A stretch of 64,000 bases of DNA from a bacterium. GTDB lineage: Bacteria > DRYD01. Positions 1 to 64,000 of this stretch are shown piece after piece. The DNA lies in assembly GCA_030549815.1 (NCBI GenBank), contig JAUQQQ010000002.1, forward strand, positions 83,465 through 147,464, given 5' to 3'. Each line of letters starts with the position of its first letter. The stretch's first letter is position 1. The notes under the pieces are model-generated. The model was not told the origin of the DNA. It saw nothing but the letters and a program-made list of their open reading frames with translations, and did no database searches. The position numbers were made by a program, and so were the translations under genes.

Positions 1-2
1 GG

Positions 3-779
3 GTAGGCGAAGCCTCCCTTGGGGTAGGAATTGATAATAAAAGTAATAATGAGAAAAATGAAAAATGCAGATTAGTTGAAGAAATTGTAGAAGAGATACA
101 AAATGATCTTAATATTGGATTTGTAGAGTTGAATAATTTTGATAAGAATTATTATAAGCTAAATATAGCAGGGTTGGTATTTTTTGCAAAATTTACAAAG
201 CAAATAAATGAAAATAAATTGGAAATGGTAAAAGAAACTTTTGAAAAAATTATTAAAGAATTAGAAAATAATCCGTTACAAAAAAAGATATTTTACTTCC
301 TTATCCTAATGGTTCTTAAAAATTGGTTGATTTCTAAAACTTATAGGGATAAACTCAAAATGATAGGGGAAAAATCTTTAATAAAATTATTATCTAACTT
401 TTCAAACAGAAAAATTAATTTGAAAGAAATAGATGAGTTAGGAATAGAATTTAAATCTGGTGTATTGAAAAACAAAACAAAAAATGAAGAGATGAAAGAA
501 AATGGTTTTTTCGATGATTCTCCTGAAGAGCTTGCTAAAAAATTAATAAAGAATTTTAACAATGAAAATAAGAAGAAACATTCTATAGTTTTTTACTTTA
601 TTGGAATTAATGAGGATACAAGAGATTTTAGTTTAATACCCTTAAATAGAATAAGAAATGAATATTTAAAAAAATTGGAAGAAGAATTGAAAAAAAACAA
701 TGTGGATGTTTTATTAGCAGAAAAAATTCCAATAGATAATAAAGGAGGAATACTTACAGTAATATTGAGAAGAAAATGA
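3..779 (+). CDS. Hypothetical protein, 5' end outside the window
   Basis: I do not recognise this protein. The frame is open from base 3 to the TGA at 779, so the gene almost certainly begins left of the window. A TTG at 129 is the first usable start inside it, but the frame reads on upstream without a stop. The product is lysine-, asparagine- and glutamate-rich and looks soluble and mostly helical, with no signal peptide or membrane segment. Its last 60 residues contain a compact stretch that could be a small alpha/beta domain. The first codons (3-29) are made by a GC-rich palindromic element and read VGEASLGVG, which resembles an insert in LepA at 10.3 kb. A decayed HEPN/MNT pair lies downstream. 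No function is proposed. Confidence 0.6.
   Translation, partial: VGEASLGVGIDNKSNNEKNEKCRLVEEIVEEIQNDLNIGFVELNNFDKNYYKLNIAGLVFFAKFTKQINENKLEMVKETFEKIIKELENNPLQKKIFYFLILMVLKNWLISKTYRDKLKMIGEKSLIKLLSNFSNRKINLKEIDELGIEFKSGVLKNKTKNEEMKENGFFDDSPEELAKKLIKNFNNENKKKHSIVFYFIGINEDTRDFSLIPLNRIRNEYLKKLEEELKKNNVDVLLAEKIPIDNKGGILTVILRRK
5..28 (+). repeat. GC-rich palindromic micro-element, family A, copy 1
   Basis: Two small palindromes stand side by side: AGGCGAAGCCT (5-15) and CCCTTGGGG (16-24), followed by TAGG. The same arrangement recurs inside lepA (10309-10336, minus strand) and at 11231-11250. Here it lies within an open frame and encodes GEASLGVG. Confidence 0.75.
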
Positions 780-904
780 TTACAAATTTTTCTAAAGAAA
801 AAAGCATATATGCTTATTGCTATCTATTTAAATTTATCTAAAATACAACATATACAATTTCGTCAAATATACATTTGACGAAATAACTAATTGAAGTTTA
901 AAAC

Positions 905-1069
905 AGATTAACAAAAGTCTAATTAAAGTTCATTATAGATCTAACAAAACTATAATTATGATTCACCACTTGATTTAACCAAAACTGTAATTAAAGTTTG
1001 TCTTCAATTTAATAAAAATGTAATTCAAGTTTATCTCTGATTTAACAAAACTATAATTAATTAAACCTC
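905..1069. repeat. Five degenerate tandem repeats of about 33 bp
   Basis: Units begin near 905, 937, 971, 1006 and 1039. Each resembles GATTTAACAAAACTGTAATT followed by AAAGTTTATCTT, and they diverge by several substitutions and small indels. They adjoin directly, with no unique spacers, so this is not a CRISPR array. They occupy most of the gene-free stretch 780-1210. The rest of that gap is AT-rich sequence in which I see no gene or terminator. Confidence 0.6.
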
Positions 1070-1210
1070 AAATAAAACTGTTTTTTATTATAGAAAAAGA
1101 TTTTAGACAAAACTAAAGTAGTTAAAAAATTTTACTATAAAAAGGAGTAAAGGGAAACCAAAAATAAAATTTATAAAGGGTAACAAAATTATTAAAAAAA
1201 TAACTACACT

Positions 1211-1511
1211 ATGGATTGGTAAAAAAGGTTAAATAATTACAAAAAAGCACTCCAACAATTGCAGAAAGGCGTTGAATATTTCAAAAACAAAATCCATAAA
1301 AATGAACCAATAAATGATTTGGAGAAACGATGCTTTCAAGGTAGCTTACAAGCATAACATCATAGAAAATCAAGAAATATGGCTTGAAATGATTAATGCA
1401 AGAAATTTATCTGTACATACCTATGACTCACAATTAGCAGAAGAATTAATTTCAAATATATTAAATAATTATTATCAAGAATTTTTTAAACTATTAGAAA
1501 AATTTCAATGA
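1211..1511 (+). pseudogene. HEPN-domain protein (HI0074-type NTase partner), decayed
   Basis: An intact member of this family is about 135 residues and acts as the HEPN (putative RNase toxin) partner of a minimal nucleotidyltransferase. Here the N-terminal part reads in one frame from ATG 1211 (KRLNNYKKALQQLQKGVEYF), but codon 4 is TAA (1220-1222). The C-terminal part continues in another frame from about 1314 (AFKVAYKHNIIENQEIWLEM, then NARNLSVHTY). The conserved middle helix, usually with a QRFEF-like motif, is missing. A nonsense mutation, a deletion and a frameshift therefore make it non-functional. Only the C-terminal 65 codons remain as a continuous ORF. It overlaps the next gene by 4 nt, as intact modules do. 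The family call is from remembered conservation. Confidence 0.7.
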
Positions 1512-1810
1512 ATATACCACAGGAAATTCTTGATGAACTAATAAAAATATTGAGTGAAAATGAAAAGATAGAAAAAGCTGTTCTTATTGGTTCTCGATCA
1601 AGAAATGATAATGCTCCCTATTCTGATATAGATATAGTAATTTTTGCACCTTCTATGAGCTTTAGTGAATACCTCCAATTCTTATCAAATTTCGATAATA
1701 TCAAAACTCTCATTTCCTTTGATATTATAAAATAAGAAACAATAAAAGATTATAATTTCATAAAAACAATACAAAAAGAAGGAAAGGTTATTTTTGAAAA
1801 AAAAGGCTGA
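1508..1810 (+). pseudogene. MNT-type nucleotidyltransferase antitoxin, interrupted by a stop
   Basis: This is the minimal nucleotidyltransferase that pairs with the HEPN gene upstream, with its ATG overlapping the HEPN end (ATGA-type). The Pol-beta signature is present: GSRSR, then SDIDIVIF with the two metal-binding aspartates. An in-frame TAA (1733-1735) follows FDIIK. The same frame then continues for 24 codons (ETIKDYNFIKTIQKEGKVIF and onward) to TGA at 1808-1810, and that tail fits the family's usual end. The stop thus removes about the last fifth of the protein. Whether the 75-residue product keeps any activity is unknown. Confidence 0.7.
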
Positions 1811-2037
1811 TTAAAAATATATTGATATACTTATTAATATAGCAAAAAGTTTCCTACTAATTTGGGAACAAGTTTAAACACCGCTGCATTTGCAAAAACC
1901 ATTATCTTCTTTAAATTACTTATTATATAATTTTTCAAATTTTACTCTTTTTCATTATTAGTTTTATTTGAAATTTTCTGAATAGCCTAAGAAACCTTAA
2001 GGTAATCAATGCTCTTTTCAATTGTTAGTTAAGTATT

Positions 2038-4068
2038 TTAAGTTTGAATTTTTTCCATTACTTGTCCGTCTAATTCCCATCCCAATTCTGTTTGATTTAT
2101 ACCATTAACCAAAACTTTTTGTCCTTCTTTTGGATTGAGTTTGAACAACAATGTAGACAAAGGATTAACAAATGATTCTTCTATTTTATTTCCTATTCCC
2201 CTACCCCCCATCGTTAAGTCTTTAGTACAATAATCTTGCAAGATGTTATATACTTCTTCGGTTACTTCAATTTCTATCCTTCTTAAATCTCTAATTCTCT
2301 CTTTTACATTATTAAACATCTTTTCAAATATTAATTTAGCGGAATGTGGCCTAATAAAGTCAAAAACAATAATATTTTCTCCAATTCTATTTAATATTTC
2401 TGGTCTATTTATTCGGAATTTAAAGTAATCCTGAATAAAGTTTTTAATTTCAATCTCCACTTGCTCATAAGGCATATCTGGAGAAACCCTTGTTATTTTA
2501 TTCCCCTGATTATCTATATCATAAACACCAAGGTTAGAAGTAAAGATTATTATACATTCATTAAAATATACGGTTTCTCCTCTGCCTGATGTTAATCTAC
2601 CTTCATCTAATATTTGTAAGAATACATCAAGTATTCTTGGATGTGCCTTTTCTATTTCATCAAAAAGAACGATAGAAAAAGGATTTTGCTTAATTGCATT
2701 GGTTAATTGTCCTCCTGCATCATAACCCACATATCCTGGGGGTGCACCTATCAACCTTTGATCAGTGTGCTCTTTTGAATACTCTGACATATCAAATCTT
2801 ATATAACTACTTTGATTACCGAATATTAATTCTGTCAAAGCTTTAGCCAACTCTGTTTTTCCAACTCCTGTAGGTCCTGCAAAAAACATAACCCCTTTAG
2901 GCCTGGAAGCATTTATACCAAACTGAGAACCTGAAATATCAAAAAAAGATCTTCTAACTATCTCACAAGCTTTTTTTATTGCTTTATCCTGCCCTTTGAC
3001 CCTTCTTTTTAATATCTCTTCAGCATTTGCTATATCATCCCAATTTAATTTAGCCCAAGGATTATCCTTAACACCAACTTTATACCTCCTTATTGCTTCA
3101 TTTATCTCCAAAATAGATATTTTCTCTCTTTTTGCTAATGACACAATCCCTATAATTTCTGAACCAAACATCTTATGTGTATTATCTATGAAAACATCTA
3201 TTATTTCCTCTTTCTTTTGTTGATCATTTTCAATAATTTCAAAATCGTCAAGGCGAGGAAGTAATGTTTCAATTATAACCCTTCTTACAATATTATCAGG
3301 GCGGGGTATGTTTATAACTTTAACCTTGTGATTATCCAACGTATACCAAGCAGGTAAATCACTTTCTTTATCAACAATTATAAAAACAGCATTATACTTT
3401 GGAAAAACTGAACTTTGATTGTTTGATTTTTCATTGGAATATTTAGTATTTTCTGCATCTGGTACATTTGCTATAGTTTGAGATGCTATAGGATTAATAA
3501 CCTTTGGAACAGCAACTTGGGATAACCTAAACATTTTGTATAAAAACTCATTTATGTCTCTTTCCGCTATTTCCCTTAATCTACTTGCAAAATTAAGTAT
3601 AACTGCAACATAATGTTCATTATTATTAACTATTGTTTCAATGCTTTCGTAAGCTCTTGCCAATATAGCAGGAACATAACCATCTTTATTTGGATTTTCT
3701 TTAATAAATTTTTTAAATACATCCAGATTTCCCTTAACCAATTTAAAACCAAAAATAGGCTCAAATGAAATAACAAGATCATAATCATCGTAATTTGTCA
3801 ATAAAATCCCCAAGAAATCAGTAAGCCTTGCAGTAATTACCTGAGAATTTTCCACTTTCTGAGAGCTTGATTCAACTTCTGTTTTAGAAACATTTCCTGA
3901 TGAAGAAACAACAATGTTACCAGCGGTGGAAACAGCTTGAGAAGAATAATTACCACTTAAATTTATTTCAATAGGATAAATATCATAAATATTTCCTTCT
4001 AAAACAAATTGAGATTTTATAGAGTTAAACCTTAATATTTCTTTTGCCCATTTAGATAACTCAAACAT
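2038..4068 (-). CDS. ClpB/ClpA-like AAA+ protein with one active ATPase module
   Basis: The C-terminal half is a ClpA/B D2-type AAA+ domain. Walker A is GPTGVGKT near residue 396. The pore loop is in GYVGYDAGG, Walker B is VLFDEIEKAHP near 465, sensor 1 is IIFTSN, and a D2-small domain follows from about 570 to 660 (GGRGIGNKIEE). The first 300 residues look like a second AAA fold that has lost its Walker motifs: FVLEGNIYDIYP at the start, and a sensor-1 to arginine-finger-like run ending NIPRPDNIVRRVIIETLLPR. A serine-rich low-complexity insert sits at about residues 40-80. Unlike true ClpB it has no Clp-N domain, no coiled-coil M-domain and only one working ATPase. It is probably a remodelling ATPase; its substrate is unknown. 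It is last in the lepA-comF operon. Confidence 0.8.
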   Translation of the reverse strand: MFELSKWAKEILRFNSIKSQFVLEGNIYDIYPIEINLSGNYSSQAVSTAGNIVVSSSGNVSKTEVESSSQKVENSQVITARLTDFLGILLTNYDDYDLVISFEPIFGFKLVKGNLDVFKKFIKENPNKDGYVPAILARAYESIETIVNNNEHYVAVILNFASRLREIAERDINEFLYKMFRLSQVAVPKVINPIASQTIANVPDAENTKYSNEKSNNQSSVFPKYNAVFIIVDKESDLPAWYTLDNHKVKVINIPRPDNIVRRVIIETLLPRLDDFEIIENDQQKKEEIIDVFIDNTHKMFGSEIIGIVSLAKREKISILEINEAIRRYKVGVKDNPWAKLNWDDIANAEEILKRRVKGQDKAIKKACEIVRRSFFDISGSQFGINASRPKGVMFFAGPTGVGKTELAKALTELIFGNQSSYIRFDMSEYSKEHTDQRLIGAPPGYVGYDAGGQLTNAIKQNPFSIVLFDEIEKAHPRILDVFLQILDEGRLTSGRGETVYFNECIIIFTSNLGVYDIDNQGNKITRVSPDMPYEQVEIEIKNFIQDYFKFRINRPEILNRIGENIIVFDFIRPHSAKLIFEKMFNNVKERIRDLRRIEIEVTEEVYNILQDYCTKDLTMGGRGIGNKIEESFVNPLSTLLFKLNPKEGQKVLVNGINQTELGWELDGQVMEKIQT

Positions 4069-4088
4069 TTAACCACCCCTTTTTAATT

Positions 4089-4802
4089 TCATGCTTTTGC
4101 AATAACTAAGCAATCTATCTTTACATTACCAACTTTTTCCTTTATTAACTTCGAAGCTTCATTTAAAGTAGAACCCGTTGTAGAAACATCATCAAAAATA
4201 ATTATTCTACCATTTTCTAATCTCTGAATATTATTATAATTCAAAATAAACTTATCCTTTGCATTTAATATCCTTTCTTTTCTGTCCTTTATCAAATGTT
4301 GCAATCTCTTTTTCTTAAAATTTACAGCAAAAAGATTAACAATCTCTATATTGTATTTGCTTAACCAATTTGCAAGAAGTAAAGAAATTAGGTAATTATT
4401 TATCTTTTCATGATTCGGAATAAAAGTAAAAACTTTTGTGTTAAAAACTCCTTTACAAACATCGTTCCATATTTTTTCATCAATAGAACTAATTAATCTT
4501 GATACATAAACAAGCACATCCAAACGATTATGGAATTTTGATATCTCTAACATCTTATAGAAATCAGAATAAGAAAAGAGAAAATAAAAATTATCAAACC
4601 AAACTTTCTCCAACTCCTTCTCAAAATATTCCTTCGGTAATTTCCTTAAATACATCTTTTGTTTTAAATCTTCAAAACAGGTTGAACAAATAGAATCAAG
4701 TGAAAAGTAATCACAAAATATACATCTATTATCAAAAAGAACAAACTTATAGAATTTAAGATAAGAAACAACCATAAAATTGATTATTTTTTTAGAGATC
4801 AT
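4089..4802 (-). CDS. comF: ComF/GntX-family phosphoribosyltransferase-like protein
   Basis: This is the standard ComF layout. An N-terminal zinc ribbon (CIFC about residue 28, CSTC about 38) is followed by a type I phosphoribosyltransferase fold whose PRPP loop is IIIFDDVSTTGSTLNEA near residues 202-218. ComF proteins take part in DNA uptake or recombination in competent bacteria, but many genomes carry them without proven competence. The length of 237 is normal. A G-rich run (GGGGTAGGGGG) lies just upstream of the ATG and probably serves as its ribosome binding site. The neighbour radA is also a recombination gene, and the two are often found together. Confidence 0.85.
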   Translation of the reverse strand: MISKKIINFMVVSYLKFYKFVLFDNRCIFCDYFSLDSICSTCFEDLKQKMYLRKLPKEYFEKELEKVWFDNFYFLFSYSDFYKMLEISKFHNRLDVLVYVSRLISSIDEKIWNDVCKGVFNTKVFTFIPNHEKINNYLISLLLANWLSKYNIEIVNLFAVNFKKKRLQHLIKDRKERILNAKDKFILNYNNIQRLENGRIIIFDDVSTTGSTLNEASKLIKEKVGNVKIDCLVIAKA

Positions 4803-4829
4803 CTCATTAATCCCCCTACCCCAATCAAA

Positions 4830-5732
4830 TTACGATAATGAGAAATATTCCTCTGATTGATAAACTCCTGTTAATTCTTTTTTGTATTGCATTAAAACAT
4901 CATTAATTAATGTGCTTGCTCCAATTCGGTAATAATCTGGGCTCATAAAATAATCCCCCAATGTTTCGTTTAATATAACAGTATATCTAATTGCGTCTTT
5001 AGCTGTTCTTATTCCACCTGCAGGTTTAATTCCTACTTTTCTGCCAGTATAGTAATAGAAATCTTTAATAGCGTAGAGCATAACCAGGAAAGCTTGTGGA
5101 GTGGCAGCGGGATTAATCTTTCCTGTAGATGTTTTAATAAAATCAGCATTTGCAAACATTGCTATTAAACTTGCTAACCTTATATGTTCATAGGTTGGTA
5201 ATTCCCCTGTTTCCAATATAACCTTCAAATGTGCTCCGAATTTAGAGCAAATTTCTTTGGCTTTTGCTACCTCATCATAGACCACATGATATTTTCCTTC
5301 TAAGAAAGCATGCCGATTTATAACTATATCAACTTCATCTGCACCTTCTCTTAAAGCATATAATAATTCTTTTTCTTTTATTTCCCAATCTACTTGCCCG
5401 CTTGGAAAATAAGTAGAGACCGTTGCAACTTTAACATCATTACTTCCTATTTTTTCAAGAATGTTTTTGGCTTGTCTTATAAGACTAGGGTATACACACA
5501 CTGCAGCAAAAGAAGGAACTCCATCCATTGGCTTAACAGCTTTATAAACAAGATGCTCTATCCTACCTGTTGTATCTTTACCTTCCAAACTTGTTAAATC
5601 CATACACGATATAATGAATTTCAACGCCCAAATTTTTGAATCTTTCTTTATACTTCTTTTTGATAAATTTTCAACCCTTTCATTCAACATTTTAGTGTCT
5701 ATCGGCATATAAAAATCTTTCAATATTTTCAT
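4830..5732 (-). CDS. deoC: Deoxyribose-phosphate aldolase
   Basis: A TIM-barrel class I aldolase that splits 2-deoxyribose-5-phosphate into glyceraldehyde-3-phosphate and acetaldehyde. Recognisable blocks are STYFPSGQ, the EVDIVIN strand, KVILETGEL, and ADFIKTSTG, whose lysine forms the Schiff base. The second lysine motif is VGIKPAGGIRT. The product, 300 residues, is longer than the 220-260 of short DeoC and belongs to the larger subtype. It allows use of deoxynucleosides as carbon source. It lies between radA and comF with gaps of 11 and 27 nt and is probably co-transcribed with them. Confidence 0.93.
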   Translation of the reverse strand: MKILKDFYMPIDTKMLNERVENLSKRSIKKDSKIWALKFIISCMDLTSLEGKDTTGRIEHLVYKAVKPMDGVPSFAAVCVYPSLIRQAKNILEKIGSNDVKVATVSTYFPSGQVDWEIKEKELLYALREGADEVDIVINRHAFLEGKYHVVYDEVAKAKEICSKFGAHLKVILETGELPTYEHIRLASLIAMFANADFIKTSTGKINPAATPQAFLVMLYAIKDFYYYTGRKVGIKPAGGIRTAKDAIRYTVILNETLGDYFMSPDYYRIGASTLINDVLMQYKKELTGVYQSEEYFSLS

Positions 5733-5743
5733 AATCTAACCCC

Positions 5744-7090
5744 CTATATTTTCCATATTTTCAATAAATCTTCCAAGCTCTCTAATTTATAGAATTCAAT
5801 ATTTTGAACTAATTCCTTCAAATCTGGATATTCACAAAATACTTCATCTTTGGAAAAATTTGAATATACTTTTTCAATTGAAAACTTAGAGGATTCCAAT
5901 AAAAATAACCTAAACCTATTTTTTGAAATAGGCTCGATATTTGAATATAAACTGAGATTTCCAATGAAAATTGAACGATTAACAGGAAAAACAAGAAAAG
6001 AGGAAATAATCGAAACTGCGATCGAAAAATCCACAGCGTTTGAGAATACCCTTAAAGCACCGACTATAGACATTATAATATCATACTTATACAACTCAAA
6101 CTTCAAAAATTTTTCGATTATAGAGCTAATAACCATAACTTTGACAGTATCAATTCCCCAAATAATTCTCTTAGGTTTTTCAGAAAAAGACCTATTAACA
6201 AGAGCTTGAATTTCTATCGGTATTAATCTACTTCCTTCAGGAAGAAAAGATAAAACAGATCCTGCTTTTTTACCAACATGGGAATATTGATTATAATTAT
6301 CTTCTTTTAATCCCTGTTCAGTCATTACAAAAACACCAATTTCATCAGTGCTTCCATACCTGTTTTTAGAAACTCTTATTACCCTGTAATCATCCCTACT
6401 TTCAAATATTAGAACAACATCAACCATATGTTCTAAAAACTTTGGACCAGCAATATACCCAGCCTTAGTTACATGAGCCAATATGACAAAAGTTTTTTTA
6501 TTATTCTTAGAAAACTCCACAATTTTATCGATACAATTCTTTACTTGAGATATAGAACCAATCGGAGTTGATAAATCTAATGAACGAATTGCTTGAATAG
6601 AATCAATAAATATAATATCAAAATCTTTCGCTGCTTCCAAAATATAACCAATATTTGTATTATCAAATAAATACAAATTATCTGAATAATTATTGAATAA
6701 TCTATCAAATCTTGCACGAACATTACTATAATTCTCTTCAGCACATACATATAAAACTTTGAAATTCTTGGAAATATTGTAGGCAGTTTGCAAAGATAAT
6801 GTTGATTTACCTATCCCTGGGCTACCTGCCAATAAAACTATTGTATTTTTATATATTCCTCCTCCTAAACACCGATTCAGTTCATTAAAACCAGTATCGA
6901 AAATAAAAAAGTCTTGTTTATCTACCTGACTAATTTTTAAGGGCTTTACTAAATTAGTATTTTCTTGTAAAATATTCTCTTTTGAATTCAGAACAAAAGT
7001 ATCCCACGCTTGACAATTCGGACACTTTCCTAACCAATATTTAGATATATAACCACAATCAGAGCATATATATTCCTGAGTTTTTTTCAT
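5744..7090 (-). CDS. radA: DNA repair protein RadA/Sms
   Basis: This RecA-like helicase promotes branch migration in recombination. Seen in order: a four-cysteine zinc finger (CSDC at 9-12, CPNC at 23-26), Walker A GSPGIGKST near residue 87, Walker B-like IIFIDSIQAI, the RadA-specific KNRYG motif near 240, and a C-terminal Lon-like domain that is shorter and less conserved than usual. The length of 448 is typical. Its start codon lies 14 nt after jag. Confidence 0.95.
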   Translation of the reverse strand: MKKTQEYICSDCGYISKYWLGKCPNCQAWDTFVLNSKENILQENTNLVKPLKISQVDKQDFFIFDTGFNELNRCLGGGIYKNTIVLLAGSPGIGKSTLSLQTAYNISKNFKVLYVCAEENYSNVRARFDRLFNNYSDNLYLFDNTNIGYILEAAKDFDIIFIDSIQAIRSLDLSTPIGSISQVKNCIDKIVEFSKNNKKTFVILAHVTKAGYIAGPKFLEHMVDVVLIFESRDDYRVIRVSKNRYGSTDEIGVFVMTEQGLKEDNYNQYSHVGKKAGSVLSFLPEGSRLIPIEIQALVNRSFSEKPKRIIWGIDTVKVMVISSIIEKFLKFELYKYDIIMSIVGALRVFSNAVDFSIAVSIISSFLVFPVNRSIFIGNLSLYSNIEPISKNRFRLFLLESSKFSIEKVYSNFSKDEVFCEYPDLKELVQNIEFYKLESLEDLLKIWKI

Positions 7091-7104
7091 CCTTTTTAGC
7101 TAAT

Positions 7105-7890
7105 TTAGCTAAAGAAACTCTCTGAACTACCTAATAAAGGAGCAATAACAACAGATTTATAGGGATTTTCTCCAATAGAATAAGTAGTTACATACTGATT
7201 ATCTTTAAGTGCCATATGAATAATTTTCCTTTCAAAAGCCAACATAGGTGCTAATGTTATGGGTTCCTTTTTCTGTTGAACTATTTTAGCAGTTTTTAGT
7301 GCTAAATCTATCAACTGCTTTTTCCTTCTCTCTCTATAATTATCACTATCTATAATTACATAATTCCGCTGATCCTTTGGAAGATTTTTATTAATAATAA
7401 AATTAATATAGTTTTGGATTGCATTAAGAGTGTTTCCGTGTTTGCCAATAAGCATTCCCTTATCTTTTCCATCTATTTCAATAATAAAATCACCGGATGC
7501 TCCTACGTCAGAAGAAGATAATCCCTCCTTTTGTTCTGAAAATTCTCTTTTCTGGGTCCATTCTCCAGTATTGCTAACTTTAAAAACTACATCTGCTTCT
7601 AACAGATTTGTTATTTCTTTTAAAATATCTAATGACTTTATAACGTATTCTGGTAATCCAGAAAAATCAACTTTTTTTTCATTTTTAGTAGATTTATACT
7701 CAGTATTTTCTTGTTTTTTTAATTTAACTCTTATAAATACTTGTCCTGTTTGTTTTTCTTTAAGTATATCAAGAATACTACTTGGTTTTTCAGATATTTT
7801 TTCAATGATTAAATCATCTATACTTACTTTTAGAGTTTGTAAAGCTTTGTTAACTGCTTCCTCGTATGTTTTTCCTGAAAATTCGTACAT
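7105..7890 (-). CDS. jag: Jag/KhpB RNA-binding protein
   Basis: Three domains are visible. The Jag N-terminal domain (MYEFSGKTYEEAVNKAL) comes first, then a KH domain with a GKHGNTLNAIQ loop near residue 148, then an R3H domain ending near 230-240. This family binds RNA and, in other bacteria, influences cell-division and cell-wall proteins together with KhpA. It follows yidC in the same orientation, the classic gene pair. The linker (about 60-100) is lysine-rich and variable. Confidence 0.92.
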   Translation of the reverse strand: MYEFSGKTYEEAVNKALQTLKVSIDDLIIEKISEKPSSILDILKEKQTGQVFIRVKLKKQENTEYKSTKNEKKVDFSGLPEYVIKSLDILKEITNLLEADVVFKVSNTGEWTQKREFSEQKEGLSSSDVGASGDFIIEIDGKDKGMLIGKHGNTLNAIQNYINFIINKNLPKDQRNYVIIDSDNYRERRKKQLIDLALKTAKIVQQKKEPITLAPMLAFERKIIHMALKDNQYVTTYSIGENPYKSVVIAPLLGSSESFFS

Positions 7891-7914
7891 TTTTGTTACT
7901 TTTGGGGATTTGTA

Positions 7915-7938
7915 TTCCGCACTTTCCCCATGGCGGAA
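7915..7938. promoter_or_regulatory. Intercistronic hairpin between yidC and jag
   Basis: TTCCGC (7915-7920) and GCGGAA (7933-7938) form a 6-bp stem with a 12-base loop containing CCCC. No T-run follows on the minus strand, so it is not a typical terminator. It may affect yidC/jag mRNA processing, or it may be another GC-rich micro-element. Confidence 0.35.
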
Positions 7939-7939
7939 A

Positions 7940-8665
7940 TTAAGTTCCTACATTTTCCAATTTTGCCGACTTTTCTTCCTCTTTCTCTAACTGCTTTAAT
8001 TTTTCTTTATCCACATCCTCAACCTTTATGAATTTATATATTAACCATCCCGCTATTATCCCAATTACATTAAAAGAAAACCAGTAGAGTATGAAAGCAG
8101 AAGGGAAACTAAAGAAAAGAATAGCAAAAGTCCCTAACATAATTAACTGCATACTTTCAGCATTCTTTTTTTCCTCAGGTGTGCTATAACTCGTAGGAGT
8201 TATTTTAAAACTTAAATACATAGAAAGAACATAGAGAGCAAACAGAATAAAATCTGGTTTGGCAAGAGATTTTATCCATAAAAATGAAATCTGTTCCAAA
8301 ATTTTTATTTCATCTTTAACAGCGAAAAACACTGCAAAAAGAATAGGAATTTGTATAAAGCTTAAAAGAAGAGAAGTAAAACAACCTTGTAAAGGATTAA
8401 ACCCAAGTGTTTTATAAAGGTTCATTTGTTTTTCTACCAGTAATTGAGGATTATCTTTATATTTTTTCTGTAAATTCAGTAAATAAGGTTGGATACTTTT
8501 CATCTTAACCTGCATCTCATACATTACTTTAGTTTGCACAACATAAAGTGGTAGTATAATAGATTTTGTAACAACTCCTAATAGAATCAAAGCCCAACCA
8601 TAATCGTTAGTCCACCCATTTAAGTAGTTTAACAATGCTTTAAATATCCCTACAAATAAATCCAT
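7940..8665 (-). CDS. yidC: Membrane protein insertase YidC/Oxa1
   Basis: It inserts membrane proteins alone or with SecYEG. The conserved core starts with WALILLGVVTKSIILPLYVVQ, which carries the positively charged residue of the hydrophilic groove, and the cytoplasmic hairpin follows (MKSIQPYLLNLQKKYKDNPQ). Next comes LGFNPLQGCFTSLLLSFIQIP and two or three further membrane helices to about residue 215. At 241 residues it is the short form, without the large periplasmic domain of proteobacterial YidC. The tail is rich in lysine and glutamate. It sits between a TPR gene and jag. Confidence 0.92.
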   Translation of the reverse strand: MDLFVGIFKALLNYLNGWTNDYGWALILLGVVTKSIILPLYVVQTKVMYEMQVKMKSIQPYLLNLQKKYKDNPQLLVEKQMNLYKTLGFNPLQGCFTSLLLSFIQIPILFAVFFAVKDEIKILEQISFLWIKSLAKPDFILFALYVLSMYLSFKITPTSYSTPEEKKNAESMQLIMLGTFAILFFSFPSAFILYWFSFNVIGIIAGWLIYKFIKVEDVDKEKLKQLEKEEEKSAKLENVGT

Positions 8666-8668
8666 AAT

Positions 8669-9364
8669 TTACCTCCTTCCCAATTTTCTCAAGATATCAT
8701 AGTAAAGTTCGGCTTTAACGGGAATATAATTAAGGCTTTTATTATAGTATTCAAGGGCAGATTTATATTCCCTCTGTTCATACAAAGCTTTTGCTATAAA
8801 TCTATACAATGCCCCTATATCTTCTTTTTCTACTTTAGCGTATGAATATTTAGTTTTAGTTATAGGGTCAAAGAGTAATTTTTCAGCTTTAATAAAACAT
8901 TTTCCTGCTTCTACATAATCTTTTTCCTTTTGGCTATAAATTATTCCTGCAGTATAATACAATTTCCAGTAGTTTGGGTTATTTTTTACTCCCTCTTTTA
9001 CAAAATTCAACCCTTCTTGAGGTTTATTTAAAAAAAATGCTAATTGATAAGCACCAAAATCATAAGCCTCTACAAAATTTGGATCTAACATCGTTATAAA
9101 TCTTGTGTAATAAGTTATTTCTGTTAATTGATTTATCGTTACATTACCGGAATAATGTATATAAAACTCTGTTCTAATCCATAAGTAACCAGCAAGGGTA
9201 TACCTTATATTTCCTAAACTATTTATAAGAACTTCATAAAAAGGCATATTACTTCTATATTGACTTCTCAAAGATAAATAATCTACATTCCATAAGAAAA
9301 TAGAGATTACAAAACTTAATATTAAGCTTACTATTGCGATCAATTTATAAAAATCATTCTTCAT
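8669..9364 (-). CDS. Membrane-anchored TPR protein
   Basis: One N-terminal membrane segment (residues about 7-27) is followed by an extracytoplasmic region with at least three TPR-like helical pairs, for example YYTAGIIYSQKEKDYVEAGK and FIAKALYEQREYKSALEYYN. TPR units bind other proteins. The gene overlaps the end of lepA by 11 nt and ends 3 nt before yidC, so it belongs to the translation/insertion operon. A role in envelope assembly is plausible but unproven. I recognise no named family. Confidence 0.7.
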   Translation of the reverse strand: MKNDFYKLIAIVSLILSFVISIFLWNVDYLSLRSQYRSNMPFYEVLINSLGNIRYTLAGYLWIRTEFYIHYSGNVTINQLTEITYYTRFITMLDPNFVEAYDFGAYQLAFFLNKPQEGLNFVKEGVKNNPNYWKLYYTAGIIYSQKEKDYVEAGKCFIKAEKLLFDPITKTKYSYAKVEKEDIGALYRFIAKALYEQREYKSALEYYNKSLNYIPVKAELYYDILRKLGRR

Positions 9365-11150
9365 TTAAAGATAGCACCTGCCAGAAAGCTTCCTGCGGAA
9401 TGGAAACTTTACCAACAGTTTTCATCCTTTTTTTACCTTCCTTTTGCTTTTCTAATAATTTTCTTTTTCTTGTTACATCTCCTCCATAACATTTGGCTAA
9501 AACATCTTTTTTAAGAGGTTTAACAACCTCGCTTGCTATAACTCTACCCCCAATAGCAGCCTGAATTTTGTATTCAAATAATTGTTTTCCTATAGTTTCT
9601 CTTAATTTTTGGACAATTTTCCTCGAAGCATAGTAAGCTTTTTGTCTATGGATAATAAATGATAAAGCATCAACTTTAGTACCATGAACAAGTATATCAA
9701 CTTTGACTAAATCAGATTCTCTGTAATCCAAAAATTCATAATCAAAGCTTGCAAATCCACGGGTATAAGATTTTAGTTTATCAAAAAAATCTACAATAAT
9801 TTCAGCTAATGGAGCTTCAATATCCACGATTAACAAATTACCAGCTTTTTCTATATGAACAGATTGCCCCCTTTTATCTTGAACTAATTTTAAAACATCA
9901 TTTAAATATTCATGAGGAATTATTATTTTACCTTTTATGTAAGGTTCTAACACTTTTTCAATCTTGGTATTATCAGGCCATAAAGAAGGAGAATCTATTT
10001 CCTCTTCTTTATTATTATAAACTATTTTATACTTTACAGTTGGAGTTGTGGATATAATATTAAGATTAAAATGCCTCTCTAATCTTTCTTGCACTATTTG
10101 CATATGTAATAACCCAAGGAAACCACATCTAAAACCAAATCCCAAAGCAGCAGATTTCTCCTTTTCAAAAAACAAAGCCGCATCGTTTAATTTAAGTTTA
10201 AGTATAGCATCCTCCAGTCTTAAATAATCATCACCATCTGCGGGATAAAACCCACAAAAAACCATTGGCTTTGGTTCCTTAAATCCACTAATCGGTTCCA
10301 CTTCTTCCACCCGAAGGGAGGCTTCGCCTGAAGAGCAAACCGTATCCCCAACCTTCGTATCAGAAATATCCTTAATACTTGCACAAAAATAACCAACTTC
10401 TCCAGCATGTAAAACATCTACTTCTTTGTAAAATGGTTTAAAAACACCCACTTCTTCCACTTCAAACACTTTACCTGTTGAATAAAATCTTATCTTGTCT
10501 CCTTTCTTTATTCTACCGTCAAATACTCTAATGTAAACTATAACACCTTTGTAAGAACTATAAACAGCGTCAAAAATGAGAGCTCTAAAAGGTAAATTTG
10601 GATCACCTTTTGGACAAGGTATATCTCTGATCACTCTATCTAAAACTTTTTCAACGTTATAACCTGTTTTTGCACTAACCTTTTCAAAATCTTCATATGG
10701 TATTAGTAAAATGTCCTCTACCTGTTTTTTTAAGAATTCTTCATTATAATTTGGCAAATCAACTTTATTAAAAACTGGTACTATATGTAAATTTAAACTA
10801 ACTGCTTGTAAATAATTAGCTAAGGTTTGTGCTTGAACTCCTTGAGTTACATCAACTAACAGGATGGCACCTTCACATGATCTTAAAGCTCTTGAAACTT
10901 CATAAGAAAAATCAACATGTCCTGGAGTATCTATCAAGTTCAAAATATAACCTTTGTATTCTAACCTTACGGGATGAGATTTTATTGTTATTCCTTTTTC
11001 CCTTTCCAAATCCATCTGATCCAAGAACTGCTCCTGTAATTTTTCTTTATTTATAGTTTGCGTAATTTCTAAAAATCTATCAGCTAACGTTGATTTCCCA
11101 TGATCTATATGTGCTATTATTGAAAAATTTCTTATTCTTTCCAAGCTCAT
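9354..11150 (-). CDS. lepA: Elongation factor 4 (LepA)
   Basis: A ribosomal GTPase of about 598 residues, the normal length. The G1 motif is HIDHGKSTLADR at the N-terminus, G3 is DTPGHVDF, G4 is FNKVDLPN, and the unique LepA C-terminal domain ends with KKRMKTVGKVSIPQEAFW. EF4 back-translocates or remodels stalled ribosomes. The first ATG (11150) is chosen; a TTG lies one codon upstream. Around residues 274-280 the loop before ISGFKEPKP carries SSGEASLRVEEVE, about eight residues longer than I expect. That insert is encoded by a GC-rich repeat element. Confidence 0.96.
   Translation of the reverse strand: MSLERIRNFSIIAHIDHGKSTLADRFLEITQTINKEKLQEQFLDQMDLEREKGITIKSHPVRLEYKGYILNLIDTPGHVDFSYEVSRALRSCEGAILLVDVTQGVQAQTLANYLQAVSLNLHIVPVFNKVDLPNYNEEFLKKQVEDILLIPYEDFEKVSAKTGYNVEKVLDRVIRDIPCPKGDPNLPFRALIFDAVYSSYKGVIVYIRVFDGRIKKGDKIRFYSTGKVFEVEEVGVFKPFYKEVDVLHAGEVGYFCASIKDISDTKVGDTVCSSGEASLRVEEVEPISGFKEPKPMVFCGFYPADGDDYLRLEDAILKLKLNDAALFFEKEKSAALGFGFRCGFLGLLHMQIVQERLERHFNLNIISTTPTVKYKIVYNNKEEEIDSPSLWPDNTKIEKVLEPYIKGKIIIPHEYLNDVLKLVQDKRGQSVHIEKAGNLLIVDIEAPLAEIIVDFFDKLKSYTRGFASFDYEFLDYRESDLVKVDILVHGTKVDALSFIIHRQKAYYASRKIVQKLRETIGKQLFEYKIQAAIGGRVIASEVVKPLKKDVLAKCYGGDVTRKRKLLEKQKEGKKRMKTVGKVSIPQEAFWQVLSLNEE
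10309..10336 (-). repeat. Family A micro-element inserted in frame within lepA
   Basis: On the minus strand the sequence reads CTTCAGGCGAAGCCTCCCTT then CGGGTG. It contains the AGGC-GAA-GCCT palindrome and the CCCTTCGGG palindrome in the same order as the copies at 5-28 and 11226-11250. It encodes SGEASLRV in a variable loop of LepA and leaves the frame intact. Confidence 0.75.
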
Positions 11151-11225
11151 CAATTATAAAATTCTACAAAATCTACAAAAATCTTTCAAAACAATTAACT
11201 TTACATTTTTGAAAAAATATCACTT

Positions 11226-11269
11226 CTTCAGGCAAAGCCTCCCTTAGGGTAGAGACCTCCCTTAGGGTA
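11226..11269 (+). repeat. Family A micro-element with a partial tandem duplication
   Basis: TTCAGGCAAAGCCTCCCTTA (11227-11246) is followed by GGGTAG. A second half-copy, ACCTCCCTTAGGGTAG, ends at 11270. The 3' half-copy supplies the last codons and the stop codon of the permease gene that ends at 11262. Confidence 0.7.
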
Positions 11270-12452
11270 GAAATAAGTAAATTACAATTAATGATATAAC
11301 AGTAATTAATGAACCTATTTTAAAATGTTCCCAGAAACCTATTCTTATATTGAATTTTTGACAAAAATTTAAAACTATTAAATTAGCAATGCTTGATAGC
11401 AAGGTGAAATTTCCAGCCAATGTTGATGATGATGAAAGTATAAACAAATCGTAATGATTTTTTATTTTCGTCAATAAAATTAAAACGGCAGGTACATTAG
11501 AAATAAATTGAGAAAGTATGAAAGTTGAAATCAATAAACCTAATTTACTATAAAGCAATTCAATAAAAGGAGAGATGATATCTTTAATAGCTTCCGTTAT
11601 GACAAATAATCCTGAAAAAATTATAAGAAGTTCAAAATCTACCATTGATAATATTTTAGAACTTTTTATCCTCCTTGTAAAAAACACAAGAGAAGAAGCT
11701 ATTAACATTACTAATGCAGGTTCAATACCTAATATTAATAAAATTAAAACCAACAAAATAATAAAAAAAGATTTTATGAATAATGGTTTATGTATAATTC
11801 TATTATTTTTCTCATTAAATAAATCCAATTTTTTTTCTTCCTGCAAAATTTGATTACCCAATAAATCTGGATAAAACAAAATAACTAACACAATTAGAAA
11901 AAATAAAGAAATAATAGTAGGTAAAAATAAAGCAGATAAAAACTCAAGGTAACTTATATTTCCTTTAGTTGCGACAATAATATTCTGAGGGTTACCTGTA
12001 ATCGTAGCCATACTACCTATATTAATAGACATCATAAAAGAAATTAAATATGGTTTGGGGTCAATTTTTAAATCCCTACAAATTTTAATTATTACTGGTG
12101 TAAAAACAAAAGCAATCGTATCATTTAAAAATAAAGCAGAAAGTATAGCAGAAATAAATACAATCTTTATCAATAAAAAAATTTTCCTATTAGAAAACAT
12201 TTTAAATGATACCCAGTGAAAAAAACCTGAAAAATAAATCAAAGAATTAACAACCATAACTCCAAACAAAAATATAATTATTTTAAAATCAATTGATTTA
12301 ATAGCATCATCTAAATTAATAAAACCAGTAAGAATAATAATGGATGAAACCAAAAAAACAATACTTGCCCTGTTTAACCTAATAACGGGAAATGAACCAA
12401 CAACCAAACCTATATAACACAAAAAAACAATTAATAAAATAAAATATTCCAT
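11262..12452 (-). CDS. ArsB/SLC13-type anion permease
   Basis: A polytopic membrane protein of 396 residues with about ten hydrophobic segments. The CitMHS/ArsB superfamily signature is seen in SMNIGSMATITGNPQNIIVA (about residue 145-165), the hairpin region holding the NP motif, and in the pseudo-repeat LSSIANLIVLNFC near the end. Relatives export arsenite or transport dicarboxylates, sulfate or citrate with sodium or protons. The substrate cannot be told here: no ars genes are nearby. The final residues LP and the TAA come from a GC-rich repeat, so the C-terminus may have been altered recently. Confidence 0.8.
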   Translation of the reverse strand: MEYFILLIVFLCYIGLVVGSFPVIRLNRASIVFLVSSIIILTGFINLDDAIKSIDFKIIIFLFGVMVVNSLIYFSGFFHWVSFKMFSNRKIFLLIKIVFISAILSALFLNDTIAFVFTPVIIKICRDLKIDPKPYLISFMMSINIGSMATITGNPQNIIVATKGNISYLEFLSALFLPTIISLFFLIVLVILFYPDLLGNQILQEEKKLDLFNEKNNRIIHKPLFIKSFFIILLVLILLILGIEPALVMLIASSLVFFTRRIKSSKILSMVDFELLIIFSGLFVITEAIKDIISPFIELLYSKLGLLISTFILSQFISNVPAVLILLTKIKNHYDLFILSSSSTLAGNFTLLSSIANLIVLNFCQKFNIRIGFWEHFKIGSLITVISLIVIYLFLP

Positions 12453-12464
12453 AGGTAAGAAATA

Positions 12465-12581
12465 TTACTCAAACCCGTTACTTAAAAGTAAATATAACAA
12501 AAATATAAGTATTAGAAAGAAAATAAAAGATAAAATCGTAAAGAATATCCCTGTAGCTATTAAAAAAAATTTTTTCTTCAT
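12465..12581 (-). CDS. Small single-span membrane protein, 38 residues
   Basis: An ATG at 12581-12579 overlaps the TGA of the upstream gene (ATGA), a common sign of coupled translation. The ORF runs 38 codons: MKKKFF, a long hydrophobic stretch (about residues 5-33, mainly I, L and F), then SNGFE and TAA. It ends 12 nt before the permease start. Hydrophobic composition and coupling support a real small protein. Chance ORFs in AT-rich DNA are also phenylalanine- and isoleucine-rich, so confidence is moderate. Confidence 0.45.
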   Translation of the reverse strand: MKKKFFLIATGIFFTILSFIFFLILIFLLYLLLSNGFE

Positions 12582-13930
12582 AAATCTATAATTATAAGGT
12601 CTATTTTTTTCTCTTCAACTTTAGGAATAGGTTTATTAATTATTTTTACTTTTGAATTAAGTGAAACGGAAAAATCTTGAACAGGTTTATAATCAATATC
12701 AATAGCAACAGTATTCCTTGTTGTGATGTAAGCATTATCAAACTTTTTCGTAGTATTTAACTTTATGGCGTATCCATACTTTCCAGTTTTACTGTGTCTT
12801 GCAGAAAATAAATAATTGTCAGGCAAGCTACAAATAGTTTTCATAGCTACTTCTTCATCTTCATTTGTTCCAAAAATAGCTGACCACATTACATTTAAAT
12901 CATTCTTATTTATTCTAAGAAATTCAATATCATTGCCTTTCTCTTTGTCAGTATTATCAAAAGTTATAGCCAATAATATAGAATCAGTTCTACAATCAGA
13001 AGAAACATAAAAATCACCAGTCGAAAAATCATGCACAGTGTTATATTGCTTTGTTAAAACAATATTTCCCTTAACTATGTCTATTTTGCTCATAATTAAA
13101 ATGTTATCTTGCTGGTCCAATAAATATAGAAATCCATCCTCATCTATAAGAGGTTTTTGATAAATATTTGTCTTATAAGCTCTCAAAATTTTGGAAAAAT
13201 CTCTATCTAAAATAATGACCATACCTTTAATATCATACAATCCAACATACTCCCCTTTTTTATTTTGTAAAGATATATAATTAAACGAAGCATTATCTAT
13301 TTTTTTTAATCCATTAATTGCAAGATTTTTTTTATTTAATTTAAAAATAAAACCATCGAGAGTGGCAGAGAATATAAAGTCTTCATTGGAATCAATAACC
13401 ATACTCCCTGTTTCGAATACTTTTTTTATCCTTAAAGAAAAAGATTTCTTGTCCAAAATACTCAAAAAACTTTGATTTCCAATCCATCCCGAAAGCAAGA
13501 TATTGTGTCTATCATAATTATTAATATCCGAAAACCCCATATCTAAATAATCTTTCACAACCCAACTTTTTGCAAAAATAACATCACCCTTTAAATCCAT
13601 ACAAATCAGCCCCAAATTTTTAGTATAATCCTCAAAAATTCCAGCAATGTATAATTTATCTTTTTCAAATAAGACAGAGTTAAACCAAAACTCAGTATTT
13701 GGTTTTGCACATTCTATTTTTTTTATCCATGAAAAATCTCCCAAATTATTTTCATTTTCTTTGTTATTTCTATTTTGTTCGTGTTTATTTTGTACTGAAT
13801 TTCCTTCTTTATTATGTTTTTCCTTAATTCCTTTGTAAATAAAAAATAAACCTAAAAAAAATAAAATAAAAACAATAAAAAAATCAATGATAATAAAAAT
13901 TATTAATATCTCTCTATTAATTTCTTCCAT
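12578..13930 (-). CDS. Membrane-anchored propeller-like protein, function unknown
   Basis: A strongly hydrophobic anchor (residues about 7-32) is followed by a charged, asparagine-rich linker (about 33-62). A 380-residue region then has recurring short blocks such as KDKLYIAGIFEDY, LLSGWIGNQSFLS, and NYLFSARHSKTGKYGYAIKL, typical of a beta-propeller with about six or seven blades. No catalytic motif is recognised. Propellers of this kind often bind ligands or partners outside the membrane. The gene begins 10 nt after ftsH, which suggests co-expression with the membrane protease. Confidence 0.6.
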   Translation of the reverse strand: MEEINREILIIFIIIDFFIVFILFFLGLFFIYKGIKEKHNKEGNSVQNKHEQNRNNKENENNLGDFSWIKKIECAKPNTEFWFNSVLFEKDKLYIAGIFEDYTKNLGLICMDLKGDVIFAKSWVVKDYLDMGFSDINNYDRHNILLSGWIGNQSFLSILDKKSFSLRIKKVFETGSMVIDSNEDFIFSATLDGFIFKLNKKNLAINGLKKIDNASFNYISLQNKKGEYVGLYDIKGMVIILDRDFSKILRAYKTNIYQKPLIDEDGFLYLLDQQDNILIMSKIDIVKGNIVLTKQYNTVHDFSTGDFYVSSDCRTDSILLAITFDNTDKEKGNDIEFLRINKNDLNVMWSAIFGTNEDEEVAMKTICSLPDNYLFSARHSKTGKYGYAIKLNTTKKFDNAYITTRNTVAIDIDYKPVQDFSVSLNSKVKIINKPIPKVEEKKIDLIIIDL

Positions 13931-13939
13931 TAAATATAA

Positions 13940-15715
13940 TTATTTAAGCATTGAATTAAATTCTTCTTCTGAGATTACCTCTTTTTGCAGCAAAGTTTCA
14001 GCAACTAAAGTAAGCTTATCTTTGTAAGTTGTAATAATATTTTTTACTTCATTATAACAATCATTGATTATTTTGGCTACTTCTAAATCTATTAATCTTG
14101 CAGTTCCTTCACTGTATTTTTTTTCTTTAACAAAATCCCTACCTAAAAATACTTCTCTTGAAGCTTCAAAAGATATCAGTCCTAAGGAGGACATTCCGTA
14201 TTGTGTTACCATACTTCTTGCTATTTTAGTAGCTCTTTCAATATCATTTTCAGCTCCTGTTGTACAAACATTTAGTATTACTTCTTCAGCTGCTCTACCA
14301 CCAAGTAAAACCTTTATTTGTGCTATCAATTCTTCTTTTTTGTAGTTGTATTTATCTTTTTCGGGTGCTTGCCAAGTTTGACCCAAACTTGGACCACGAG
14401 GAACGATTGATATCTTCTTTACAGGATCGGCAAAAGGTGTATATTTTGCAACAATCGCATGTCCAGCTTCATGATAAGCTGTGATTTTTCTTTCTTCTTC
14501 AGACATTACAACGCTTTTTCTTGCAGGACCCATTAATACTTTTTCTATAGCTTCTTCACAATCATCGAGTTCTATGTATTCTTTTCCTTTCCTTACTGCT
14601 ATTAAAGCAGCTTCATTTAACATGTTTTCTAAATCTGCTCCTGTAAACCCAGGAGTTCTCTTTGCTAATTCACTTAAATCAAGATTCGGGGATATTTTTT
14701 TATTTCTTGCATGGATTTTAAGTATTTCTTCCCTTCCTTTCAAATCGGGAGGCCCAACATAAATCTGTCTATCAAATCTACCAGGTCTAAGTAAAGCAGT
14801 ATCAAGTATATCAGGTCTATTTGTAGCAGCTAAAACGATTATACCCGAGTTAATTTCGAAACCATCCATTTCGACTAACAATTGATTAAGGGTTTGTTCT
14901 CTTTCATCGTGTCCTCCACCAAGCCCTGCTCCTCTTTGTCTTCCTACAGCATCTATTTCATCAATAAACACTATACATGGTGCATTTCTTTTTGCTTGTT
15001 CAAACAAATCCCTGACTCTTGCAGCACCAACACCTACAAACATCTCTACAAATTCCGAGCCACTAACATAGAAAAATGGAACTCCTGCCTCACCTGCTAT
15101 TGCTCTACCTAACAATGTTTTCCCTGTTCCCGGAGGACCTATCAGTAAAACACCTTTTGGAATTCTTGCACCCATCTGTATAAATTTTTGTCTATCTTTT
15201 AAAAATCCAACAATTTCCTTAAGTTCCTCTTTTACTTCATCTATACCTGCCACATCAGAAAAAGTCACTTTGGGCATGTCTTGACTAAACATTCTTGCCC
15301 TGCTTTTTGTAAAAGAGAAAGCTTGATTACTACCACTCTGAGCTTGTCTAAAGAAAGCAAATAAAATTAAAATGAATAGTATAAATGGGACAATGTTAAG
15401 AATCCAAAACCAAATGGTATTATCAGCAGGTGGAATGTATCTAAAATTAATATGTTTTTCTTTTAAGGTTTTTACCAATTCATAATCCTGAGGATAATAA
15501 GCTTTGATTTTATAATATTTTTTATCCACAGGTTGATAAAGTTCAAGAGTTATCTCATTATCTTTAATCACTGCTTCTTTAGCATTATTATTTTCTATTT
15601 GTTGCCATAATTCATAATAAGTAGTTTCTTTAACGTTAAGAGATTTTTCAGTAAGCAACATTGATAGGTATATAGCAGTTAAAATAAGAAAAGTCCAAAC
15701 TAAGATTGCTTTCAT
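13940..15715 (-). CDS. ftsH: ATP-dependent zinc metalloprotease FtsH
   Basis: It degrades membrane and soluble proteins at the inner membrane. Seen: an N-terminal membrane helix (2-22), a short periplasmic domain (about 25-95), a second helix (about 103-122), and an AAA module. That module has Walker A GPPGTGKT near 192, Walker [12 protein letters not shown], an SRH with RPGRFDRQI, and the zinc site HEAGH near 413. A C-terminal helix region ends at 591. All key residues are present. The divergent gene glgC starts about 150 nt away, so the ftsH promoter should lie in 15716-15863. Confidence 0.97.
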
Positions 15716-15863
15716 ATTTTTCTCACTTTCCCTAATTCCTTATTTATTATTTTTTACACAAAAATACATTAATCCTTTTATTTTTACAACACTAAATTTC
15801 AATAAGAGGAATAGGGAAAGATGTATATAAAGATAAAAATATGGGAGTATTGAAGGGGGGGTT

Positions 15864-17117
15864 ATGATGAAAACTTCCTTATTTACAAATGTTTTGGCAA
15901 TGGTTTTAGCTGGAGGAGAGGGAACTCGATTATTCCCTTTAACAAAAGAAAGATGTAAGCCTGCTGTCCCTTTCGGATCAAGATACAGAATAATAGATTT
16001 TGTCTTGTCTAATCTAATAAACAGTGGAATACTTAAAATCAACGTCCTAACTCAATACAAGGCACATTCATTGATAAAGCATATTCAAACTAATTGGGAA
16101 CTAAACTATAAATTTGGTTTTTATGTCAATATAGTACCTCCTCAAATGAGAATAGGAAAAATCTGGTTCAGAGGTACTGCAGACGCAATATACCAAAATC
16201 TTAACCTCGTTTTCGATGAACAACCAGATTATGTCATTATCCTATCCTCAGACCATATATACACAATGGACATAAAACATATGATTGAATATCATATAAG
16301 TAAAGAGGCAGATATTACAGTTGCTACTTTCCCTATAGATCCATCAGAAGCAAGTAGGTTTGGAATAATGAAAATAGATAGCGACGGAAGAATAATAAGT
16401 TTCTCAGAAAAACCCAAAGATCCCGAAACAATACAAGAATATACAATAAATAACAAAGTTTTAGCATCAATGGGAAACTATGTTTTTAATAGGGATGTTT
16501 TAATAGAAATATTGGAGCAAGATGCATTGAAAGACACAAGCCATGATTTTGGAAAAAATATTATTCCAGAAAGTATAAAAAAACATAGAGTATATAGTTA
16601 CAGTTTTGAAAAAACAAACATTATAGGTTCGGATAAACCACCATACTGGAGAGACGTTGGAACTATCAAATCTTTCTTTGATGCTAATATGGAGTTACTT
16701 CAACCAGATCCACCAATAGATTTATACAATCCTTATTGGCCTATATATTCTTCCTACACTGCTCTACCCGCAGCAAGAATAATGGGGGAAAATGTTAATA
16801 TTCAAAATTCAATAATCTCCGAAGGATGTATAATCGAAAATAACACAGTAATAAAAAACTCGATCATTTTCCCCAAATGCTATATAAAAAACAACAGTTA
16901 TATAGAGAATTCAATAATTATGGACGGATGCATCATAAAACCACATTCAATAATTATAAATTCTATCCTTGATAAAGGAGTAATTATAGAAGAGGGAATA
17001 GAAATATCATTAAAATACCAAGAAAAATTTTTTGTTAGTGAAGACATAATAGTTATTCCTAAAGGACAAATCGTGGATAAAAATACCCTTATCCAAGAAA
17101 AACCTGTATATTTCTAA
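15864..17117 (+). CDS. glgC: Glucose-1-phosphate adenylyltransferase
   Basis: It makes ADP-glucose for glycogen synthesis. The N-terminal nucleotidyltransferase signature is VLAGGEGTRLFPLTKERCKP (about residues 13-32). GTADAIYQN and the metal/product motif SSDHIYTMD follow, and PYWRDVGT comes later. A C-terminal left-handed beta-helix (about 300-400) carries hexapeptide-like repeats such as NSIISEGCIIENNTVIKNS. The length of 417 is normal. A strong G-run (AAGGGGGGG) lies just before the first ATG; a second ATG follows directly. No other glycogen gene is present, but transaldolase follows within 24 nt. Confidence 0.95.
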   Translation: MMKTSLFTNVLAMVLAGGEGTRLFPLTKERCKPAVPFGSRYRIIDFVLSNLINSGILKINVLTQYKAHSLIKHIQTNWELNYKFGFYVNIVPPQMRIGKIWFRGTADAIYQNLNLVFDEQPDYVIILSSDHIYTMDIKHMIEYHISKEADITVATFPIDPSEASRFGIMKIDSDGRIISFSEKPKDPETIQEYTINNKVLASMGNYVFNRDVLIEILEQDALKDTSHDFGKNIIPESIKKHRVYSYSFEKTNIIGSDKPPYWRDVGTIKSFFDANMELLQPDPPIDLYNPYWPIYSSYTALPAARIMGENVNIQNSIISEGCIIENNTVIKNSIIFPKCYIKNNSYIENSIIMDGCIIKPHSIIINSILDKGVIIEEGIEISLKYQEKFFVSEDIIVIPKGQIVDKNTLIQEKPVYF

Positions 17118-17140
17118 AAAACAAACAAGGAGGAGACTAT

Positions 17141-18214
17141 ATGAACATAATAAGTCAATTAAAAGAAAAATATAACCTAAGTATATGGTTAGATTACCTT
17201 GATAGAGAAATATTAGAAGTGTTGGACCAATGGGTTAAAGAAAAAAAGATATTTGGAATAACCACAAACCCTTCAATTTTTAACAACGCAATAAACAAAT
17301 TCCCAGAATATTATCTTTCAAGAGAAACAGTAAGTAATGATATATTTAGATCTATAGAAAACATAATGATAGAAGAAGTAAAAAAAGCTTGCGATATAAT
17401 GTTACCGTTATTTGAGGAGACGAAAGGACAAGATGGATTAGTTAGTATAGAAGTTCCACCATACATAGCCTATGATACTCAAAAGACAGTAGAAAAAGCA
17501 GAAGAAATTTGGAATAAAATATCAATGCCAAATGTTATGATAAAAATCCCTGCAACAAATGAAGGAATTCAAGCAATAAAAATTTTATTTGATAAAAATA
17601 TCAATGTAAACGTTACATTACTATTTTCAATAAAGAAGTATTCCTTAGTAGCCCAAACTTACAAAAACTCTCAAACAAATTCAATAAGCGTAGCCTCATT
17701 TTTTGTGAGTAGAGTAGATACGATTGTTGATGATCTTTTTGCAAGAATGAAAGAAAACAAATTTTTCAACGTTCCAGATTTGTTTGGTAAAGCAGCTGTT
17801 GCTAACTCACTTCTGGCTTATAAATTATATCAAAATACGTTTAATGATAATTCTAAAATTCAGAGAATTCTATGGGCAAGTACAAGTACAAAAAATCCTG
17901 CTTACCATCCTTTAAAATATTTCCTTGAATTATTAACCCCAAACTCAATAAATACAATCCCTCTTCAAACTTACCAAACATTAATAAAAGCTGATATTAA
18001 TATAAAAGAAGCAGAAAAAATAACCCAAAAAAACATGGAAGAAGCAGAAGAAATTATCAAAAAATTGGACTTCTTACTCGAAGAAAAGCTTGGTCTGAAT
18101 TTAGAATACTTAATGGAGGAACTACTATACAGAGGAGTAACTTTATTTACTGATTCTTACAATTCTATTCTTTACTCTGTTATAAAAAATGCAGGAATAA
18201 AATCCGCTACCTGA
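17141..18214 (+). CDS. tal: Transaldolase
   Basis: This TIM-barrel aldolase of the pentose phosphate pathway moves a dihydroxyacetone unit. Blocks seen are LDYLDREIL, GITTNPSIFNNAI, GLVSIEVPPY, and MIKIPATNEG with the Schiff-base lysine region. Also present are NVNVTLLFSIKKY, VASFFVSRVDT and ILWASTSTKNP. At 357 residues it belongs to the longer subfamily found in actinobacteria and cyanobacteria. An AAGGAGGAG site sits 7-8 nt before the ATG. The stop codon lies in a small CCGC/GCGG hairpin (about 18203-18221). Confidence 0.93.
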   Translation: MNIISQLKEKYNLSIWLDYLDREILEVLDQWVKEKKIFGITTNPSIFNNAINKFPEYYLSRETVSNDIFRSIENIMIEEVKKACDIMLPLFEETKGQDGLVSIEVPPYIAYDTQKTVEKAEEIWNKISMPNVMIKIPATNEGIQAIKILFDKNINVNVTLLFSIKKYSLVAQTYKNSQTNSISVASFFVSRVDTIVDDLFARMKENKFFNVPDLFGKAAVANSLLAYKLYQNTFNDNSKIQRILWASTSTKNPAYHPLKYFLELLTPNSINTIPLQTYQTLIKADINIKEAEKITQKNMEEAEEIIKKLDFLLEEKLGLNLEYLMEELLYRGVTLFTDSYNSILYSVIKNAGIKSAT

Positions 18215-18260
18215 GGCGGTATACAAAAATCAGGAAAATTTATATAGAAAGGAGATAAAC

Positions 18261-19142
18261 ATGAAAGTATTCATAAATGGAAAATTATATGATAAACAAG
18301 ATGCAAAAATATCAGTATGGGATCATGGGTTTTTATACGGTGATGGTGTATTCGAAGGAATAAGAGTATATAACAATGCTATTTTTAAATTAGACGAACA
18401 TTTAAAAAGACTGTATGATTCAGCAAAAGTTATAGAACTAAAAATCCCATATTCTTTTGAGGAATTAAAAAATCATTTGATTAATACGGTAAAGATTAAC
18501 CTTGAGGAAGAAAAGATTGAAAACGCATATATAAGGTTAGTTGTAAGTAGAGGAGAAGGAGATTTAGGATTAGATCCCCGAAAATGCAAAGAACCTTCTG
18601 TTATCATTATAGTTGACAAAATTCAACTTTACCCAAAAGAATTCTACGAAAAGGGCTTAAGGTTAATTATTTCTTCATATAGAAGACCTTCTGCTGATAT
18701 CCTTTCTCCTCGTATAAAATCACTAAACTATTTGAATAATATTTTAGCCAAAATAGAAGCAAACAATGCCAATGCACAGGAAGCTATAATGCTTAATCAA
18801 CAGGGGTATATCACAGAATGCACGGCAGATAATATTTTCATAGTTAAAGATGAAGTAGTAAAAACTCCGCCACCATTCGTTGGAATATTGGAAGGAATAA
18901 CACGACAAAGTGTTTTAGAAATGTGCAAAGAATTAGGAATAAAATCTGAAGAAGTAATCATAGATGTTAAGGATTTACTTACGGCTGATGAAGTATTCAT
19001 AACAGGCACTGGAGCAGAAATCGTACCCATAAGACAAATAAACAACTTAGAATTCCACATTGGAAAAATAACAAAAAAACTAATAGAATATTTTCCTAAA
19101 TTTGTTCAAAAACACTCAACTAAAGTCTTCGTTAATGTATAA
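18261..19142 (+). CDS. ilvE: Branched-chain (class IV) aminotransferase
   Basis: A fold-type IV PLP enzyme of 293 residues. Markers are VWDHGFLYGDGVFEGIRVY near 20-38, the PLP lysine in RIKSLNYLNNILAK near 152-165, EAIMLNQQGYITECTADNIF near 175-194, and the C-terminal EVFITGTGAEIVPI. It resembles the archaeal-type IlvE that makes the last step of Leu, Ile and Val. D-alanine aminotransferase is a close alternative but less likely from the N-terminal motif. An AAAGGAG site precedes the ATG. Confidence 0.88.
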   Translation: MKVFINGKLYDKQDAKISVWDHGFLYGDGVFEGIRVYNNAIFKLDEHLKRLYDSAKVIELKIPYSFEELKNHLINTVKINLEEEKIENAYIRLVVSRGEGDLGLDPRKCKEPSVIIIVDKIQLYPKEFYEKGLRLIISSYRRPSADILSPRIKSLNYLNNILAKIEANNANAQEAIMLNQQGYITECTADNIFIVKDEVVKTPPPFVGILEGITRQSVLEMCKELGIKSEEVIIDVKDLLTADEVFITGTGAEIVPIRQINNLEFHIGKITKKLIEYFPKFVQKHSTKVFVNV

Positions 19143-19230
19143 AAAAATATTTTCATTATAAAATGAGAAGGAACTTAAATAAAAAAATAGAAAAAATAGG
19201 TAGAAATTATAATAAAAAAGGGAATAAATT

Positions 19231-19599
19231 ATGAATACAAGATTGGGATTGCAAGATAATGTATTAGCTACAATAGGGTATATTATTCCCCTTATTGCTA
19301 TAATTGCTTTCTTTACGGAACAAGAAAATAACTTTGTTCGTTTTCATTCTTTGCAATCAATATTCCTTTCATTAATAGTAACATTATTATTTTCATTATT
19401 CTCAGGTGTTTTCTGTTTTTTATCATTTATTCCCAATGTAGGAAGTATGCTAAGTTGTATCTGTTCTATTTTTCTTATTCCCATAGCACTGGGAATATTG
19501 GGTATAGTAATTTTTTTAGCAGTAAAAGCATACAACAGAGAACATTACAAATTACCATTTATAGGAGACCAAGTTGAGAGAATTATATATAGATATTGA
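19231..19599 (+). CDS. DUF4870/Tic20-like small membrane protein
   Basis: A 122-residue protein with three or four hydrophobic segments. It opens with NVLATIGYIIPLIAIIAFF, then NNFVRFHSLQSIFLSL, the hallmark RFHS/QS pattern of this family, and ends with AYNREHYKLPFIGDQVERII. The family's function is unknown. It lies between ilvE and the secretin gene, with a 10-13 nt gap to the latter, and could be co-transcribed with it. Confidence 0.75.
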   Translation: MNTRLGLQDNVLATIGYIIPLIAIIAFFTEQENNFVRFHSLQSIFLSLIVTLLFSLFSGVFCFLSFIPNVGSMLSCICSIFLIPIALGILGIVIFLAVKAYNREHYKLPFIGDQVERIIYRY

Positions 19600-19612
19600 T
19601 GAATAAATATTG

Positions 19613-21193
19613 ATGAAAAAAAACAGTAAGGTAACAATTTTTGCAATTATTGTAATGTTTATATTACTATCTTTTTATTCATTATCTTTTTCCGCAACTA
19701 ATAATAATTTAAATGAAACAACAGTTTTGGATGAAATCAGAAGTGATAAATTAGAACAAAAATTTGAAGGAAATTTCAAAGAAGTTAGTGTAAAAAATCT
19801 TTTATTTTTTATTACCTCACAATTACCTTACAACTTTATAATCGATGTAGATGAAGGAAAAAAAATATCGATTAGTTTCAAAAATACAACAATAAAAGAA
19901 GCAATAAAGTCAGTAGCTAAATTTGCTAATTTAGAAATCATTAAAATAAATAAAAATACTATCCTTATTGTTCCAAAAGAAAAATCAGATCAATACAAAA
20001 ATAAACAAAAAATATCTATTAAATTAATCTATACTCCCGCCGACTATGTTAGAAACATTATTTATAACAATTTCAAGGATAGTGAAATAATAGTAGATAA
20101 TTTTTCTAATTCCTTGGTAATAGATGCACCTGTAGATAAGATATCTTCTATTGCGGAATTGATCAAGTTTTTTGATAAACCAGAATCCGAAGTCAAAACC
20201 AAAGTTTTTAAATTAAACAATGCTAAAGCAAAGGATATACTACCAATAATTACTAACTCTATATATATTTTCCAAAATCCTGTTATAAAAGAACAAATTA
20301 AAATAGATGCTGATGAAAGAACCAACAGTATAGTTGTAAGTGCCCCTAAATTCGTTATTGATAATGTAGAAAACTTACTTGCTGATATAGTTGATAAAAA
20401 ACTTCCTCAGGTAATGATAGATGTCCAAGTTGTTGAAATTAATAAAGATAAAATGAAAGATTTAGGGATATATCCTGGAGAAGATTCTAACATAACTACA
20501 TTGGTAGAAAGAACCCCAACTATTACAGGGCAAGAAGGCTCTACGAATCCTTTAAATACTCAGCAAACAGTAACATTTGTTGAGTCAAATAAAATTTCCT
20601 TTCCTTTTAGAACGGGTATAAATTTGAGGGTTTTAATGCTTGAAAAACAGGGATTAGCAAGAGTATTAGCAAACCCCAAATTAATGACATCAGACGGAAA
20701 AACAGCAAAAGTATTTTTAGGTGATAGAGTCCCCTATATTATCCCACAAATAGTTCCTTTTGGCAATACCTCTGCATTCCAGCAAAGCATCCAATTTGTT
20801 GATGTGGGTTTAACCTTAGAATTCCAACCATTGGTAACAAAAGATGGATATATAAATTTGAAAATTAATCCTAAAGTTAGTTATTTAGTGAGAACAGATC
20901 CAGCTCCATGGACAGCATCAAGAGAAGTATCAACTGATCTAACCGTTAAATCTGAAGATACCATAGTTATAGCAGGTTTAATAAAGGAAGAGGAAAGAAA
21001 AACTAATTATAAAATTCCATTAATAGGAGACATTCCTATAGTAGGGACGCTTTTTAAAGCTGATAAAAAATCTAAAACAAATACCGAGGTTATTTTCATT
21101 ATTAAACCTAAAATAATAAACTTAGAAGACGATACTATTTCAAATCAGAATCTAAATCAAAAATTAGAACAGAACAAGAACATAAATCAATAA
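19613..21193 (+). CDS. Secretin (GspD/PilQ family)
   Basis: An outer-membrane channel subunit of type II secretion or type IV pili. A signal peptide (about 1-28) is followed by an STN/N0-like domain (about 40-110) and two NolW-type ring domains (about 128-190 and 195-262). The secretin core follows, with VDVGLTLEFQP, VSTDLTVKSEDTIVIAGLI and the C-terminal IPLIGDIPIVGTLFKADK. It is short at about 526 residues and lacks a long tail. ATG 19613 is chosen; a TTG lies one codon before. No pilus or Gsp partners are nearby, so the system is not determined. Confidence 0.9.
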   Translation: MKKNSKVTIFAIIVMFILLSFYSLSFSATNNNLNETTVLDEIRSDKLEQKFEGNFKEVSVKNLLFFITSQLPYNFIIDVDEGKKISISFKNTTIKEAIKSVAKFANLEIIKINKNTILIVPKEKSDQYKNKQKISIKLIYTPADYVRNIIYNNFKDSEIIVDNFSNSLVIDAPVDKISSIAELIKFFDKPESEVKTKVFKLNNAKAKDILPIITNSIYIFQNPVIKEQIKIDADERTNSIVVSAPKFVIDNVENLLADIVDKKLPQVMIDVQVVEINKDKMKDLGIYPGEDSNITTLVERTPTITGQEGSTNPLNTQQTVTFVESNKISFPFRTGINLRVLMLEKQGLARVLANPKLMTSDGKTAKVFLGDRVPYIIPQIVPFGNTSAFQQSIQFVDVGLTLEFQPLVTKDGYINLKINPKVSYLVRTDPAPWTASREVSTDLTVKSEDTIVIAGLIKEEERKTNYKIPLIGDIPIVGTLFKADKKSKTNTEVIFIIKPKIINLEDDTISNQNLNQKLEQNKNINQ

Positions 21194-21220
21194 CAAAATT
21201 CAAAATAAATATACAAATTC

Positions 21221-22126
21221 ATGTCCAATTTTGCAATTAGTGTAGAAATTATATCGAATATAGAGGAAAAAAGAAGGGAACTAATAAAATCACTTGCAAA
21301 ATCCTTCATTATAATATTTTTTACGGCAATAATTTGTACAGTTATTATTATAGGATTATTCTTTTTAAGAGTTTTTACAGAAAATGTATCAGGATTAAGC
21401 TGGAATAATGACGTTAATGATTTGTTAATATTTTCCTCAATCACTTTTATTTTATCATTCATTCTTTTATATTTTTTGCTATTTAGAACAACAAAAAAAG
21501 ATATCTACCGAGAGTATAATATATTTGTAAAGAAATATCTTGGACAATTAGTAAAACTAATAACATTAGAGGACATTCGGAGAATTTTAGGAAATAGTTC
21601 GATAAAATCATTCGAATATAGTGGCTTAGAAGAAGAAATAGACAAAATAATAAGAAAGGAATTTGCAGAAAGTTCCAATAATAATTACTCATTTATATAT
21701 TACTCTGATATCATAAAAATAATTAAAGATAATACGGACACAATTATCTATGTTGTTGCTTTTTCAAAAGCAAATCATTATAGAATCTACAAAAGAAGAC
21801 TTTTTACACACGAAGAGATAAGATTTGTAAAAACAAATGATTATTTAGCACTAATTACAGAAAATGGTAAAGTTCCAAAAGATTTCTATCAAAGAATATT
21901 CAATCAAGGTATAAAGACACAAATATTAAAAAAAGAAAGAGATAAATATACGATTATCTACAAGAAACTAAATCCCCATCCAAAAGAAGGATATGAAAAC
22001 GACTGTGAAACTCATTGGATTTACTTTTCACTATGGAAACAATTTTCATTGGACTATGTAAAAGAAACCCTTTTCAAAAATCTAAGTGAAATAAAAGAAT
22101 TAATAAAAACTGTCTGTATAGAATGA
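21221..22126 (+). CDS. Unknown protein with two membrane segments
   Basis: I do not recognise this protein of 301 residues. Two hydrophobic segments (about 25-50 and 67-90) are followed by a cytoplasmic domain of about 210 residues. It contains YSFIYYSDIIKIIKDN, HYRIYKRRLFTHEEIRFVK and THWIYFSLWKQFSLDYVKET. No catalytic motif is evident. It lies 27 nt after the secretin and may be co-transcribed. Its base composition matches the neighbours. Confidence 0.6.
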   Translation: MSNFAISVEIISNIEEKRRELIKSLAKSFIIIFFTAIICTVIIIGLFFLRVFTENVSGLSWNNDVNDLLIFSSITFILSFILLYFLLFRTTKKDIYREYNIFVKKYLGQLVKLITLEDIRRILGNSSIKSFEYSGLEEEIDKIIRKEFAESSNNNYSFIYYSDIIKIIKDNTDTIIYVVAFSKANHYRIYKRRLFTHEEIRFVKTNDYLALITENGKVPKDFYQRIFNQGIKTQILKKERDKYTIIYKKLNPHPKEGYENDCETHWIYFSLWKQFSLDYVKETLFKNLSEIKELIKTVCIE

Positions 22127-22514
22127 TTAGTATAATGAATAATTGCTAAATAAAATGCAGGATTATCAAAATAATTTTTGAAAAAATTATTAAAACATTT
22201 ATGAAATTCATTAATGCAAATACCATTTTCAGTAATGAAAAAATTATATTCTCCCTTTTCTAAATATCCACAATTATATGAATTTTTGTTTATACTATGT
22301 ATAAATAATCTTTTAATGGAATTTTCATTTCTATAGGTTCTCTATGAAAAACTTCTACTTCTTTATTTTTACTTTTTTATTTGTTACAAAAAACTTTATA
22401 TGCTCAATATAAATTTCATCTTCCAGTAAAAATATGTCTTTATATACATTAAATCAGAAGTATCTAAAGTATATCATTGCAATTTTAAATTCTACTTTTA
22501 TCTCAAAATATTAA
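22127..22514. other. Gene-free AT-rich gap with a possible coding remnant
   Basis: No gene with a start codon is seen. On the minus strand the frame 22341 to 22057 is open for about 95 codons without ATG, GTG or TTG near its beginning. It reads plausibly protein-like (for example YNCGYLEKGEYNFFITENG). It overlaps the end of the upstream gene. It may be an eroded gene or chance. Confidence 0.3.
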
Positions 22515-22745
22515 TTTGTCTTCATAAATAATACAGTAAGTATACAAATCAACGATATTCGTCAACTCCCCATAATTATTCCTACCCAATCACAACTCCA
22601 ACAATTTGAAGATATTTTCAATCGTGCGTATGAGATACAGAAAAATAAATTTGAAGGAAAAATAAGTGAAGAAGCAGAGGGAAAATTGCAAGAAGTGCAA
22701 GAAATATTAGATAGATTAGTTGAACAAATGTATATGGGAGATTAA
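22515..22745 (+). pseudogene. C-terminal fragment of an adenine-specific DNA methyltransferase
   Basis: The frame opens after a TAA at 22512-22514 and runs to TAA 22743-22745. From about 22551 it reads NDIRQLPIIIPTQSQLQQFE, then RAYEIQKNKFEGKISEEAEG, then EILDRLVEQMYMGD. This is the typical end of an Eco57I/type IIG or BREX-type N6-adenine methyltransferase specificity region: a short beta segment with LPIxIP, a helical pair, then a terminal LVxxLY. About 70 residues remain of a protein that would have 500-1000. No start codon or catalytic NPPY motif is present. The stop is 3 nt before the OLD-like gene, so the two probably formed a restriction operon once. Confidence 0.6.
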
Positions 22746-22748
22746 ATT

Positions 22749-24006
22749 ATGCCAAGATTGAAATCTATAACTATTGAAAATTATAGGTCAATTGAAAGTC
22801 CTATAACTATCAATTTCCCAGAAAATAAACCTGTTATAATTATAGGAGAAAATAATAGTGGAAAAACAAACATCTTGAGAGCTATCGATATACTATTTGG
22901 TGAATCACACCCTGCGTATAAAGATTTTGATGATCATGATTACTTCGGTAGGAACTCTAATGAAAAAACCAAAATTAGAATAGAAGCAGAAGTAGAAGGT
23001 TTTAATAGCTTTAAAAATAAAGAATATAAAACTTTTATTTTGGAAAAATCAAAAAATGAACCTAATAAATACAAGGTATTAGATGAAAAAGATAAAGAAA
23101 TTAAAGGATATATTTCAAATGAAGAAAGAGAAAAACTAATTTCTATTTTTATTTCTAGTGATAGAAACTTAAATTATCAATTGAGTTATTCTTCAAAACA
23201 TACTTTGTTATCAAAAGTAATGAAATCGTTTCATAACAAACTTACAAGCGATAAAAAAAGGGTAGAAAAATTAAAGGGTACATACCAAAAAACACTTGAA
23301 ATTTTTGACGAAGTCCAAGAATTCAAAGAATTCAAAGATAAAATGTCTTCTATAACAGGAAATTTTATACAGAATATGACTCACGCATTGGAGTTAGATT
23401 TTTCAGCATATGACCCCAGTAATTATTTCAAAAATTTGCAAGTATTACCAAAAGATGAAAATAACATTTTAAATTTTGATGAGTTAGGTACAGGTCAAGA
23501 GCAAATTTTGGCTTTATCATTTGCGTATGCCTATGCAAAATGCTTTAAAAATACAAGCAGTTTAATCTTGTTAATTGATGAACCAGAAGCACATTTACAT
23601 CCATTAGCTCAAAAATGGTTAGCTAAAACATTATTTGAAATAGCCCAACAGGGATTGCAAATTGTTATCTCAACTCACAGTCCCTACTTTATAGATTTAA
23701 ACTACCTTGAAGGTATGTATATTGTAAGGAAAGTAGAAGGAAAAACTGAAATCATTAATAAAACCCAAAAAGATCTGGCAGAAAAATGTAAAAATACCGG
23801 TGTGAGTAATACAGATGAAGAAAAAGTTATACCATTTTACTCTAAGAGTGCAACTTCAAACATATTAAAAGGTTTATTCGCAAATAAAATTGTTTTAGTC
23901 GAAGGTTTAACAGAGGAAATTTCACTACCAATTTATCTCGAAGCAGTAGGTTTGGACATATTAGAAAGATGATGATCAAAAAGATGGTAAGGATGTATAT
24001 ATCCCC
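22749..24006 (+). pseudogene. OLD-family ATP-dependent nuclease, truncated in the TOPRIM domain
   Basis: The N-terminal ATPase is intact. It has ITIENYRSIESP, Walker A GENNSGKTNI near residue 36, an ABC-like signature LGTGQEQILALSFAYA, Walker B LILLIDEPEAHLHP, and the H-loop VISTHSPYFI. The TOPRIM domain begins with KIVLVEGLTEEISLPIYLEA (its first glutamate is present), but the frame stops at TGA 23970-23972 after residue 407. A second frame then reads DDDQKDGKDVYIP, like the metal-binding DxD part of TOPRIM about 35 residues later. This indicates an internal deletion with frameshift. The full family length is 550-650. Nuclease activity is probably lost; ATPase could remain. Confidence 0.7.
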
Positions 24007-24034
24007 TTCTTTCCTCCCTTTTCTACTTCCTTCT

Positions 24035-24553
24035 CTATTCTATTTTTATTACATATACATCATAGTTTAAAATATTTACATCATAGTTAGAAATACTACG
24101 ACTACTTCCCGTAACATAAATTTTTCCACTTCCATCTATCGCTATTGAATCACCAGAATCATCCCCACCACCAGCAATGTTGTTTAGAATAACTTTTCCT
24201 CCACTTCCAAAACTACTATCCATACTCCCATCACTATTTAACCTTATTACATATGCATCATAGTTAGAAGCCTTACCACTGCATCCCGTAACATAAATTT
24301 TTCCACTTCCATCTATCACTATTGAATAACCAAAATCACTAACACCACCAGCAATGTCTTTTAGAATAACAGCACTGTCGTTATCACCATCTCCATCTAT
24401 ATCTCTTCCCAATGAACTTCCAAATGTGTTTGATACTTTTCCTACAACACTCCCACTACTACTCTCACCATTAACTCTTCCACCACTACCTAATATCATT
24501 AATATCATCACTACTACTATTACTAATAATAAAATCAATATATTTTTTCTCAT
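24035..24553 (-). CDS. Secreted delta-60 repeat protein
   Basis: A signal peptide or anchor (residues about 4-24) precedes two and a half delta-60/SBBP-type propeller repeats, each reading DSIAIDGSGKIYVTG, then YDAYVIRLNSDGSMDSSFG. These repeats form beta-propellers in secreted or surface proteins. The protein is short at about 172 residues: half a propeller, perhaps oligomeric or truncated. ATG 24553 follows a GGGGG site; a GTG three codons upstream is less likely. It lies in the accessory pocket between two broken genes. Confidence 0.6.
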   Translation of the reverse strand: MRKNILILLLVIVVVMILMILGSGGRVNGESSSGSVVGKVSNTFGSSLGRDIDGDGDNDSAVILKDIAGGVSDFGYSIVIDGSGKIYVTGCSGKASNYDAYVIRLNSDGSMDSSFGSGGKVILNNIAGGGDDSGDSIAIDGSGKIYVTGSSRSISNYDVNILNYDVYVIKIE

Positions 24554-24663
24554 TTTTACCACCCCCTTTTTCTCTTACTTTTTTATTTTCTACTTTTTTT
24601 TTATTTTTACCTGCATATTTTTCAAAATTTCTGGTTTGAATTCTATTTGGCTTACATAAACCT

Positions 24664-25802
24664 CTACTTATATCTTTCTATGTCTATTTTTTTCACTTTC
24701 CTTTCTTTACTATCCATTACTATTCCTACCAAATATATTTCTTCTCTATCCTCATACTTCTCATAATATCTCTTCTCTTTTATTTGTTCTATTGCTCCTT
24801 CTTTATCCACCTTTAACTCTATTATATAGACCTTACCTTTACTTATCACTGTTAAATCTATTCTTCCTATGCTTGTCACATCCTCTGCTATTACTTCTAA
24901 CCCGCTTGACACCAACAACACATAAAACAATGCACAATAAAAACTCTCATACCTACCCACATCTCTATACCACATATATGGTATTCCTGCCAAAAATTCA
25001 TTCAATACTTCCTCTATATCCTCTATTCTATTCTCCCCTATCCTTCTCCTTATTTATCTTACCCATCTATATGTATTTGGATTTATTCTACTTCCTATAT
25101 ACAAATTCAACGATCTTCTCACTTCTTTATTCGGATATGACAATACTAATTCTCTCTCTCCATCTTCTTTTTCTTCTTCTCTTTTTACTGTCAAATATCC
25201 AGTCTGATACAATAACGCCTCCACTAACATATTATCTACATCAAACCAATTTAATAAATCCGGTGATATTAATATTTCCTTCAGATTAGGTATATAATAA
25301 CCTGTCTTTCCCATCACTTTTACTAAAAATTCTGGGGAGGGGGCCCCTTCCCCTGTTATTCCACTCTTCTCTATATTATCCAATATTGGCTTATCATATT
25401 CATCTATTAACAACATTACTTTCTTTCCACTCTTTTCGTTTATCTTATAAATTAATTCTGACAGCATTGAATAATATAGCTCTTCCTCTATTTCTACTTC
25501 ATAATTTTTACTCCAAAATTTTATTATCGATTTAATATACCTCTTCATTTCTTCTTTGTTTTCTACCTTTCCTCCATCAAACGAAAACCTTACCACTGGA
25601 TATTTTTCTTCCCAATTCCAATTGTTTTCCAAATACAAGCCTTCAAACAATTTTTTTCTCCTCGCAAATGCACAGCGCAATGTATCAACAAACAAGCTTT
25701 TTCCTGCGGAACGCCTAATAAACGTCGAGGACGAGATAAAAAATAATATTCTTCTTCTACTAATTTTTTTACAAAGTGTGTTTTTGGGTAGGGGTCCCAC
25801 AA
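24664..25802 (-). pseudogene. AAA-ATPase-like / PD-(D/E)XK nuclease-like protein, broken
   Basis: Intact members of this family (PF09820 plus PF08011) have about 520 residues. Four lesions are visible. First, the N-terminus is replaced by WDPYP from a GC-rich repeat. Second, EEEYYFLSRPRR and GKSLFVDTL are in different frames because about 17 bases, including GGCGTTCCGC, interrupt the Walker A at about 25703-25719. Third, after DEYDKPILDNIEK the protein jumps to EFLVKVMGKTGYYIP, about 170 residues too early, with a GC palindrome at the junction. Fourth, a single in-frame TAA (about 25054-25056) separates this from the nuclease part (DLTVISKGKVYIIELKVDKEG). The nuclease motif itself looks intact. 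Confidence 0.75.
25334..25353. repeat. GC palindrome at the deletion junction of the AAA/PD-(D/E)XK pseudogene
   Basis: GGGGAGGGGGCCCCTTCCCC is a near-perfect 20-nt palindrome in a region that is otherwise strongly AT. It encodes GEGAPSP in the surviving frame, exactly where the conserved middle of the protein is missing. Confidence 0.65.
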
Positions 25803-25900
25803 TTTTCAACATAATAGTATCCCCCTGTCCTTATCTTTGCAAAAGGGGACCCCTGCCCCACAAAATTACTTATTCCTACAAACGGGACCCCCACCCCATG
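25786..25900. repeat. Cluster of three family B GC-rich elements
   Basis: GGGTAGGGGTCCCAC lies at 25786-25800. GGGGACCCCTGCCCCA lies at 25845-25860 and GGGACCCCCACCCCATG at 25884-25900, both in the opposite orientation to the first. A shorter CCCCCTGTCC lies at 25821-25830. The core GGGGTCCCC is palindromic. They fill part of the gene-free stretch 25803-26142. The remainder, up to the ndk ribosome binding site, is pyrimidine-rich and shows no gene. Confidence 0.65.
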
Positions 25901-26142
25901 GCAATTTCTTCATTATCCGCACCTCTTTTTTATTATTAAATAGACAACAAACAAGTTTCCTATTTTTTTATTACATATGTATATTTCCTCTACCTACCTC
26001 CTTAACCGCTTTTTATTTTCTTTTTCATCTATATTTCGATCTATTAGGTATTTTCTTGACTAACCAAAATTTTATTCACAAGGAAAATAAGAAAGAAAGT
26101 AAAAAATTATAATTATAACAAAGTAGAAAGGAGAAAATAAAT

Positions 26143-26586
26143 ATGGAAAGAACACTAATAATCTTAAAACCAGATACAATTCAGAGAAAATTAATAGGTA
26201 GAATAATACAAAGGTTTGAAGACAAAGGATTTAAAATAGTAGGAATGAAAATGATTTGGATAGATAAAGAATTAGCTACCAAACATTATGAAGCACATGT
26301 AAATAAACCATTTTTCTCTTCATTGGTTAATTTCATAACCTCTTTGCCAGTGGTAGTAATGGTTTTAGAGGGGCCAGAAGTTGTTGATCAAGTTAGAAAA
26401 ATGGTAGGAAACACGGATTGTAAAAAAGCAGATGTTGGAACAATTAGATTCGATTTTGGTTTATCAATCCAGAATAACCTAATCCATGCAAGTGAATCAA
26501 AAGAAGATGCCCAAAGAGAAATAAACATTTTCTTTAAACCAGGTGAACTATTTTCCTATGATGATAGCAGAAGATTAACAGAATGA
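26143..26586 (+). CDS. ndk: Nucleoside-diphosphate kinase
   Basis: It transfers the gamma phosphate of ATP to NDPs. MERTLIILKPD at the N-terminus, HYEAHVNKPFF, the GNTDCKKADVGTIRFDFG block and NLIHASES are present, the last with the phosphorylated histidine. Length 147 is normal. An AGAAAGGAGA site lies before the ATG, and the gene opens an operon running to secF. Confidence 0.96.
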   Translation: MERTLIILKPDTIQRKLIGRIIQRFEDKGFKIVGMKMIWIDKELATKHYEAHVNKPFFSSLVNFITSLPVVVMVLEGPEVVDQVRKMVGNTDCKKADVGTIRFDFGLSIQNNLIHASESKEDAQREINIFFKPGELFSYDDSRRLTE

Positions 26587-26599
26587 ATTTCATAATTTT

Positions 26600-27694
26600 G
26601 TGATAACACATAATTTTGGAATAATAAAATATCAAACTGAAGATTTTATTGTAAAAGAAAAAGTAAATTTTAAATCCCTAAAGGGTCCCAATTATTCAGT
26701 TTTTTTATTAAGAAAAAATAATTGTTCAGTTTTTAATGCATTAATGAGATCATCAAAAATTCTCAAAATACCAATAGCAAGTTTTAATTTTTTTGGAGAA
26801 AAAGATAAATATGCACAAACAGCTCAAATAGTCTTTACCCCAAAACTTAATTTTATCCAAGATATCAAAACAAATGATTTTCAATTAATCTATTTATTCG
26901 ATTTGCAAACAATAGATTCTTCATTTATGTTAGGAAATAAATTTAGGATAACAGTAAGAAAAATAAAAGATCAACAAACTATTGAAGAAAGAGTAAAAAA
27001 AATACAAAACAAGGAAATTCTAATACCGAATTACTATGATATACAAAGATTTGGAAAAAGACTTATTAACCATATCATAGGATATCATTTATTGAATTCA
27101 AGGTATTTTGAAGCTACTTACCTTTTTTTATGTGCATTTAGTAAAAATGAAAACCATAAAGTAAAAAAAATAAGGAGAAATTTGAAAAACCTATTTACAG
27201 GAGAAATCTTTAATATCAACGAAGCTGTAAAATTAAAACTTCCTCAATACATGGATGTGGAAAAAATTTTTTTAAAAATTTTATCAAAAAAGATGAACTA
27301 CAAGAAGGCATGGAAGGATTTCCCTAATAAATTCACATCCCTTTTTAAAGAAGCTTACCGATCCTTCAAGTTTAATCAATTTCTAATTGAAGAAATAAAA
27401 AAACAAACTCAAAACTACATTACTAAAAGGTATGAATTTACAATAGAAGAGGAATTTGATTATTTTACAAAAGATTTTCCCAAATACATAGAATTGGTAT
27501 ATCCATTAGAAAAGTTTGAAAAAATGGAAATTAATCAAAAAAAAGGAACCAGGGATTTATTTATAAGTCCAATAATATATAATTTCCACTTTGAAAAAGA
27601 TGAAATATTTGAAGGTTATAGTAAAATGGTTATAGAATTCTTTTTAGGAAGAGGAAGTTTTGCTACCAATGTATTGAACTTTCTGTTAGGATAA
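26600..27694 (+). CDS. truD: tRNA pseudouridine-13 synthase TruD
   Basis: It makes pseudouridine 13 in tRNA. The N-terminal QTEDFIVKEK and the catalytic block FGEKDKYAQTAQ (the aspartate near residue 69) are clear. So is YDIQRFGKR, which starts the TRUD insertion domain. The protein is longer than proteobacterial TruD and divergent in its C-terminal half. The GTG at 26600, 13 nt after the ndk stop, is the only reasonable start: no ATG lies in frame before ITHNFGI. Confidence 0.88.
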   Translation: MITHNFGIIKYQTEDFIVKEKVNFKSLKGPNYSVFLLRKNNCSVFNALMRSSKILKIPIASFNFFGEKDKYAQTAQIVFTPKLNFIQDIKTNDFQLIYLFDLQTIDSSFMLGNKFRITVRKIKDQQTIEERVKKIQNKEILIPNYYDIQRFGKRLINHIIGYHLLNSRYFEATYLFLCAFSKNENHKVKKIRRNLKNLFTGEIFNINEAVKLKLPQYMDVEKIFLKILSKKMNYKKAWKDFPNKFTSLFKEAYRSFKFNQFLIEEIKKQTQNYITKRYEFTIEEEFDYFTKDFPKYIELVYPLEKFEKMEINQKKGTRDLFISPIIYNFHFEKDEIFEGYSKMVIEFFLGRGSFATNVLNFLLG

Positions 27695-27711
27695 AATGAA
27701 AGGGAGGTAAA

Positions 27712-28587
27712 ATGTCTATGTTTGGAAATGTGATAACAGCATCAATAACTCCTTTTGATGAAAACTTGAAAATTAACTACAAAGAGTTTGAAAAATTAAT
27801 AAAGCATTTAGAGGAAAATAGTGATAGTATTTTGGTTTTTGGGACAACAGGAGAATCCCCTACCCTAACCCTGGAAGAAAAAATTCAAATAGCTAAATTT
27901 GCAAAAGAAACAACAAAATTACCTGTCATAGTAAACATTTCATCAAATAATACTGAAAAATCGCTAAAGGAAATGGAAGAGTTAGAAAAAACAAATGTCG
28001 ACGGTTTTTTAATAACTACACCTTATTACAATAAACCACCTCAGGATGCTCTTTACGATTATTTCAGCTTATTAGCATCTAAGACTACAAAACCAATCAT
28101 AATTTATAACATCCCATCAAGAACAGGTGTTGATTTAGAACCAAAAACAATAGCAGAATTATCAAAGATTAAAAACATAGTTGGATTAAAGCAATCACAC
28201 AGTGATATTACTAAAATTTCGGAGATACTCCACTTAAATCCCAATTTCACTATTTATTCAGGAGACGATATTCTAACTCTACCCGCATTGTCCTTAGGTG
28301 CTAAGGGAGTTGTCTCAGTTTGTTCTCATATTGCAGGAAAAATGATAAAAAGAATGATAACATTATTCCCAACAAATCCAGATGAAAGTAAAAAAATACA
28401 TTACCAACTTTATAGATTATTCAAAGTTTTATTCATAACAACAAACCCAATACCTGTTAAATATGCTCTAACTTTATTAGGTTTAGATGTTAATAACTTA
28501 AGACCACCACTGAGAAAAGCTAATAAAGAAGAAATGGAGAAAATTAAAGAAGTTGTCCAAGAATTATTAACCCAAGTTACAAAATAA
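27712..28587 (+). CDS. dapA: 4-hydroxy-tetrahydrodipicolinate synthase
   Basis: The first committed step of lysine and diaminopimelate synthesis. Motifs: FGTTGESPTLTLEEK, TPYYNKPPQ, the catalytic tyrosine in IIYNIPSRTG, and the Schiff-base lysine in VGLKQSHSD near residue 159. Length 291 is standard. GGGAGGT lies 6 nt before the ATG. The residues after the lysine (QSHSD instead of the common EASGD) suggest that a related pyruvate aldolase of the same family remains an alternative. Confidence 0.88.
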   Translation: MSMFGNVITASITPFDENLKINYKEFEKLIKHLEENSDSILVFGTTGESPTLTLEEKIQIAKFAKETTKLPVIVNISSNNTEKSLKEMEELEKTNVDGFLITTPYYNKPPQDALYDYFSLLASKTTKPIIIYNIPSRTGVDLEPKTIAELSKIKNIVGLKQSHSDITKISEILHLNPNFTIYSGDDILTLPALSLGAKGVVSVCSHIAGKMIKRMITLFPTNPDESKKIHYQLYRLFKVLFITTNPIPVKYALTLLGLDVNNLRPPLRKANKEEMEKIKEVVQELLTQVTK

Positions 28588-28611
28588 AAAAGATTAATCG
28601 AATAGAAAAAT

Positions 28612-30600
28612 ATGACTTTTGCAGCAACAATAGGAAGATATCAACTAAAAGAAGAAGTAGATAGCACCCCTTTAGGACAAATTTACCTTGCGTTTGATCC
28701 AATAGTTGATAGAGAAGTATATTTACGAATTTTAAGTCCATTTTTATTAGAAAATGATCAGCAAAGAGATACTCTTTTCAAGGAAGTTCAATTAGCAACT
28801 AAAATAAAACATCCCAATATAGCACAAATATACGAAATCCAAGAACAAGAGGGAATATATTTTGTATCATTAGAAAAGGTAGAAGGAATTAAGATAGATG
28901 AGGTTTTTAAACCTTTAAAAAATCCAACCGAGAGTGATATCCATAAAATAACAGATTTATTCACTAAAATAGCTGAAGTATTGCAATATATACATGAGTA
29001 CAATATAATCCACAAAGACCTAAAACCTAAAAATATACTGATACTTGGGGAAAATATAGAAAACATCAAAATATCGAACATAGCGTTTGGATATTTGGAT
29101 AGTAATTTTCTTTTTCAGAGTAATCAGTTTTCTGATAAAATGATATTTTGGGCACCTGAACAAATATCTAATCCTGATAATATTACAAAAAAGGCAGATA
29201 TATTTTCATGGGCACTCCTTTTCTACTATTTTTTGACAGGAATTAATCCTTTTGTAAAAGATAGCATTACTTTAACTTTAGAAGCAATACAAAAGGAACA
29301 GCATAAAAGTTTAAGCAAAGTTATTTCTTTTATTAATCCTTTGCTTTCTTCATTGATAGACAAGTGTCTTTCTAAGTCTATTGAAGACAGGCCAGAAAAT
29401 TTCAGAGAAATAATAGATAATCTATATTCCATAAAAAAAGAAAACAAGAAATATCATCTTTCACCTGCCAAAGCAACCATGCATAACACACTCGGTACAA
29501 ATTATTTCAAACAAGGTAATTTAGAATTAGCTATATTGGAATGGCAGAAAGCTGTTGATTATGATCCATTTAATCCTCTTATTCACAATAATTTAGGAAC
29601 AGCGTTTGACGGTGTTCAACATTTAAAAGAAGCATTAGAAGAATACAGAAAAGCTGTAGAATTAAGTCCAGCAAATTTCGTGGCACATTACAACTACGCC
29701 TCTGCATTATATAGAATTGGTGAAATAGAAAAATCTATTGAACATTACAGGAAAGTTGTGATGCTTAATCCTAAATTTGCAGCAGGACATCACAACTTAG
29801 CAAATGCTCTGTATAAAAGAGGATTTACGGAAGAAGCAATAGAAAATTGGCAAAAAGCACTTGTAATTAATCCCAATTTAGTTGAAGCAATGTATAATTT
29901 AGCCAATGCATATTTTTCTTTAGATAGAATTGAAGAAGCGGTACATTACTGGCAAAAAGTTATAGAAATAGACCCTAACTTCGTTATGGCATATTATAGC
30001 TTAGCAATATATAATCTGGAAATAGGAGATTTAAACCAAGCAAACGAATATTTCAGTAAATGTATAGAAATAAACCCTAATTTTGCAGAAGCTTATTTCT
30101 ATTTAGGTAATATATATTACAACTCATCAGATATATATACAGCGATAGATTATTGGCAAAAATGTGTTAGCCTAAAACCATCTTTTTGGAAAGCATACTA
30201 CAATATAGGAAATGTCTATTACATTCAAGGCAATATAGAATTAGCATTGGATAATTGGAAAAAAACAGTTTTGTATAACCCCGATTTTTGGCAAGCACAC
30301 TGGAATATAGCAAACGTAAGTTATTTTGAATTGGGAGATATAGATACAGCAATAATAGGTTGGCAAAAAGTAACAAATATTAATAGAAAACATTGGCAAG
30401 CACATCATAATTTAGGAGAAGCGTATTATGTCCAAGGAAAGTATAAATTAGCAATAATGGAGTGGGAAAGAGTAATAGAACTAAACCCTTATTTCTGGCC
30501 TGCTTATTTCAATATAGCTGTTATTTATTTCCAAAGTAAAGAATATTCAAAAGCAATACAATATTGGACTAAAGCATTTGCAATAATGCTTTTTGGATAA
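28612..30600 (+). CDS. Pseudokinase fused to eleven TPR repeats
   Basis: Residues 8-275 have a Ser/Thr kinase fold: GRYQLKEEVDSTPLGQIYLA, HKDLKPKNILIL, and WAPEQIS in place of APE. Catalytic features are degraded. The glycine loop has lost its GxGxxG, the VAIK lysine is an arginine (VYLRIL), and DFG appears as SNIAFG without the magnesium-binding aspartate. The HxD aspartate and the following asparagine remain. Residues 289-662 hold eleven consecutive 34-residue TPRs with W or Y at a fixed place. This looks like a scaffold that binds partners rather than a kinase. It sits in an operon with dapA upstream and an unknown gene 2 nt downstream. Confidence 0.8.
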   Translation: MTFAATIGRYQLKEEVDSTPLGQIYLAFDPIVDREVYLRILSPFLLENDQQRDTLFKEVQLATKIKHPNIAQIYEIQEQEGIYFVSLEKVEGIKIDEVFKPLKNPTESDIHKITDLFTKIAEVLQYIHEYNIIHKDLKPKNILILGENIENIKISNIAFGYLDSNFLFQSNQFSDKMIFWAPEQISNPDNITKKADIFSWALLFYYFLTGINPFVKDSITLTLEAIQKEQHKSLSKVISFINPLLSSLIDKCLSKSIEDRPENFREIIDNLYSIKKENKKYHLSPAKATMHNTLGTNYFKQGNLELAILEWQKAVDYDPFNPLIHNNLGTAFDGVQHLKEALEEYRKAVELSPANFVAHYNYASALYRIGEIEKSIEHYRKVVMLNPKFAAGHHNLANALYKRGFTEEAIENWQKALVINPNLVEAMYNLANAYFSLDRIEEAVHYWQKVIEIDPNFVMAYYSLAIYNLEIGDLNQANEYFSKCIEINPNFAEAYFYLGNIYYNSSDIYTAIDYWQKCVSLKPSFWKAYYNIGNVYYIQGNIELALDNWKKTVLYNPDFWQAHWNIANVSYFELGDIDTAIIGWQKVTNINRKHWQAHHNLGEAYYVQGKYKLAIMEWERVIELNPYFWPAYFNIAVIYFQSKEYSKAIQYWTKAFAIMLFG

Positions 30601-30602
30601 AT

Positions 30603-31517
30603 ATGATTAACACCTTCATTTATTCACTAAATAAAAATATTTTCAAATTGCTATCAATATATTTAAAAAAAGAATATAAAGAAAACATCGATACCCTATC
30701 TTTGCCAGTAGAAACTAATGAATTTCGAAAATTGATTAATCTGTTTAATCCACAAAAAATAACATATGAAAACATTGTTTTTTATACAAAATCTTCAGAA
30801 AAATTCAAAGAAATGGTATCAAGTGATTTCAATATACTAATTTTTAATTCTAAGCAACAAATGGAGGAAGAAGCAAAAAGTATAAAAGAGAGAGATATTG
30901 AAATTATTAATAATTATTTAAATTCCAAAGCAATACAAAAAAATCCTGATCTAAAGCCCAAAATAGAGCAAATAACAACCTACATAAATAAATTCCCAAG
31001 TTTAAAAATTAGTGAATCAATACAAATAAATTCACAATATGAAGAAATAATAACTCTACTAAGTTTGATATCAATTAAAAAAAATTTAATAATCGTTGAT
31101 GAAGAAAAAGTAGAAGAAAATGAAACAATTGTTCTCTATTATCCTCTTTCGTTGTTAGTTGAAATAAATGAATTGGAAGAAAACGACGCTAAAACTTTTC
31201 TTAGTTCTTTAAATCTATCAACAGATTTAGAAGAAGAAGTAGAAAAAATAGTAAAAAAAATAGTTGATAGAATTTTATTACATTGGACCATATTCTATAC
31301 AGGTAACAAAAAAGAAGTGAAAGAATATTTGGTACCTATAAACACTGATGTATTAAAAGCAAGTAGTAAAATACACACAGATATAGCCAAAAAATTCATA
31401 CAAGCAGAAGTTTGCAACATTACTGAAATGGTAGATAATAAATTACCACCATTCAAAACATTCGGAAAAACATACATAGTTCAAAATCATGATTACCTAT
31501 CAATAAAAACATCATAA
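30603..31517 (+). CDS. Unknown protein in the pseudokinase operon
   Basis: Not recognised. 304 residues, no signal peptide or membrane segment. The N-terminal 110 residues are alpha/beta-like (ENIVFYTKSSEKFKEMVSSD, NILIFNSKQQMEEEAKSI). The middle is helical. A strand-rich section carries KNLIIVDEEKVEENETIVL, and a C-terminal part contains LHWTIFYTGNKKEVKEYLVP. Two nucleotides separate it from the pseudokinase-TPR gene and two from the methyltransferase gene, so the three are surely co-translated. A partner of the pseudokinase is possible, by position only. Confidence 0.6.
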   Translation: MINTFIYSLNKNIFKLLSIYLKKEYKENIDTLSLPVETNEFRKLINLFNPQKITYENIVFYTKSSEKFKEMVSSDFNILIFNSKQQMEEEAKSIKERDIEIINNYLNSKAIQKNPDLKPKIEQITTYINKFPSLKISESIQINSQYEEIITLLSLISIKKNLIIVDEEKVEENETIVLYYPLSLLVEINELEENDAKTFLSSLNLSTDLEEEVEKIVKKIVDRILLHWTIFYTGNKKEVKEYLVPINTDVLKASSKIHTDIAKKFIQAEVCNITEMVDNKLPPFKTFGKTYIVQNHDYLSIKTS

Positions 31518-31519
31518 AA

Positions 31520-32299
31520 ATGGATGGAGAAAAATTTCTACTTTGGAATTCAGAAGAATCCTCCATTCTTATAACCACGGGGAGGGGGCTCTCATCACAA
31601 GGGAAAGGGCTATCATCCCTAAAAGATAAAATCATTTTTACTCACAAGGGGAAAATAGAGATTGAAAACTTAGAGTATGGAGATACCATTTTTTCGACGC
31701 AATCAAAAAAATATTTTGTTTTAAAACCTACAAATGAAGATATAAATTCAAAAATAACAAGAAAAACTAATACGTTTGTAATAAAAGATTTAAGTATGAT
31801 TTTGAGCTATACTTCAGTAAACAAGTTTTCGAAAGTTTTAGAGATAGGAGTAGGTAGTGGTGCTTGTAATATTTTCCTTTCAAATTTTGTTAATAAAGTA
31901 GTTTCAATAGATATAGATATAAACAATCTTAGAATTTCCAAAGAAAATATAATAAAATACGGGAATAGTAGGGATTCATTTTTGATTTTATCGAATGAAA
32001 AGTTGATTTCTTTTAAAAAAGAATCATTTGATTGTATTGTTATCGATATTCCCGAGCCAGAGATATATGTAGATCTGTGTTATGATGTTTTGAAATTTGG
32101 TGGTGATTTGGTTTTTGCTGTTCCAAATATAGAGCAAGTGAAAAGAGCAAGGGAAGTTTTTTCTAAACATAAATTCGTTTATTTCAGGACAATAGAAGTA
32201 TGGGTAAGAAAGTGGTTAGTAAGACCGAATTACAGCAGACCACACCATGAAATGCAAGCACACTCAATGTTCTTTACTTTCTGCAAAAAAATAAAATGA
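31520..32299 (+). CDS. TrmI-like tRNA (adenine-58-N1) methyltransferase
   Basis: A Rossmann-fold SAM methyltransferase of 259 residues. The SAM motif is VLEIGVGSGACNIFLSNF, the active-site region FDCIVIDIPEPEIYVDL, and the C-terminus RPHHEMQAHSMFFTFCKK, a TrmI trait (usually RPxxxMxGHTxFL). It would make m1A58 in tRNA. An N-terminal small domain (FTHKGKIEIENLEYGD) is present. Between residues 20 and 34 a tandem heptad GRGLSSQ-GKGLSSL is inserted, encoded by GC-rich DNA (31579-31619), unlike anything expected in the family. Confidence 0.78.
   Translation: MDGEKFLLWNSEESSILITTGRGLSSQGKGLSSLKDKIIFTHKGKIEIENLEYGDTIFSTQSKKYFVLKPTNEDINSKITRKTNTFVIKDLSMILSYTSVNKFSKVLEIGVGSGACNIFLSNFVNKVVSIDIDINNLRISKENIIKYGNSRDSFLILSNEKLISFKKESFDCIVIDIPEPEIYVDLCYDVLKFGGDLVFAVPNIEQVKRAREVFSKHKFVYFRTIEVWVRKWLVRPNYSRPHHEMQAHSMFFTFCKKIK
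31579..31619. repeat. Tandem 21-bp GC-rich duplication within the TrmI-like gene
   Basis: Two units start at 31579 (GGGGAGGGGGCTCTCATC) and 31600 (AGGGAAAGGGCTATCATC). They add in-frame heptads to the protein. The G-runs stand out against the AT-rich surroundings and resemble family B elements. Confidence 0.55.
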
Positions 32300-32919
32300 A
32301 CATAATTGAAATAGAGGACCTATCTTTTTCATATAAAGATAAACCAATTTTTGAAAAATTATCAGTTAGAATACCTAATAATTCAATTAATTTTTTAATC
32401 GGTACTAACGGAAGCGGAAAAACTACATTTCTTAAAATCCTTTTCTTCAACAATAAAAAATACTTAAAAACAGATGATTTTCAATTCATATGGGAATTTC
32501 AAAATTTATACGAAGAATTAACAGTTCTACAAAATTTTAAAATCTTTTTCCATCTTAACAAAAAGAAAAATTTGGAATTTGAAAAAGAATTAGGAAAAAT
32601 ACTGAAATACTTTAATATTAAAGAATACTTAAACAAAGAAGTAAAAAAGTTATCCTATGGTTACAAGCAAAGAGTTTTAATAGCAAGGTCAATAATGATT
32701 AATCCAAAGCTATTAATTATAGATGAGCCTTTTTTAGGTTTAGATTATTCTTCTTATCTTTCTTTTCTAAAAATCATCAATGATTACAATGAAAACACTA
32801 CGTTTTTAATATCTACACAAAACCCAAATACTAAAACAGAATTCCTAAATATTTTTCAAAGACAAGAAAAAAATAAAATAAACCTTAACGAACAAATTAC
32901 ACTTTTCACAATATTATGA
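32296..32919 (+). CDS. ABC transporter ATP-binding protein
   Basis: A single nucleotide-binding domain of 207 residues. Walker A is GTNGSGKTTFLKIL near residue 35. A Q-loop-like WEFQNLYEELTVLQNF, the signature LSYGYKQRV and Walker B LLIIDEPFLGLDY follow. The H-loop position carries a glutamine (STQNP) where a histidine is usual. No permease gene is nearby, so the transported substrate, if any, is unknown. The start overlaps the methyltransferase stop (ATGA) and its own stop overlaps the helicase start, so all are co-translated. It resembles the small CcmA-like NBDs. Confidence 0.8.
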   Translation: MNIIEIEDLSFSYKDKPIFEKLSVRIPNNSINFLIGTNGSGKTTFLKILFFNNKKYLKTDDFQFIWEFQNLYEELTVLQNFKIFFHLNKKKNLEFEKELGKILKYFNIKEYLNKEVKKLSYGYKQRVLIARSIMINPKLLIIDEPFLGLDYSSYLSFLKIINDYNENTTFLISTQNPNTKTEFLNIFQRQEKNKINLNEQITLFTIL

Positions 32920-34688
32920 AAGTGGAAAAGAGAACACTTTTTGAATACAAGCAACAGAATGATTTTTTGAATAAACTTAATGAAGTCCAAAGAATAGCGG
33001 TAGAAAGCCCAATTAAGCAACAATTGGTATTGGCTGGCCCTGGAACAGGAAAAACAACCGTAATAACATTCAAAACAATTTTTTTACTTTTAAATAATAA
33101 CATAAATCCTGAAAAACTATTAATTCTTACCTTTACCAACAAAGCAGCAGATGAAATGATAAGAAGAATAAAGCAATATACAAATCAAAAAATACCCTAC
33201 ATAGGAACTTTTCACTCTGTCATAATCAAAATATTGAGAGAAAATTTACCTATAAAAACAACCCAATATTCAATAAATGATAAAATAAACATAGTTGATG
33301 AGGAAGAAAAAATCGAAATCATCAAAAACATTTTATCAAAAAATAAAAACAAAAAGAAACATAGCCCTTATATGATCTCAAACATTATATCTTCGATAAA
33401 AAATGGAATACCAGTAAAGGTAAAAAATGATGAAATTGAAGAAATAATTTTTGAATACAACCACTTTTTAAAGAAGATAAATTCACTCGATTTTGATGAT
33501 ATTATCCTTTGTATGAACAATTTGTTAACCGAAAACAAAAAAACAAAAGAAAAAATTTCTAACAAATTCGATTATGTAATTATTGATGAATTTCAAGATA
33601 TAAACAAAACTCAGTTTGAATTTGTATATCATATAACTGGAAGAGAAAAGGCAATATTTGCAGTAGGTGACGATGATCAAAGTATATACCGATTCAGAAA
33701 TTCAGACGTAGAAATAATGCTAAATTTTAAGAAATACTATCCTGAATCAGAACTAATAATATTAAAATACAATTATCGATCAGGTTCTAAGATAATAAAA
33801 ACTTGTAGCCAGTTAATATCTTTTAATATTAATAGATTTGAAAAAAATATCCTTCCTTTTTATTCAAAAAATGATGAGGTTGAAATCAGGATTTTTAAGG
33901 ACGAAGAAAATGAATTCGATTATATAGCTCAAAAAATTAATGAAAATAAAGATAAGCATATTGCTGTTTTATGTAGAACAAATGATGTAGGCAAGGAAAT
34001 AGAAAAAAACCTTATAAAAAGAGGAATAAACGCAAAATTCGTAGGTAACTATGATTTTTTCGAAAGAAAAGAAGTAAAAGATATTATCGCTTTCCTTAAA
34101 GTTATTAATAATCCTAAAGATGACCTGAACTTAATTAGAATCCTTAAAAATTATTTCAAACTAAAAAAATCGGAACTAAATAAAATAATTGCTAAAATGG
34201 AAGAAAAAAATGTAATAGATGTCCTTGAAGAGGAGAATTTTGAAATATACACAAAAATAAATGAACTAATCAAAAAACAAAATAAAAGCGTTGATACTGT
34301 ACTTGAAAAAATTATTGAACTAACAGAAAAAAATGAGATAAATGAAACTTTTTTAAGCTTTGTTAACAACTTTTGCAAAAACAATGAAAAAAATGACGTT
34401 GAATCATTTCTAAATTACATAACACTTATAAGAATGAACAATGAGCAAAAAGTGGAGAAGAAAAATAAAGTATGGATAATGACAATGCATTCTTCTAAAG
34501 GTTTGGAATTTGAAGTAGTTTTTGTTTGTAGAGTTAAACAAGGAGTAATACCACATTTCAAAACAAGCGATGATGAAAAAGAGGAAGAGCGAAGGCTATT
34601 GTATGTTGCTCTTTCTAGGGCTAAGGAAAAACTATATATAACCACTCCAGTACCTCCCTCAGAATTTATTATTCCACTCCTAAATTGA
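32916..34688 (+). CDS. UvrD/PcrA/Rep-type superfamily 1 helicase
   Basis: A 3'-5' DNA helicase core. The motifs in order: LNEVQRIAV (Q-motif), motif I LAGPGTGKTTVI, Ia TFTNKAADEM, II VIIDEFQDINKTQ, III FAVGDDDQSIYRFR, IV LKYNYRSGSKI, V MTMHSSKGLEFEVVFV, and VI RRLLYVALSRAKEKLYI. At 590 residues it is shorter than UvrD (about 720): insertion domain 2B is reduced and the C-terminal tail is missing. It probably acts in repair or in replication restart. Nucleases are not adjacent. Confidence 0.9.
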   Translation: MKVEKRTLFEYKQQNDFLNKLNEVQRIAVESPIKQQLVLAGPGTGKTTVITFKTIFLLLNNNINPEKLLILTFTNKAADEMIRRIKQYTNQKIPYIGTFHSVIIKILRENLPIKTTQYSINDKINIVDEEEKIEIIKNILSKNKNKKKHSPYMISNIISSIKNGIPVKVKNDEIEEIIFEYNHFLKKINSLDFDDIILCMNNLLTENKKTKEKISNKFDYVIIDEFQDINKTQFEFVYHITGREKAIFAVGDDDQSIYRFRNSDVEIMLNFKKYYPESELIILKYNYRSGSKIIKTCSQLISFNINRFEKNILPFYSKNDEVEIRIFKDEENEFDYIAQKINENKDKHIAVLCRTNDVGKEIEKNLIKRGINAKFVGNYDFFERKEVKDIIAFLKVINNPKDDLNLIRILKNYFKLKKSELNKIIAKMEEKNVIDVLEEENFEIYTKINELIKKQNKSVDTVLEKIIELTEKNEINETFLSFVNNFCKNNEKNDVESFLNYITLIRMNNEQKVEKKNKVWIMTMHSSKGLEFEVVFVCRVKQGVIPHFKTSDDEKEEERRLLYVALSRAKEKLYITTPVPPSEFIIPLLN

Positions 34689-34730
34689 TTTTGTAAAGGT
34701 AATTAACTAATTATATAGAATTAATTGATT

Positions 34731-35942
34731 ATGATAAATTACATTTTGTTTTCAATATTTGTCCTAATAACGTTTGCTTTAGCATTTTTTACAATAAAAG
34801 CTGAAAAAAATAAATTCCAAATAATAAAACATTCAAAAACAATATTATCTATTATCTCTGTCTATTTTGGCTTTTTTTTACTTATAATTTTTTACTCCAT
34901 TTTTTCAGGAAAAATATACAATATGCTGGGAATAGATTTTGTAGGTGGAACTCTTACTGAAATAAAAATTCCCAAAAACATTACTGATACCGATTTATCA
35001 AATATTTATAAAAAATATAATATGGAAATAACAATTCAAGACGTAATTCTGCAAGAACAAGAGAAAGATAAAAGAACAATAGTAATAAAGACAAAACCAA
35101 TGGATGAAAAACAAAAAAATGAAATATTAAAAGAACTAAAAAATATGGGTGCAGAGATAAGAAAAACTGAAAATATCAGTGCAACAATAGGAAAAGAAAC
35201 ATTGATAAATGCCCTAATAGCACTCATAATTGCATTAATTGCTCAAGTTATTTATATAGCATTTAGATTCGGAAACAATATAATGTACGGAATTATTGCA
35301 GATATAGGACTAATACATGATGTTGTTATCATGTTAGGCGTTTATGTTATACTTGGAATGCTTGGTTTTGCTGGTTTTGAAATAAACAGTATTTTCTTAG
35401 CTGCGGTCCTTACAGTAGTAGGATATTCAGTAATGGATACAATCATAATTTTCGACAGAATTAGAGAAAACCTAAGAATAGAGTTAAAGAAAAATCAAAA
35501 AATTTCGTTAGATGAGTTCGACAATTTAATAAATAATTCTATTATTCAAACAATCGTTAGGTCAGTTTTCACTACTTTCACAGTTTTACTAACATTGTGG
35601 GGTATAGTTTTTTTAGGTGGAGAAACATTAAGAAGTTTTGCAATAGCTTTATCAGTAGGAACATTTAGTGGAGCTTTTTCTTCAATATTTATTGCAGCAC
35701 CATTGGTTTCAATCTTTAAAGAAAAAATTCTTTCCAAAGATATCAAATTAATAACTGAAGAAGGGGAACCTGAGAAAACCAAAGCTTTAGCCCAAAACAT
35801 AATGCAAATCTTTGCACATCAACAAGAAAATCCCGAAGAAATCCAAGAAGAAGTAAAAAATATAGAAGTTAAACAAGACCCAAAAAGCATAAGAAATAAA
35901 TATCTCAGAACCAAATTAATTAGAAAAGAAAAAAATCAATGA
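34731..35942 (+). CDS. secF: Protein translocase subunit SecF
   Basis: It couples proton flow to completion of protein export. GIDFVGGTLTEIK, a periplasmic ferredoxin-like domain, VIYIAFRFG, and the diagnostic AAVLTVVGYSVMDTIIIFDR with IRENLR are present. The five last membrane helices are in order. Two deviations: an additional N-terminal helix (about residues 2-22) before the usual first one (about 40-62), and a charged C-terminal tail of about 60 residues. SecD is not adjacent, although secD-secF is the common pair. ATG 34731 is chosen; a TTG lies two codons upstream. Confidence 0.9.
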   Translation: MINYILFSIFVLITFALAFFTIKAEKNKFQIIKHSKTILSIISVYFGFFLLIIFYSIFSGKIYNMLGIDFVGGTLTEIKIPKNITDTDLSNIYKKYNMEITIQDVILQEQEKDKRTIVIKTKPMDEKQKNEILKELKNMGAEIRKTENISATIGKETLINALIALIIALIAQVIYIAFRFGNNIMYGIIADIGLIHDVVIMLGVYVILGMLGFAGFEINSIFLAAVLTVVGYSVMDTIIIFDRIRENLRIELKKNQKISLDEFDNLINNSIIQTIVRSVFTTFTVLLTLWGIVFLGGETLRSFAIALSVGTFSGAFSSIFIAAPLVSIFKEKILSKDIKLITEEGEPEKTKALAQNIMQIFAHQQENPEEIQEEVKNIEVKQDPKSIRNKYLRTKLIRKEKNQ

Positions 35943-36121
35943 AATAATCATTTAAGAAAAATTTAAGAAAAACCCAAGAAAACTCTCCACAAATTATTCT
36001 CATTTGTATTCTTATTAATTCCTGGCGTAAAGGAAATTTTCAAAGACAGTTTCAGGAAGTAGTTTAACTATTATCTCCAGTAACTTATGACTATTTAAGA
36101 CTAAAATTCGTTATTACAAAA

Positions 36122-37180
36122 TTATATTTTAAAAACTTTTATTTTTCCATTTCTTTGGGTAAAAACAAAATATTTTCCATCATGGGAAATTTTTATATAT
36201 CCTAACATTTCATTATCAATAACTTTTTCCAAAGCATAATTTTCTTCTTTTTTACCCACGTAAACATCCATTCTGTTAAATTTTGGTTTGAAATTACCGA
36301 TTATTATTGATTCTGAGTTTTTAGAAATGAAATTATATGAAGGTGGGAAATCTATTTGTTTTTGAAGATAAATTTTATTTGAACTATAATCGAACAATGA
36401 ATAATAAATTTGATTATTTTTCTTTATTCCGTATAAAATAAAATTATAAGAAAAACTTAATCCGCTAAAAGTTTCCCCTTCATCAATTTTCTTCATTTTT
36501 AATTCTTTATCAACTAATCCTAAATATTGTTTTTTATTTTCTTTTCCAACAAAAGCAATTTGTGAGTGGTTTAGAATTACAAAATTTAATGGATCAAATT
36601 TTTTTTCAAAAGCAGTTATGTTAAAGCCAGTGTTTATAAAACTTGGTTTATTTTCCACAGATTCTATTTTCACGATATAATCATCTGTTGCATTTTGTTT
36701 TTCATCCATATAGTATCCTGTTGTAAATAAATTTTCTCCTTCGTACCAAATAAGCCCAAAAAACCTGAATGATTTCTTCCCATACTTAACAGTCGATAAT
36801 TCTCTATAAGAATAATTTTTCATATCTATAACAGCTAAGGTAGTCAATTTATTACCTATTAGGAATAATTTGCTGTCATCGTTACTAAAAAGGGATTGTT
36901 GAATACTATACATAGGTATATCGATTGAATCTATTTTATTGTTCTCCAAATTAATAAAGAATAGTCGGTAATTTTTATTTTGTTTTTTCATAGATACATT
37001 ATTTATTGGTGCCATTGCGAATAATATCTTTGATGAATTATTAAATCCTCCTACGTAGAATTTTTTAGTATCCAGATTTTGGTCCGCTATATTATACAAG
37101 TCATATTCTTTAAAAACTGATGCAAAAACTAAGGAGATTATGAAAATAACAAAGGCCATTATACTTATAAACTTTTTCAT
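36122..37180 (-). CDS. Secreted or anchored propeller-like protein, function unknown
   Basis: A signal peptide (MKKFISIMAFVIFIISLVFA) is followed by about 330 residues of strand-rich repeats. Examples are KILFAMAPINNVSMKK, NKLTTLAVIDMKNYSYREL and GENLFTTGYYMDEK. A final blade reads MLGYIKISHDGKYFVFTQR, typical of WD40/TolB-like propellers. ATG 37180 is chosen because AAGGAGG lies 8 nt before it; the longer frame from 37213 lacks a site. No cysteine lipobox is seen. An EF-hand secreted protein is encoded upstream behind a terminator. Confidence 0.65.
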   Translation of the reverse strand: MKKFISIMAFVIFIISLVFASVFKEYDLYNIADQNLDTKKFYVGGFNNSSKILFAMAPINNVSMKKQNKNYRLFFINLENNKIDSIDIPMYSIQQSLFSNDDSKLFLIGNKLTTLAVIDMKNYSYRELSTVKYGKKSFRFFGLIWYEGENLFTTGYYMDEKQNATDDYIVKIESVENKPSFINTGFNITAFEKKFDPLNFVILNHSQIAFVGKENKKQYLGLVDKELKMKKIDEGETFSGLSFSYNFILYGIKKNNQIYYSLFDYSSNKIYLQKQIDFPPSYNFISKNSESIIIGNFKPKFNRMDVYVGKKEENYALEKVIDNEMLGYIKISHDGKYFVFTQRNGKIKVFKI

Positions 37181-37256
37181 TATTTGTTTCCTCCTTGGTG
37201 GAATAGATCCCACCCTTAAAATGTTAATTCATTTTTTATATTAGACACAAAATAAA

Positions 37257-37288
37257 CTCCCCCTTTGAAAAAAATATCAAAGGGGGAG
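37257..37288 (-). terminator. Rho-independent terminator after the EF-hand protein gene
   Basis: CTCCCCCTTTGA (37257-37268) and TCAAAGGGGGAG (37277-37288) form a perfect 12-bp stem with an 8-base loop. On the minus strand the stem is followed by TTTATTTT. It lies 23 nt after the stop of the gene ending at 37311 and upstream of the next gene in the same direction, so it separates the two transcripts. Confidence 0.85.
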
Positions 37289-37310
37289 CTTGGTTACATG
37301 AATTCAATAT

Positions 37311-38336
37311 TTATTTAATATTATTGAATTTTACGCTTAATGCATTTGGATACCAATCCCACATAAGATAAATCTTGCCATTTCTTTCAAAACTGCCAAT
37401 CATATTTGGTGTGTATGAAGTATAAATCTTAGTTATACCTAATTCTTTTATATTTCTAATTTCATTCCTTTGTATTTTACCATCATTGTTAATGTCCTGA
37501 TATACGTATAGATTATCCAATTCATTACCACTAATAAATTTATCTCCATTTAAATCCATTTCTTTTAGTTTTTCAAAACCATTGACATATCCATTAGATT
37601 GCCCAAATAATTCTTGCCCATTCAAGAATCCTCTTTGAACTATTTTATCAGGATTATCTGTAACTAACAATAATCCATCATTTGGCCCTAACTTTTCAAC
37701 TAAATCCAAAACTCCATCTCCATCTATATCCATAACTTGCCATGTTCTTTTCTGAATTTCTTCCTTAGTTGTTATTGGATAATTTATATGTTTTCCTGTA
37801 AATGTATCTATTTTCCTGTTTCCGTCCATATCTAATACAAGAGGAGATATGTCGTGAGTAGCCCATACATGAACTTTTATTTCACCGGTTATATTACCTT
37901 GAATATTGATTTGCACATCACCTTCATCTGCTGCAGTAGCAGAGTAAGACCCAAACGCATCTTTAGAAGCATTGACATAACCTACACTTTCTCTTCCCGG
38001 AAAATAGAAATTATCTATGGAAGGTTGAGAGTAGGTAAGAAAGAAATTAGCATCAGCATATCCTATTGCTGCTAATATCTCTGCATTGGAATAATAAGTA
38101 TTGTTAGCAATATCTTTTGCAGTATTTATCATTCCTTGTTTAAACTCTTCAGACCAGGTATTGGTTCCATCAAAATGATCATAGTAGTAACTTATATACT
38201 TTTGTTGTAAAACAATGTCTTTTTGAACAGTTTGAGTAAATGTTTGATCTTCTTGTATATTTCCTTTCTTTATACCTGCCATTGCAATAGTAATAAGGAT
38301 AACAGCAATTAACATTAAATATAAAGCTTTCCTCAT
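37311..38336 (-). CDS. Secreted EF-hand calcium-binding protein
   Basis: An N-terminal signal sequence (about 1-22) is followed by a unique region. Four EF-hand/dockerin-type loops then appear: LDMDGNRKIDTF, MDIDGDGVLDLVEKL, MDLNGDKFISGNEL and QDINNDGKIQRNEI, each with aspartates or asparagines at positions 1, 3 and 5. The last two form a classical pair. The C-terminus (NGKIYLMWDWYPNALSVKF) looks like a folded strand region. It is probably a secreted or surface calcium-binding protein; no enzyme domain is recognised. The second ATG is chosen, since AGGAGGT lies 8-9 nt before it and only 2-3 nt before the first. Confidence 0.75.
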   Translation of the reverse strand: MRKALYLMLIAVILITIAMAGIKKGNIQEDQTFTQTVQKDIVLQQKYISYYYDHFDGTNTWSEEFKQGMINTAKDIANNTYYSNAEILAAIGYADANFFLTYSQPSIDNFYFPGRESVGYVNASKDAFGSYSATAADEGDVQINIQGNITGEIKVHVWATHDISPLVLDMDGNRKIDTFTGKHINYPITTKEEIQKRTWQVMDIDGDGVLDLVEKLGPNDGLLLVTDNPDKIVQRGFLNGQELFGQSNGYVNGFEKLKEMDLNGDKFISGNELDNLYVYQDINNDGKIQRNEIRNIKELGITKIYTSYTPNMIGSFERNGKIYLMWDWYPNALSVKFNNIK

Positions 38337-38443
38337 TATCATTCACCTCCTTTTACATTTATATTTATAATCAAAAATTTCTAAAAAATGTTAACAAAAT
38401 GTTACAAAAATTAAGAAAAATTAAGAAAAAACCACTTCAAAAA

Positions 38444-39004
38444 TTACTGATTTTGATTACTAATCTTTTTATAATTTTCGTAAAACTCGAGGACTTTCTT
38501 AACATAATTTTGAGTTTCTTTGAAAGGAGGAATTCCTTTATGTTTTCTAACATTTCCTGGTCCTGCATTATAAGCTGCAAGGGCAAGTCCAAGATCACCG
38601 AATTGGTTAATTAATTGTCTTAAGTATTTTGTTCCTCCCATGATATTTTGTTTTGGGTCAAATGAATTCTTTACACCAACGGCTTTTGCTGTGTTACTCG
38701 TTAACTGCATCAAACCTTTAGCTCCTACTTTTGAAACTGATCTTGGATTAAAATTACTCTCTTTTTTTATAATTGCTTTTATTAAATTAGGATCTACATT
38801 ATACTTTTTAGAAGCTTCACAAATTATATCATCAAATTTATCTTCAACACCACCAGCTTTTGCTATACTACAAGCCAACTTTTCCTGAATTTCTAATTTT
38901 TTCCTATTATTATCAAAACCCTTATGTGTTTCAATTTGATTATTTACAATTACCCGCCTTTCAAAATTAATTCTATTCCTTTCAATGTTTGAATTTATAT
39001 TCAT
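38444..39004 (-). CDS. Lytic transglycosylase (SLT domain)
   Basis: It cleaves peptidoglycan glycan strands. From about residue 60: YNVDPNLIKAIIKKESNFNP with the catalytic glutamate, SKVGAKGLMQLTSNTAKAVG, GGTKYLRQLINQFGDLGLAL and AAYNAGPGNVRKH. These are all hallmarks of the Slt70/MltE-like lysozyme fold. The first 55 residues are polar and contain no signal peptide, so export is unexplained. Such proteins often act in flagellar, pilus or phage contexts. It stands alone, 88 nt after uppP. Confidence 0.88.
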   Translation of the reverse strand: MNINSNIERNRINFERRVIVNNQIETHKGFDNNRKKLEIQEKLACSIAKAGGVEDKFDDIICEASKKYNVDPNLIKAIIKKESNFNPRSVSKVGAKGLMQLTSNTAKAVGVKNSFDPKQNIMGGTKYLRQLINQFGDLGLALAAYNAGPGNVRKHKGIPPFKETQNYVKKVLEFYENYKKISNQNQ

Positions 39005-39091
39005 AACTTATTCCCCTCCATTATAATAAATTTACCGATGAATAAAAAATTAAATATTTTTTAAGATAAATTTAACAAAAAATTTACAAAC

Positions 39092-39865
39092 CTATTTTCC
39101 AAGGAAAAAGAAAGCATAAACAAATCCCAAAATTATTCTGTAAACACCAAAAACAAAAAACGAATTTTTTGACAGAAAATTTAATAAATACCTAACAACT
39201 ATTAAAGCAGAAATAAAAGAAGATAAAAAGCCAATAACTAACAAATGAATATCATGAAAAGTCAAAATATGAAAAGATTTATAAATATCATAGGTTGATG
39301 CCATTAACATAGTAGGCACAGCAAGAATGAACGAAAATTCAGCAGCAGATTTCCTGCTTAATCCCATCAGCATTCCACCAATTATTGTAGCCCCCGACCT
39401 CGAAACACCAGGTATCATCGCTATGCTCTGAAAAACACCTATTGCAAATGCTCTCCTTAAATCTAAAGAAGTAATATCATTAATTTTAGCAAATCTTCCA
39501 GCATAATTATCCGCAAATATCAATAATAAACCACCAATGATCAAAGATATAACAACAACCAAATCATTACCTATTAAATAAGACTTTATCAATTTATACA
39601 ATAAAAACCCTAAAATTCCAGTAGGAATAAAAGCAATTAATATCCTTTTCCAAACTTGAAAATCCCTTAGAAATCTTTCAAAATAAACAAAAATAACGGC
39701 AAATATTGCTCCCAATTGTATTACTATAGTAAATGTTTTGACAAAATCAGTTTGTTGTATTTTCATTATATGAGTAGCCAATGTTAAATGCCCTGTGGAT
39801 GATATCGGTAAAAACTCTGTTATTCCCTCTATTATTCCTAAAATTATCGCTTGCAAAATACTCAT
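39092..39865 (-). CDS. uppP: Undecaprenyl-diphosphatase UppP/BacA
   Basis: It recycles the lipid carrier for cell-wall synthesis. The two signature loops are present: GIIEGITEFLPISSTGHL near residue 10 and IPGVSRSGATIIGGM near 150, including the catalytic serine and arginine. About seven or eight membrane helices. Length 257 is normal. A divergent hypC promoter should lie in 39866-39981. Confidence 0.95.
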   Translation of the reverse strand: MSILQAIILGIIEGITEFLPISSTGHLTLATHIMKIQQTDFVKTFTIVIQLGAIFAVIFVYFERFLRDFQVWKRILIAFIPTGILGFLLYKLIKSYLIGNDLVVVISLIIGGLLLIFADNYAGRFAKINDITSLDLRRAFAIGVFQSIAMIPGVSRSGATIIGGMLMGLSRKSAAEFSFILAVPTMLMASTYDIYKSFHILTFHDIHLLVIGFLSSFISALIVVRYLLNFLSKNSFFVFGVYRIILGFVYAFFFLGK

Positions 39866-39981
39866 TAATTTTTTATTCTACAATTCTCTAAAAAATCTTT
39901 TATAAAAGGAAATAATAAAAATTTGAAGAAATATCTATTGAGAAATTAAAAATATGTAAGTAAAAGAAATATTCTCTTATT

Positions 39982-40200
39982 ATGTGTTTAGGTGTTCCAT
40001 TAAAAATTGTCCAAAAGATAGATGAAAATAACGCATTAGTTGATATTGGGGGAAGCAAAATGGAAGTATGTATCGCTTTAACTCCAGAAGCAAAGGAAGG
40101 AGATTTTATAATTGTTCATGCGGGATTTTCAATTTCTATCCTTTCAGAAGAAGAAGCAAATTATATTATCAATTTAACACAAACCTCAAATTACAATTAA
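39982..40200 (+). CDS. hypC: Hydrogenase maturation chaperone HypC
   Basis: A 72-residue OB-fold chaperone that carries the Fe(CN)2CO unit with HypD and delivers it to the large subunit of [NiFe]-hydrogenase. The essential N-terminal cysteine is in MCLGVPLKIV. ALVDIGGSKMEVCIAL and GDFIIVHAGFSISIL are typical. It is the first gene of a three-gene unit with katG and hypD. Confidence 0.93.
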   Translation: MCLGVPLKIVQKIDENNALVDIGGSKMEVCIALTPEAKEGDFIIVHAGFSISILSEEEANYIINLTQTSNYN

Positions 40201-40225
40201 GCCCAAAAGAAAGGAGTAAAAAAGA

Positions 40226-42400
40226 ATGAGTATAACAAAAAAAAGATGGATAACTGATTGGTGGCCAAATAGATTGAACCTTAAGATACTAAGACAAAAC
40301 TGTCCAACATCAAATCCCTATGGAGTAGATTACAACTATATTGAAGAAGTCCAAACACTCGATATAGACGAAGTTATAAAAGATTTAAAAGACTTAATGA
40401 AAAAATCTCAGAAGTGGTGGCCAGCAGACTTTGGACACTATGGACCTTTATTTATAAGATTAGCATGGCATAGTGCAGGAAGTTATAGAATATTCGATGG
40501 TAGAGGCGGAGCAAGAGACGGAAGCATAAGATTCCCCCCAAGAATTAACTGGCCTGATAATATTTCTTTAGACAAAGCAATAAAGCTATTATGGCCAATA
40601 AAAAAGAAATACGGAAAGAAACTTTCATGGGCAGATTTAATAATATTATCAGGAACCATCGCTTTCGAAGATATGGGAATGAAAATATTAGGATTTTCAT
40701 TAGGAAGAGAAGATATTTTTGAACCTGATGAAAGCGTATATTGGGGACCAGAAGAAGAAATGCTCTCCTCAAAAAGAGGAAAAGAAGAAAATGTTGAAAG
40801 ACCATTAGCAGCAACAGAAATGGGATTAATTTATGTTAATCCCGAAGGACCAGGTGGTAATCCAGACCCATTACAATCTGCAAAGGAAATTAGGGAAATT
40901 TTTGCACGAATGGGAATGAACGATGAGGATACAGTGGCTTTGGTTGCTGGAGGACATTCATTTGGTAAATGCCATGGTGCCGCTTCAGACAAATATCTTG
41001 GAAAAGATCCATCATCCTCACCTGTAGAAATGCAAGGATTAGGCTGGAAATTTGAATATGGAACCGGTAAAGGACCTGATACATTTACATCCGGATTTGA
41101 ACTGACCTGGAGCCCTACACCTACCAAATTTGGTATATACTATTTGAAGCTACTATTTGAATACGAATGGGAATTAATGAAAAGTCCCGCTGGTAAATAT
41201 CAGTGGGTAGCTAAAGATGCACCAGAAATAATACCTGATGCACATGATCCAAATAAAAAACATAAACCAATGATGTTAACAGCAGATTTAGCCTTTAGAT
41301 ACGATCCCCAATACGCCCAAATATGTAAAAAATTTATCGAAAACCCTGACGAATTTGAAAAAGCTGTAGCCAGAGCATGGTTCAAACTAACACACAGAGA
41401 TATGGGACCTAAAACATGTTATATTGGTAAATATGTTCCCCAACAATCTTTCATATGGCAAGATATAATGCCAGAAAGAAATTACGAGGTTGTTGATAAA
41501 GAAGACATAAGAAAACTAAAAGAAGAGCTTATAAATTCTGGATTGTCAATAAGAGAAATGGTATATTATGCCTACGTTTCTGCATCAAGTTACAGAAATT
41601 CAGATAGAAGAGGTGGAGCAAACGGAGGAAGAATAAGATTGCATCCATTCAATAAATGGAAGATTAACATGCCACAAATACTACCAAAAGTAATCAAGGT
41701 ATATGAAGAAATTACAAATAAATTCAATAATGAACAAAACAATAAGGGAAGTAAAAAAAGAATATCTATAGCAGATTTAATAATATTAGGAGGATGCGTC
41801 GGAATAGAACAAGCAGCTAAAAAAGCAGGATTTAATATTGAAGTGCCATTTACTCCAGGCAGAGTTGATACTACACAGGAACTTATAGAAGTTGAATTTT
41901 ATGAAAAAATAGAACCTTTTGCAGACGGATTTATTAACTTCTTTGATAAAGATTTCGACGAAAACAATATTTATTCAACACCTGAATACTACTTAGTAGA
42001 TAAAGCTCATTTACTCACTCTAACAGTTCCAGAAATGTGTGTCCTTTTAGCAGGCTTAAGAACAATTGGAGCTACTTACAATTTTGAAAATTACGGAGTA
42101 TTAACGGATAATCCTGAATCTTTATCAAATGACTTCTTCGTAAATATCCTTGATATGAATTACGAATGGGAAAGAATTGATAAAAAAGGATATCTATTTA
42201 AATGCAAAAATAAAGAATGGACAGCAACAAGAGTTGACCTAATTTTTTCTCATCACGATGAATTGAAAGCAGTAGCGGAAGTTTATGCATCTGATGATTC
42301 AAAAGAAAAATTCATAAATGACTTTGTAAAAGTATGGCATAAATTAATGAATCTCGATAGATTCGATTTAATCTTCAAAAAAGAACCATTGAAAGTTTAA
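40226..42400 (+). CDS. katG: Catalase-peroxidase KatG
   Basis: A heme enzyme that removes hydrogen peroxide. The N-terminal half has LAWHSAGSY (distal tryptophan and histidine near 81-82), IYVNPEGPGGNPDP (the tyrosine of the Met-Tyr-Trp adduct near 202), RMGMND (the adduct methionine near 229) and GGHSFGKCHGA (the proximal histidine near 245). The full crosslink triad for catalase activity is thus present. The C-terminal half is the usual heme-free repeat. Length 724 is typical, and there is no signal peptide. It lies between hypC and hypD, with gaps of 25 and 6 nt, which ties peroxide defence to hydrogenase maturation. Confidence 0.96.
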   Translation: MSITKKRWITDWWPNRLNLKILRQNCPTSNPYGVDYNYIEEVQTLDIDEVIKDLKDLMKKSQKWWPADFGHYGPLFIRLAWHSAGSYRIFDGRGGARDGSIRFPPRINWPDNISLDKAIKLLWPIKKKYGKKLSWADLIILSGTIAFEDMGMKILGFSLGREDIFEPDESVYWGPEEEMLSSKRGKEENVERPLAATEMGLIYVNPEGPGGNPDPLQSAKEIREIFARMGMNDEDTVALVAGGHSFGKCHGAASDKYLGKDPSSSPVEMQGLGWKFEYGTGKGPDTFTSGFELTWSPTPTKFGIYYLKLLFEYEWELMKSPAGKYQWVAKDAPEIIPDAHDPNKKHKPMMLTADLAFRYDPQYAQICKKFIENPDEFEKAVARAWFKLTHRDMGPKTCYIGKYVPQQSFIWQDIMPERNYEVVDKEDIRKLKEELINSGLSIREMVYYAYVSASSYRNSDRRGGANGGRIRLHPFNKWKINMPQILPKVIKVYEEITNKFNNEQNNKGSKKRISIADLIILGGCVGIEQAAKKAGFNIEVPFTPGRVDTTQELIEVEFYEKIEPFADGFINFFDKDFDENNIYSTPEYYLVDKAHLLTLTVPEMCVLLAGLRTIGATYNFENYGVLTDNPESLSNDFFVNILDMNYEWERIDKKGYLFKCKNKEWTATRVDLIFSHHDELKAVAEVYASDDSKEKFINDFVKVWHKLMNLDRFDLIFKKEPLKV

Positions 42401-42406
42401 CAAAAT

Positions 42407-43510
42407 ATGACAAATCTACAAAGTATCATAAAAATTACAAAAATAGGCAAAGATGAAGTAAACTTCCTAATTAACGAAATAAGAAAGTTAGCTTCAGACC
42501 GTGAATACTGCATAATGGAATTTTGTGGGACTCATACACATGAGATCTCAAGGTATGGTATTAGAAGTATCCTTCCAAAAACATTAGACCTTAAATCAGG
42601 CCCAGGGTGTCCAGTATGTGTAACTGCACAAGAAGATATCGACCATATAACAAGTATAGCAGAAAAATACGACTTAGGAATAATCACATTTGGAGATATA
42701 ATTAATGTTCCTGGTAGTAAAGGTAGCTTAAGCTACCTTAGAGCAAAGGGTAAAGAAGTAAAAGTAGTATATAATCCATTAGAATCTATCAAAATAGCTC
42801 AACAAAATCCAACTAAAAATTATGTTTTAATTGGAATAGGTTTTGAAACAACTGTCCCTGGATTGGCATTCACTATAAAGAAAATTATTCAAAACAATAT
42901 AAAAAATCTTTTTTATTTTTCTTTACATAAATTAACTCCTCCTGCAATGAAAGCACTCCTCGATCAAGGGGAAATTAAATTAGATGGTATAATCGGACCA
43001 GGACATGTATCCACTGTAATAGGAATAAAAAAATGGCAAGAGTTTATAGGAAAATATAACATACCATTCGTTATAATGGGATTCGAACCAGAAGACATAA
43101 TATACGGCATATACATCCTCTTGAAAAAAATAAAAAATAAAGAATATGGAGTTTTCAACACTTATTTTAGGAGTGTAAGTTTTGAAGGTAATATCTTGGC
43201 ACAAAAAATCGTAGATGAAGTATTTGAAATATCAGATGCAAATTGGAGAGGATTTGGAATACTACCCAACAGCGGGTTAGAACTAAAAAAGGAATACCAA
43301 CATATAGATGCAAAAAAAATATTCAAACTTGATGAACCTATAAAAGTAAAAAAAACTGGCTGTAGATGCGGGGAAGTTTTAAGAGGAGTTATAAAACCAT
43401 TTGAATGTCCTCTATTTAAAGTTGCTTGTAGTCCATCAAATCCAAAAGGTCCCTGCATGGTATCATCCGAAGGAACATGCTCAGCATATTATTTGTACGA
43501 GATAGAATAA
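42407..43510 (+). CDS. hypD: Hydrogenase maturation factor HypD
   Basis: An iron-sulfur scaffold on which the Fe(CN)2CO group is built with HypC. Conserved blocks: EFCGTHTHEISRYGI, SGPGCPVCVTAQEDID, GIGFETTVPG, GPGHVSTVIG and the 4Fe-4S cysteines in the C-terminal CRCGEVLRGVIKPFECPLF. The final motif is SSEGTCSAYYLYE. The length of 367 is normal. It starts 6 nt after katG and ends 16 nt before the convergent photolyase gene. Confidence 0.95.
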   Translation: MTNLQSIIKITKIGKDEVNFLINEIRKLASDREYCIMEFCGTHTHEISRYGIRSILPKTLDLKSGPGCPVCVTAQEDIDHITSIAEKYDLGIITFGDIINVPGSKGSLSYLRAKGKEVKVVYNPLESIKIAQQNPTKNYVLIGIGFETTVPGLAFTIKKIIQNNIKNLFYFSLHKLTPPAMKALLDQGEIKLDGIIGPGHVSTVIGIKKWQEFIGKYNIPFVIMGFEPEDIIYGIYILLKKIKNKEYGVFNTYFRSVSFEGNILAQKIVDEVFEISDANWRGFGILPNSGLELKKEYQHIDAKKIFKLDEPIKVKKTGCRCGEVLRGVIKPFECPLFKVACSPSNPKGPCMVSSEGTCSAYYLYEIE

Positions 43511-43526
43511 AATTATCATATAACAC

Positions 43527-44855
43527 TTATTTTTCTACATAAAACCTTTTTCTTATTTTCTCTAATACTTCATAATGATTAACAATAGGTTGATAATATG
43601 GTATTTTATGTTTTATAGGGTTATGTAATTTTTCGGGTTCTATTTTGGATAATTCTGGTAAATATTTTTTTATATATAAAGCATTGGGATCAAATTTTTG
43701 AGATTGCAGGATAGGGTTGAAAATTCTTAATGGTCGAGGATCAGGACCAACACTTGCAACCCATTGCCAATTACCAATGTTTACAATTTCGTCATAATCA
43801 AGTAAATGTTTGGAAAAAAATTTTTCTCCTATCATCCAACTCGAAAGTAAATGTTTAGTAAAAAAAGAACCAACAATTAGTCTTGCTCTGTTGTGCATCC
43901 ATTTTTCCGTTTTTAACTGTATTATCGCTGCATCAACTATAGGATACCCTGTTTTTGCTTCAAAAAATGCTTCTATGAGTTTTTCATTATTCTCCCACTC
44001 TATATTTCTCCTCTTTTCCTGAAATTCAAGATCAACAAAATCATTAAAGTAATGATATATGTGATACCAGAATTCTCTCCAAGCTAATTCTTTAACAAAA
44101 CTCTCACTCTTATTTTTTGAAAGCTGGTATATTTTTCTAATAGAAAATACTCCAAACCTTATATAAGGAGACAATTTAGAAGATCCATCTTCTGCTAAAC
44201 TATTTCTTAAAATATCGTATTTGGAAAAATCATAATTTTTTATCCTATCTAAACCAAATTCATAATCCCAATATAAACCAAAATTTTTAATCTTCTCTTG
44301 TATAAAAGAGATAACTTTTTGTGTTTCTATTTCTAAAAAATCATCGAACAATGTTTTAACATTATAGTTAGGATCACTAATCATCTTTTCATCAACTTTA
44401 CTCTTCCATTCGTTATAGAAATGCGTGAATATTTTTTTGAAGGGGATTTTTGCATAATCAACCAGAACATTATCAAGAATTTGAATTAATTCAATACCTT
44501 TTAAGCTGAGGAATTTTTCAATTTTTCTTACTCTATTAATTCCTGCCTTAGTAAGAGGTTTAGATGTAAAAACCTTCGAAATTTCAAATTTTTCAATTAG
44601 CTTTTCAAATACTTTTTCATCTTCTTCAAAAAAAACATAAAGTTTTATCTTCCTTCTTAATTCTTCAACTATATTTAAGATAAATTTTAGTCGAGGGTCA
44701 AAAAGAAGATTAGAAAAGCTTTGTAAGATAGATGGATTGAAAATAAATATTGGTATAAATTTCTCAGAATTATTAAAGCAAGCAAAAAGAGCTCTATTAT
44801 CTTCTATTCTCAAATCTCTCTTAAACCAAAAAACATTTACTTTTTGTTTACTCAT
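43527..44855 (-). CDS. phr: Deoxyribodipyrimidine photolyase (class I)
   Basis: Light-driven repair of cyclobutane pyrimidine dimers. The N-terminal antenna domain begins with NVFWFKRDLRIEDNRALF. The FAD domain has GSSKLSPYIRFGVFSIR, ELAWREFWYHIYHYF, GYPIVDAAIIQLKTEKWMHN and DYDEIVNIGNWQWVASVG, ending in the conserved DPRPLRIFNP region. Length 442 is in range. A cryptochrome is the alternative. It is the last gene of the truA-decarboxylase operon and overlaps the decarboxylase gene by 8 nt. Confidence 0.92.
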   Translation of the reverse strand: MSKQKVNVFWFKRDLRIEDNRALFACFNNSEKFIPIFIFNPSILQSFSNLLFDPRLKFILNIVEELRRKIKLYVFFEEDEKVFEKLIEKFEISKVFTSKPLTKAGINRVRKIEKFLSLKGIELIQILDNVLVDYAKIPFKKIFTHFYNEWKSKVDEKMISDPNYNVKTLFDDFLEIETQKVISFIQEKIKNFGLYWDYEFGLDRIKNYDFSKYDILRNSLAEDGSSKLSPYIRFGVFSIRKIYQLSKNKSESFVKELAWREFWYHIYHYFNDFVDLEFQEKRRNIEWENNEKLIEAFFEAKTGYPIVDAAIIQLKTEKWMHNRARLIVGSFFTKHLLSSWMIGEKFFSKHLLDYDEIVNIGNWQWVASVGPDPRPLRIFNPILQSQKFDPNALYIKKYLPELSKIEPEKLHNPIKHKIPYYQPIVNHYEVLEKIRKRFYVEK

Positions 44856-46284
44856 CTACTACTCTTATTTTTCTTTCTTTCAAATTGTATATTCCTGTTA
44901 TTTTGGTTCCATATTCTATTTCACATAGGATATAATCAGCAATTTGCTTAGTTATTCTTTCACCCGGTATAATGATAGGTATTCCAGGGGGATAGGTAGT
45001 AATCAATTCCGTAGATATTTTTCCGACGCTATCCTTTATACTTATTTCCCTTGATTTAGCAGTATATGCTTCTCTTGGTGAGATGACTAATTCAGGCCAA
45101 TCAGGATACTCCGTTAATTTCCTTAATACACTATTGGGCTTAATATCACCATTCTTAACTTTTTTTATTATGTCTTTAATTGCTTTTACAAATCTTTTTA
45201 AATCTCTTTTTCTGTCTCCCACAGTAACAAGAATGAGGATGTTAAACAAATCTGAAAGTTCTACTTGTATATTATAGGAATTTAGTAAAATTTTCTCCAC
45301 TTCATAACCTGATAACCCATACTTTGATAAATTAACAACAACTTTTGTTATGTCATGATTATCCAATAATATTTCTGTATCTACTTTTTCTAGCTCTTTT
45401 CTTACAAAGATAGAATTATCAAAAACTCTTTCAAAAATTTCTTTTTTGTTGTTTAGTATATATTGTGTGTAATCGAGAGAAATGAAGAAGAACGGAGAAG
45501 GGCTTGTCGAATTCAACATCAAAACTGTCTGATGTATTTTGGGAATCAAATCAGGAAATTTTTCTACTAAAGTATTGTTTAAATGTAAAACAGAAGCTTG
45601 AGTAAACGCAAATAATGTTTTATGAGGACTCATTATAATAATGTGAGATTTAGTAGAGGTAGAGCAAAGAGGAAATTGAGGGTGGAACTTAAAGTGGGAT
45701 CCCCATGCTTGATCAACGATCAAAAGAATACCCCTTTGATCCAAATAATCCGCTATTTTTTCTATATTATTTACCAAACCATAATAAGTTGGATACCCTA
45801 TTACAACAGCCGAAATATCCTCTTTTTCAACTAAAGCTTTTACTTCCTCAAATTCGACGTTATAATCGACATTAAATTTATAATCATACTTTGGGTAAAC
45901 AAATAGAGGTGTAGAACCCGATAAGATTACTGCAGAAAAAACAGATTTATGTGAATTCCTTGGAATTAAAATTTTTTTTCCTTCCGAAATAGAACTTATT
46001 ATGGCAATATGATTAGAAATAGTAGATCCCCCAACGATATAATAAGTTTTATTAACGCCATAAGCTTTAGCCATCAACTCTTGTGAATTTTTCAAAGATT
46101 TTTGAGGATTCTGAAAAGTATCAATTAAGCCTATCTCATTAGTATCAAGTATAAACAAATTTTTTTTCAAAAAATCTTTAAAATTTTTATCAAAAGCTTT
46201 CCCAGCTTTGTGCCCAGGACATTGAAACGGCAAAACTCTCCTACCCACATATTCCATTAAACTATTGATATATGGTGTATTCAT
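44848..46284 (-). CDS. Orn/Lys/Arg decarboxylase (fold type I PLP enzyme)
   Basis: Residues about 10-330 are the PLP domain: RVLPFQCPGHKAGKAF near the N-terminus, GGSTISNHIAII, PRNSHKSVFSAVILSGSTPL, LLIVDQAWGSHFKFHP, and MSPHKTLFAFTQAS with the PLP lysine. The C-terminal domain has LTEYPDWPELVISPREAYTA and TYPPGIPIIIPGERIT. Relatives make cadaverine, putrescine or agmatine for polyamines. Length 478 fits the short Gram-positive-type enzymes (SpeA/YaaO), without a wing domain. The specific amino acid cannot be decided. Four-base overlap with truA. Confidence 0.9.
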   Translation of the reverse strand: MNTPYINSLMEYVGRRVLPFQCPGHKAGKAFDKNFKDFLKKNLFILDTNEIGLIDTFQNPQKSLKNSQELMAKAYGVNKTYYIVGGSTISNHIAIISSISEGKKILIPRNSHKSVFSAVILSGSTPLFVYPKYDYKFNVDYNVEFEEVKALVEKEDISAVVIGYPTYYGLVNNIEKIADYLDQRGILLIVDQAWGSHFKFHPQFPLCSTSTKSHIIIMSPHKTLFAFTQASVLHLNNTLVEKFPDLIPKIHQTVLMLNSTSPSPFFFISLDYTQYILNNKKEIFERVFDNSIFVRKELEKVDTEILLDNHDITKVVVNLSKYGLSGYEVEKILLNSYNIQVELSDLFNILILVTVGDRKRDLKRFVKAIKDIIKKVKNGDIKPNSVLRKLTEYPDWPELVISPREAYTAKSREISIKDSVGKISTELITTYPPGIPIIIPGERITKQIADYILCEIEYGTKITGIYNLKERKIRVVDE

Positions 46285-47072
46285 AATTTCTTTCTATACT
46301 CAACTGAATACAGAACTAACGGCTCAGGTGGTGCTAAAAACTTACCTTTTGAAGGACACGGTTGAGCAAAAGTATCCTCTATATAATTCAAATCTACTTT
46401 ATCTTCAAGAAAAGCTAAAAACATACCAACAATCTTTCTAATCATATTTCTTAAAAAATATGGAGCAGTAAAAGTTAAAGTTAATACAAAAAATTCAGGA
46501 AAATCGTAAATATCAAAAGAAGTAGTAAGATCGATGACAGTATTTTTACGAACATCTTTATCAGGTTTATAATAGCTTGAATAGTCCTTTTTACCATTAA
46601 ATAAATCAATAAATTTATCTAATCTTTCAAAAAGAAAATCTTTATTAATTTTTTTTAGTATTAAAACATTAACAAGGTTGTATTTTTTTATAATTTCTTC
46701 ATCTTCAACAAAAGCAATTTTATAGACATAATTTTTTTGTATAGCATCAAATCTGGCACTAAATGTATTATCAACTTTGAAAAAATCTATAATAAAAATA
46801 TCATTAGGTAGATTTTTATTTAAAATAGAAATAAAAGAATTGTGATCATTTATTTTTTTTTCGATAAAAAAGTTGAAGTACTGTGTCAGAGCACTTACTC
46901 CTCTATCTGTCCTACCAGTATACGAAGATTTCAATACTTTTGTTTCTAATACTTTTTCCATTGTTTTTATTACTACCTCTTGTATTGTATTTTTGTCTTC
47001 CCTTTGTATTTGCCAACCACTATAATTTATACCACTATAACTTAGTACAATAGTGTAGTTATAAAGATGAAT
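46281..47072 (-). CDS. truA: tRNA pseudouridine synthase A, starting at AUU
   Basis: It makes pseudouridines 38-40 in the anticodon arm. The catalytic aspartate is in YTGRTDRGVSALTQ, and FTAPYFLRNMIRKIVGM is the conserved end region. The first ATG (46961) would remove 37 residues, among them the conserved YTIVLSYSGINYSGWQIQRE. The frame is open upstream to a TAG but has no ATG, GTG or TTG. An AAGGAGG site lies 8 nt before an ATT at 47072-47070, giving 263 residues, the normal length. I therefore place the start there. The start codon itself is inference. Confidence 0.82.
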   Translation of the reverse strand: MHLYNYTIVLSYSGINYSGWQIQREDKNTIQEVVIKTMEKVLETKVLKSSYTGRTDRGVSALTQYFNFFIEKKINDHNSFISILNKNLPNDIFIIDFFKVDNTFSARFDAIQKNYVYKIAFVEDEEIIKKYNLVNVLILKKINKDFLFERLDKFIDLFNGKKDYSSYYKPDKDVRKNTVIDLTTSFDIYDFPEFFVLTLTFTAPYFLRNMIRKIVGMFLAFLEDKVDLNYIEDTFAQPCPSKGKFLAPPEPLVLYSVEYRKKL

Positions 47073-47156
47073 AGAGGTCCCCTCCTTCTGTAGATGTAAA
47101 AACTACTCCTACACAGAGAGGGATTTCCTCCATAGATAGCTTTATTTTTTAACTTT

Positions 47157-48425
47157 TTATTTCTTCTCTTGATTACCTTCAGGTATAGGTACATTTTGTG
47201 GATTTTGTTGCTGCAAACTTTGTTGCTGTGGATTTTGTTGTTGGCTATATTGAGCATATGTCATGTTGAACTGTGGATTAAATTGTTGTTGTCCTTGATA
47301 TGGATTATACGGTTGTTGAAAATAAGGTGGTTGTTGGAAATTTGGTTGGTAAGGTTGTTGAGGATAAGATTGCTGAGTATAAGGTTGCTGCGGATACTGT
47401 GGATACGGTTGTTGTGGATAATTTGGATAAGGTTGCTGTGGATATGAAGGGAAAGGTTGTTGTTGGTAATACGGTTGTTGATAAGGATACTGAGGGTATG
47501 GTCCAGGTCCAGGATATGGAGGTTGTTGATACATACCAAAACGTTTGAAATATTCCTCCTCAGTTATATACATTCCATTTAAGATATTTTGGCACTCTTG
47601 AGATTTTATCCATTCATCCAACTCTTTTACTCTATAAGGAACAAATGGATGAGTCATTTGAACCATTGCAATGTATTTATGAACAGTTTGCAAAAGATTA
47701 GTTTCATCCAATTGCCTTGCTTGCATAAGAACTTCATCAATGTTTACTTCTCCATCTGAATATTTATGAGAATATCCTGCCAATTTAGACAAAGCTCTTA
47801 GTGCAGTATTTCTATCCTGGACAACAAGAAAACCTGCTCTATCAGCAGAGAATTCTGCCATTCTACTCCAATGTAATAAACCCAATTGCAAAGATAATGC
47901 AGCCAATTGACCAACTCCACCTAAAACAGCAGTTATTACACCTACCCCAAGGCTACCTAAAATATAAGCAATAGTCTTATTCAACATATGATCAAATTTA
48001 TTGTGTCCTAATTCATGACCTATAACAAAAATTAATTCTTCTTCTGTAAGGATTTCTGTAAGGCCGCTTGTAACAACAACAAATTTTCTATCCATTCCCA
48101 TTGCAAAAGCATTAGGAACCTCTGCAGTTTGAAGGAAAAATTCAGGTTCATAAGGTAAATCCAAAATTTCTATTGCTTCTCTATAAACTTTGTAAAGCCT
48201 TGAATATTGATTAGGAGTAACTCTTAAAGCTTGCCCAGTAAAGATAACATACAGTGCTTCTTCACTAAATATCTTATTCAATATTTTAAATAACTGTGGT
48301 AGAAGTGGTATTTTCTTTAACCCCTCTGTAGCGACAGAATCAAATTTATGTTGAATAGCTTTGAGAGATATTCCTGGAAACTTTAGTTTACCACTATCAG
48401 TCTTAGGCAAAGTAGTAGCTTGCAT
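47157..48425 (-). CDS. M48-family metalloprotease with a Gln/Pro/Tyr-rich tail
   Basis: Residues 1-290 are an M48 (HtpX/Ste24-like) zinc protease: PNAFAMGMDRKFVVVTSGL, then VIGHELGHNKFDHML with the HExxH site near 138, and FSADRAGF with the third zinc ligand. A hydrophobic stretch (about 150-180) follows the HExxH. The closing MTHPFVPYRVKELDEWI is typical. From about residue 295 to the end the chain is low-complexity, built of units like YPQQPYPQYPQQPY, about 120 residues of Q, P and Y. Such tails are disordered and can mediate phase separation or adhesion. The DNA there is a degenerate minisatellite. It begins 6 nt after hemL. Confidence 0.88.
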   Translation of the reverse strand: MQATTLPKTDSGKLKFPGISLKAIQHKFDSVATEGLKKIPLLPQLFKILNKIFSEEALYVIFTGQALRVTPNQYSRLYKVYREAIEILDLPYEPEFFLQTAEVPNAFAMGMDRKFVVVTSGLTEILTEEELIFVIGHELGHNKFDHMLNKTIAYILGSLGVGVITAVLGGVGQLAALSLQLGLLHWSRMAEFSADRAGFLVVQDRNTALRALSKLAGYSHKYSDGEVNIDEVLMQARQLDETNLLQTVHKYIAMVQMTHPFVPYRVKELDEWIKSQECQNILNGMYITEEEYFKRFGMYQQPPYPGPGPYPQYPYQQPYYQQQPFPSYPQQPYPNYPQQPYPQYPQQPYTQQSYPQQPYQPNFQQPPYFQQPYNPYQGQQQFNPQFNMTYAQYSQQQNPQQQSLQQQNPQNVPIPEGNQEKK

Positions 48426-48431
48426 TCTGCT

Positions 48432-49676
48432 TCACCTCCTTATAAGGGATAGAACTTTATTGACTTTTTCAACAAAAACATCCAGAATAGCTTGGCTATG
48501 AGAGTAATTAATATAGTTAGGCTCAACAGGATGAGGAGCTAATACGATACCTTCACTTAGCAAAGCTTTATAAAAATCTATAAAAGAAATTATGTCCATA
48601 TTACCAAGATTTTCCAAGCTTTCTATCCTATCATTAGAAAAATAAAAACAAAACATGCCATTTGTATGGTTTATTTTTAAGTAATCATCTTTTACATTCC
48701 TAACTATAAAATCAACCTTACTTTTGATAATATTATAAAAATCGGGTATAGACTTAATTATTGATAATACCTTGTATCCAGTAAAAACTGATATAGGATG
48801 CCCTGCAAAAACACCACTGTGCGACATATTTCCAATCGGTGCCATAACTTCCATATATTCTTTACTTGATACTATTGCTCCAATAGGGAATCCTCCACCT
48901 ATAACTTTTCCTATAACCGTTATATCAGGTTTTATATTTCTCCCTAATCCTTCAAAACTTTCTCTAAAACATGTCGATACTTCATCAAATATTAATAAAC
49001 ATCCAAATTTTTTTGTTAATTCTCTTAATTTATTTAAAAATTTATCAGTTGCCTTTATGAGTAAATTAGAAGTTTGTATAGGTTCAACGATAACTGCAGC
49101 TATTTCCTTTCCATAATTACTAAAAAATTCTTCAATTACTTCCACATCGTTATAAGGTAAGCTAACCGTATCCTTAATTAATCTCTTTGGAATTCCGCTG
49201 GATGAAGATATTTGATTACCAAATTCATTGGATCCCGATTCAACTAATAAGTAATCTATACTACCATGATAACCCCCGTCAAATTTAACTATTTTCGACC
49301 TTCCTGTAATAGCTTTTGCTAACCTAAGTGCGATAGTATTTGCTTCTGTTCCACTGTTAACAAACCGTAGCATTTGATGATAAGGATAAGCTTCGATTAT
49401 TATTTCAGCCAACAAATATTCATATTCAGTTGATAATCCACTATATATACCCTCATTAATTTTTTCCTTTAATTCATCTATTAATTCAGGATAAGCATCA
49501 CCAAGTATGATTGATCCCCATCCTGAAATAAAACTAATGTAACTTCTGCCTTCTGTATCGGTTATATAAGGACCAACTGACTTTTTAATGTATAGAGGTT
49601 TTATATCGATCAATGGGAAAGCTCTAATTGGAGCATTAACTCCACCAACTAAATATTTTTTGGCTTTTTCATACAT
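48432..49676 (-). CDS. hemL: Glutamate-1-semialdehyde 2,1-aminomutase
   Basis: This PLP enzyme makes 5-aminolevulinate in the C5 tetrapyrrole pathway. Blocks: YLVGGVNAPIRAF, FVNSGTEANTIALRLAKAIT, KFDGGYHGS, LLIFDEVSTCFR, and TVIGKVIGGGFPIGA with the PLP lysine. From ATG 49676 the protein has 414 residues. The longer frame to 49712 would add MWVRVPPPAP, a translation of the tRNA gene, and is rejected. The ATG is 6 nt after the CCA of tRNA-Leu, so there is no room for an ordinary leader. Confidence 0.95.
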   Translation of the reverse strand: MYEKAKKYLVGGVNAPIRAFPLIDIKPLYIKKSVGPYITDTEGRSYISFISGWGSIILGDAYPELIDELKEKINEGIYSGLSTEYEYLLAEIIIEAYPYHQMLRFVNSGTEANTIALRLAKAITGRSKIVKFDGGYHGSIDYLLVESGSNEFGNQISSSSGIPKRLIKDTVSLPYNDVEVIEEFFSNYGKEIAAVIVEPIQTSNLLIKATDKFLNKLRELTKKFGCLLIFDEVSTCFRESFEGLGRNIKPDITVIGKVIGGGFPIGAIVSSKEYMEVMAPIGNMSHSGVFAGHPISVFTGYKVLSIIKSIPDFYNIIKSKVDFIVRNVKDDYLKINHTNGMFCFYFSNDRIESLENLGNMDIISFIDFYKALLSEGIVLAPHPVEPNYINYSHSQAILDVFVEKVNKVLSLIRR

Positions 49677-49682
49677 AATTAT

Positions 49683-49769
49683 TGGTGCGGGTGGTGGGAC
49701 TCGAACCCACACGCCCTGACGGGCACTACCCCCTCAAGATAGCGCGTCTACCAGTTCCGCCACACCCGC
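49683..49769 (-). tRNA. tRNA-Leu (anticodon GAG)
   Basis: The 87-nt minus-strand sequence folds as a class II tRNA. The acceptor stem is GCGGGTG with CACCCGC and an encoded CCA. The D-arm contains AACTGGTAGACGCGC. The anticodon loop is CTTGAGG, the variable arm is long (TGCCCGTCAGGGCG), and the T-arm has GGTTCGAGTCC. It reads CUU/CUC leucine codons. It stands between spoVS and hemL in the same direction. Confidence 0.95.
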
Positions 49770-49781
49770 TTTATACCTTCC

Positions 49782-50048
49782 TTAATCGTTTATCGTTTTC
49801 ACAATAAATTTTATAGCTGTCCTAACTTCCCCATTTATCTGGACTTCTGTAAAAGCAGGGATAGTAACTAATTCATAACCCAAAGGAGCAACATATCCTC
49901 TTGCTATAGCAATTGCTTTCACTGCCTGATTTATAGCTCCAGCACCAATAGCTTGAACTTCTGCTTTATTACCCTGTTTTATAACCGCAGCCAAAGCAGC
50001 AGCCACAGATTGAGGTTTAGATTTTGATGAAACCTTTAATACTTCCAT
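49782..50048 (-). CDS. spoVS: Stage V sporulation protein S
   Basis: An 88-residue Alba-like small protein. EVLKVSSKSKPQSVAAALAA, AEVQAIGAGAINQAVKAIAI and EVRTAIKFIVK are nearly invariant in the family. In Bacillus it affects sporulation. It also occurs in many non-spore-formers (Thermotoga, Thermus), where it may bind nucleic acid. No other sporulation gene is in the window. Confidence 0.95.
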   Translation of the reverse strand: MEVLKVSSKSKPQSVAAALAAVIKQGNKAEVQAIGAGAINQAVKAIAIARGYVAPLGYELVTIPAFTEVQINGEVRTAIKFIVKTIND

Positions 50049-50098
50049 TTTTTATTCAACCTCCCATAACTTTTCTCTTCTATTTATTTACACATTTA

Positions 50099-52165
50099 CT
50101 ATATAGTTCCCTTCAGTATTATATTTTCCTGTAAGTTCTGTGGTACCTCTTTATAAGTATATAATTCCATACTAAAAGTTCCTCTTCCTTGTGTAATAGA
50201 CCTTAAAACAGTACTGTATCCAAATATTTCTCTTAATGGTACCAATGCTAAAATTTTATTTATTACATTATTACCCAACGATTGATATATTGATATTTCC
50301 TCTATTTCCCCATTTCTTGCATTGATATCATTTATAACATTACCCAAATATTCTTCAGGAACAATTATTTCTAACTTCATAACGGGCTCAAGTAGGATGG
50401 GTTGAGCGTTAGATAAAGCTAATTTAGTTGCTTCAAAAGCAGCAACTTTAAAAGCTAAAGGAGTTGAAAAATCTTTATCGTATTTGCCATCAATAACTCT
50501 AACTTTAACTTTGCTACAGGGGAAACCTGCAAGAACTCCAAAAGCCAATGCTTCCACTATACCCTCTTTTACAAATGGAACGATTTTATCAGGAATTTGA
50601 TCCGTATCCACAAAAACCTTTATACCTTCATCAATAGGCATTACTTCAAGTTTTACATAAGCTGTTTGCAATTTATTACCAACTTGTTTTTGGAAATCAT
50701 ACTCCTCTACTGCTTTTTTAGTAATACTTTCCCTAAATTCCACTTGAGGTTTGCCAGAATGTATTTTTAAATTATAATCCCTTTGTATTCTATCCTTAAT
50801 AATGTCAAGATGTAATTCTCCCATCCCATAGATAATTATCTGTCCTGTTTCTTCATTTATTTTATACTTAAAAGTTGGGTCTTCTTCAGACAATCTTTCA
50901 AGTGCTTTAAATAATTTATCTTCATCTGCCCTTGAATAAGCTTCTATAGAAGCGAATATCACCGGTTCCGGTACAAAAATAGATTCAAGGAAAAGATTTT
51001 TTTCCTCATCCAGCAATGTATCACCCGTAGCCGTTTTTTTCAAACCCAATATAGCTCCTATCTCTCCCATTTTCAATTCCTTAATTTCTTCAATATAGCT
51101 TGCGTGCAACTTTATTATCCTATTTGCTCTTTCTTTGATGTTCTTAGTTGAATTATACAAAACATCGTTTTCCTTTATACTTCCACTGTAAACTCTTACA
51201 AAAGAAACTTTACCTATAGAAGGGAAATAAGATATCTTAAAACATAAGGCTAATAATTTATCTGAATTTTCTAAAGTATTAACATAAATTTCTTTTTCTA
51301 AACCATTTTCAATATAAAAAGCTTTTTGTAAAAATCGATCCTTAGGTGAAGGTAAATAAAGTATGGCAGCATCAAGTAATAACTGAATACCAATGTTTTT
51401 GATAGCACTTCCACACAAAACAGGACTACCAAGATTATTAAGAGTTATCCTCCTTAAAGCATTATTTATATCATCAACAGTATACTCGGAATTAAGGTAT
51501 TTTTCCATAAATTCCTCATCCAATGAAGCAATCTCTTCCAACATGTAGATTCTATCTTTTTCATATGTAGAATGATCTATATCTTCGTAAACATACTGAC
51601 TCCCGTCCTCATTAACCCATCTAACTTTTTTCATATTGATCAAATCAACAACTCCAGCAAATTCATCTTCCCTACCAATAGGAACTTGGATGGGAATAGG
51701 ATTTATAAGTAATTTTTCCTTAATAGAATTAACAGAGAATTCAAAATTTGCTCCCAACTTATCCATTTTATTAACAAAGAATATTATTGGAACTTTATAT
51801 TTTTGAGCTTGTCTGAAAACTGTTTCAGTTTGAGGTTGAACTCCTGCAGAAGCATCAAGTATAATTATAATTCCATCCAGAACTCTAATGGATCTTTCAA
51901 CCTCTATAGTAAAATCCACATGACCTGGTGTATCGATCAAATTAAACTCATAATCTTTCCATTTAAAGAAAGTTGCAGCACTTTGTATTGTTATACCATG
52001 CTCTTTTTCTTGGACCATATAATCCATCGTTGCAGTTCCTTCATCTACACTACCTATTCTGTAAATTCTGCCAGTATAGTATAGAATTCTTTCCGTAGTA
52101 GTAGTTTTACCAGCATCTATATGAGCAACTATTCCTATATTTCTTATTTTATCCAGATTTTTCAT
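50099..52165 (-). CDS. fusA: Elongation factor G-like GTPase
   Basis: The five-domain translocation GTPase has its G1 motif [14 protein letters not shown] at 14-27. [19 protein letters not shown] marks switch [10 protein letters not shown] is G3 and VNKMDKLGA is G4. Domains II-V follow to residue 688. In domain IV the usual GGQYGHV stretch is replaced by [12 protein letters not shown], and the gene is not beside rpsL, rpsG or tuf. This may therefore be a second EF-G (EF-G2 type) rather than the main one. It overlaps the upstream TPR gene by 4 nt. Confidence 0.85.
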
Positions 52166-53337
52166 TTTACATCCTCTATTATTTTTTTAGTATCCAATTT
52201 AGTATCTACTTTAGTTGTAGCTTCCTTACTTTTCTTTATCTGGTCGATATAACTTTGTATAATTTTTTTCATTTCTGGATCTTTAGTATTAAGAGCATTA
52301 GCAAAATAAATTTCTGCTATTACCTTGTTTGACTTATTCCAAAATTTTCTACCTATTTCGAGATTAATGTATGGGTTTTGGTTTATCAAAACTTTAACCT
52401 CTGGACGGTAAACATAAATCTTAGAAATAATTATCTTATAAGCTTCAAAGGTTATTTCAGGCCTATCAATAAGGAAAAGTAGAAAATTATTCAAATCAAT
52501 ATGATTTAACCCCAAAGATAATGGAATTACACGATCAACAAGAATATCAAAAGGCAATATTTTTGAATAAATCAAATAATAGGTGGTTACATCATCGATA
52601 GAGAAAGGTTGTTTATTTTTCTTCTTATAATCGATAATAAAATCTATTTTTTCCTTAGCAATTTGGTATTTACCACTAATATAATATTGATTTGCTAATA
52701 AGTACTTTAGCTGAATATTATTTGAGTATATTTGTTCCAAATTATGTAGTATATTTTCTGCCAAGCTAAAATTTCCCATATTATTATAAATTTCAACGAT
52801 GGAAGCTATAATTTGGAAAAACTCTGGGTTTGAAGGCTTAGTTATTTGTAACAATACTATCAAGTAATGAAGAATATTATCAATTTTTTCATTTCTTTGA
52901 TAAGAAGCCTCCAAAAGTTTTACTACCAAATCTCTATTTTCATACAACTGATTAGGTTTAAGAAGATTATAAGCTTGTTTTAAATAAGTATAATATTCTT
53001 CAGGACTTTTTTCTTTATATAATTCGGCTAAAGCTTTATATATTTCAACGGATGGCCCTTCTTTCTTTAGTTTATCAAGTATATATTTTTTAGATTGATC
53101 AAATAAAATATCTTTTTGACTTTTATTATTCAAAAAGAAAACAATTGAAGAAGAAAAAAAGATAATAGTAATCAGAGACATAAAGAATACCCGCCAAAAA
53201 GAGTAATTAGATTTTCCTGTTTGAATTTCATCATTTCCGTCCTGAAGTTTATCATTTTCTGAAACAGGTAATACTTTCTTAGAAGAAGTATTCTTTTTCA
53301 GATTTTCCTTTTTTTTATACTTCTTTTTCTTATCCAC
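52162..53337 (-). CDS. Membrane-anchored TPR-like protein
   Basis: A lysine-rich cytoplasmic start (about 1-45), one membrane helix ([19 protein letters not shown], about 50-70), then about 310 residues of helical repeats. Examples are [40 protein letters not shown] and [20 protein letters not shown], with several TPR signatures. The tail is lysine- and threonine-rich. It is the first gene of the operon that continues with fusA, sharing an ATGA-type overlap. Role unknown; likely a periplasmic scaffold. Confidence 0.65.
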
Positions 53338-53440
53338 ATTTATAAAATTTTAACAAACAACATCAAAATCCTTGTATATTCAAAAGGGTATTTTATTTTA
53401 TGGATAGAAAATATATTTTGAGGGGGTTTTGTAGAGTTTT

Positions 53441-53953
53441 ATGGAATATTATGAATCTCAAAAAATATCTCAGGACATAGAAAAAACCATTTTTTCAATT
53501 CAAGAAAATATAAAAAACAAAAACTATAATTACATATCAAGCCAAATAGCAAATTTAAACACCCTTATACTCAATTACTTGCTGGCATTAGATTATGAAA
53601 TAAGAAACTTAGACATAAAAGACGAAAAATTAAAGAATATAAAAGAAATAATTAATCTAAATCTACAAAAGATTACAGAATACTTAAAAACAAAAGATGA
53701 AAATTTAATAATAGATGTTCAAAATAGTCTTACTCAAATATATAACACAATTTTCCAACCTCAAAATCTGGAAACAACAAATTGGACAGACACAGAAGAA
53801 CAAACCTTCTTTCAACTACTATCTCAAATATCAACTCTATCCAATAAAGTTTATCAATATTATCAAAAGAAAAATACAGGAAATATTTCTACAAAAGAAG
53901 AATTAAAGGAAATAGCGATAAATATACAAAAATTAATAGAAAAGATACCATAA
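53441..53953 (+). CDS. Unknown helical protein, 170 residues
   Basis: Not recognised. The sequence is almost wholly helical and rich in K, N, Q, I and L, with heptad-like spacing in DIEKTIFSIQENIKNKNYNY and DEKLKNIKEIINLNLQKITE. A coiled coil or helical bundle is likely. No signal peptide or membrane span. It begins a three-gene run (gaps of 7 and 18 nt) with a PATAN-like protein and a secreted TPR protein. Confidence 0.55.
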   Translation: MEYYESQKISQDIEKTIFSIQENIKNKNYNYISSQIANLNTLILNYLLALDYEIRNLDIKDEKLKNIKEIINLNLQKITEYLKTKDENLIIDVQNSLTQIYNTIFQPQNLETTNWTDTEEQTFFQLLSQISTLSNKVYQYYQKKNTGNISTKEELKEIAINIQKLIEKIP

Positions 53954-53960
53954 ATAGATT

Positions 53961-54887
53961 ATGTTAAAAGCAATTCCTTTAAAAGTATTCCCACTTACAA
54001 GAGATATAAATAATAGTAACTATATTTTATTTGAATTTTTCCTCCTACTTGAAAACCTCTCTAAGTATAAATATAGTGGATACATAGAAGTTAAAGGATC
54101 CAAAAACAGTTTTATTATAATCATAGATGAAGGATTAATAGTTAGTTATGTTGATACAACTGATACTCCTCATGAAATATCGAATTTAATATTTAAATAC
54201 AGAATAGAAGAAGAAATAAAAGCTATAACATATACAATGCCAATAGGATTTAGCAATATCCTAAGAGGATTTTATTTATTTGAAAATCAAATAATGAATT
54301 ACAATTTAACAAATTACAGAGATTGGGAATCATTATTATTAAAATTAGCAAAGAAAAATACAACTGGAATAATAGAAATCGAAATCCAAGGACAAACCTA
54401 TTATATGCTTATTAAATCTGGAAACATATTCTTAAGAACTGATACATTAAATAACAACAACTTGATAATATCTTCATACTACTACAATGAAGTAATATTA
54501 AAAAAAATAAAAAATGGGGCAAGATGTATTATTAATGTTACAGGAATAGATAACAAAGAATTGGAAGAAAAACTAAAAGAAAACGACATAAAACATTCAT
54601 TAGTAAGAGAATTAGAAGTTAGGGAAGCAAAGTTCTTTGGCTTATCAGGAAACACAATATCTTTATCGCAAGAAATAATTGATTTCTGGGTTTCTACCCT
54701 ACAAACTACAAAAATAGGAGTAAAAATAGAAGGTTTAGAAGGAAATCTCAATGCGCAAACCAAACCAGACCCCAAATTACCCCCAGATGTAATACAATTA
54801 CCTTCAAATATAATACAAAGAATAAAAATAAGAGATAGAAAAATTATGAGTGGAGAAAAAATAATTGTATACCCCGAAATATTATAA
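53961..54887 (+). CDS. DUF4388/PATAN-like protein with two related domains
   Basis: Two similar modules are seen. The first has YSGYIEVKGSKNSFIIIIDE then GLIVSYVD (about 35-65). The second has TTGIIEIEIQGQTYYMLIKS then GNIFLRTD (about 133-160). This pattern (G-x-I-E-V, strand, x-G-x-I) is typical of the DUF4388/PATAN fold found in bacterial regulators and motility proteins. The C-terminus (PSNIIQRIKIRDRKIMSGEK then IIVYPE) looks like a small beta module. The assignment is by eye only. It sits between a helical protein and a secreted TPR protein. Confidence 0.5.
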   Translation: MLKAIPLKVFPLTRDINNSNYILFEFFLLLENLSKYKYSGYIEVKGSKNSFIIIIDEGLIVSYVDTTDTPHEISNLIFKYRIEEEIKAITYTMPIGFSNILRGFYLFENQIMNYNLTNYRDWESLLLKLAKKNTTGIIEIEIQGQTYYMLIKSGNIFLRTDTLNNNNLIISSYYYNEVILKKIKNGARCIINVTGIDNKELEEKLKENDIKHSLVRELEVREAKFFGLSGNTISLSQEIIDFWVSTLQTTKIGVKIEGLEGNLNAQTKPDPKLPPDVIQLPSNIIQRIKIRDRKIMSGEKIIVYPEIL

Positions 54888-54905
54888 GGAGAAGATGAAC
54901 AAAAA

Positions 54906-56036
54906 ATGAGGTTACTTATACTTTTTATAATTCTTGTTTTAACTATTTCATTACCCAATAATCAAAACCTTAACATCCTTCTAAATAAGTTGGAAAATTA
55001 TTACACTTCAAATCAAATTAATCAGTTTAAACTAACAATGGATTTAATTAAAGAAATAGCAATAGAAAACAACCAAAATGAAAAAGTTATAGAATTTTTG
55101 AAACAAAAAATCCTAAACCAAGGATATAAAAACCCATTCATAACAGAACAATTAGCGGATACTATTTTTGATCTCGGTGATTATGAATTATCACAAAAAC
55201 TATATACTGAAGCAATAAAATACATCAATCCATCATCCAAAATATCCTCATCAATTTTATCAAGACTATTTTTCAAAATATCACAAATAAATCTATTACA
55301 AGGACAAATCCAAGACTACATAAATAATCTAAATAAATCATACTTATATGAAATAGAGCCAGAAAATAAAATAAATCTAAAAACACAAATAATAAAAGAC
55401 CAGATAACTTATTTAAAAAATGATCCTACAAAAATAATAAATGAAATAAAAGAATTAATCGAAAAATCTAACACTCTACCTAATGAAAAAAAAGAAAAAA
55501 TCTATATATCTTTGGTAGAAATATACAGTAATCTTAATATGGAAGATGAAGCAAGAAAAATTGTAGAAAACATACTTCCTCAATTCAATACATCCTCATC
55601 CATTATTACACAATATCAATTCGCAAAAGACAAAGAGAAACAAAAACAATTACTTGAAAGGTTAGTAAAAGAATACCCTAAAATAGACCCTTATTACATT
55701 GAACAATTAGCAAATTTATACTATGAAGAAAATAACATAGATAAAGCAAAAGAATTGTATATCCACGTTATAACTGCTATACCTACCAAATATCACCTAC
55801 TCTATAAATTAGCCCAAATATCATTAGAACAAAAAAATCTATACGATGCAAAAAAATACATAGATTTAGCACTAAAACAAACGGGGAATCCTGAATTCTT
55901 TGAATTGGCAGGCGACATCTACCAAGGAATGGATAAAAATAAAGCAATCGAATTTTATCAAAAAGCTTACGAACTATATCAAGAAATAAAAGATAAAGCT
56001 AAAGTCAGACAAAAAATTTCTAACCTACAAAACTAA
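54906..56036 (+). CDS. Secreted TPR protein
   Basis: A signal peptide (MRLLILFIILVLTISLP) is followed by about 355 residues with at least six TPR-like units. Clear ones are QLADTIFDLGDYELSQKLYT, YEENNIDKAKELYIHVITAI, KLAQISLEQKNLYDAKKYID and LAGDIYQGMDKNKAIEFYQK. Start region: an AAGGAG site precedes ATG AAC AAA AAA TGA (54895-54909), a four-codon mini-ORF whose end overlaps the chosen ATG 54906. One more A in the A6 run would fuse the two and give a more usual MNKKMRLL start. Translation may rely on re-initiation or slippage. Confidence 0.65.
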   Translation: MRLLILFIILVLTISLPNNQNLNILLNKLENYYTSNQINQFKLTMDLIKEIAIENNQNEKVIEFLKQKILNQGYKNPFITEQLADTIFDLGDYELSQKLYTEAIKYINPSSKISSSILSRLFFKISQINLLQGQIQDYINNLNKSYLYEIEPENKINLKTQIIKDQITYLKNDPTKIINEIKELIEKSNTLPNEKKEKIYISLVEIYSNLNMEDEARKIVENILPQFNTSSSIITQYQFAKDKEKQKQLLERLVKEYPKIDPYYIEQLANLYYEENNIDKAKELYIHVITAIPTKYHLLYKLAQISLEQKNLYDAKKYIDLALKQTGNPEFFELAGDIYQGMDKNKAIEFYQKAYELYQEIKDKAKVRQKISNLQN

Positions 56037-56204
56037 TTTTTATACGCGTTATTTAAAAAGTACGGACAGAAAAAACTTTGAGTAAAGAAAACTTTCATTT
56101 TTCAAAACTATTATATATATCCAACAAAGCAATTTTATGAGCTACGGATAATTTCTATGTATTTTAAAAAGGAGGTTTTATTTCTTTGTCAAATAAAAAT
56201 TATG

Positions 56205-56250
56205 GTTAGCTTTGCTAACTATTCTAAAATAATAGTTATCAAAGGCTAAC
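56205..56250 (+). promoter_or_regulatory. Inverted repeat upstream of the protoglobin remnant
   Basis: GTTAGCTTTGCTAACTAT (56205-56222) is followed, after 9 bases, by ATAGTTATCAAAGGCTAAC (56232-56250). The two arms pair with one mismatch and one bulge, and the left arm alone also folds as GTTAGC-TTT-GCTAAC. A ribosome binding site (AAGGAGG) follows near 56262. It could be an operator or an RNA regulator. It is not a terminator, as no T-run follows. The remainder of 56037-56267 shows nothing else. Confidence 0.45.
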
Positions 56251-56276
56251 TAATTGATAAAAAGGAGGTGTTAAAA

Positions 56277-56741
56277 ATGCACGGATACGATTACGGAAAA
56301 GTCCCAAATGCACCTTATACAACTCAAGATATCGAATTACTTAAAAAGACACTCTTATTTACAGATGAAGATATTAAATACCTAAAATTAGCTGGCCAAG
56401 TATTAGAAGACCAAATAGATGATGTTCTTAATCTATGGTATGGATATGTAGGATCTAATCCACACTTAGTTTATTACTTTACAGATAAAAACACAGGAGA
56501 ACCTATACAAAAATACTTAGAAAACGTAAGATTAAGATTTGGACAGTAGATAGTAGATCACATACCTTTACGACATCTTATCGCCTTTATATTTCCAATA
56601 ACTTTTACAATAAAATCATTTCTTTCTAAGAAAGGCCATTCTCAAGAAGAAGTAGAAAAAATGTATAATGCATGGTTTAAAGCAATTGTCCTAACCGTTG
56701 TCTTATGGAGTTATCCTTACACAAAAGAAGGAGAATGGTAG
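56277..56741 (+). pseudogene. Protoglobin, interrupted and missing the heme-ligand region
   Basis: The first 91 codons read as the N-terminal half of a protoglobin-family heme protein: VPNAPYTTQDIELLKKTLLF, DQIDDVLNLWYGYVGSNPHL, VRLRFGQ. A TAG (56547-56549) follows where the family has tryptophan (QWI), consistent with TGG to TAG. The same frame then continues with IVDHIPLRHLIAFIFPIT, KKGHSQEEVEKMYNAW and VVLWSYPYTKEGEW to TAG 56739-56741. About 43 residues, including the helix with the proximal histidine, are absent between these parts. Protoglobins bind oxygen, CO or NO. This copy cannot bind heme in the normal way. AAGGAGG precedes ATG 56277. Confidence 0.8.
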
Positions 56742-56773
56742 ATGTAGAATTATAATTGGGGGAGGTGAAAATT

Positions 56774-57925
56774 TTGATAGAAAAATTTTTCAATGAAGGG
56801 AACACCCACATAAAAAAAGAGAATCCTGTAGAAGAATCCTTTTTGAATAAAAAGATAATTTTTTCAGAATATCCACTTCTTATATATTGGGAATTAACAA
56901 GAGCATGCGATTTAGTTTGTAAACATTGCCGTGCAAATTCAATAAAAAATCCTGAACAAAATGAGTTAAATACCAACCAAATATTCAAAATAATAGACGA
57001 TATAAGGGAAAACTTTTCGAAAAATACAACGATTGTATTTACAGGTGGAGACCCATTGAAAAGAAATGATCTATTTGAAATTATAGATTACACAAGAAAA
57101 AAAGGAGTAAGGTTTGCATTGGCACCATCAGCAACCAATCTTATAACATACAAAATTATTGAAAAACTTAAAGAATCCGGTGTAGAATCAATATCTTTAA
57201 GTTTAGACTCTCATAATCCAGATATACATGATAAAATTAGAGGAGTAGAAAAAACTTTCCAAAGAACAATAGAATTAGCAAATATCATAAATAGTCTAAA
57301 CATAAACCTTCAAATTAATACCTTAATCTACAAAGAAAATTATAATGATTTAGAAAGAATGTATGAATTCTTAGAGAAAAACATAAAACCCCATAGATGG
57401 AGTTTATTTTTATTGATCAAGACAGGAAGAGGAACAGAATTAGAAGAGCCAACAGCAAGCGAAGTAGAAAAATTTAATAATAGACTTTACAAAATACACA
57501 AAAATTCTTCTTTTCTAATAAAAACAACAGAATTACATCACTACCGCAGAACATTTATAAAGAGAATGATTAATGAGGGTAAAAGTATAGAGGAGATCAA
57601 AAAAACAAGTATTTACAGGGGAGCAGGAATAAGAGATGGAAATGGAATAATATTCATCTCATCCAAAGGATTTGTATACCCATCTGGTTTTCTTCCCTTA
57701 ATCGTTGGTAATTTGAAAAAAAATATATTATCAGATATTTATAAAAACAGTTCTTTGCTAAAAAAATTAAGAGACCCTGATAATTTTGAAGGTAAATGTG
57801 GATATTGCGAATTTAGGTATATTTGCGGGGGTTCAAGAGCAAGAGCATTTGCTAAAACCAAAAATCCTTTTTCTTCTGAACCACTCTGTTTATATAAACC
57901 ACAAGTTTTTAACAAATTTTATTAA
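56774..57925 (+). CDS. Radical SAM/SPASM protein of the AhbC/AhbD/NirJ type
   Basis: A radical SAM domain with the CxxxCxxC cluster site in TRACDLVCKHCRA near residue 40 and TGGDPLKRNDL as the SAM motif. A C-terminal SPASM-like cysteine set, CGYCEFRYICGG, is followed by another cysteine in SEPLCLYKP. This arrangement fits the heme-pathway enzymes that remove or oxidise tetrapyrrole side chains (AhbC/AhbD, NirJ). Peptide-modifying SPASM enzymes are an alternative. TTG 56774 is chosen because GGGAGGTG lies 8 nt before it; the frame extends to a TTG at 56756 through the binding site itself. A protoglobin remnant lies directly upstream. Confidence 0.8.
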   Translation: MIEKFFNEGNTHIKKENPVEESFLNKKIIFSEYPLLIYWELTRACDLVCKHCRANSIKNPEQNELNTNQIFKIIDDIRENFSKNTTIVFTGGDPLKRNDLFEIIDYTRKKGVRFALAPSATNLITYKIIEKLKESGVESISLSLDSHNPDIHDKIRGVEKTFQRTIELANIINSLNINLQINTLIYKENYNDLERMYEFLEKNIKPHRWSLFLLIKTGRGTELEEPTASEVEKFNNRLYKIHKNSSFLIKTTELHHYRRTFIKRMINEGKSIEEIKKTSIYRGAGIRDGNGIIFISSKGFVYPSGFLPLIVGNLKKNILSDIYKNSSLLKKLRDPDNFEGKCGYCEFRYICGGSRARAFAKTKNPFSSEPLCLYKPQVFNKFY

Positions 57926-58000
57926 AATAAAAAACACAAAATAAAAAAAGAAGAAAACTGTTATTTGACATGTTAAATTTTTTTTGCTTTGTAGATTAGA

Positions 58001-59917
58001 CTACTTTATAGAAGCGTTTAATTGTCCTAAGGCAATCCCACTATCGTTAGGTGGAATATTTTTGTGAAAATAAATCTTAAAAACTCTAAATTTTTCTAAT
58101 ATTGAATAGCAAAGGATTTTATTTTGGAAAACTCCTCCAGAAAATCCGACAGTATCAATCCCATAATTATCCATTATATTTTTCGCAATTTCATACATTG
58201 CTTGTGTAATAGTATTATGGAATTTTCTTGCTAAATCATTATAATTCTCATAATCCCTTTTTTCAAGGATATACTTAAAGGTTTCCAAGAAATCAACAAT
58301 CAGCATATCATTTTCTTTATTAATACTGAATGGTAGGTAAGAATTTTCGCTTGATTTCAACGCCAAATTTTCTAATTCTATTGCTGCTTGACCAGAAAAC
58401 ATTATTTTTTGATTTTCTCTTATTTTTAGCAGAACAGCAGCAATATCAAAAAGCCTTCCTACCGACGATGTATAATAAACATTCTCATCTTTTTCTATCT
58501 GCTTTATTACTATCTGTTTTTGGAAGTTATTAATTTCATTAAATAAGTTCAACTTTTGTGGTAAAAATTTAGCAACAAAAGAAAGTGCTATAAACACAGG
58601 ATTCTCGATAGCAGAGTCACCCGCAACTATAGGGATATACCTAAAATGTGCTACCCTGTATAAATTAAAAATATCCCCAACAAAAACTTCTCCCCCCCAA
58701 ATTTTTCCATCTTCCCCATAACCAGTACCATCAAAAGAAAACCCTATTAACTTGTCCTTGATATTCCTGTCAATTATTAAAGAATATATATGAGCCTTAT
58801 GATGTTGCACCTTCCTTAATTCAACCCCTATATTATAAGATAAATCCTCAGCAAAAGTAGTAGATAAATAATAAGGATGTAAATCGCAAACTACCATTTT
58901 TGGATTCAAATCATATAAATCGATCAATTTATGAACCATTTTCTGATAATTATCAAAAACATGTTGGCTAACAAGATGACCTAACCTTGTAGATAAGAAT
59001 ATTTTATTTTCTTTAACTAAACAAATAGAACTTTCCAATTCTGGCCCTAAACAAATACTATCAAAAAATTCATAATCCGTTTTAATAAATTTTCCAACTC
59101 TTCCAATTCCTCTCCTAATACATAAACCCAGCTCATTATAAACAATAGAAAAATCCTGAATGTTATTGATTTTTAAATTATTATAAACAATGTATTTTAC
59201 TTTATCATAAAATTTTTCTAAAACTTCTTCATCATCTATATAAGGGCTTTCTGAAGAAATATTTAAACTACTAAATACCAAGGGTTTATTAAAAAAATTA
59301 AAAATCAAAACAAAAAAAGGATCATTAGCAATCCATATTCCGAAATAATCGTTACTTGAAATCTTGGAAGAAAATTTAGAATTTAAAGCTCTGATGATTT
59401 TTATATCAAGAGAATTATCATCGATCTTTTCCTCTGTTGTAATATATTCCTTCAACATTTCAAGAGAGGAAAAAGCTATAGGTAAAGGTTTTTGAGTTCT
59501 CTTTATACTTCTTAATTTTTCAATAGCTGATTCATTAGTTGCATCACAAATTAGATAATAAATATTAGAAGTCTTTAAAGCAATAATCTCTCCTTTACTT
59601 AAGATCATAGAAATCTCTTTGAACAGCAAGTAGTAATCTTCGAAATATTGGTTGTTCAAATATATCTTTGGACCACATTTAGAACAACATATAAAACTAT
59701 ACTTAAATCTTCTTGATTTAACATCATCATATTCTTTTTTACATTCATCACAAATATCAAAATACAATTCTTTTTTTGAAAATATTGAAAAAAAAGAACC
59801 GCAATTATTACAACCACTAAAAGGATAAAAATATCTCCTACTATTTGGGTCCAAAATTTCATTCCTACATTCCTGACAAATAGGTTTATCATTGTTTTCT
59901 TTAACTATTTCAATCAT
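58001..59917 (-). CDS. hypF: Carbamoyltransferase HypF lacking its acylphosphatase domain
   Basis: It makes the thiocarbamate that becomes the cyanide ligand of [NiFe]-hydrogenase. Seen: four CxxC motifs forming the zinc-finger region (CQEC, CNNC, CDEC, CSKC, residues 15-85), a YrdC-like domain (IIALKTSNIYYLICDATN, RTQKPLPIAFSSLE), and the Kae1-like domain. The latter has VQHHKAHIYSL, FSFDGTGYGEDGKIWGGEVF and the C-terminal GFSGGVFQNKILCYSILEKF. Usual HypF is about 750 residues and starts with a 90-residue acylphosphatase. That domain is missing here: the start codon is 2 nt after the upstream gene's stop. A separate acylphosphatase may substitute. Confidence 0.92.
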   Translation of the reverse strand: MIEIVKENNDKPICQECRNEILDPNSRRYFYPFSGCNNCGSFFSIFSKKELYFDICDECKKEYDDVKSRRFKYSFICCSKCGPKIYLNNQYFEDYYLLFKEISMILSKGEIIALKTSNIYYLICDATNESAIEKLRSIKRTQKPLPIAFSSLEMLKEYITTEEKIDDNSLDIKIIRALNSKFSSKISSNDYFGIWIANDPFFVLIFNFFNKPLVFSSLNISSESPYIDDEEVLEKFYDKVKYIVYNNLKINNIQDFSIVYNELGLCIRRGIGRVGKFIKTDYEFFDSICLGPELESSICLVKENKIFLSTRLGHLVSQHVFDNYQKMVHKLIDLYDLNPKMVVCDLHPYYLSTTFAEDLSYNIGVELRKVQHHKAHIYSLIIDRNIKDKLIGFSFDGTGYGEDGKIWGGEVFVGDIFNLYRVAHFRYIPIVAGDSAIENPVFIALSFVAKFLPQKLNLFNEINNFQKQIVIKQIEKDENVYYTSSVGRLFDIAAVLLKIRENQKIMFSGQAAIELENLALKSSENSYLPFSINKENDMLIVDFLETFKYILEKRDYENYNDLARKFHNTITQAMYEIAKNIMDNYGIDTVGFSGGVFQNKILCYSILEKFRVFKIYFHKNIPPNDSGIALGQLNASIK

Positions 59918-59918
59918 G

Positions 59919-61790
59919 TCAGGATACCTCCTGAAAATTTTTTGAAAATTCTCGAGGGAAATTTTTCATTGCAGTAATCAAAGGAATAGGAGCAGCTTGT
60001 CCCAATCCACATAAACTTGCATTCATAACAGTCCTAATTATTTCATCTATTTTTCTATCTAAATTTTTACCGTTAAGGAAATCATTCAGTTTTTCAGTTA
60101 ATTTAACTGTGCCAACTCTACACGGGATACATTGACCACAACTCTCATCAGCAAAAAACTGCATTAAATCCCTTACTAACTCTGGAATACTCATGCTATT
60201 GGGAATAGCAAAAATTGCTCCTGATCCTAACATAGCCCCTTCCCTCTGTATATCCTCATATGTATAATCCAAATCAAGAGAAGAATTTGTTAATATCCCT
60301 CCTGACGGACCACCTATTAACAATCCTTTATTAGGTTCTCTAAAACCAAATCCAATTTCCTCTATTATTTTTCTAACTTTTATCCCATATGGAACTTCGT
60401 TAACACAAGGATTATTAACATTTCCTGTTAACGAAATCATCTTCGTTCCAATAGATTGTCCTTTACCGTATTCTTTAAACACTTCTGGTCCGTAACTAAC
60501 AGCACATGCTAAAGCAGCTAATGTTTCAACGTTATTTATTAAAGTAGGTTTTCCAAAAAGTCCTTGCTGGAAAGGGAAAGGTGGTCTATTTCTGGGCATA
60601 GCCTTCTTACCCTCTATTACTTCCAACATTGCAGTTTCTTCACCTGCAATATAAGCACTTGGCGACCTTCTTATTTCTATGTCAAAATCATTACTTACAA
60701 AATTAAAAAATCCCATATCCTTTGCTTGTTTTATAACATTTTTCAACCTCTCTATAGCTTCCTTAGCTTTGTAATTAACGAAGATATATCCTTTTGTTGC
60801 CCCCACAACATAAGCAGCAATAATTATTCCTTCAATAATAATGAAAGGATTAGATTCAGCAAGGATTACATTACAGTAAGAAGCAACTTCACCCTCTTCC
60901 AGATTAGCAACTACAAATTTTGGATTTTCTTTCTGCTGCATTACTCCTTGCAATTTTATATGCAATGGGAAAGCGGCTCCTCCCCTACCCCTTATACCTG
61001 CCTCTTTTGCAATCTCTATAATTCTTTCCTTTCCTAATTCCACCGCCTTTTTTATACCTTCAAAACCACCAATTTTAATATAACTGTCAATATTAAAAGG
61101 ATCAACAAAATCATTGTATTTCATTATAATTTTGCCTTTTCTATCAAAATTTAAGAAATTCTCTCTATTTATAATCGTAGGATCTTGTTTAATTTTATTA
61201 AGAAAAGTTGGTGATAGCTGAAAAACTTTGTTATCAATAATTCCTACAGGAGCAAAACCACAAAATCCTAAACAACCACAGTTCTCAACATCAAATCCTG
61301 ATAAATCTACATCCTTATGTAAGCAATTACCAGCAACACATCTCCTTATCTTTATCTTCCCATTAACATTTGAGTTAAAAGATATGTTCCTTTCTAAATT
61401 TTTTACATCCGGATTTTTAATATTAATGATATATTCCATTTTTTGATTAAGAATAAAGCGATCTTTAAATTTAACTACCGGAGCTTGAGCACATTTCTTG
61501 AAACAATAAGATCTTCTTACATCAAACCCCTGTTTTTGTAGTTCTTCATATAACTTTCGAGAACCCTTTTCTAAACAAGATATTCCAAAACACACATAAA
61601 CAGCATTTTTATTTTTTATTTCTGAAAACTCTTTATAAAAAGATATAATGGCCTTTATTTCATTTTTTACAATTTCCAATTCTTTTGACAAATTTTCTAT
61701 ATCTTTTTCTTCTATTCTTCCTTTTTCTTCCAAAATATCAAACAGTTTTTCTATGAGCAAAGATTTTTTTATTTGGTTCTCCTTTAACAT
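59919..61790 (-). CDS. HoxF/HydB-like NADH-binding diaphorase with fused NuoE-like part
   Basis: Three parts in one chain of 623 residues. Residues 1-140 are NuoE-like: a helical bundle, then a thioredoxin-type [2Fe-2S] site with CFGISC and CFKKC. Residues 145-215 are a second thioredoxin-type [2Fe-2S] site, with CVAGNC and CLGFC. Residues 225-615 are NuoF: AGIRGRGGAAFP for FMN/NADH, AYIAGEETAMLEVIEGKKAM, PTLINNVETLAAL, and the 4Fe-4S motif ESCGQCIPCRVG with a distal cysteine in ASLCGLGQ. It moves electrons between NAD(P)H and a hydrogenase or another partner. Position between hypE and hypF favours a hydrogenase role (HoxF or HydB) over complex I. Confidence 0.85.
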   Translation of the reverse strand: MLKENQIKKSLLIEKLFDILEEKGRIEEKDIENLSKELEIVKNEIKAIISFYKEFSEIKNKNAVYVCFGISCLEKGSRKLYEELQKQGFDVRRSYCFKKCAQAPVVKFKDRFILNQKMEYIINIKNPDVKNLERNISFNSNVNGKIKIRRCVAGNCLHKDVDLSGFDVENCGCLGFCGFAPVGIIDNKVFQLSPTFLNKIKQDPTIINRENFLNFDRKGKIIMKYNDFVDPFNIDSYIKIGGFEGIKKAVELGKERIIEIAKEAGIRGRGGAAFPLHIKLQGVMQQKENPKFVVANLEEGEVASYCNVILAESNPFIIIEGIIIAAYVVGATKGYIFVNYKAKEAIERLKNVIKQAKDMGFFNFVSNDFDIEIRRSPSAYIAGEETAMLEVIEGKKAMPRNRPPFPFQQGLFGKPTLINNVETLAALACAVSYGPEVFKEYGKGQSIGTKMISLTGNVNNPCVNEVPYGIKVRKIIEEIGFGFREPNKGLLIGGPSGGILTNSSLDLDYTYEDIQREGAMLGSGAIFAIPNSMSIPELVRDLMQFFADESCGQCIPCRVGTVKLTEKLNDFLNGKNLDRKIDEIIRTVMNASLCGLGQAAPIPLITAMKNFPREFSKNFQEVS

Positions 61791-62788
61791 ATTCTTGGTA
61801 ATATATCTCCTTTCAAACTTTCTAATATTCTTCTGGTTCCTATTCTTGTAATGAGAAAAGTTTTCGGTTTTTCAAAGCTTTTTACTTTTCCTATAACTTT
61901 AGCATTTTTTCCTAATGGATGTTGATGAAGATACTCAATTATTTGCTGGGATTGGTTTTTGGAAGCGACGATCACAGCTTTCCCTTCATTTGCAGCATAT
62001 AGTGGGTCAATCCCCAATACTTCAGAAGCACTTATAACCCATTCTTTAACCGGTATTTCCTCTTCATAAATTTCAATCTCAACTTTATATTTTTGGTTAA
62101 TTTCATTGAGAACAGTAGCAACTCCACCCCTTGTTGCATCTCTAACAAACTTTATGCCATCAAATTTATCAAGTAAAGGTAATATAAGGTTACTCAAGTT
62201 AGCCAAGTCTGATTGAACCTCATCATCAGTTTCTACTCCTAACCTTTCAAGCATAATATAAAGTCCATGCTCTCCTATGGATCCAGTAACAATAATAACA
62301 TCCTCTGGCTCTATTTTTCTATCTTTCCATTTTCTTTGTTTATCTATTATTCCTATACCCGATGTATTGATAAAAACTTTATCTCCTTTATTTTTTTCAA
62401 CAACCTTCGTGTCTCCTGTTATTATTTTTACATTGGCTTCCTGAGCTGCCTGCGAAATAGAATTGAGTATTCTTTTTAGATCTTTCATTTCGAATCCCTC
62501 TTCAAAAATAAAAGCAAGAGAGAGAAATAGTGGTTGAGCACCAACAACACAAAGATCATTAACCGTCCCAAAAACCGCCAACTTTCCTATATCCCCATTC
62601 TTAAAAAATATCGGATTAATAACATAAGAATCAGTAGTAAAAGCCAATGTACCAGAAATTTCAAATATCCCCGAATCTAAAAGTTCATCAAGTATAGGAT
62701 TAGAAAAATATCTCAAAAAATCTTTTTCTATTAAGTTCCGCATTGATTCTCCACCACTACCATGAGCCAACAAAATTAAATCACTCAT
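61784..62788 (-). CDS. hypE: Hydrogenase maturation factor HypE
   Basis: It dehydrates the carbamoyl group delivered by HypF to cyanide and passes it to HypD/HypC. PurM-like ATPase: LLAHGSGGESMRNLI, TTDSYVINPIFFKNGDIGKL, FGTVNDLCVVGAQPLFLS, KIITGDTKVVEK. RDATRGGVATVLNEI is the second-domain motif, and the reactive cysteine is in the conserved LPRIC end. Length 334 is normal. Its end overlaps the diaphorase start by 7 nt, so hypE-diaphorase-hypF form one operon. Confidence 0.96.
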   Translation of the reverse strand: MSDLILLAHGSGGESMRNLIEKDFLRYFSNPILDELLDSGIFEISGTLAFTTDSYVINPIFFKNGDIGKLAVFGTVNDLCVVGAQPLFLSLAFIFEEGFEMKDLKRILNSISQAAQEANVKIITGDTKVVEKNKGDKVFINTSGIGIIDKQRKWKDRKIEPEDVIIVTGSIGEHGLYIMLERLGVETDDEVQSDLANLSNLILPLLDKFDGIKFVRDATRGGVATVLNEINQKYKVEIEIYEEEIPVKEWVISASEVLGIDPLYAANEGKAVIVASKNQSQQIIEYLHQHPLGKNAKVIGKVKSFEKPKTFLITRIGTRRILESLKGDILPRIC

Positions 62789-62931
62789 TCACACCACCAC
62801 CTACTCAAAAAAATACAATAAACTAAAAACTTTACCTTCTTTTTTAATCTCAACAAAACAGTAAAAGGAATTAAATTTGTTCAGGAAAAATTATAATAAT
62901 GAAGCAATAAAAAATAAATAGGAGGAAAATA

Positions 62932-63894
62932 ATGATAGAATTGGCAAATAAAATAGAAAAACTAAAAGAAATCACAAAAAACAAAAATGTAGCTGTCTTA
63001 TTTCCAGGTCAAGCAAGCCAATACAAAGACATGGGAATGTCATGGTACAACTGTTTTGATAAATTCAAACAAACATTTGATTATATCAACAATAAAATTG
63101 AAAAAGAGTTTAAAGATTACTTAGGTTCTAATTTGTTTGAAATTATAAAAGACGAAGAAAAATTGAATATAACACTCTATAGTCAAATCTCAATATTTGC
63201 AGTATCCATTTCATGTTATTACACAATAAATGAAACAATAGAAAATGTAGTTTGTTTTGCTGGACATAGTTTAGGAGAATACACAGCTTTAACTGCTTCA
63301 AATACTATAAATCTTGACGATGCAATAAATTTAGTAGTAAAAAGAGGATATTATATGCACCATTATTCACAAAACGGTACAATGTTCGCTATCATCTACC
63401 CCTTCTCAACAGAATCAATCTCTAAATTAGAAAATATCCTACAAAATTACAATGCAGTTATAGCAAATTACAACTCATACAACCAATTAATAGTATCATC
63501 TCCTATAAACAATACAGAACAAATAAAAGAAGAAATAAAAAAAGAATTCAACAGTTGCAAGATTATCCCACTAAAAGTTTCAGGCGCTTTCCACAGTTAT
63601 TTAGTAAATCAAGCTAATAACTATTTGGCACAAGAAATAGAAAAAGTAGAATTCCAAAAACCACAAAAACCAATATTCCTTGACACACAACCAGTAACTG
63701 ATCCGCAACAAATAAAAGAAATAATGAAAAAACAAATGATAACACCTGTAAATTGGATAAAAACAGTAGAAAATATCAATAAAAAATACTCAAATCTAAT
63801 ATTACTTGAAGTCTTACCAAACAAAATCTTAACAAATTTAGGTAGAAAAGGACTTAATGTGGGCGAAATATCAATATCAATCGAAGAAATTTAA
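62932..63894 (+). CDS. fabD: Malonyl-CoA:ACP transacylase
   Basis: It loads malonyl units onto ACP for fatty-acid synthesis. LFPGQASQYKDMG at the N-terminus, the nucleophile in FAGHSLGEYTAL near residue 115, the second catalytic histidine in SGAFHSYLV near 224, and LLEVLPNKILTNL are present. Length 320 is normal. A TAGGAGGAA site lies before the ATG. No other fab gene is seen before the window ends. Confidence 0.94.
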   Translation: MIELANKIEKLKEITKNKNVAVLFPGQASQYKDMGMSWYNCFDKFKQTFDYINNKIEKEFKDYLGSNLFEIIKDEEKLNITLYSQISIFAVSISCYYTINETIENVVCFAGHSLGEYTALTASNTINLDDAINLVVKRGYYMHHYSQNGTMFAIIYPFSTESISKLENILQNYNAVIANYNSYNQLIVSSPINNTEQIKEEIKKEFNSCKIIPLKVSGAFHSYLVNQANNYLAQEIEKVEFQKPQKPIFLDTQPVTDPQQIKEIMKKQMITPVNWIKTVENINKKYSNLILLEVLPNKILTNLGRKGLNVGEISISIEEI

Positions 63895-63915
63895 CAATAA
63901 AAAACTTAACTTAAA

Positions 63916-64000
63916 GTGCAACAAATAAAAGAATTAGAAAAAATCAAAGAAATTATAATAAATCAAACATCTAATTTAGGGAAAATTTTAACAGATTACA
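63916..64000 (+). CDS. Start of an unidentified gene, cut by the window end
   Basis: A GTG at 63916, 21 nt after fabD, opens a frame without stops to the last base. It encodes a short helical lysine- and isoleucine-rich start (MQQIKELEKIKEII). No clear ribosome binding site is seen. Too short to assign. Confidence 0.35.
   Translation, partial: MQQIKELEKIKEIIINQTSNLGKILTDY

Follow-up and report, generated by a model that had tools for sequence, protein, structure and literature searches.

The window, the whole 64,000-nucleotide stretch of DNA that we analysed (G000:C5:83465-147464), has a GC content of 29% and belongs to the draft genome G000 (1.59 Mb in 23 contigs, 90% complete). Towards its left end lie the 3′ part of a gene, lepA and a transporter gene, and with them copies of a 21-bp repeat unit, AGGCGAAGCCTCCCTTNGGGT (Table 1). 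The unit consists of a pair of neighbouring short inverted repeats, AGGC-GAA-GCCT and CCC-TTN-GGG, each with a loop of three bases, plus a T. A GC-rich repeat common to the left-edge gene and lepA had been proposed in the first-pass annotation, and the likeness is real: both read AGGCGAAGCCTCCCTT followed by NGGG, exact over 16 bases. A third copy in the window, adjoined by an 18-bp partial unit, had been missed. Elsewhere in the window, imperfect short tandem repeats unrelated to the unit lie within an ORF at 47298-47470, and two 127-nt direct repeats, 83% alike and 177 bp apart, are found at 24067-24370.

Table 1. Features that carry or adjoin the 21-bp unit in the window and elsewhere in G000
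Feature	Position	Strand	Remark
Left-edge host gene, 3′ part	window 3..779	+	5′ part left of the gap, G000:C5:82160 onward
21-bp unit AGGCGAAGCCTCCCTTGGGGT, peptide GEASLGV	window 5..25	+	assembly duplicate of the third array unit
Three-unit array, units differing only in loop base (N = A, C, G)	G000:C5:83200-83262		in frame in left-edge gene
lepA (elongation factor 4)	window 9354..11153	-	host gene, full length and intact apart from the unit
Single 21-bp unit in lepA, peptide GEASLRV	window 10309..10329	-	just after GDTV motif, length-variable loop
21-bp unit variant AGGCAAAGCCTCCCTTAGGGT	window 11230..11250	+	between lepA and transporter gene
18-bp partial unit AGAGACCTCCCTTAGGGT	window 11251..11268	+	adjoins the variant unit
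Membrane transporter gene	window 11262..12452	-	3′ end in unit array; named from sequence only
IS605-type left end with units	C12:75551
IS605-type left end with units	C12:95053
IS605-type left end with units	C10:840
IS605-type left end with units	C18:37720
IS605-type left end with units	C19:37339-37380

Host genes of the unit

No Pfam match was found for the left-edge gene, and none of the six related genomes has a relative of it. Directly left of window position 1 is a scaffold gap of exactly 100 N (G000:C5:83365-83464), and the 127 bp before this gap are identical to window 1-127. The copy at the window edge is therefore a duplicate of G000:C5:83242-83262, so that of the two separate copies first described only the one in lepA stands as such. 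The 127-bp overlap appears to be the usual join of two contigs in a de Bruijn assembly with k = 127; the gap is probably not real, and the gene is probably continuous. The contig to the right of the gap begins directly past the variable base of the preceding unit, a start point that suggests a second variant of the array in the sampled population.

LepA orthologues from each of the six relatives match closely on either side of the unit and lack the stretch between, with VCSSGEASLRVEEVEP in the protein encoded here versus VADSDVQP, VSDSDVQP and VCDPEKYVEP within the genus. The LepA of Thermus is also shorter at this place and does not contain the GEASL peptide. As the length of this loop varies between genera and Thermus has a shorter form, the unit lies in a tolerant place of the protein. 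A comparable result was obtained for a GH57/DUF3536 gene on contig C7, in which alignment shows exactly 126 extra bp, equal to six units, that are missing from five orthologues. The insertion point lies between AAACTT and AAGGAG within the DUF3536 region, and the unit is inverted relative to the gene, the protein reading TRREASP six times. The array, at C7:108061, is a period-21 run of 128 bp, which is the shortest run that an assembly with k = 127 gives for arrays of at least six units, suggesting that six is a minimum. Alignment of the host proteins with relatives, as the first-pass annotation had advised, thus identifies the peptide as an insertion in both LepA and the GH57-type protein. 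The unit was inserted in the two genes after the split from the nearest relatives compared. It is among the smallest insertable repeats observed in protein-coding genes, and the host proteins gain seven residues per unit.

Two further places show the unit at or beyond the end of a gene. The transporter gene takes its stop codon, TAA at 11262-11264, from the TTA in the loop of the partial unit read on the minus strand, and a single intergenic copy on contig C10 lies a few bases past a stop codon, in a region where the relatives are non-syntenic. The constant frame and orientation first ascribed to the repeat hold for the left-edge gene and lepA but not beyond them, in view of the inverted array on C7 with its other frame, the intergenic copies and the copy that supplies a stop. 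With C as the loop base, five of the six reading phases of the unit are free of stops. There are only three coding places, two in one phase (GEASLRV) and the third in another (TRREASP), and nothing in them points to a favoured frame. Given a length divisible by three and a stop in just one of six phases, insertions in coding sequence would usually be tolerated, and the earlier idea of a repeat adapted to land in frame becomes unnecessary.

Copy number and distribution

A search of the genome for further copies, also advised at first pass, found 19 distinct units in 10 places at ≤3 mismatches (20 matches minus the one assembly duplicate). No copy was found at the same threshold in the six relatives (71–88% complete), of which three are congeneric, two come from elsewhere in the family and one from elsewhere in the order, and a reversed control pattern gave no match. 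At this composition, ~3e-8 exact 21-mers would be expected by chance in 1.59 Mb. All 20 sites of the motif GGCRAAGCCT in the genome are within units, a truncated unit on C19 or the sister unit described below; the relatives have a few sites, each single and unrelated. Where several units occur at one place they are head-to-tail in every case, with arrays ranging from three to at least six units.

Outside this group, the exact 24-base tandem form had no match in 85k species genomes, a collection from which near records may be missing. Exact search with a 19-base core in the 85k genomes gave three single matches, all in GC-rich MAGs of Clostridiales and Synergistales; two of these lie a short way before a possible gene start. 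None is a repeat in its genome, and all three were judged to be chance. The unit core was not found in viral contigs, and 12 viral matches to a 16-mer, none of which extends into the GGG half, were judged to be chance. Two other candidates were set aside: a match in the unrelated genome G025, which is a single copy in GC-rich DNA, and a 12-mer match at C6:157133, which is absent from the unit search at ≤3 mismatches. Within the limits of the collections searched, the unit occurs in this lineage alone.

Insertion sites and IS605-type elements

At the five dispersed sites, read in the orientation of the unit, the preceding bases are TTT, TTC, TTC, CTT and TTC and the following bases are AGG, GGA, AGA, AAG and AGG. 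All five are YYY|RRR junctions, compared with 1.7% of window positions, a rule that was noticed post hoc and on few sites. On the purine side, the bases may be what is left of the AGG of a next unit, the start of a unit since lost. The relative G002 has CTT at the C7 place in the unit-free state, so that the pyrimidines there probably predate the insertion. Palindromy of the target sites was not significant for the five dispersed sites (P = 0.07); P was 0.003 when the miniature element was added, but 0.05 once YYY|RRR was conditioned on. The unit does not fold better than dinucleotide shuffles (z of −0.4 to −0.7 as DNA and ~0 as RNA), and it is thus only the symmetry of the sequence that points to a role for the hairpins.

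The other five of the 10 unit places belong to decayed IS605/TnpB-type elements, within whose left ends they lie (Table 1). Four of these are miniature elements, and in the fifth, on C18, a one-unit left end is joined to a remnant of tnpB that matches PF07282 and PF01385. The left end that they share consists of ACGAAACCCAAGCCAGAAGGCTCTCCTTTT(C), the units and AAAGGAGAGATGAATGGCT, in that order, and the element array opens with a 21-bp sister unit, AGGCGAAGCCTGCCTGCAGGC, and continues with units of the dispersed type. A related IS605 element with tnpB on C3, and another at the contig end of C2, have the same hairpin in an empty, unit-free form (TCTCCTTTTTAAAGGAGAG; TCTCCTTTTTAAAGGAGAGATGAA). 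On C19 the filled form consists of CTCTCCTTTTT, the array and AAAGGAGAG, and the two flanks joined give the same hairpin sequence, which places the array precisely at the tip of the hairpin. IS200/IS605 miniature elements that have a TnpB/omega-RNA-type right end are thus the local carriers, with half of the unit places in their left end, whereas in the related complete-type element the left-end hairpin has a short loop where the tip is here filled by the 21-bp array.

In the six relatives (71–88% complete), no such elements and no Y1 transposase were found. Matches to PF01797 (Y1 transposase) occur only in G000 among the seven genomes, one on C3 beside tnpB and one on C2, cut by the contig end and with the same left end. 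The tnpA on C3 is truncated to 85 aa (L105 2282-2539) and the adjoining tnpB is apparently full-length (373 aa); no units lie near either PF01797 gene in the draft assembly. The same C3 locus contains, at L105 3731-4723, a predicted lytic transglycosylase-like protein with several GGMPSMPF repeat copies. Miniature IS605-type elements without tnpB are present at L107, L099, L100 and L103 (C12:75480, C10:564-935, C12:46657 and C19:37153); these possible omega-RNA carriers keep the right end together with sequence similar to the 3′ end of tnpB.

The left ends of the elements are 75–86% identical to one another and the dispersed units are nearly identical. Because the element copies have diverged more than the dispersed units, we infer that the spread was from the elements to the genes, although these data are also compatible with the reverse direction.

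Proposed source and spread of the unit

The explanation that we favour, and consider fairly probable, joins these observations: the unit came from or through an IS605-type miniature element, reached pyrimidine/purine junctions elsewhere and then grew in tandem. Its origin, or the route of its spread, would be the left end of such an element, at the hairpin tip, where the older sister unit and the present one occur together. Single units would have been copied from there to other junctions of three pyrimidines and three purines, in a step that may be driven by structure or microhomology, either by template switching on a folded strand or by a mobility protein that acts on single-stranded DNA. 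Slippage in 21-bp steps would then lengthen and shorten the arrays.

Two other accounts are unlikely in our view, and to about the same degree. The dispersed copies could be scars of repair or recombination, in which broken ends were templated on units of the IS605-type left ends with no dedicated mobility, and slippage followed. Such an origin would explain the overlaps of one to three bases (A, AG, AGG) at the right junctions as well as arrays that grow in 21-bp steps, and no transposase is tied to the unit; however, the five dispersed sites share nearly one unit phase at their boundaries, a regularity that would not result if arrays were copied at random. Alternatively, the unit could encode no protein and yet spread by itself at YYY|RRR junctions, with tandem growth and seven-residue repeats as the outcome and the IS605-type element merely as a carrier. 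If so, it would be among the smallest known mobile elements and would create protein repeats, amounting to at least 42 residues in one enzyme.

That the unit is moved in the manner of REP/REPIN sequences (PMC3733652, PMC3116915), by a RAYT (REP-associated Y1 tyrosine transposase) that recognises a GTAG-tagged hairpin, is improbable. The unit resembles these short GC-rich palindromic repeats in size range and symmetry, PF01797 proteins occur in this genome alone among the seven, and the tandem junctions read GGGTAGGC, which contains GTAG. This tetranucleotide arises only at such junctions, however, and the single copies in lepA and on C10 have no GTAG/CGTC tag before the hairpin. Moreover, the Y1 gene on C3 is an ordinary tnpA adjoining tnpB rather than a solitary RAYT flanked by units, of which none was found in the draft assembly, and no inverted pairs or doublets were seen. 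On present evidence, the unit is not a REP/REPIN.

The first-pass annotation had also drawn a comparison with the palindromic elements of Rickettsia (PMC10969869), and the part of it that persists is that the unit lies in frame in protein genes (lepA, the GH57-type gene and the left-edge gene), conserved ones among them, and that it is an insertion tolerated as a short extra peptide, as the LepA and GH57 alignments show. Membership does not follow, as those elements measure ~100–150 bp and the unit 21 bp, in tandem, in both orientations and in at least two frames. A mobile repeat of this kind, selected for a tolerated peptide in one frame, is very doubtful here: there are only three coding places, the C7 copy lies the other way round, giving TRREASP, one copy ends its gene by means of a stop, and 21 bp is far from ~150 bp. 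By size, the unit is not a Rickettsia palindromic element.

Finally, the proposal that GEASL is native to LepA and its likeness to the repeat coincidental, with which the variable loop length would agree, is ruled out by the orthologue alignment, in which all relatives and Thermus lack the peptide, and by a copy number of 19 against the chance expectation given above. Neither of the outcomes that the first-pass annotation had named as refuting its reading, a lack of further copies or GEASL in the LepA of distant lineages, was thus observed.

Comparison with small dispersed repeats

The closest parallel may be the small dispersed repeats (SDRs) of Nostoc punctiforme and its relatives, reportedly described by Elhai et al. 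in 2008 as recently moved sequences of 21–27 bp. These repeats are said to lie inside minitransposons and other repeats, to have a short preferred site and to encode no protein. The unit has the same properties, being 21 bp long, dispersed and without a protein of its own, with a short preferred insertion site, empty lepA and GH57 sites in the relatives and copies inside IS605-type miniature elements. Unlike the SDRs of Nostoc, it resides in a host of 29% GC, is present in far fewer copies, lies in frame in conserved genes and forms head-to-tail arrays. The unit thus appears to work like these SDRs as they are described. For SDR5, an insertion within HIP1 is mentioned in PMC4390886.

How non-coding elements of ~20 bp such as SDRs and REPs move is an old question. 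Exact empty sites are available here, and one genome combines a candidate source array in a transposon end with both states of that end, empty and filled, which makes the question of movement testable. The arrays also illustrate a simple route by which a tandem repeat in a protein may be born, namely one insertion of a length divisible by three, followed by slippage.
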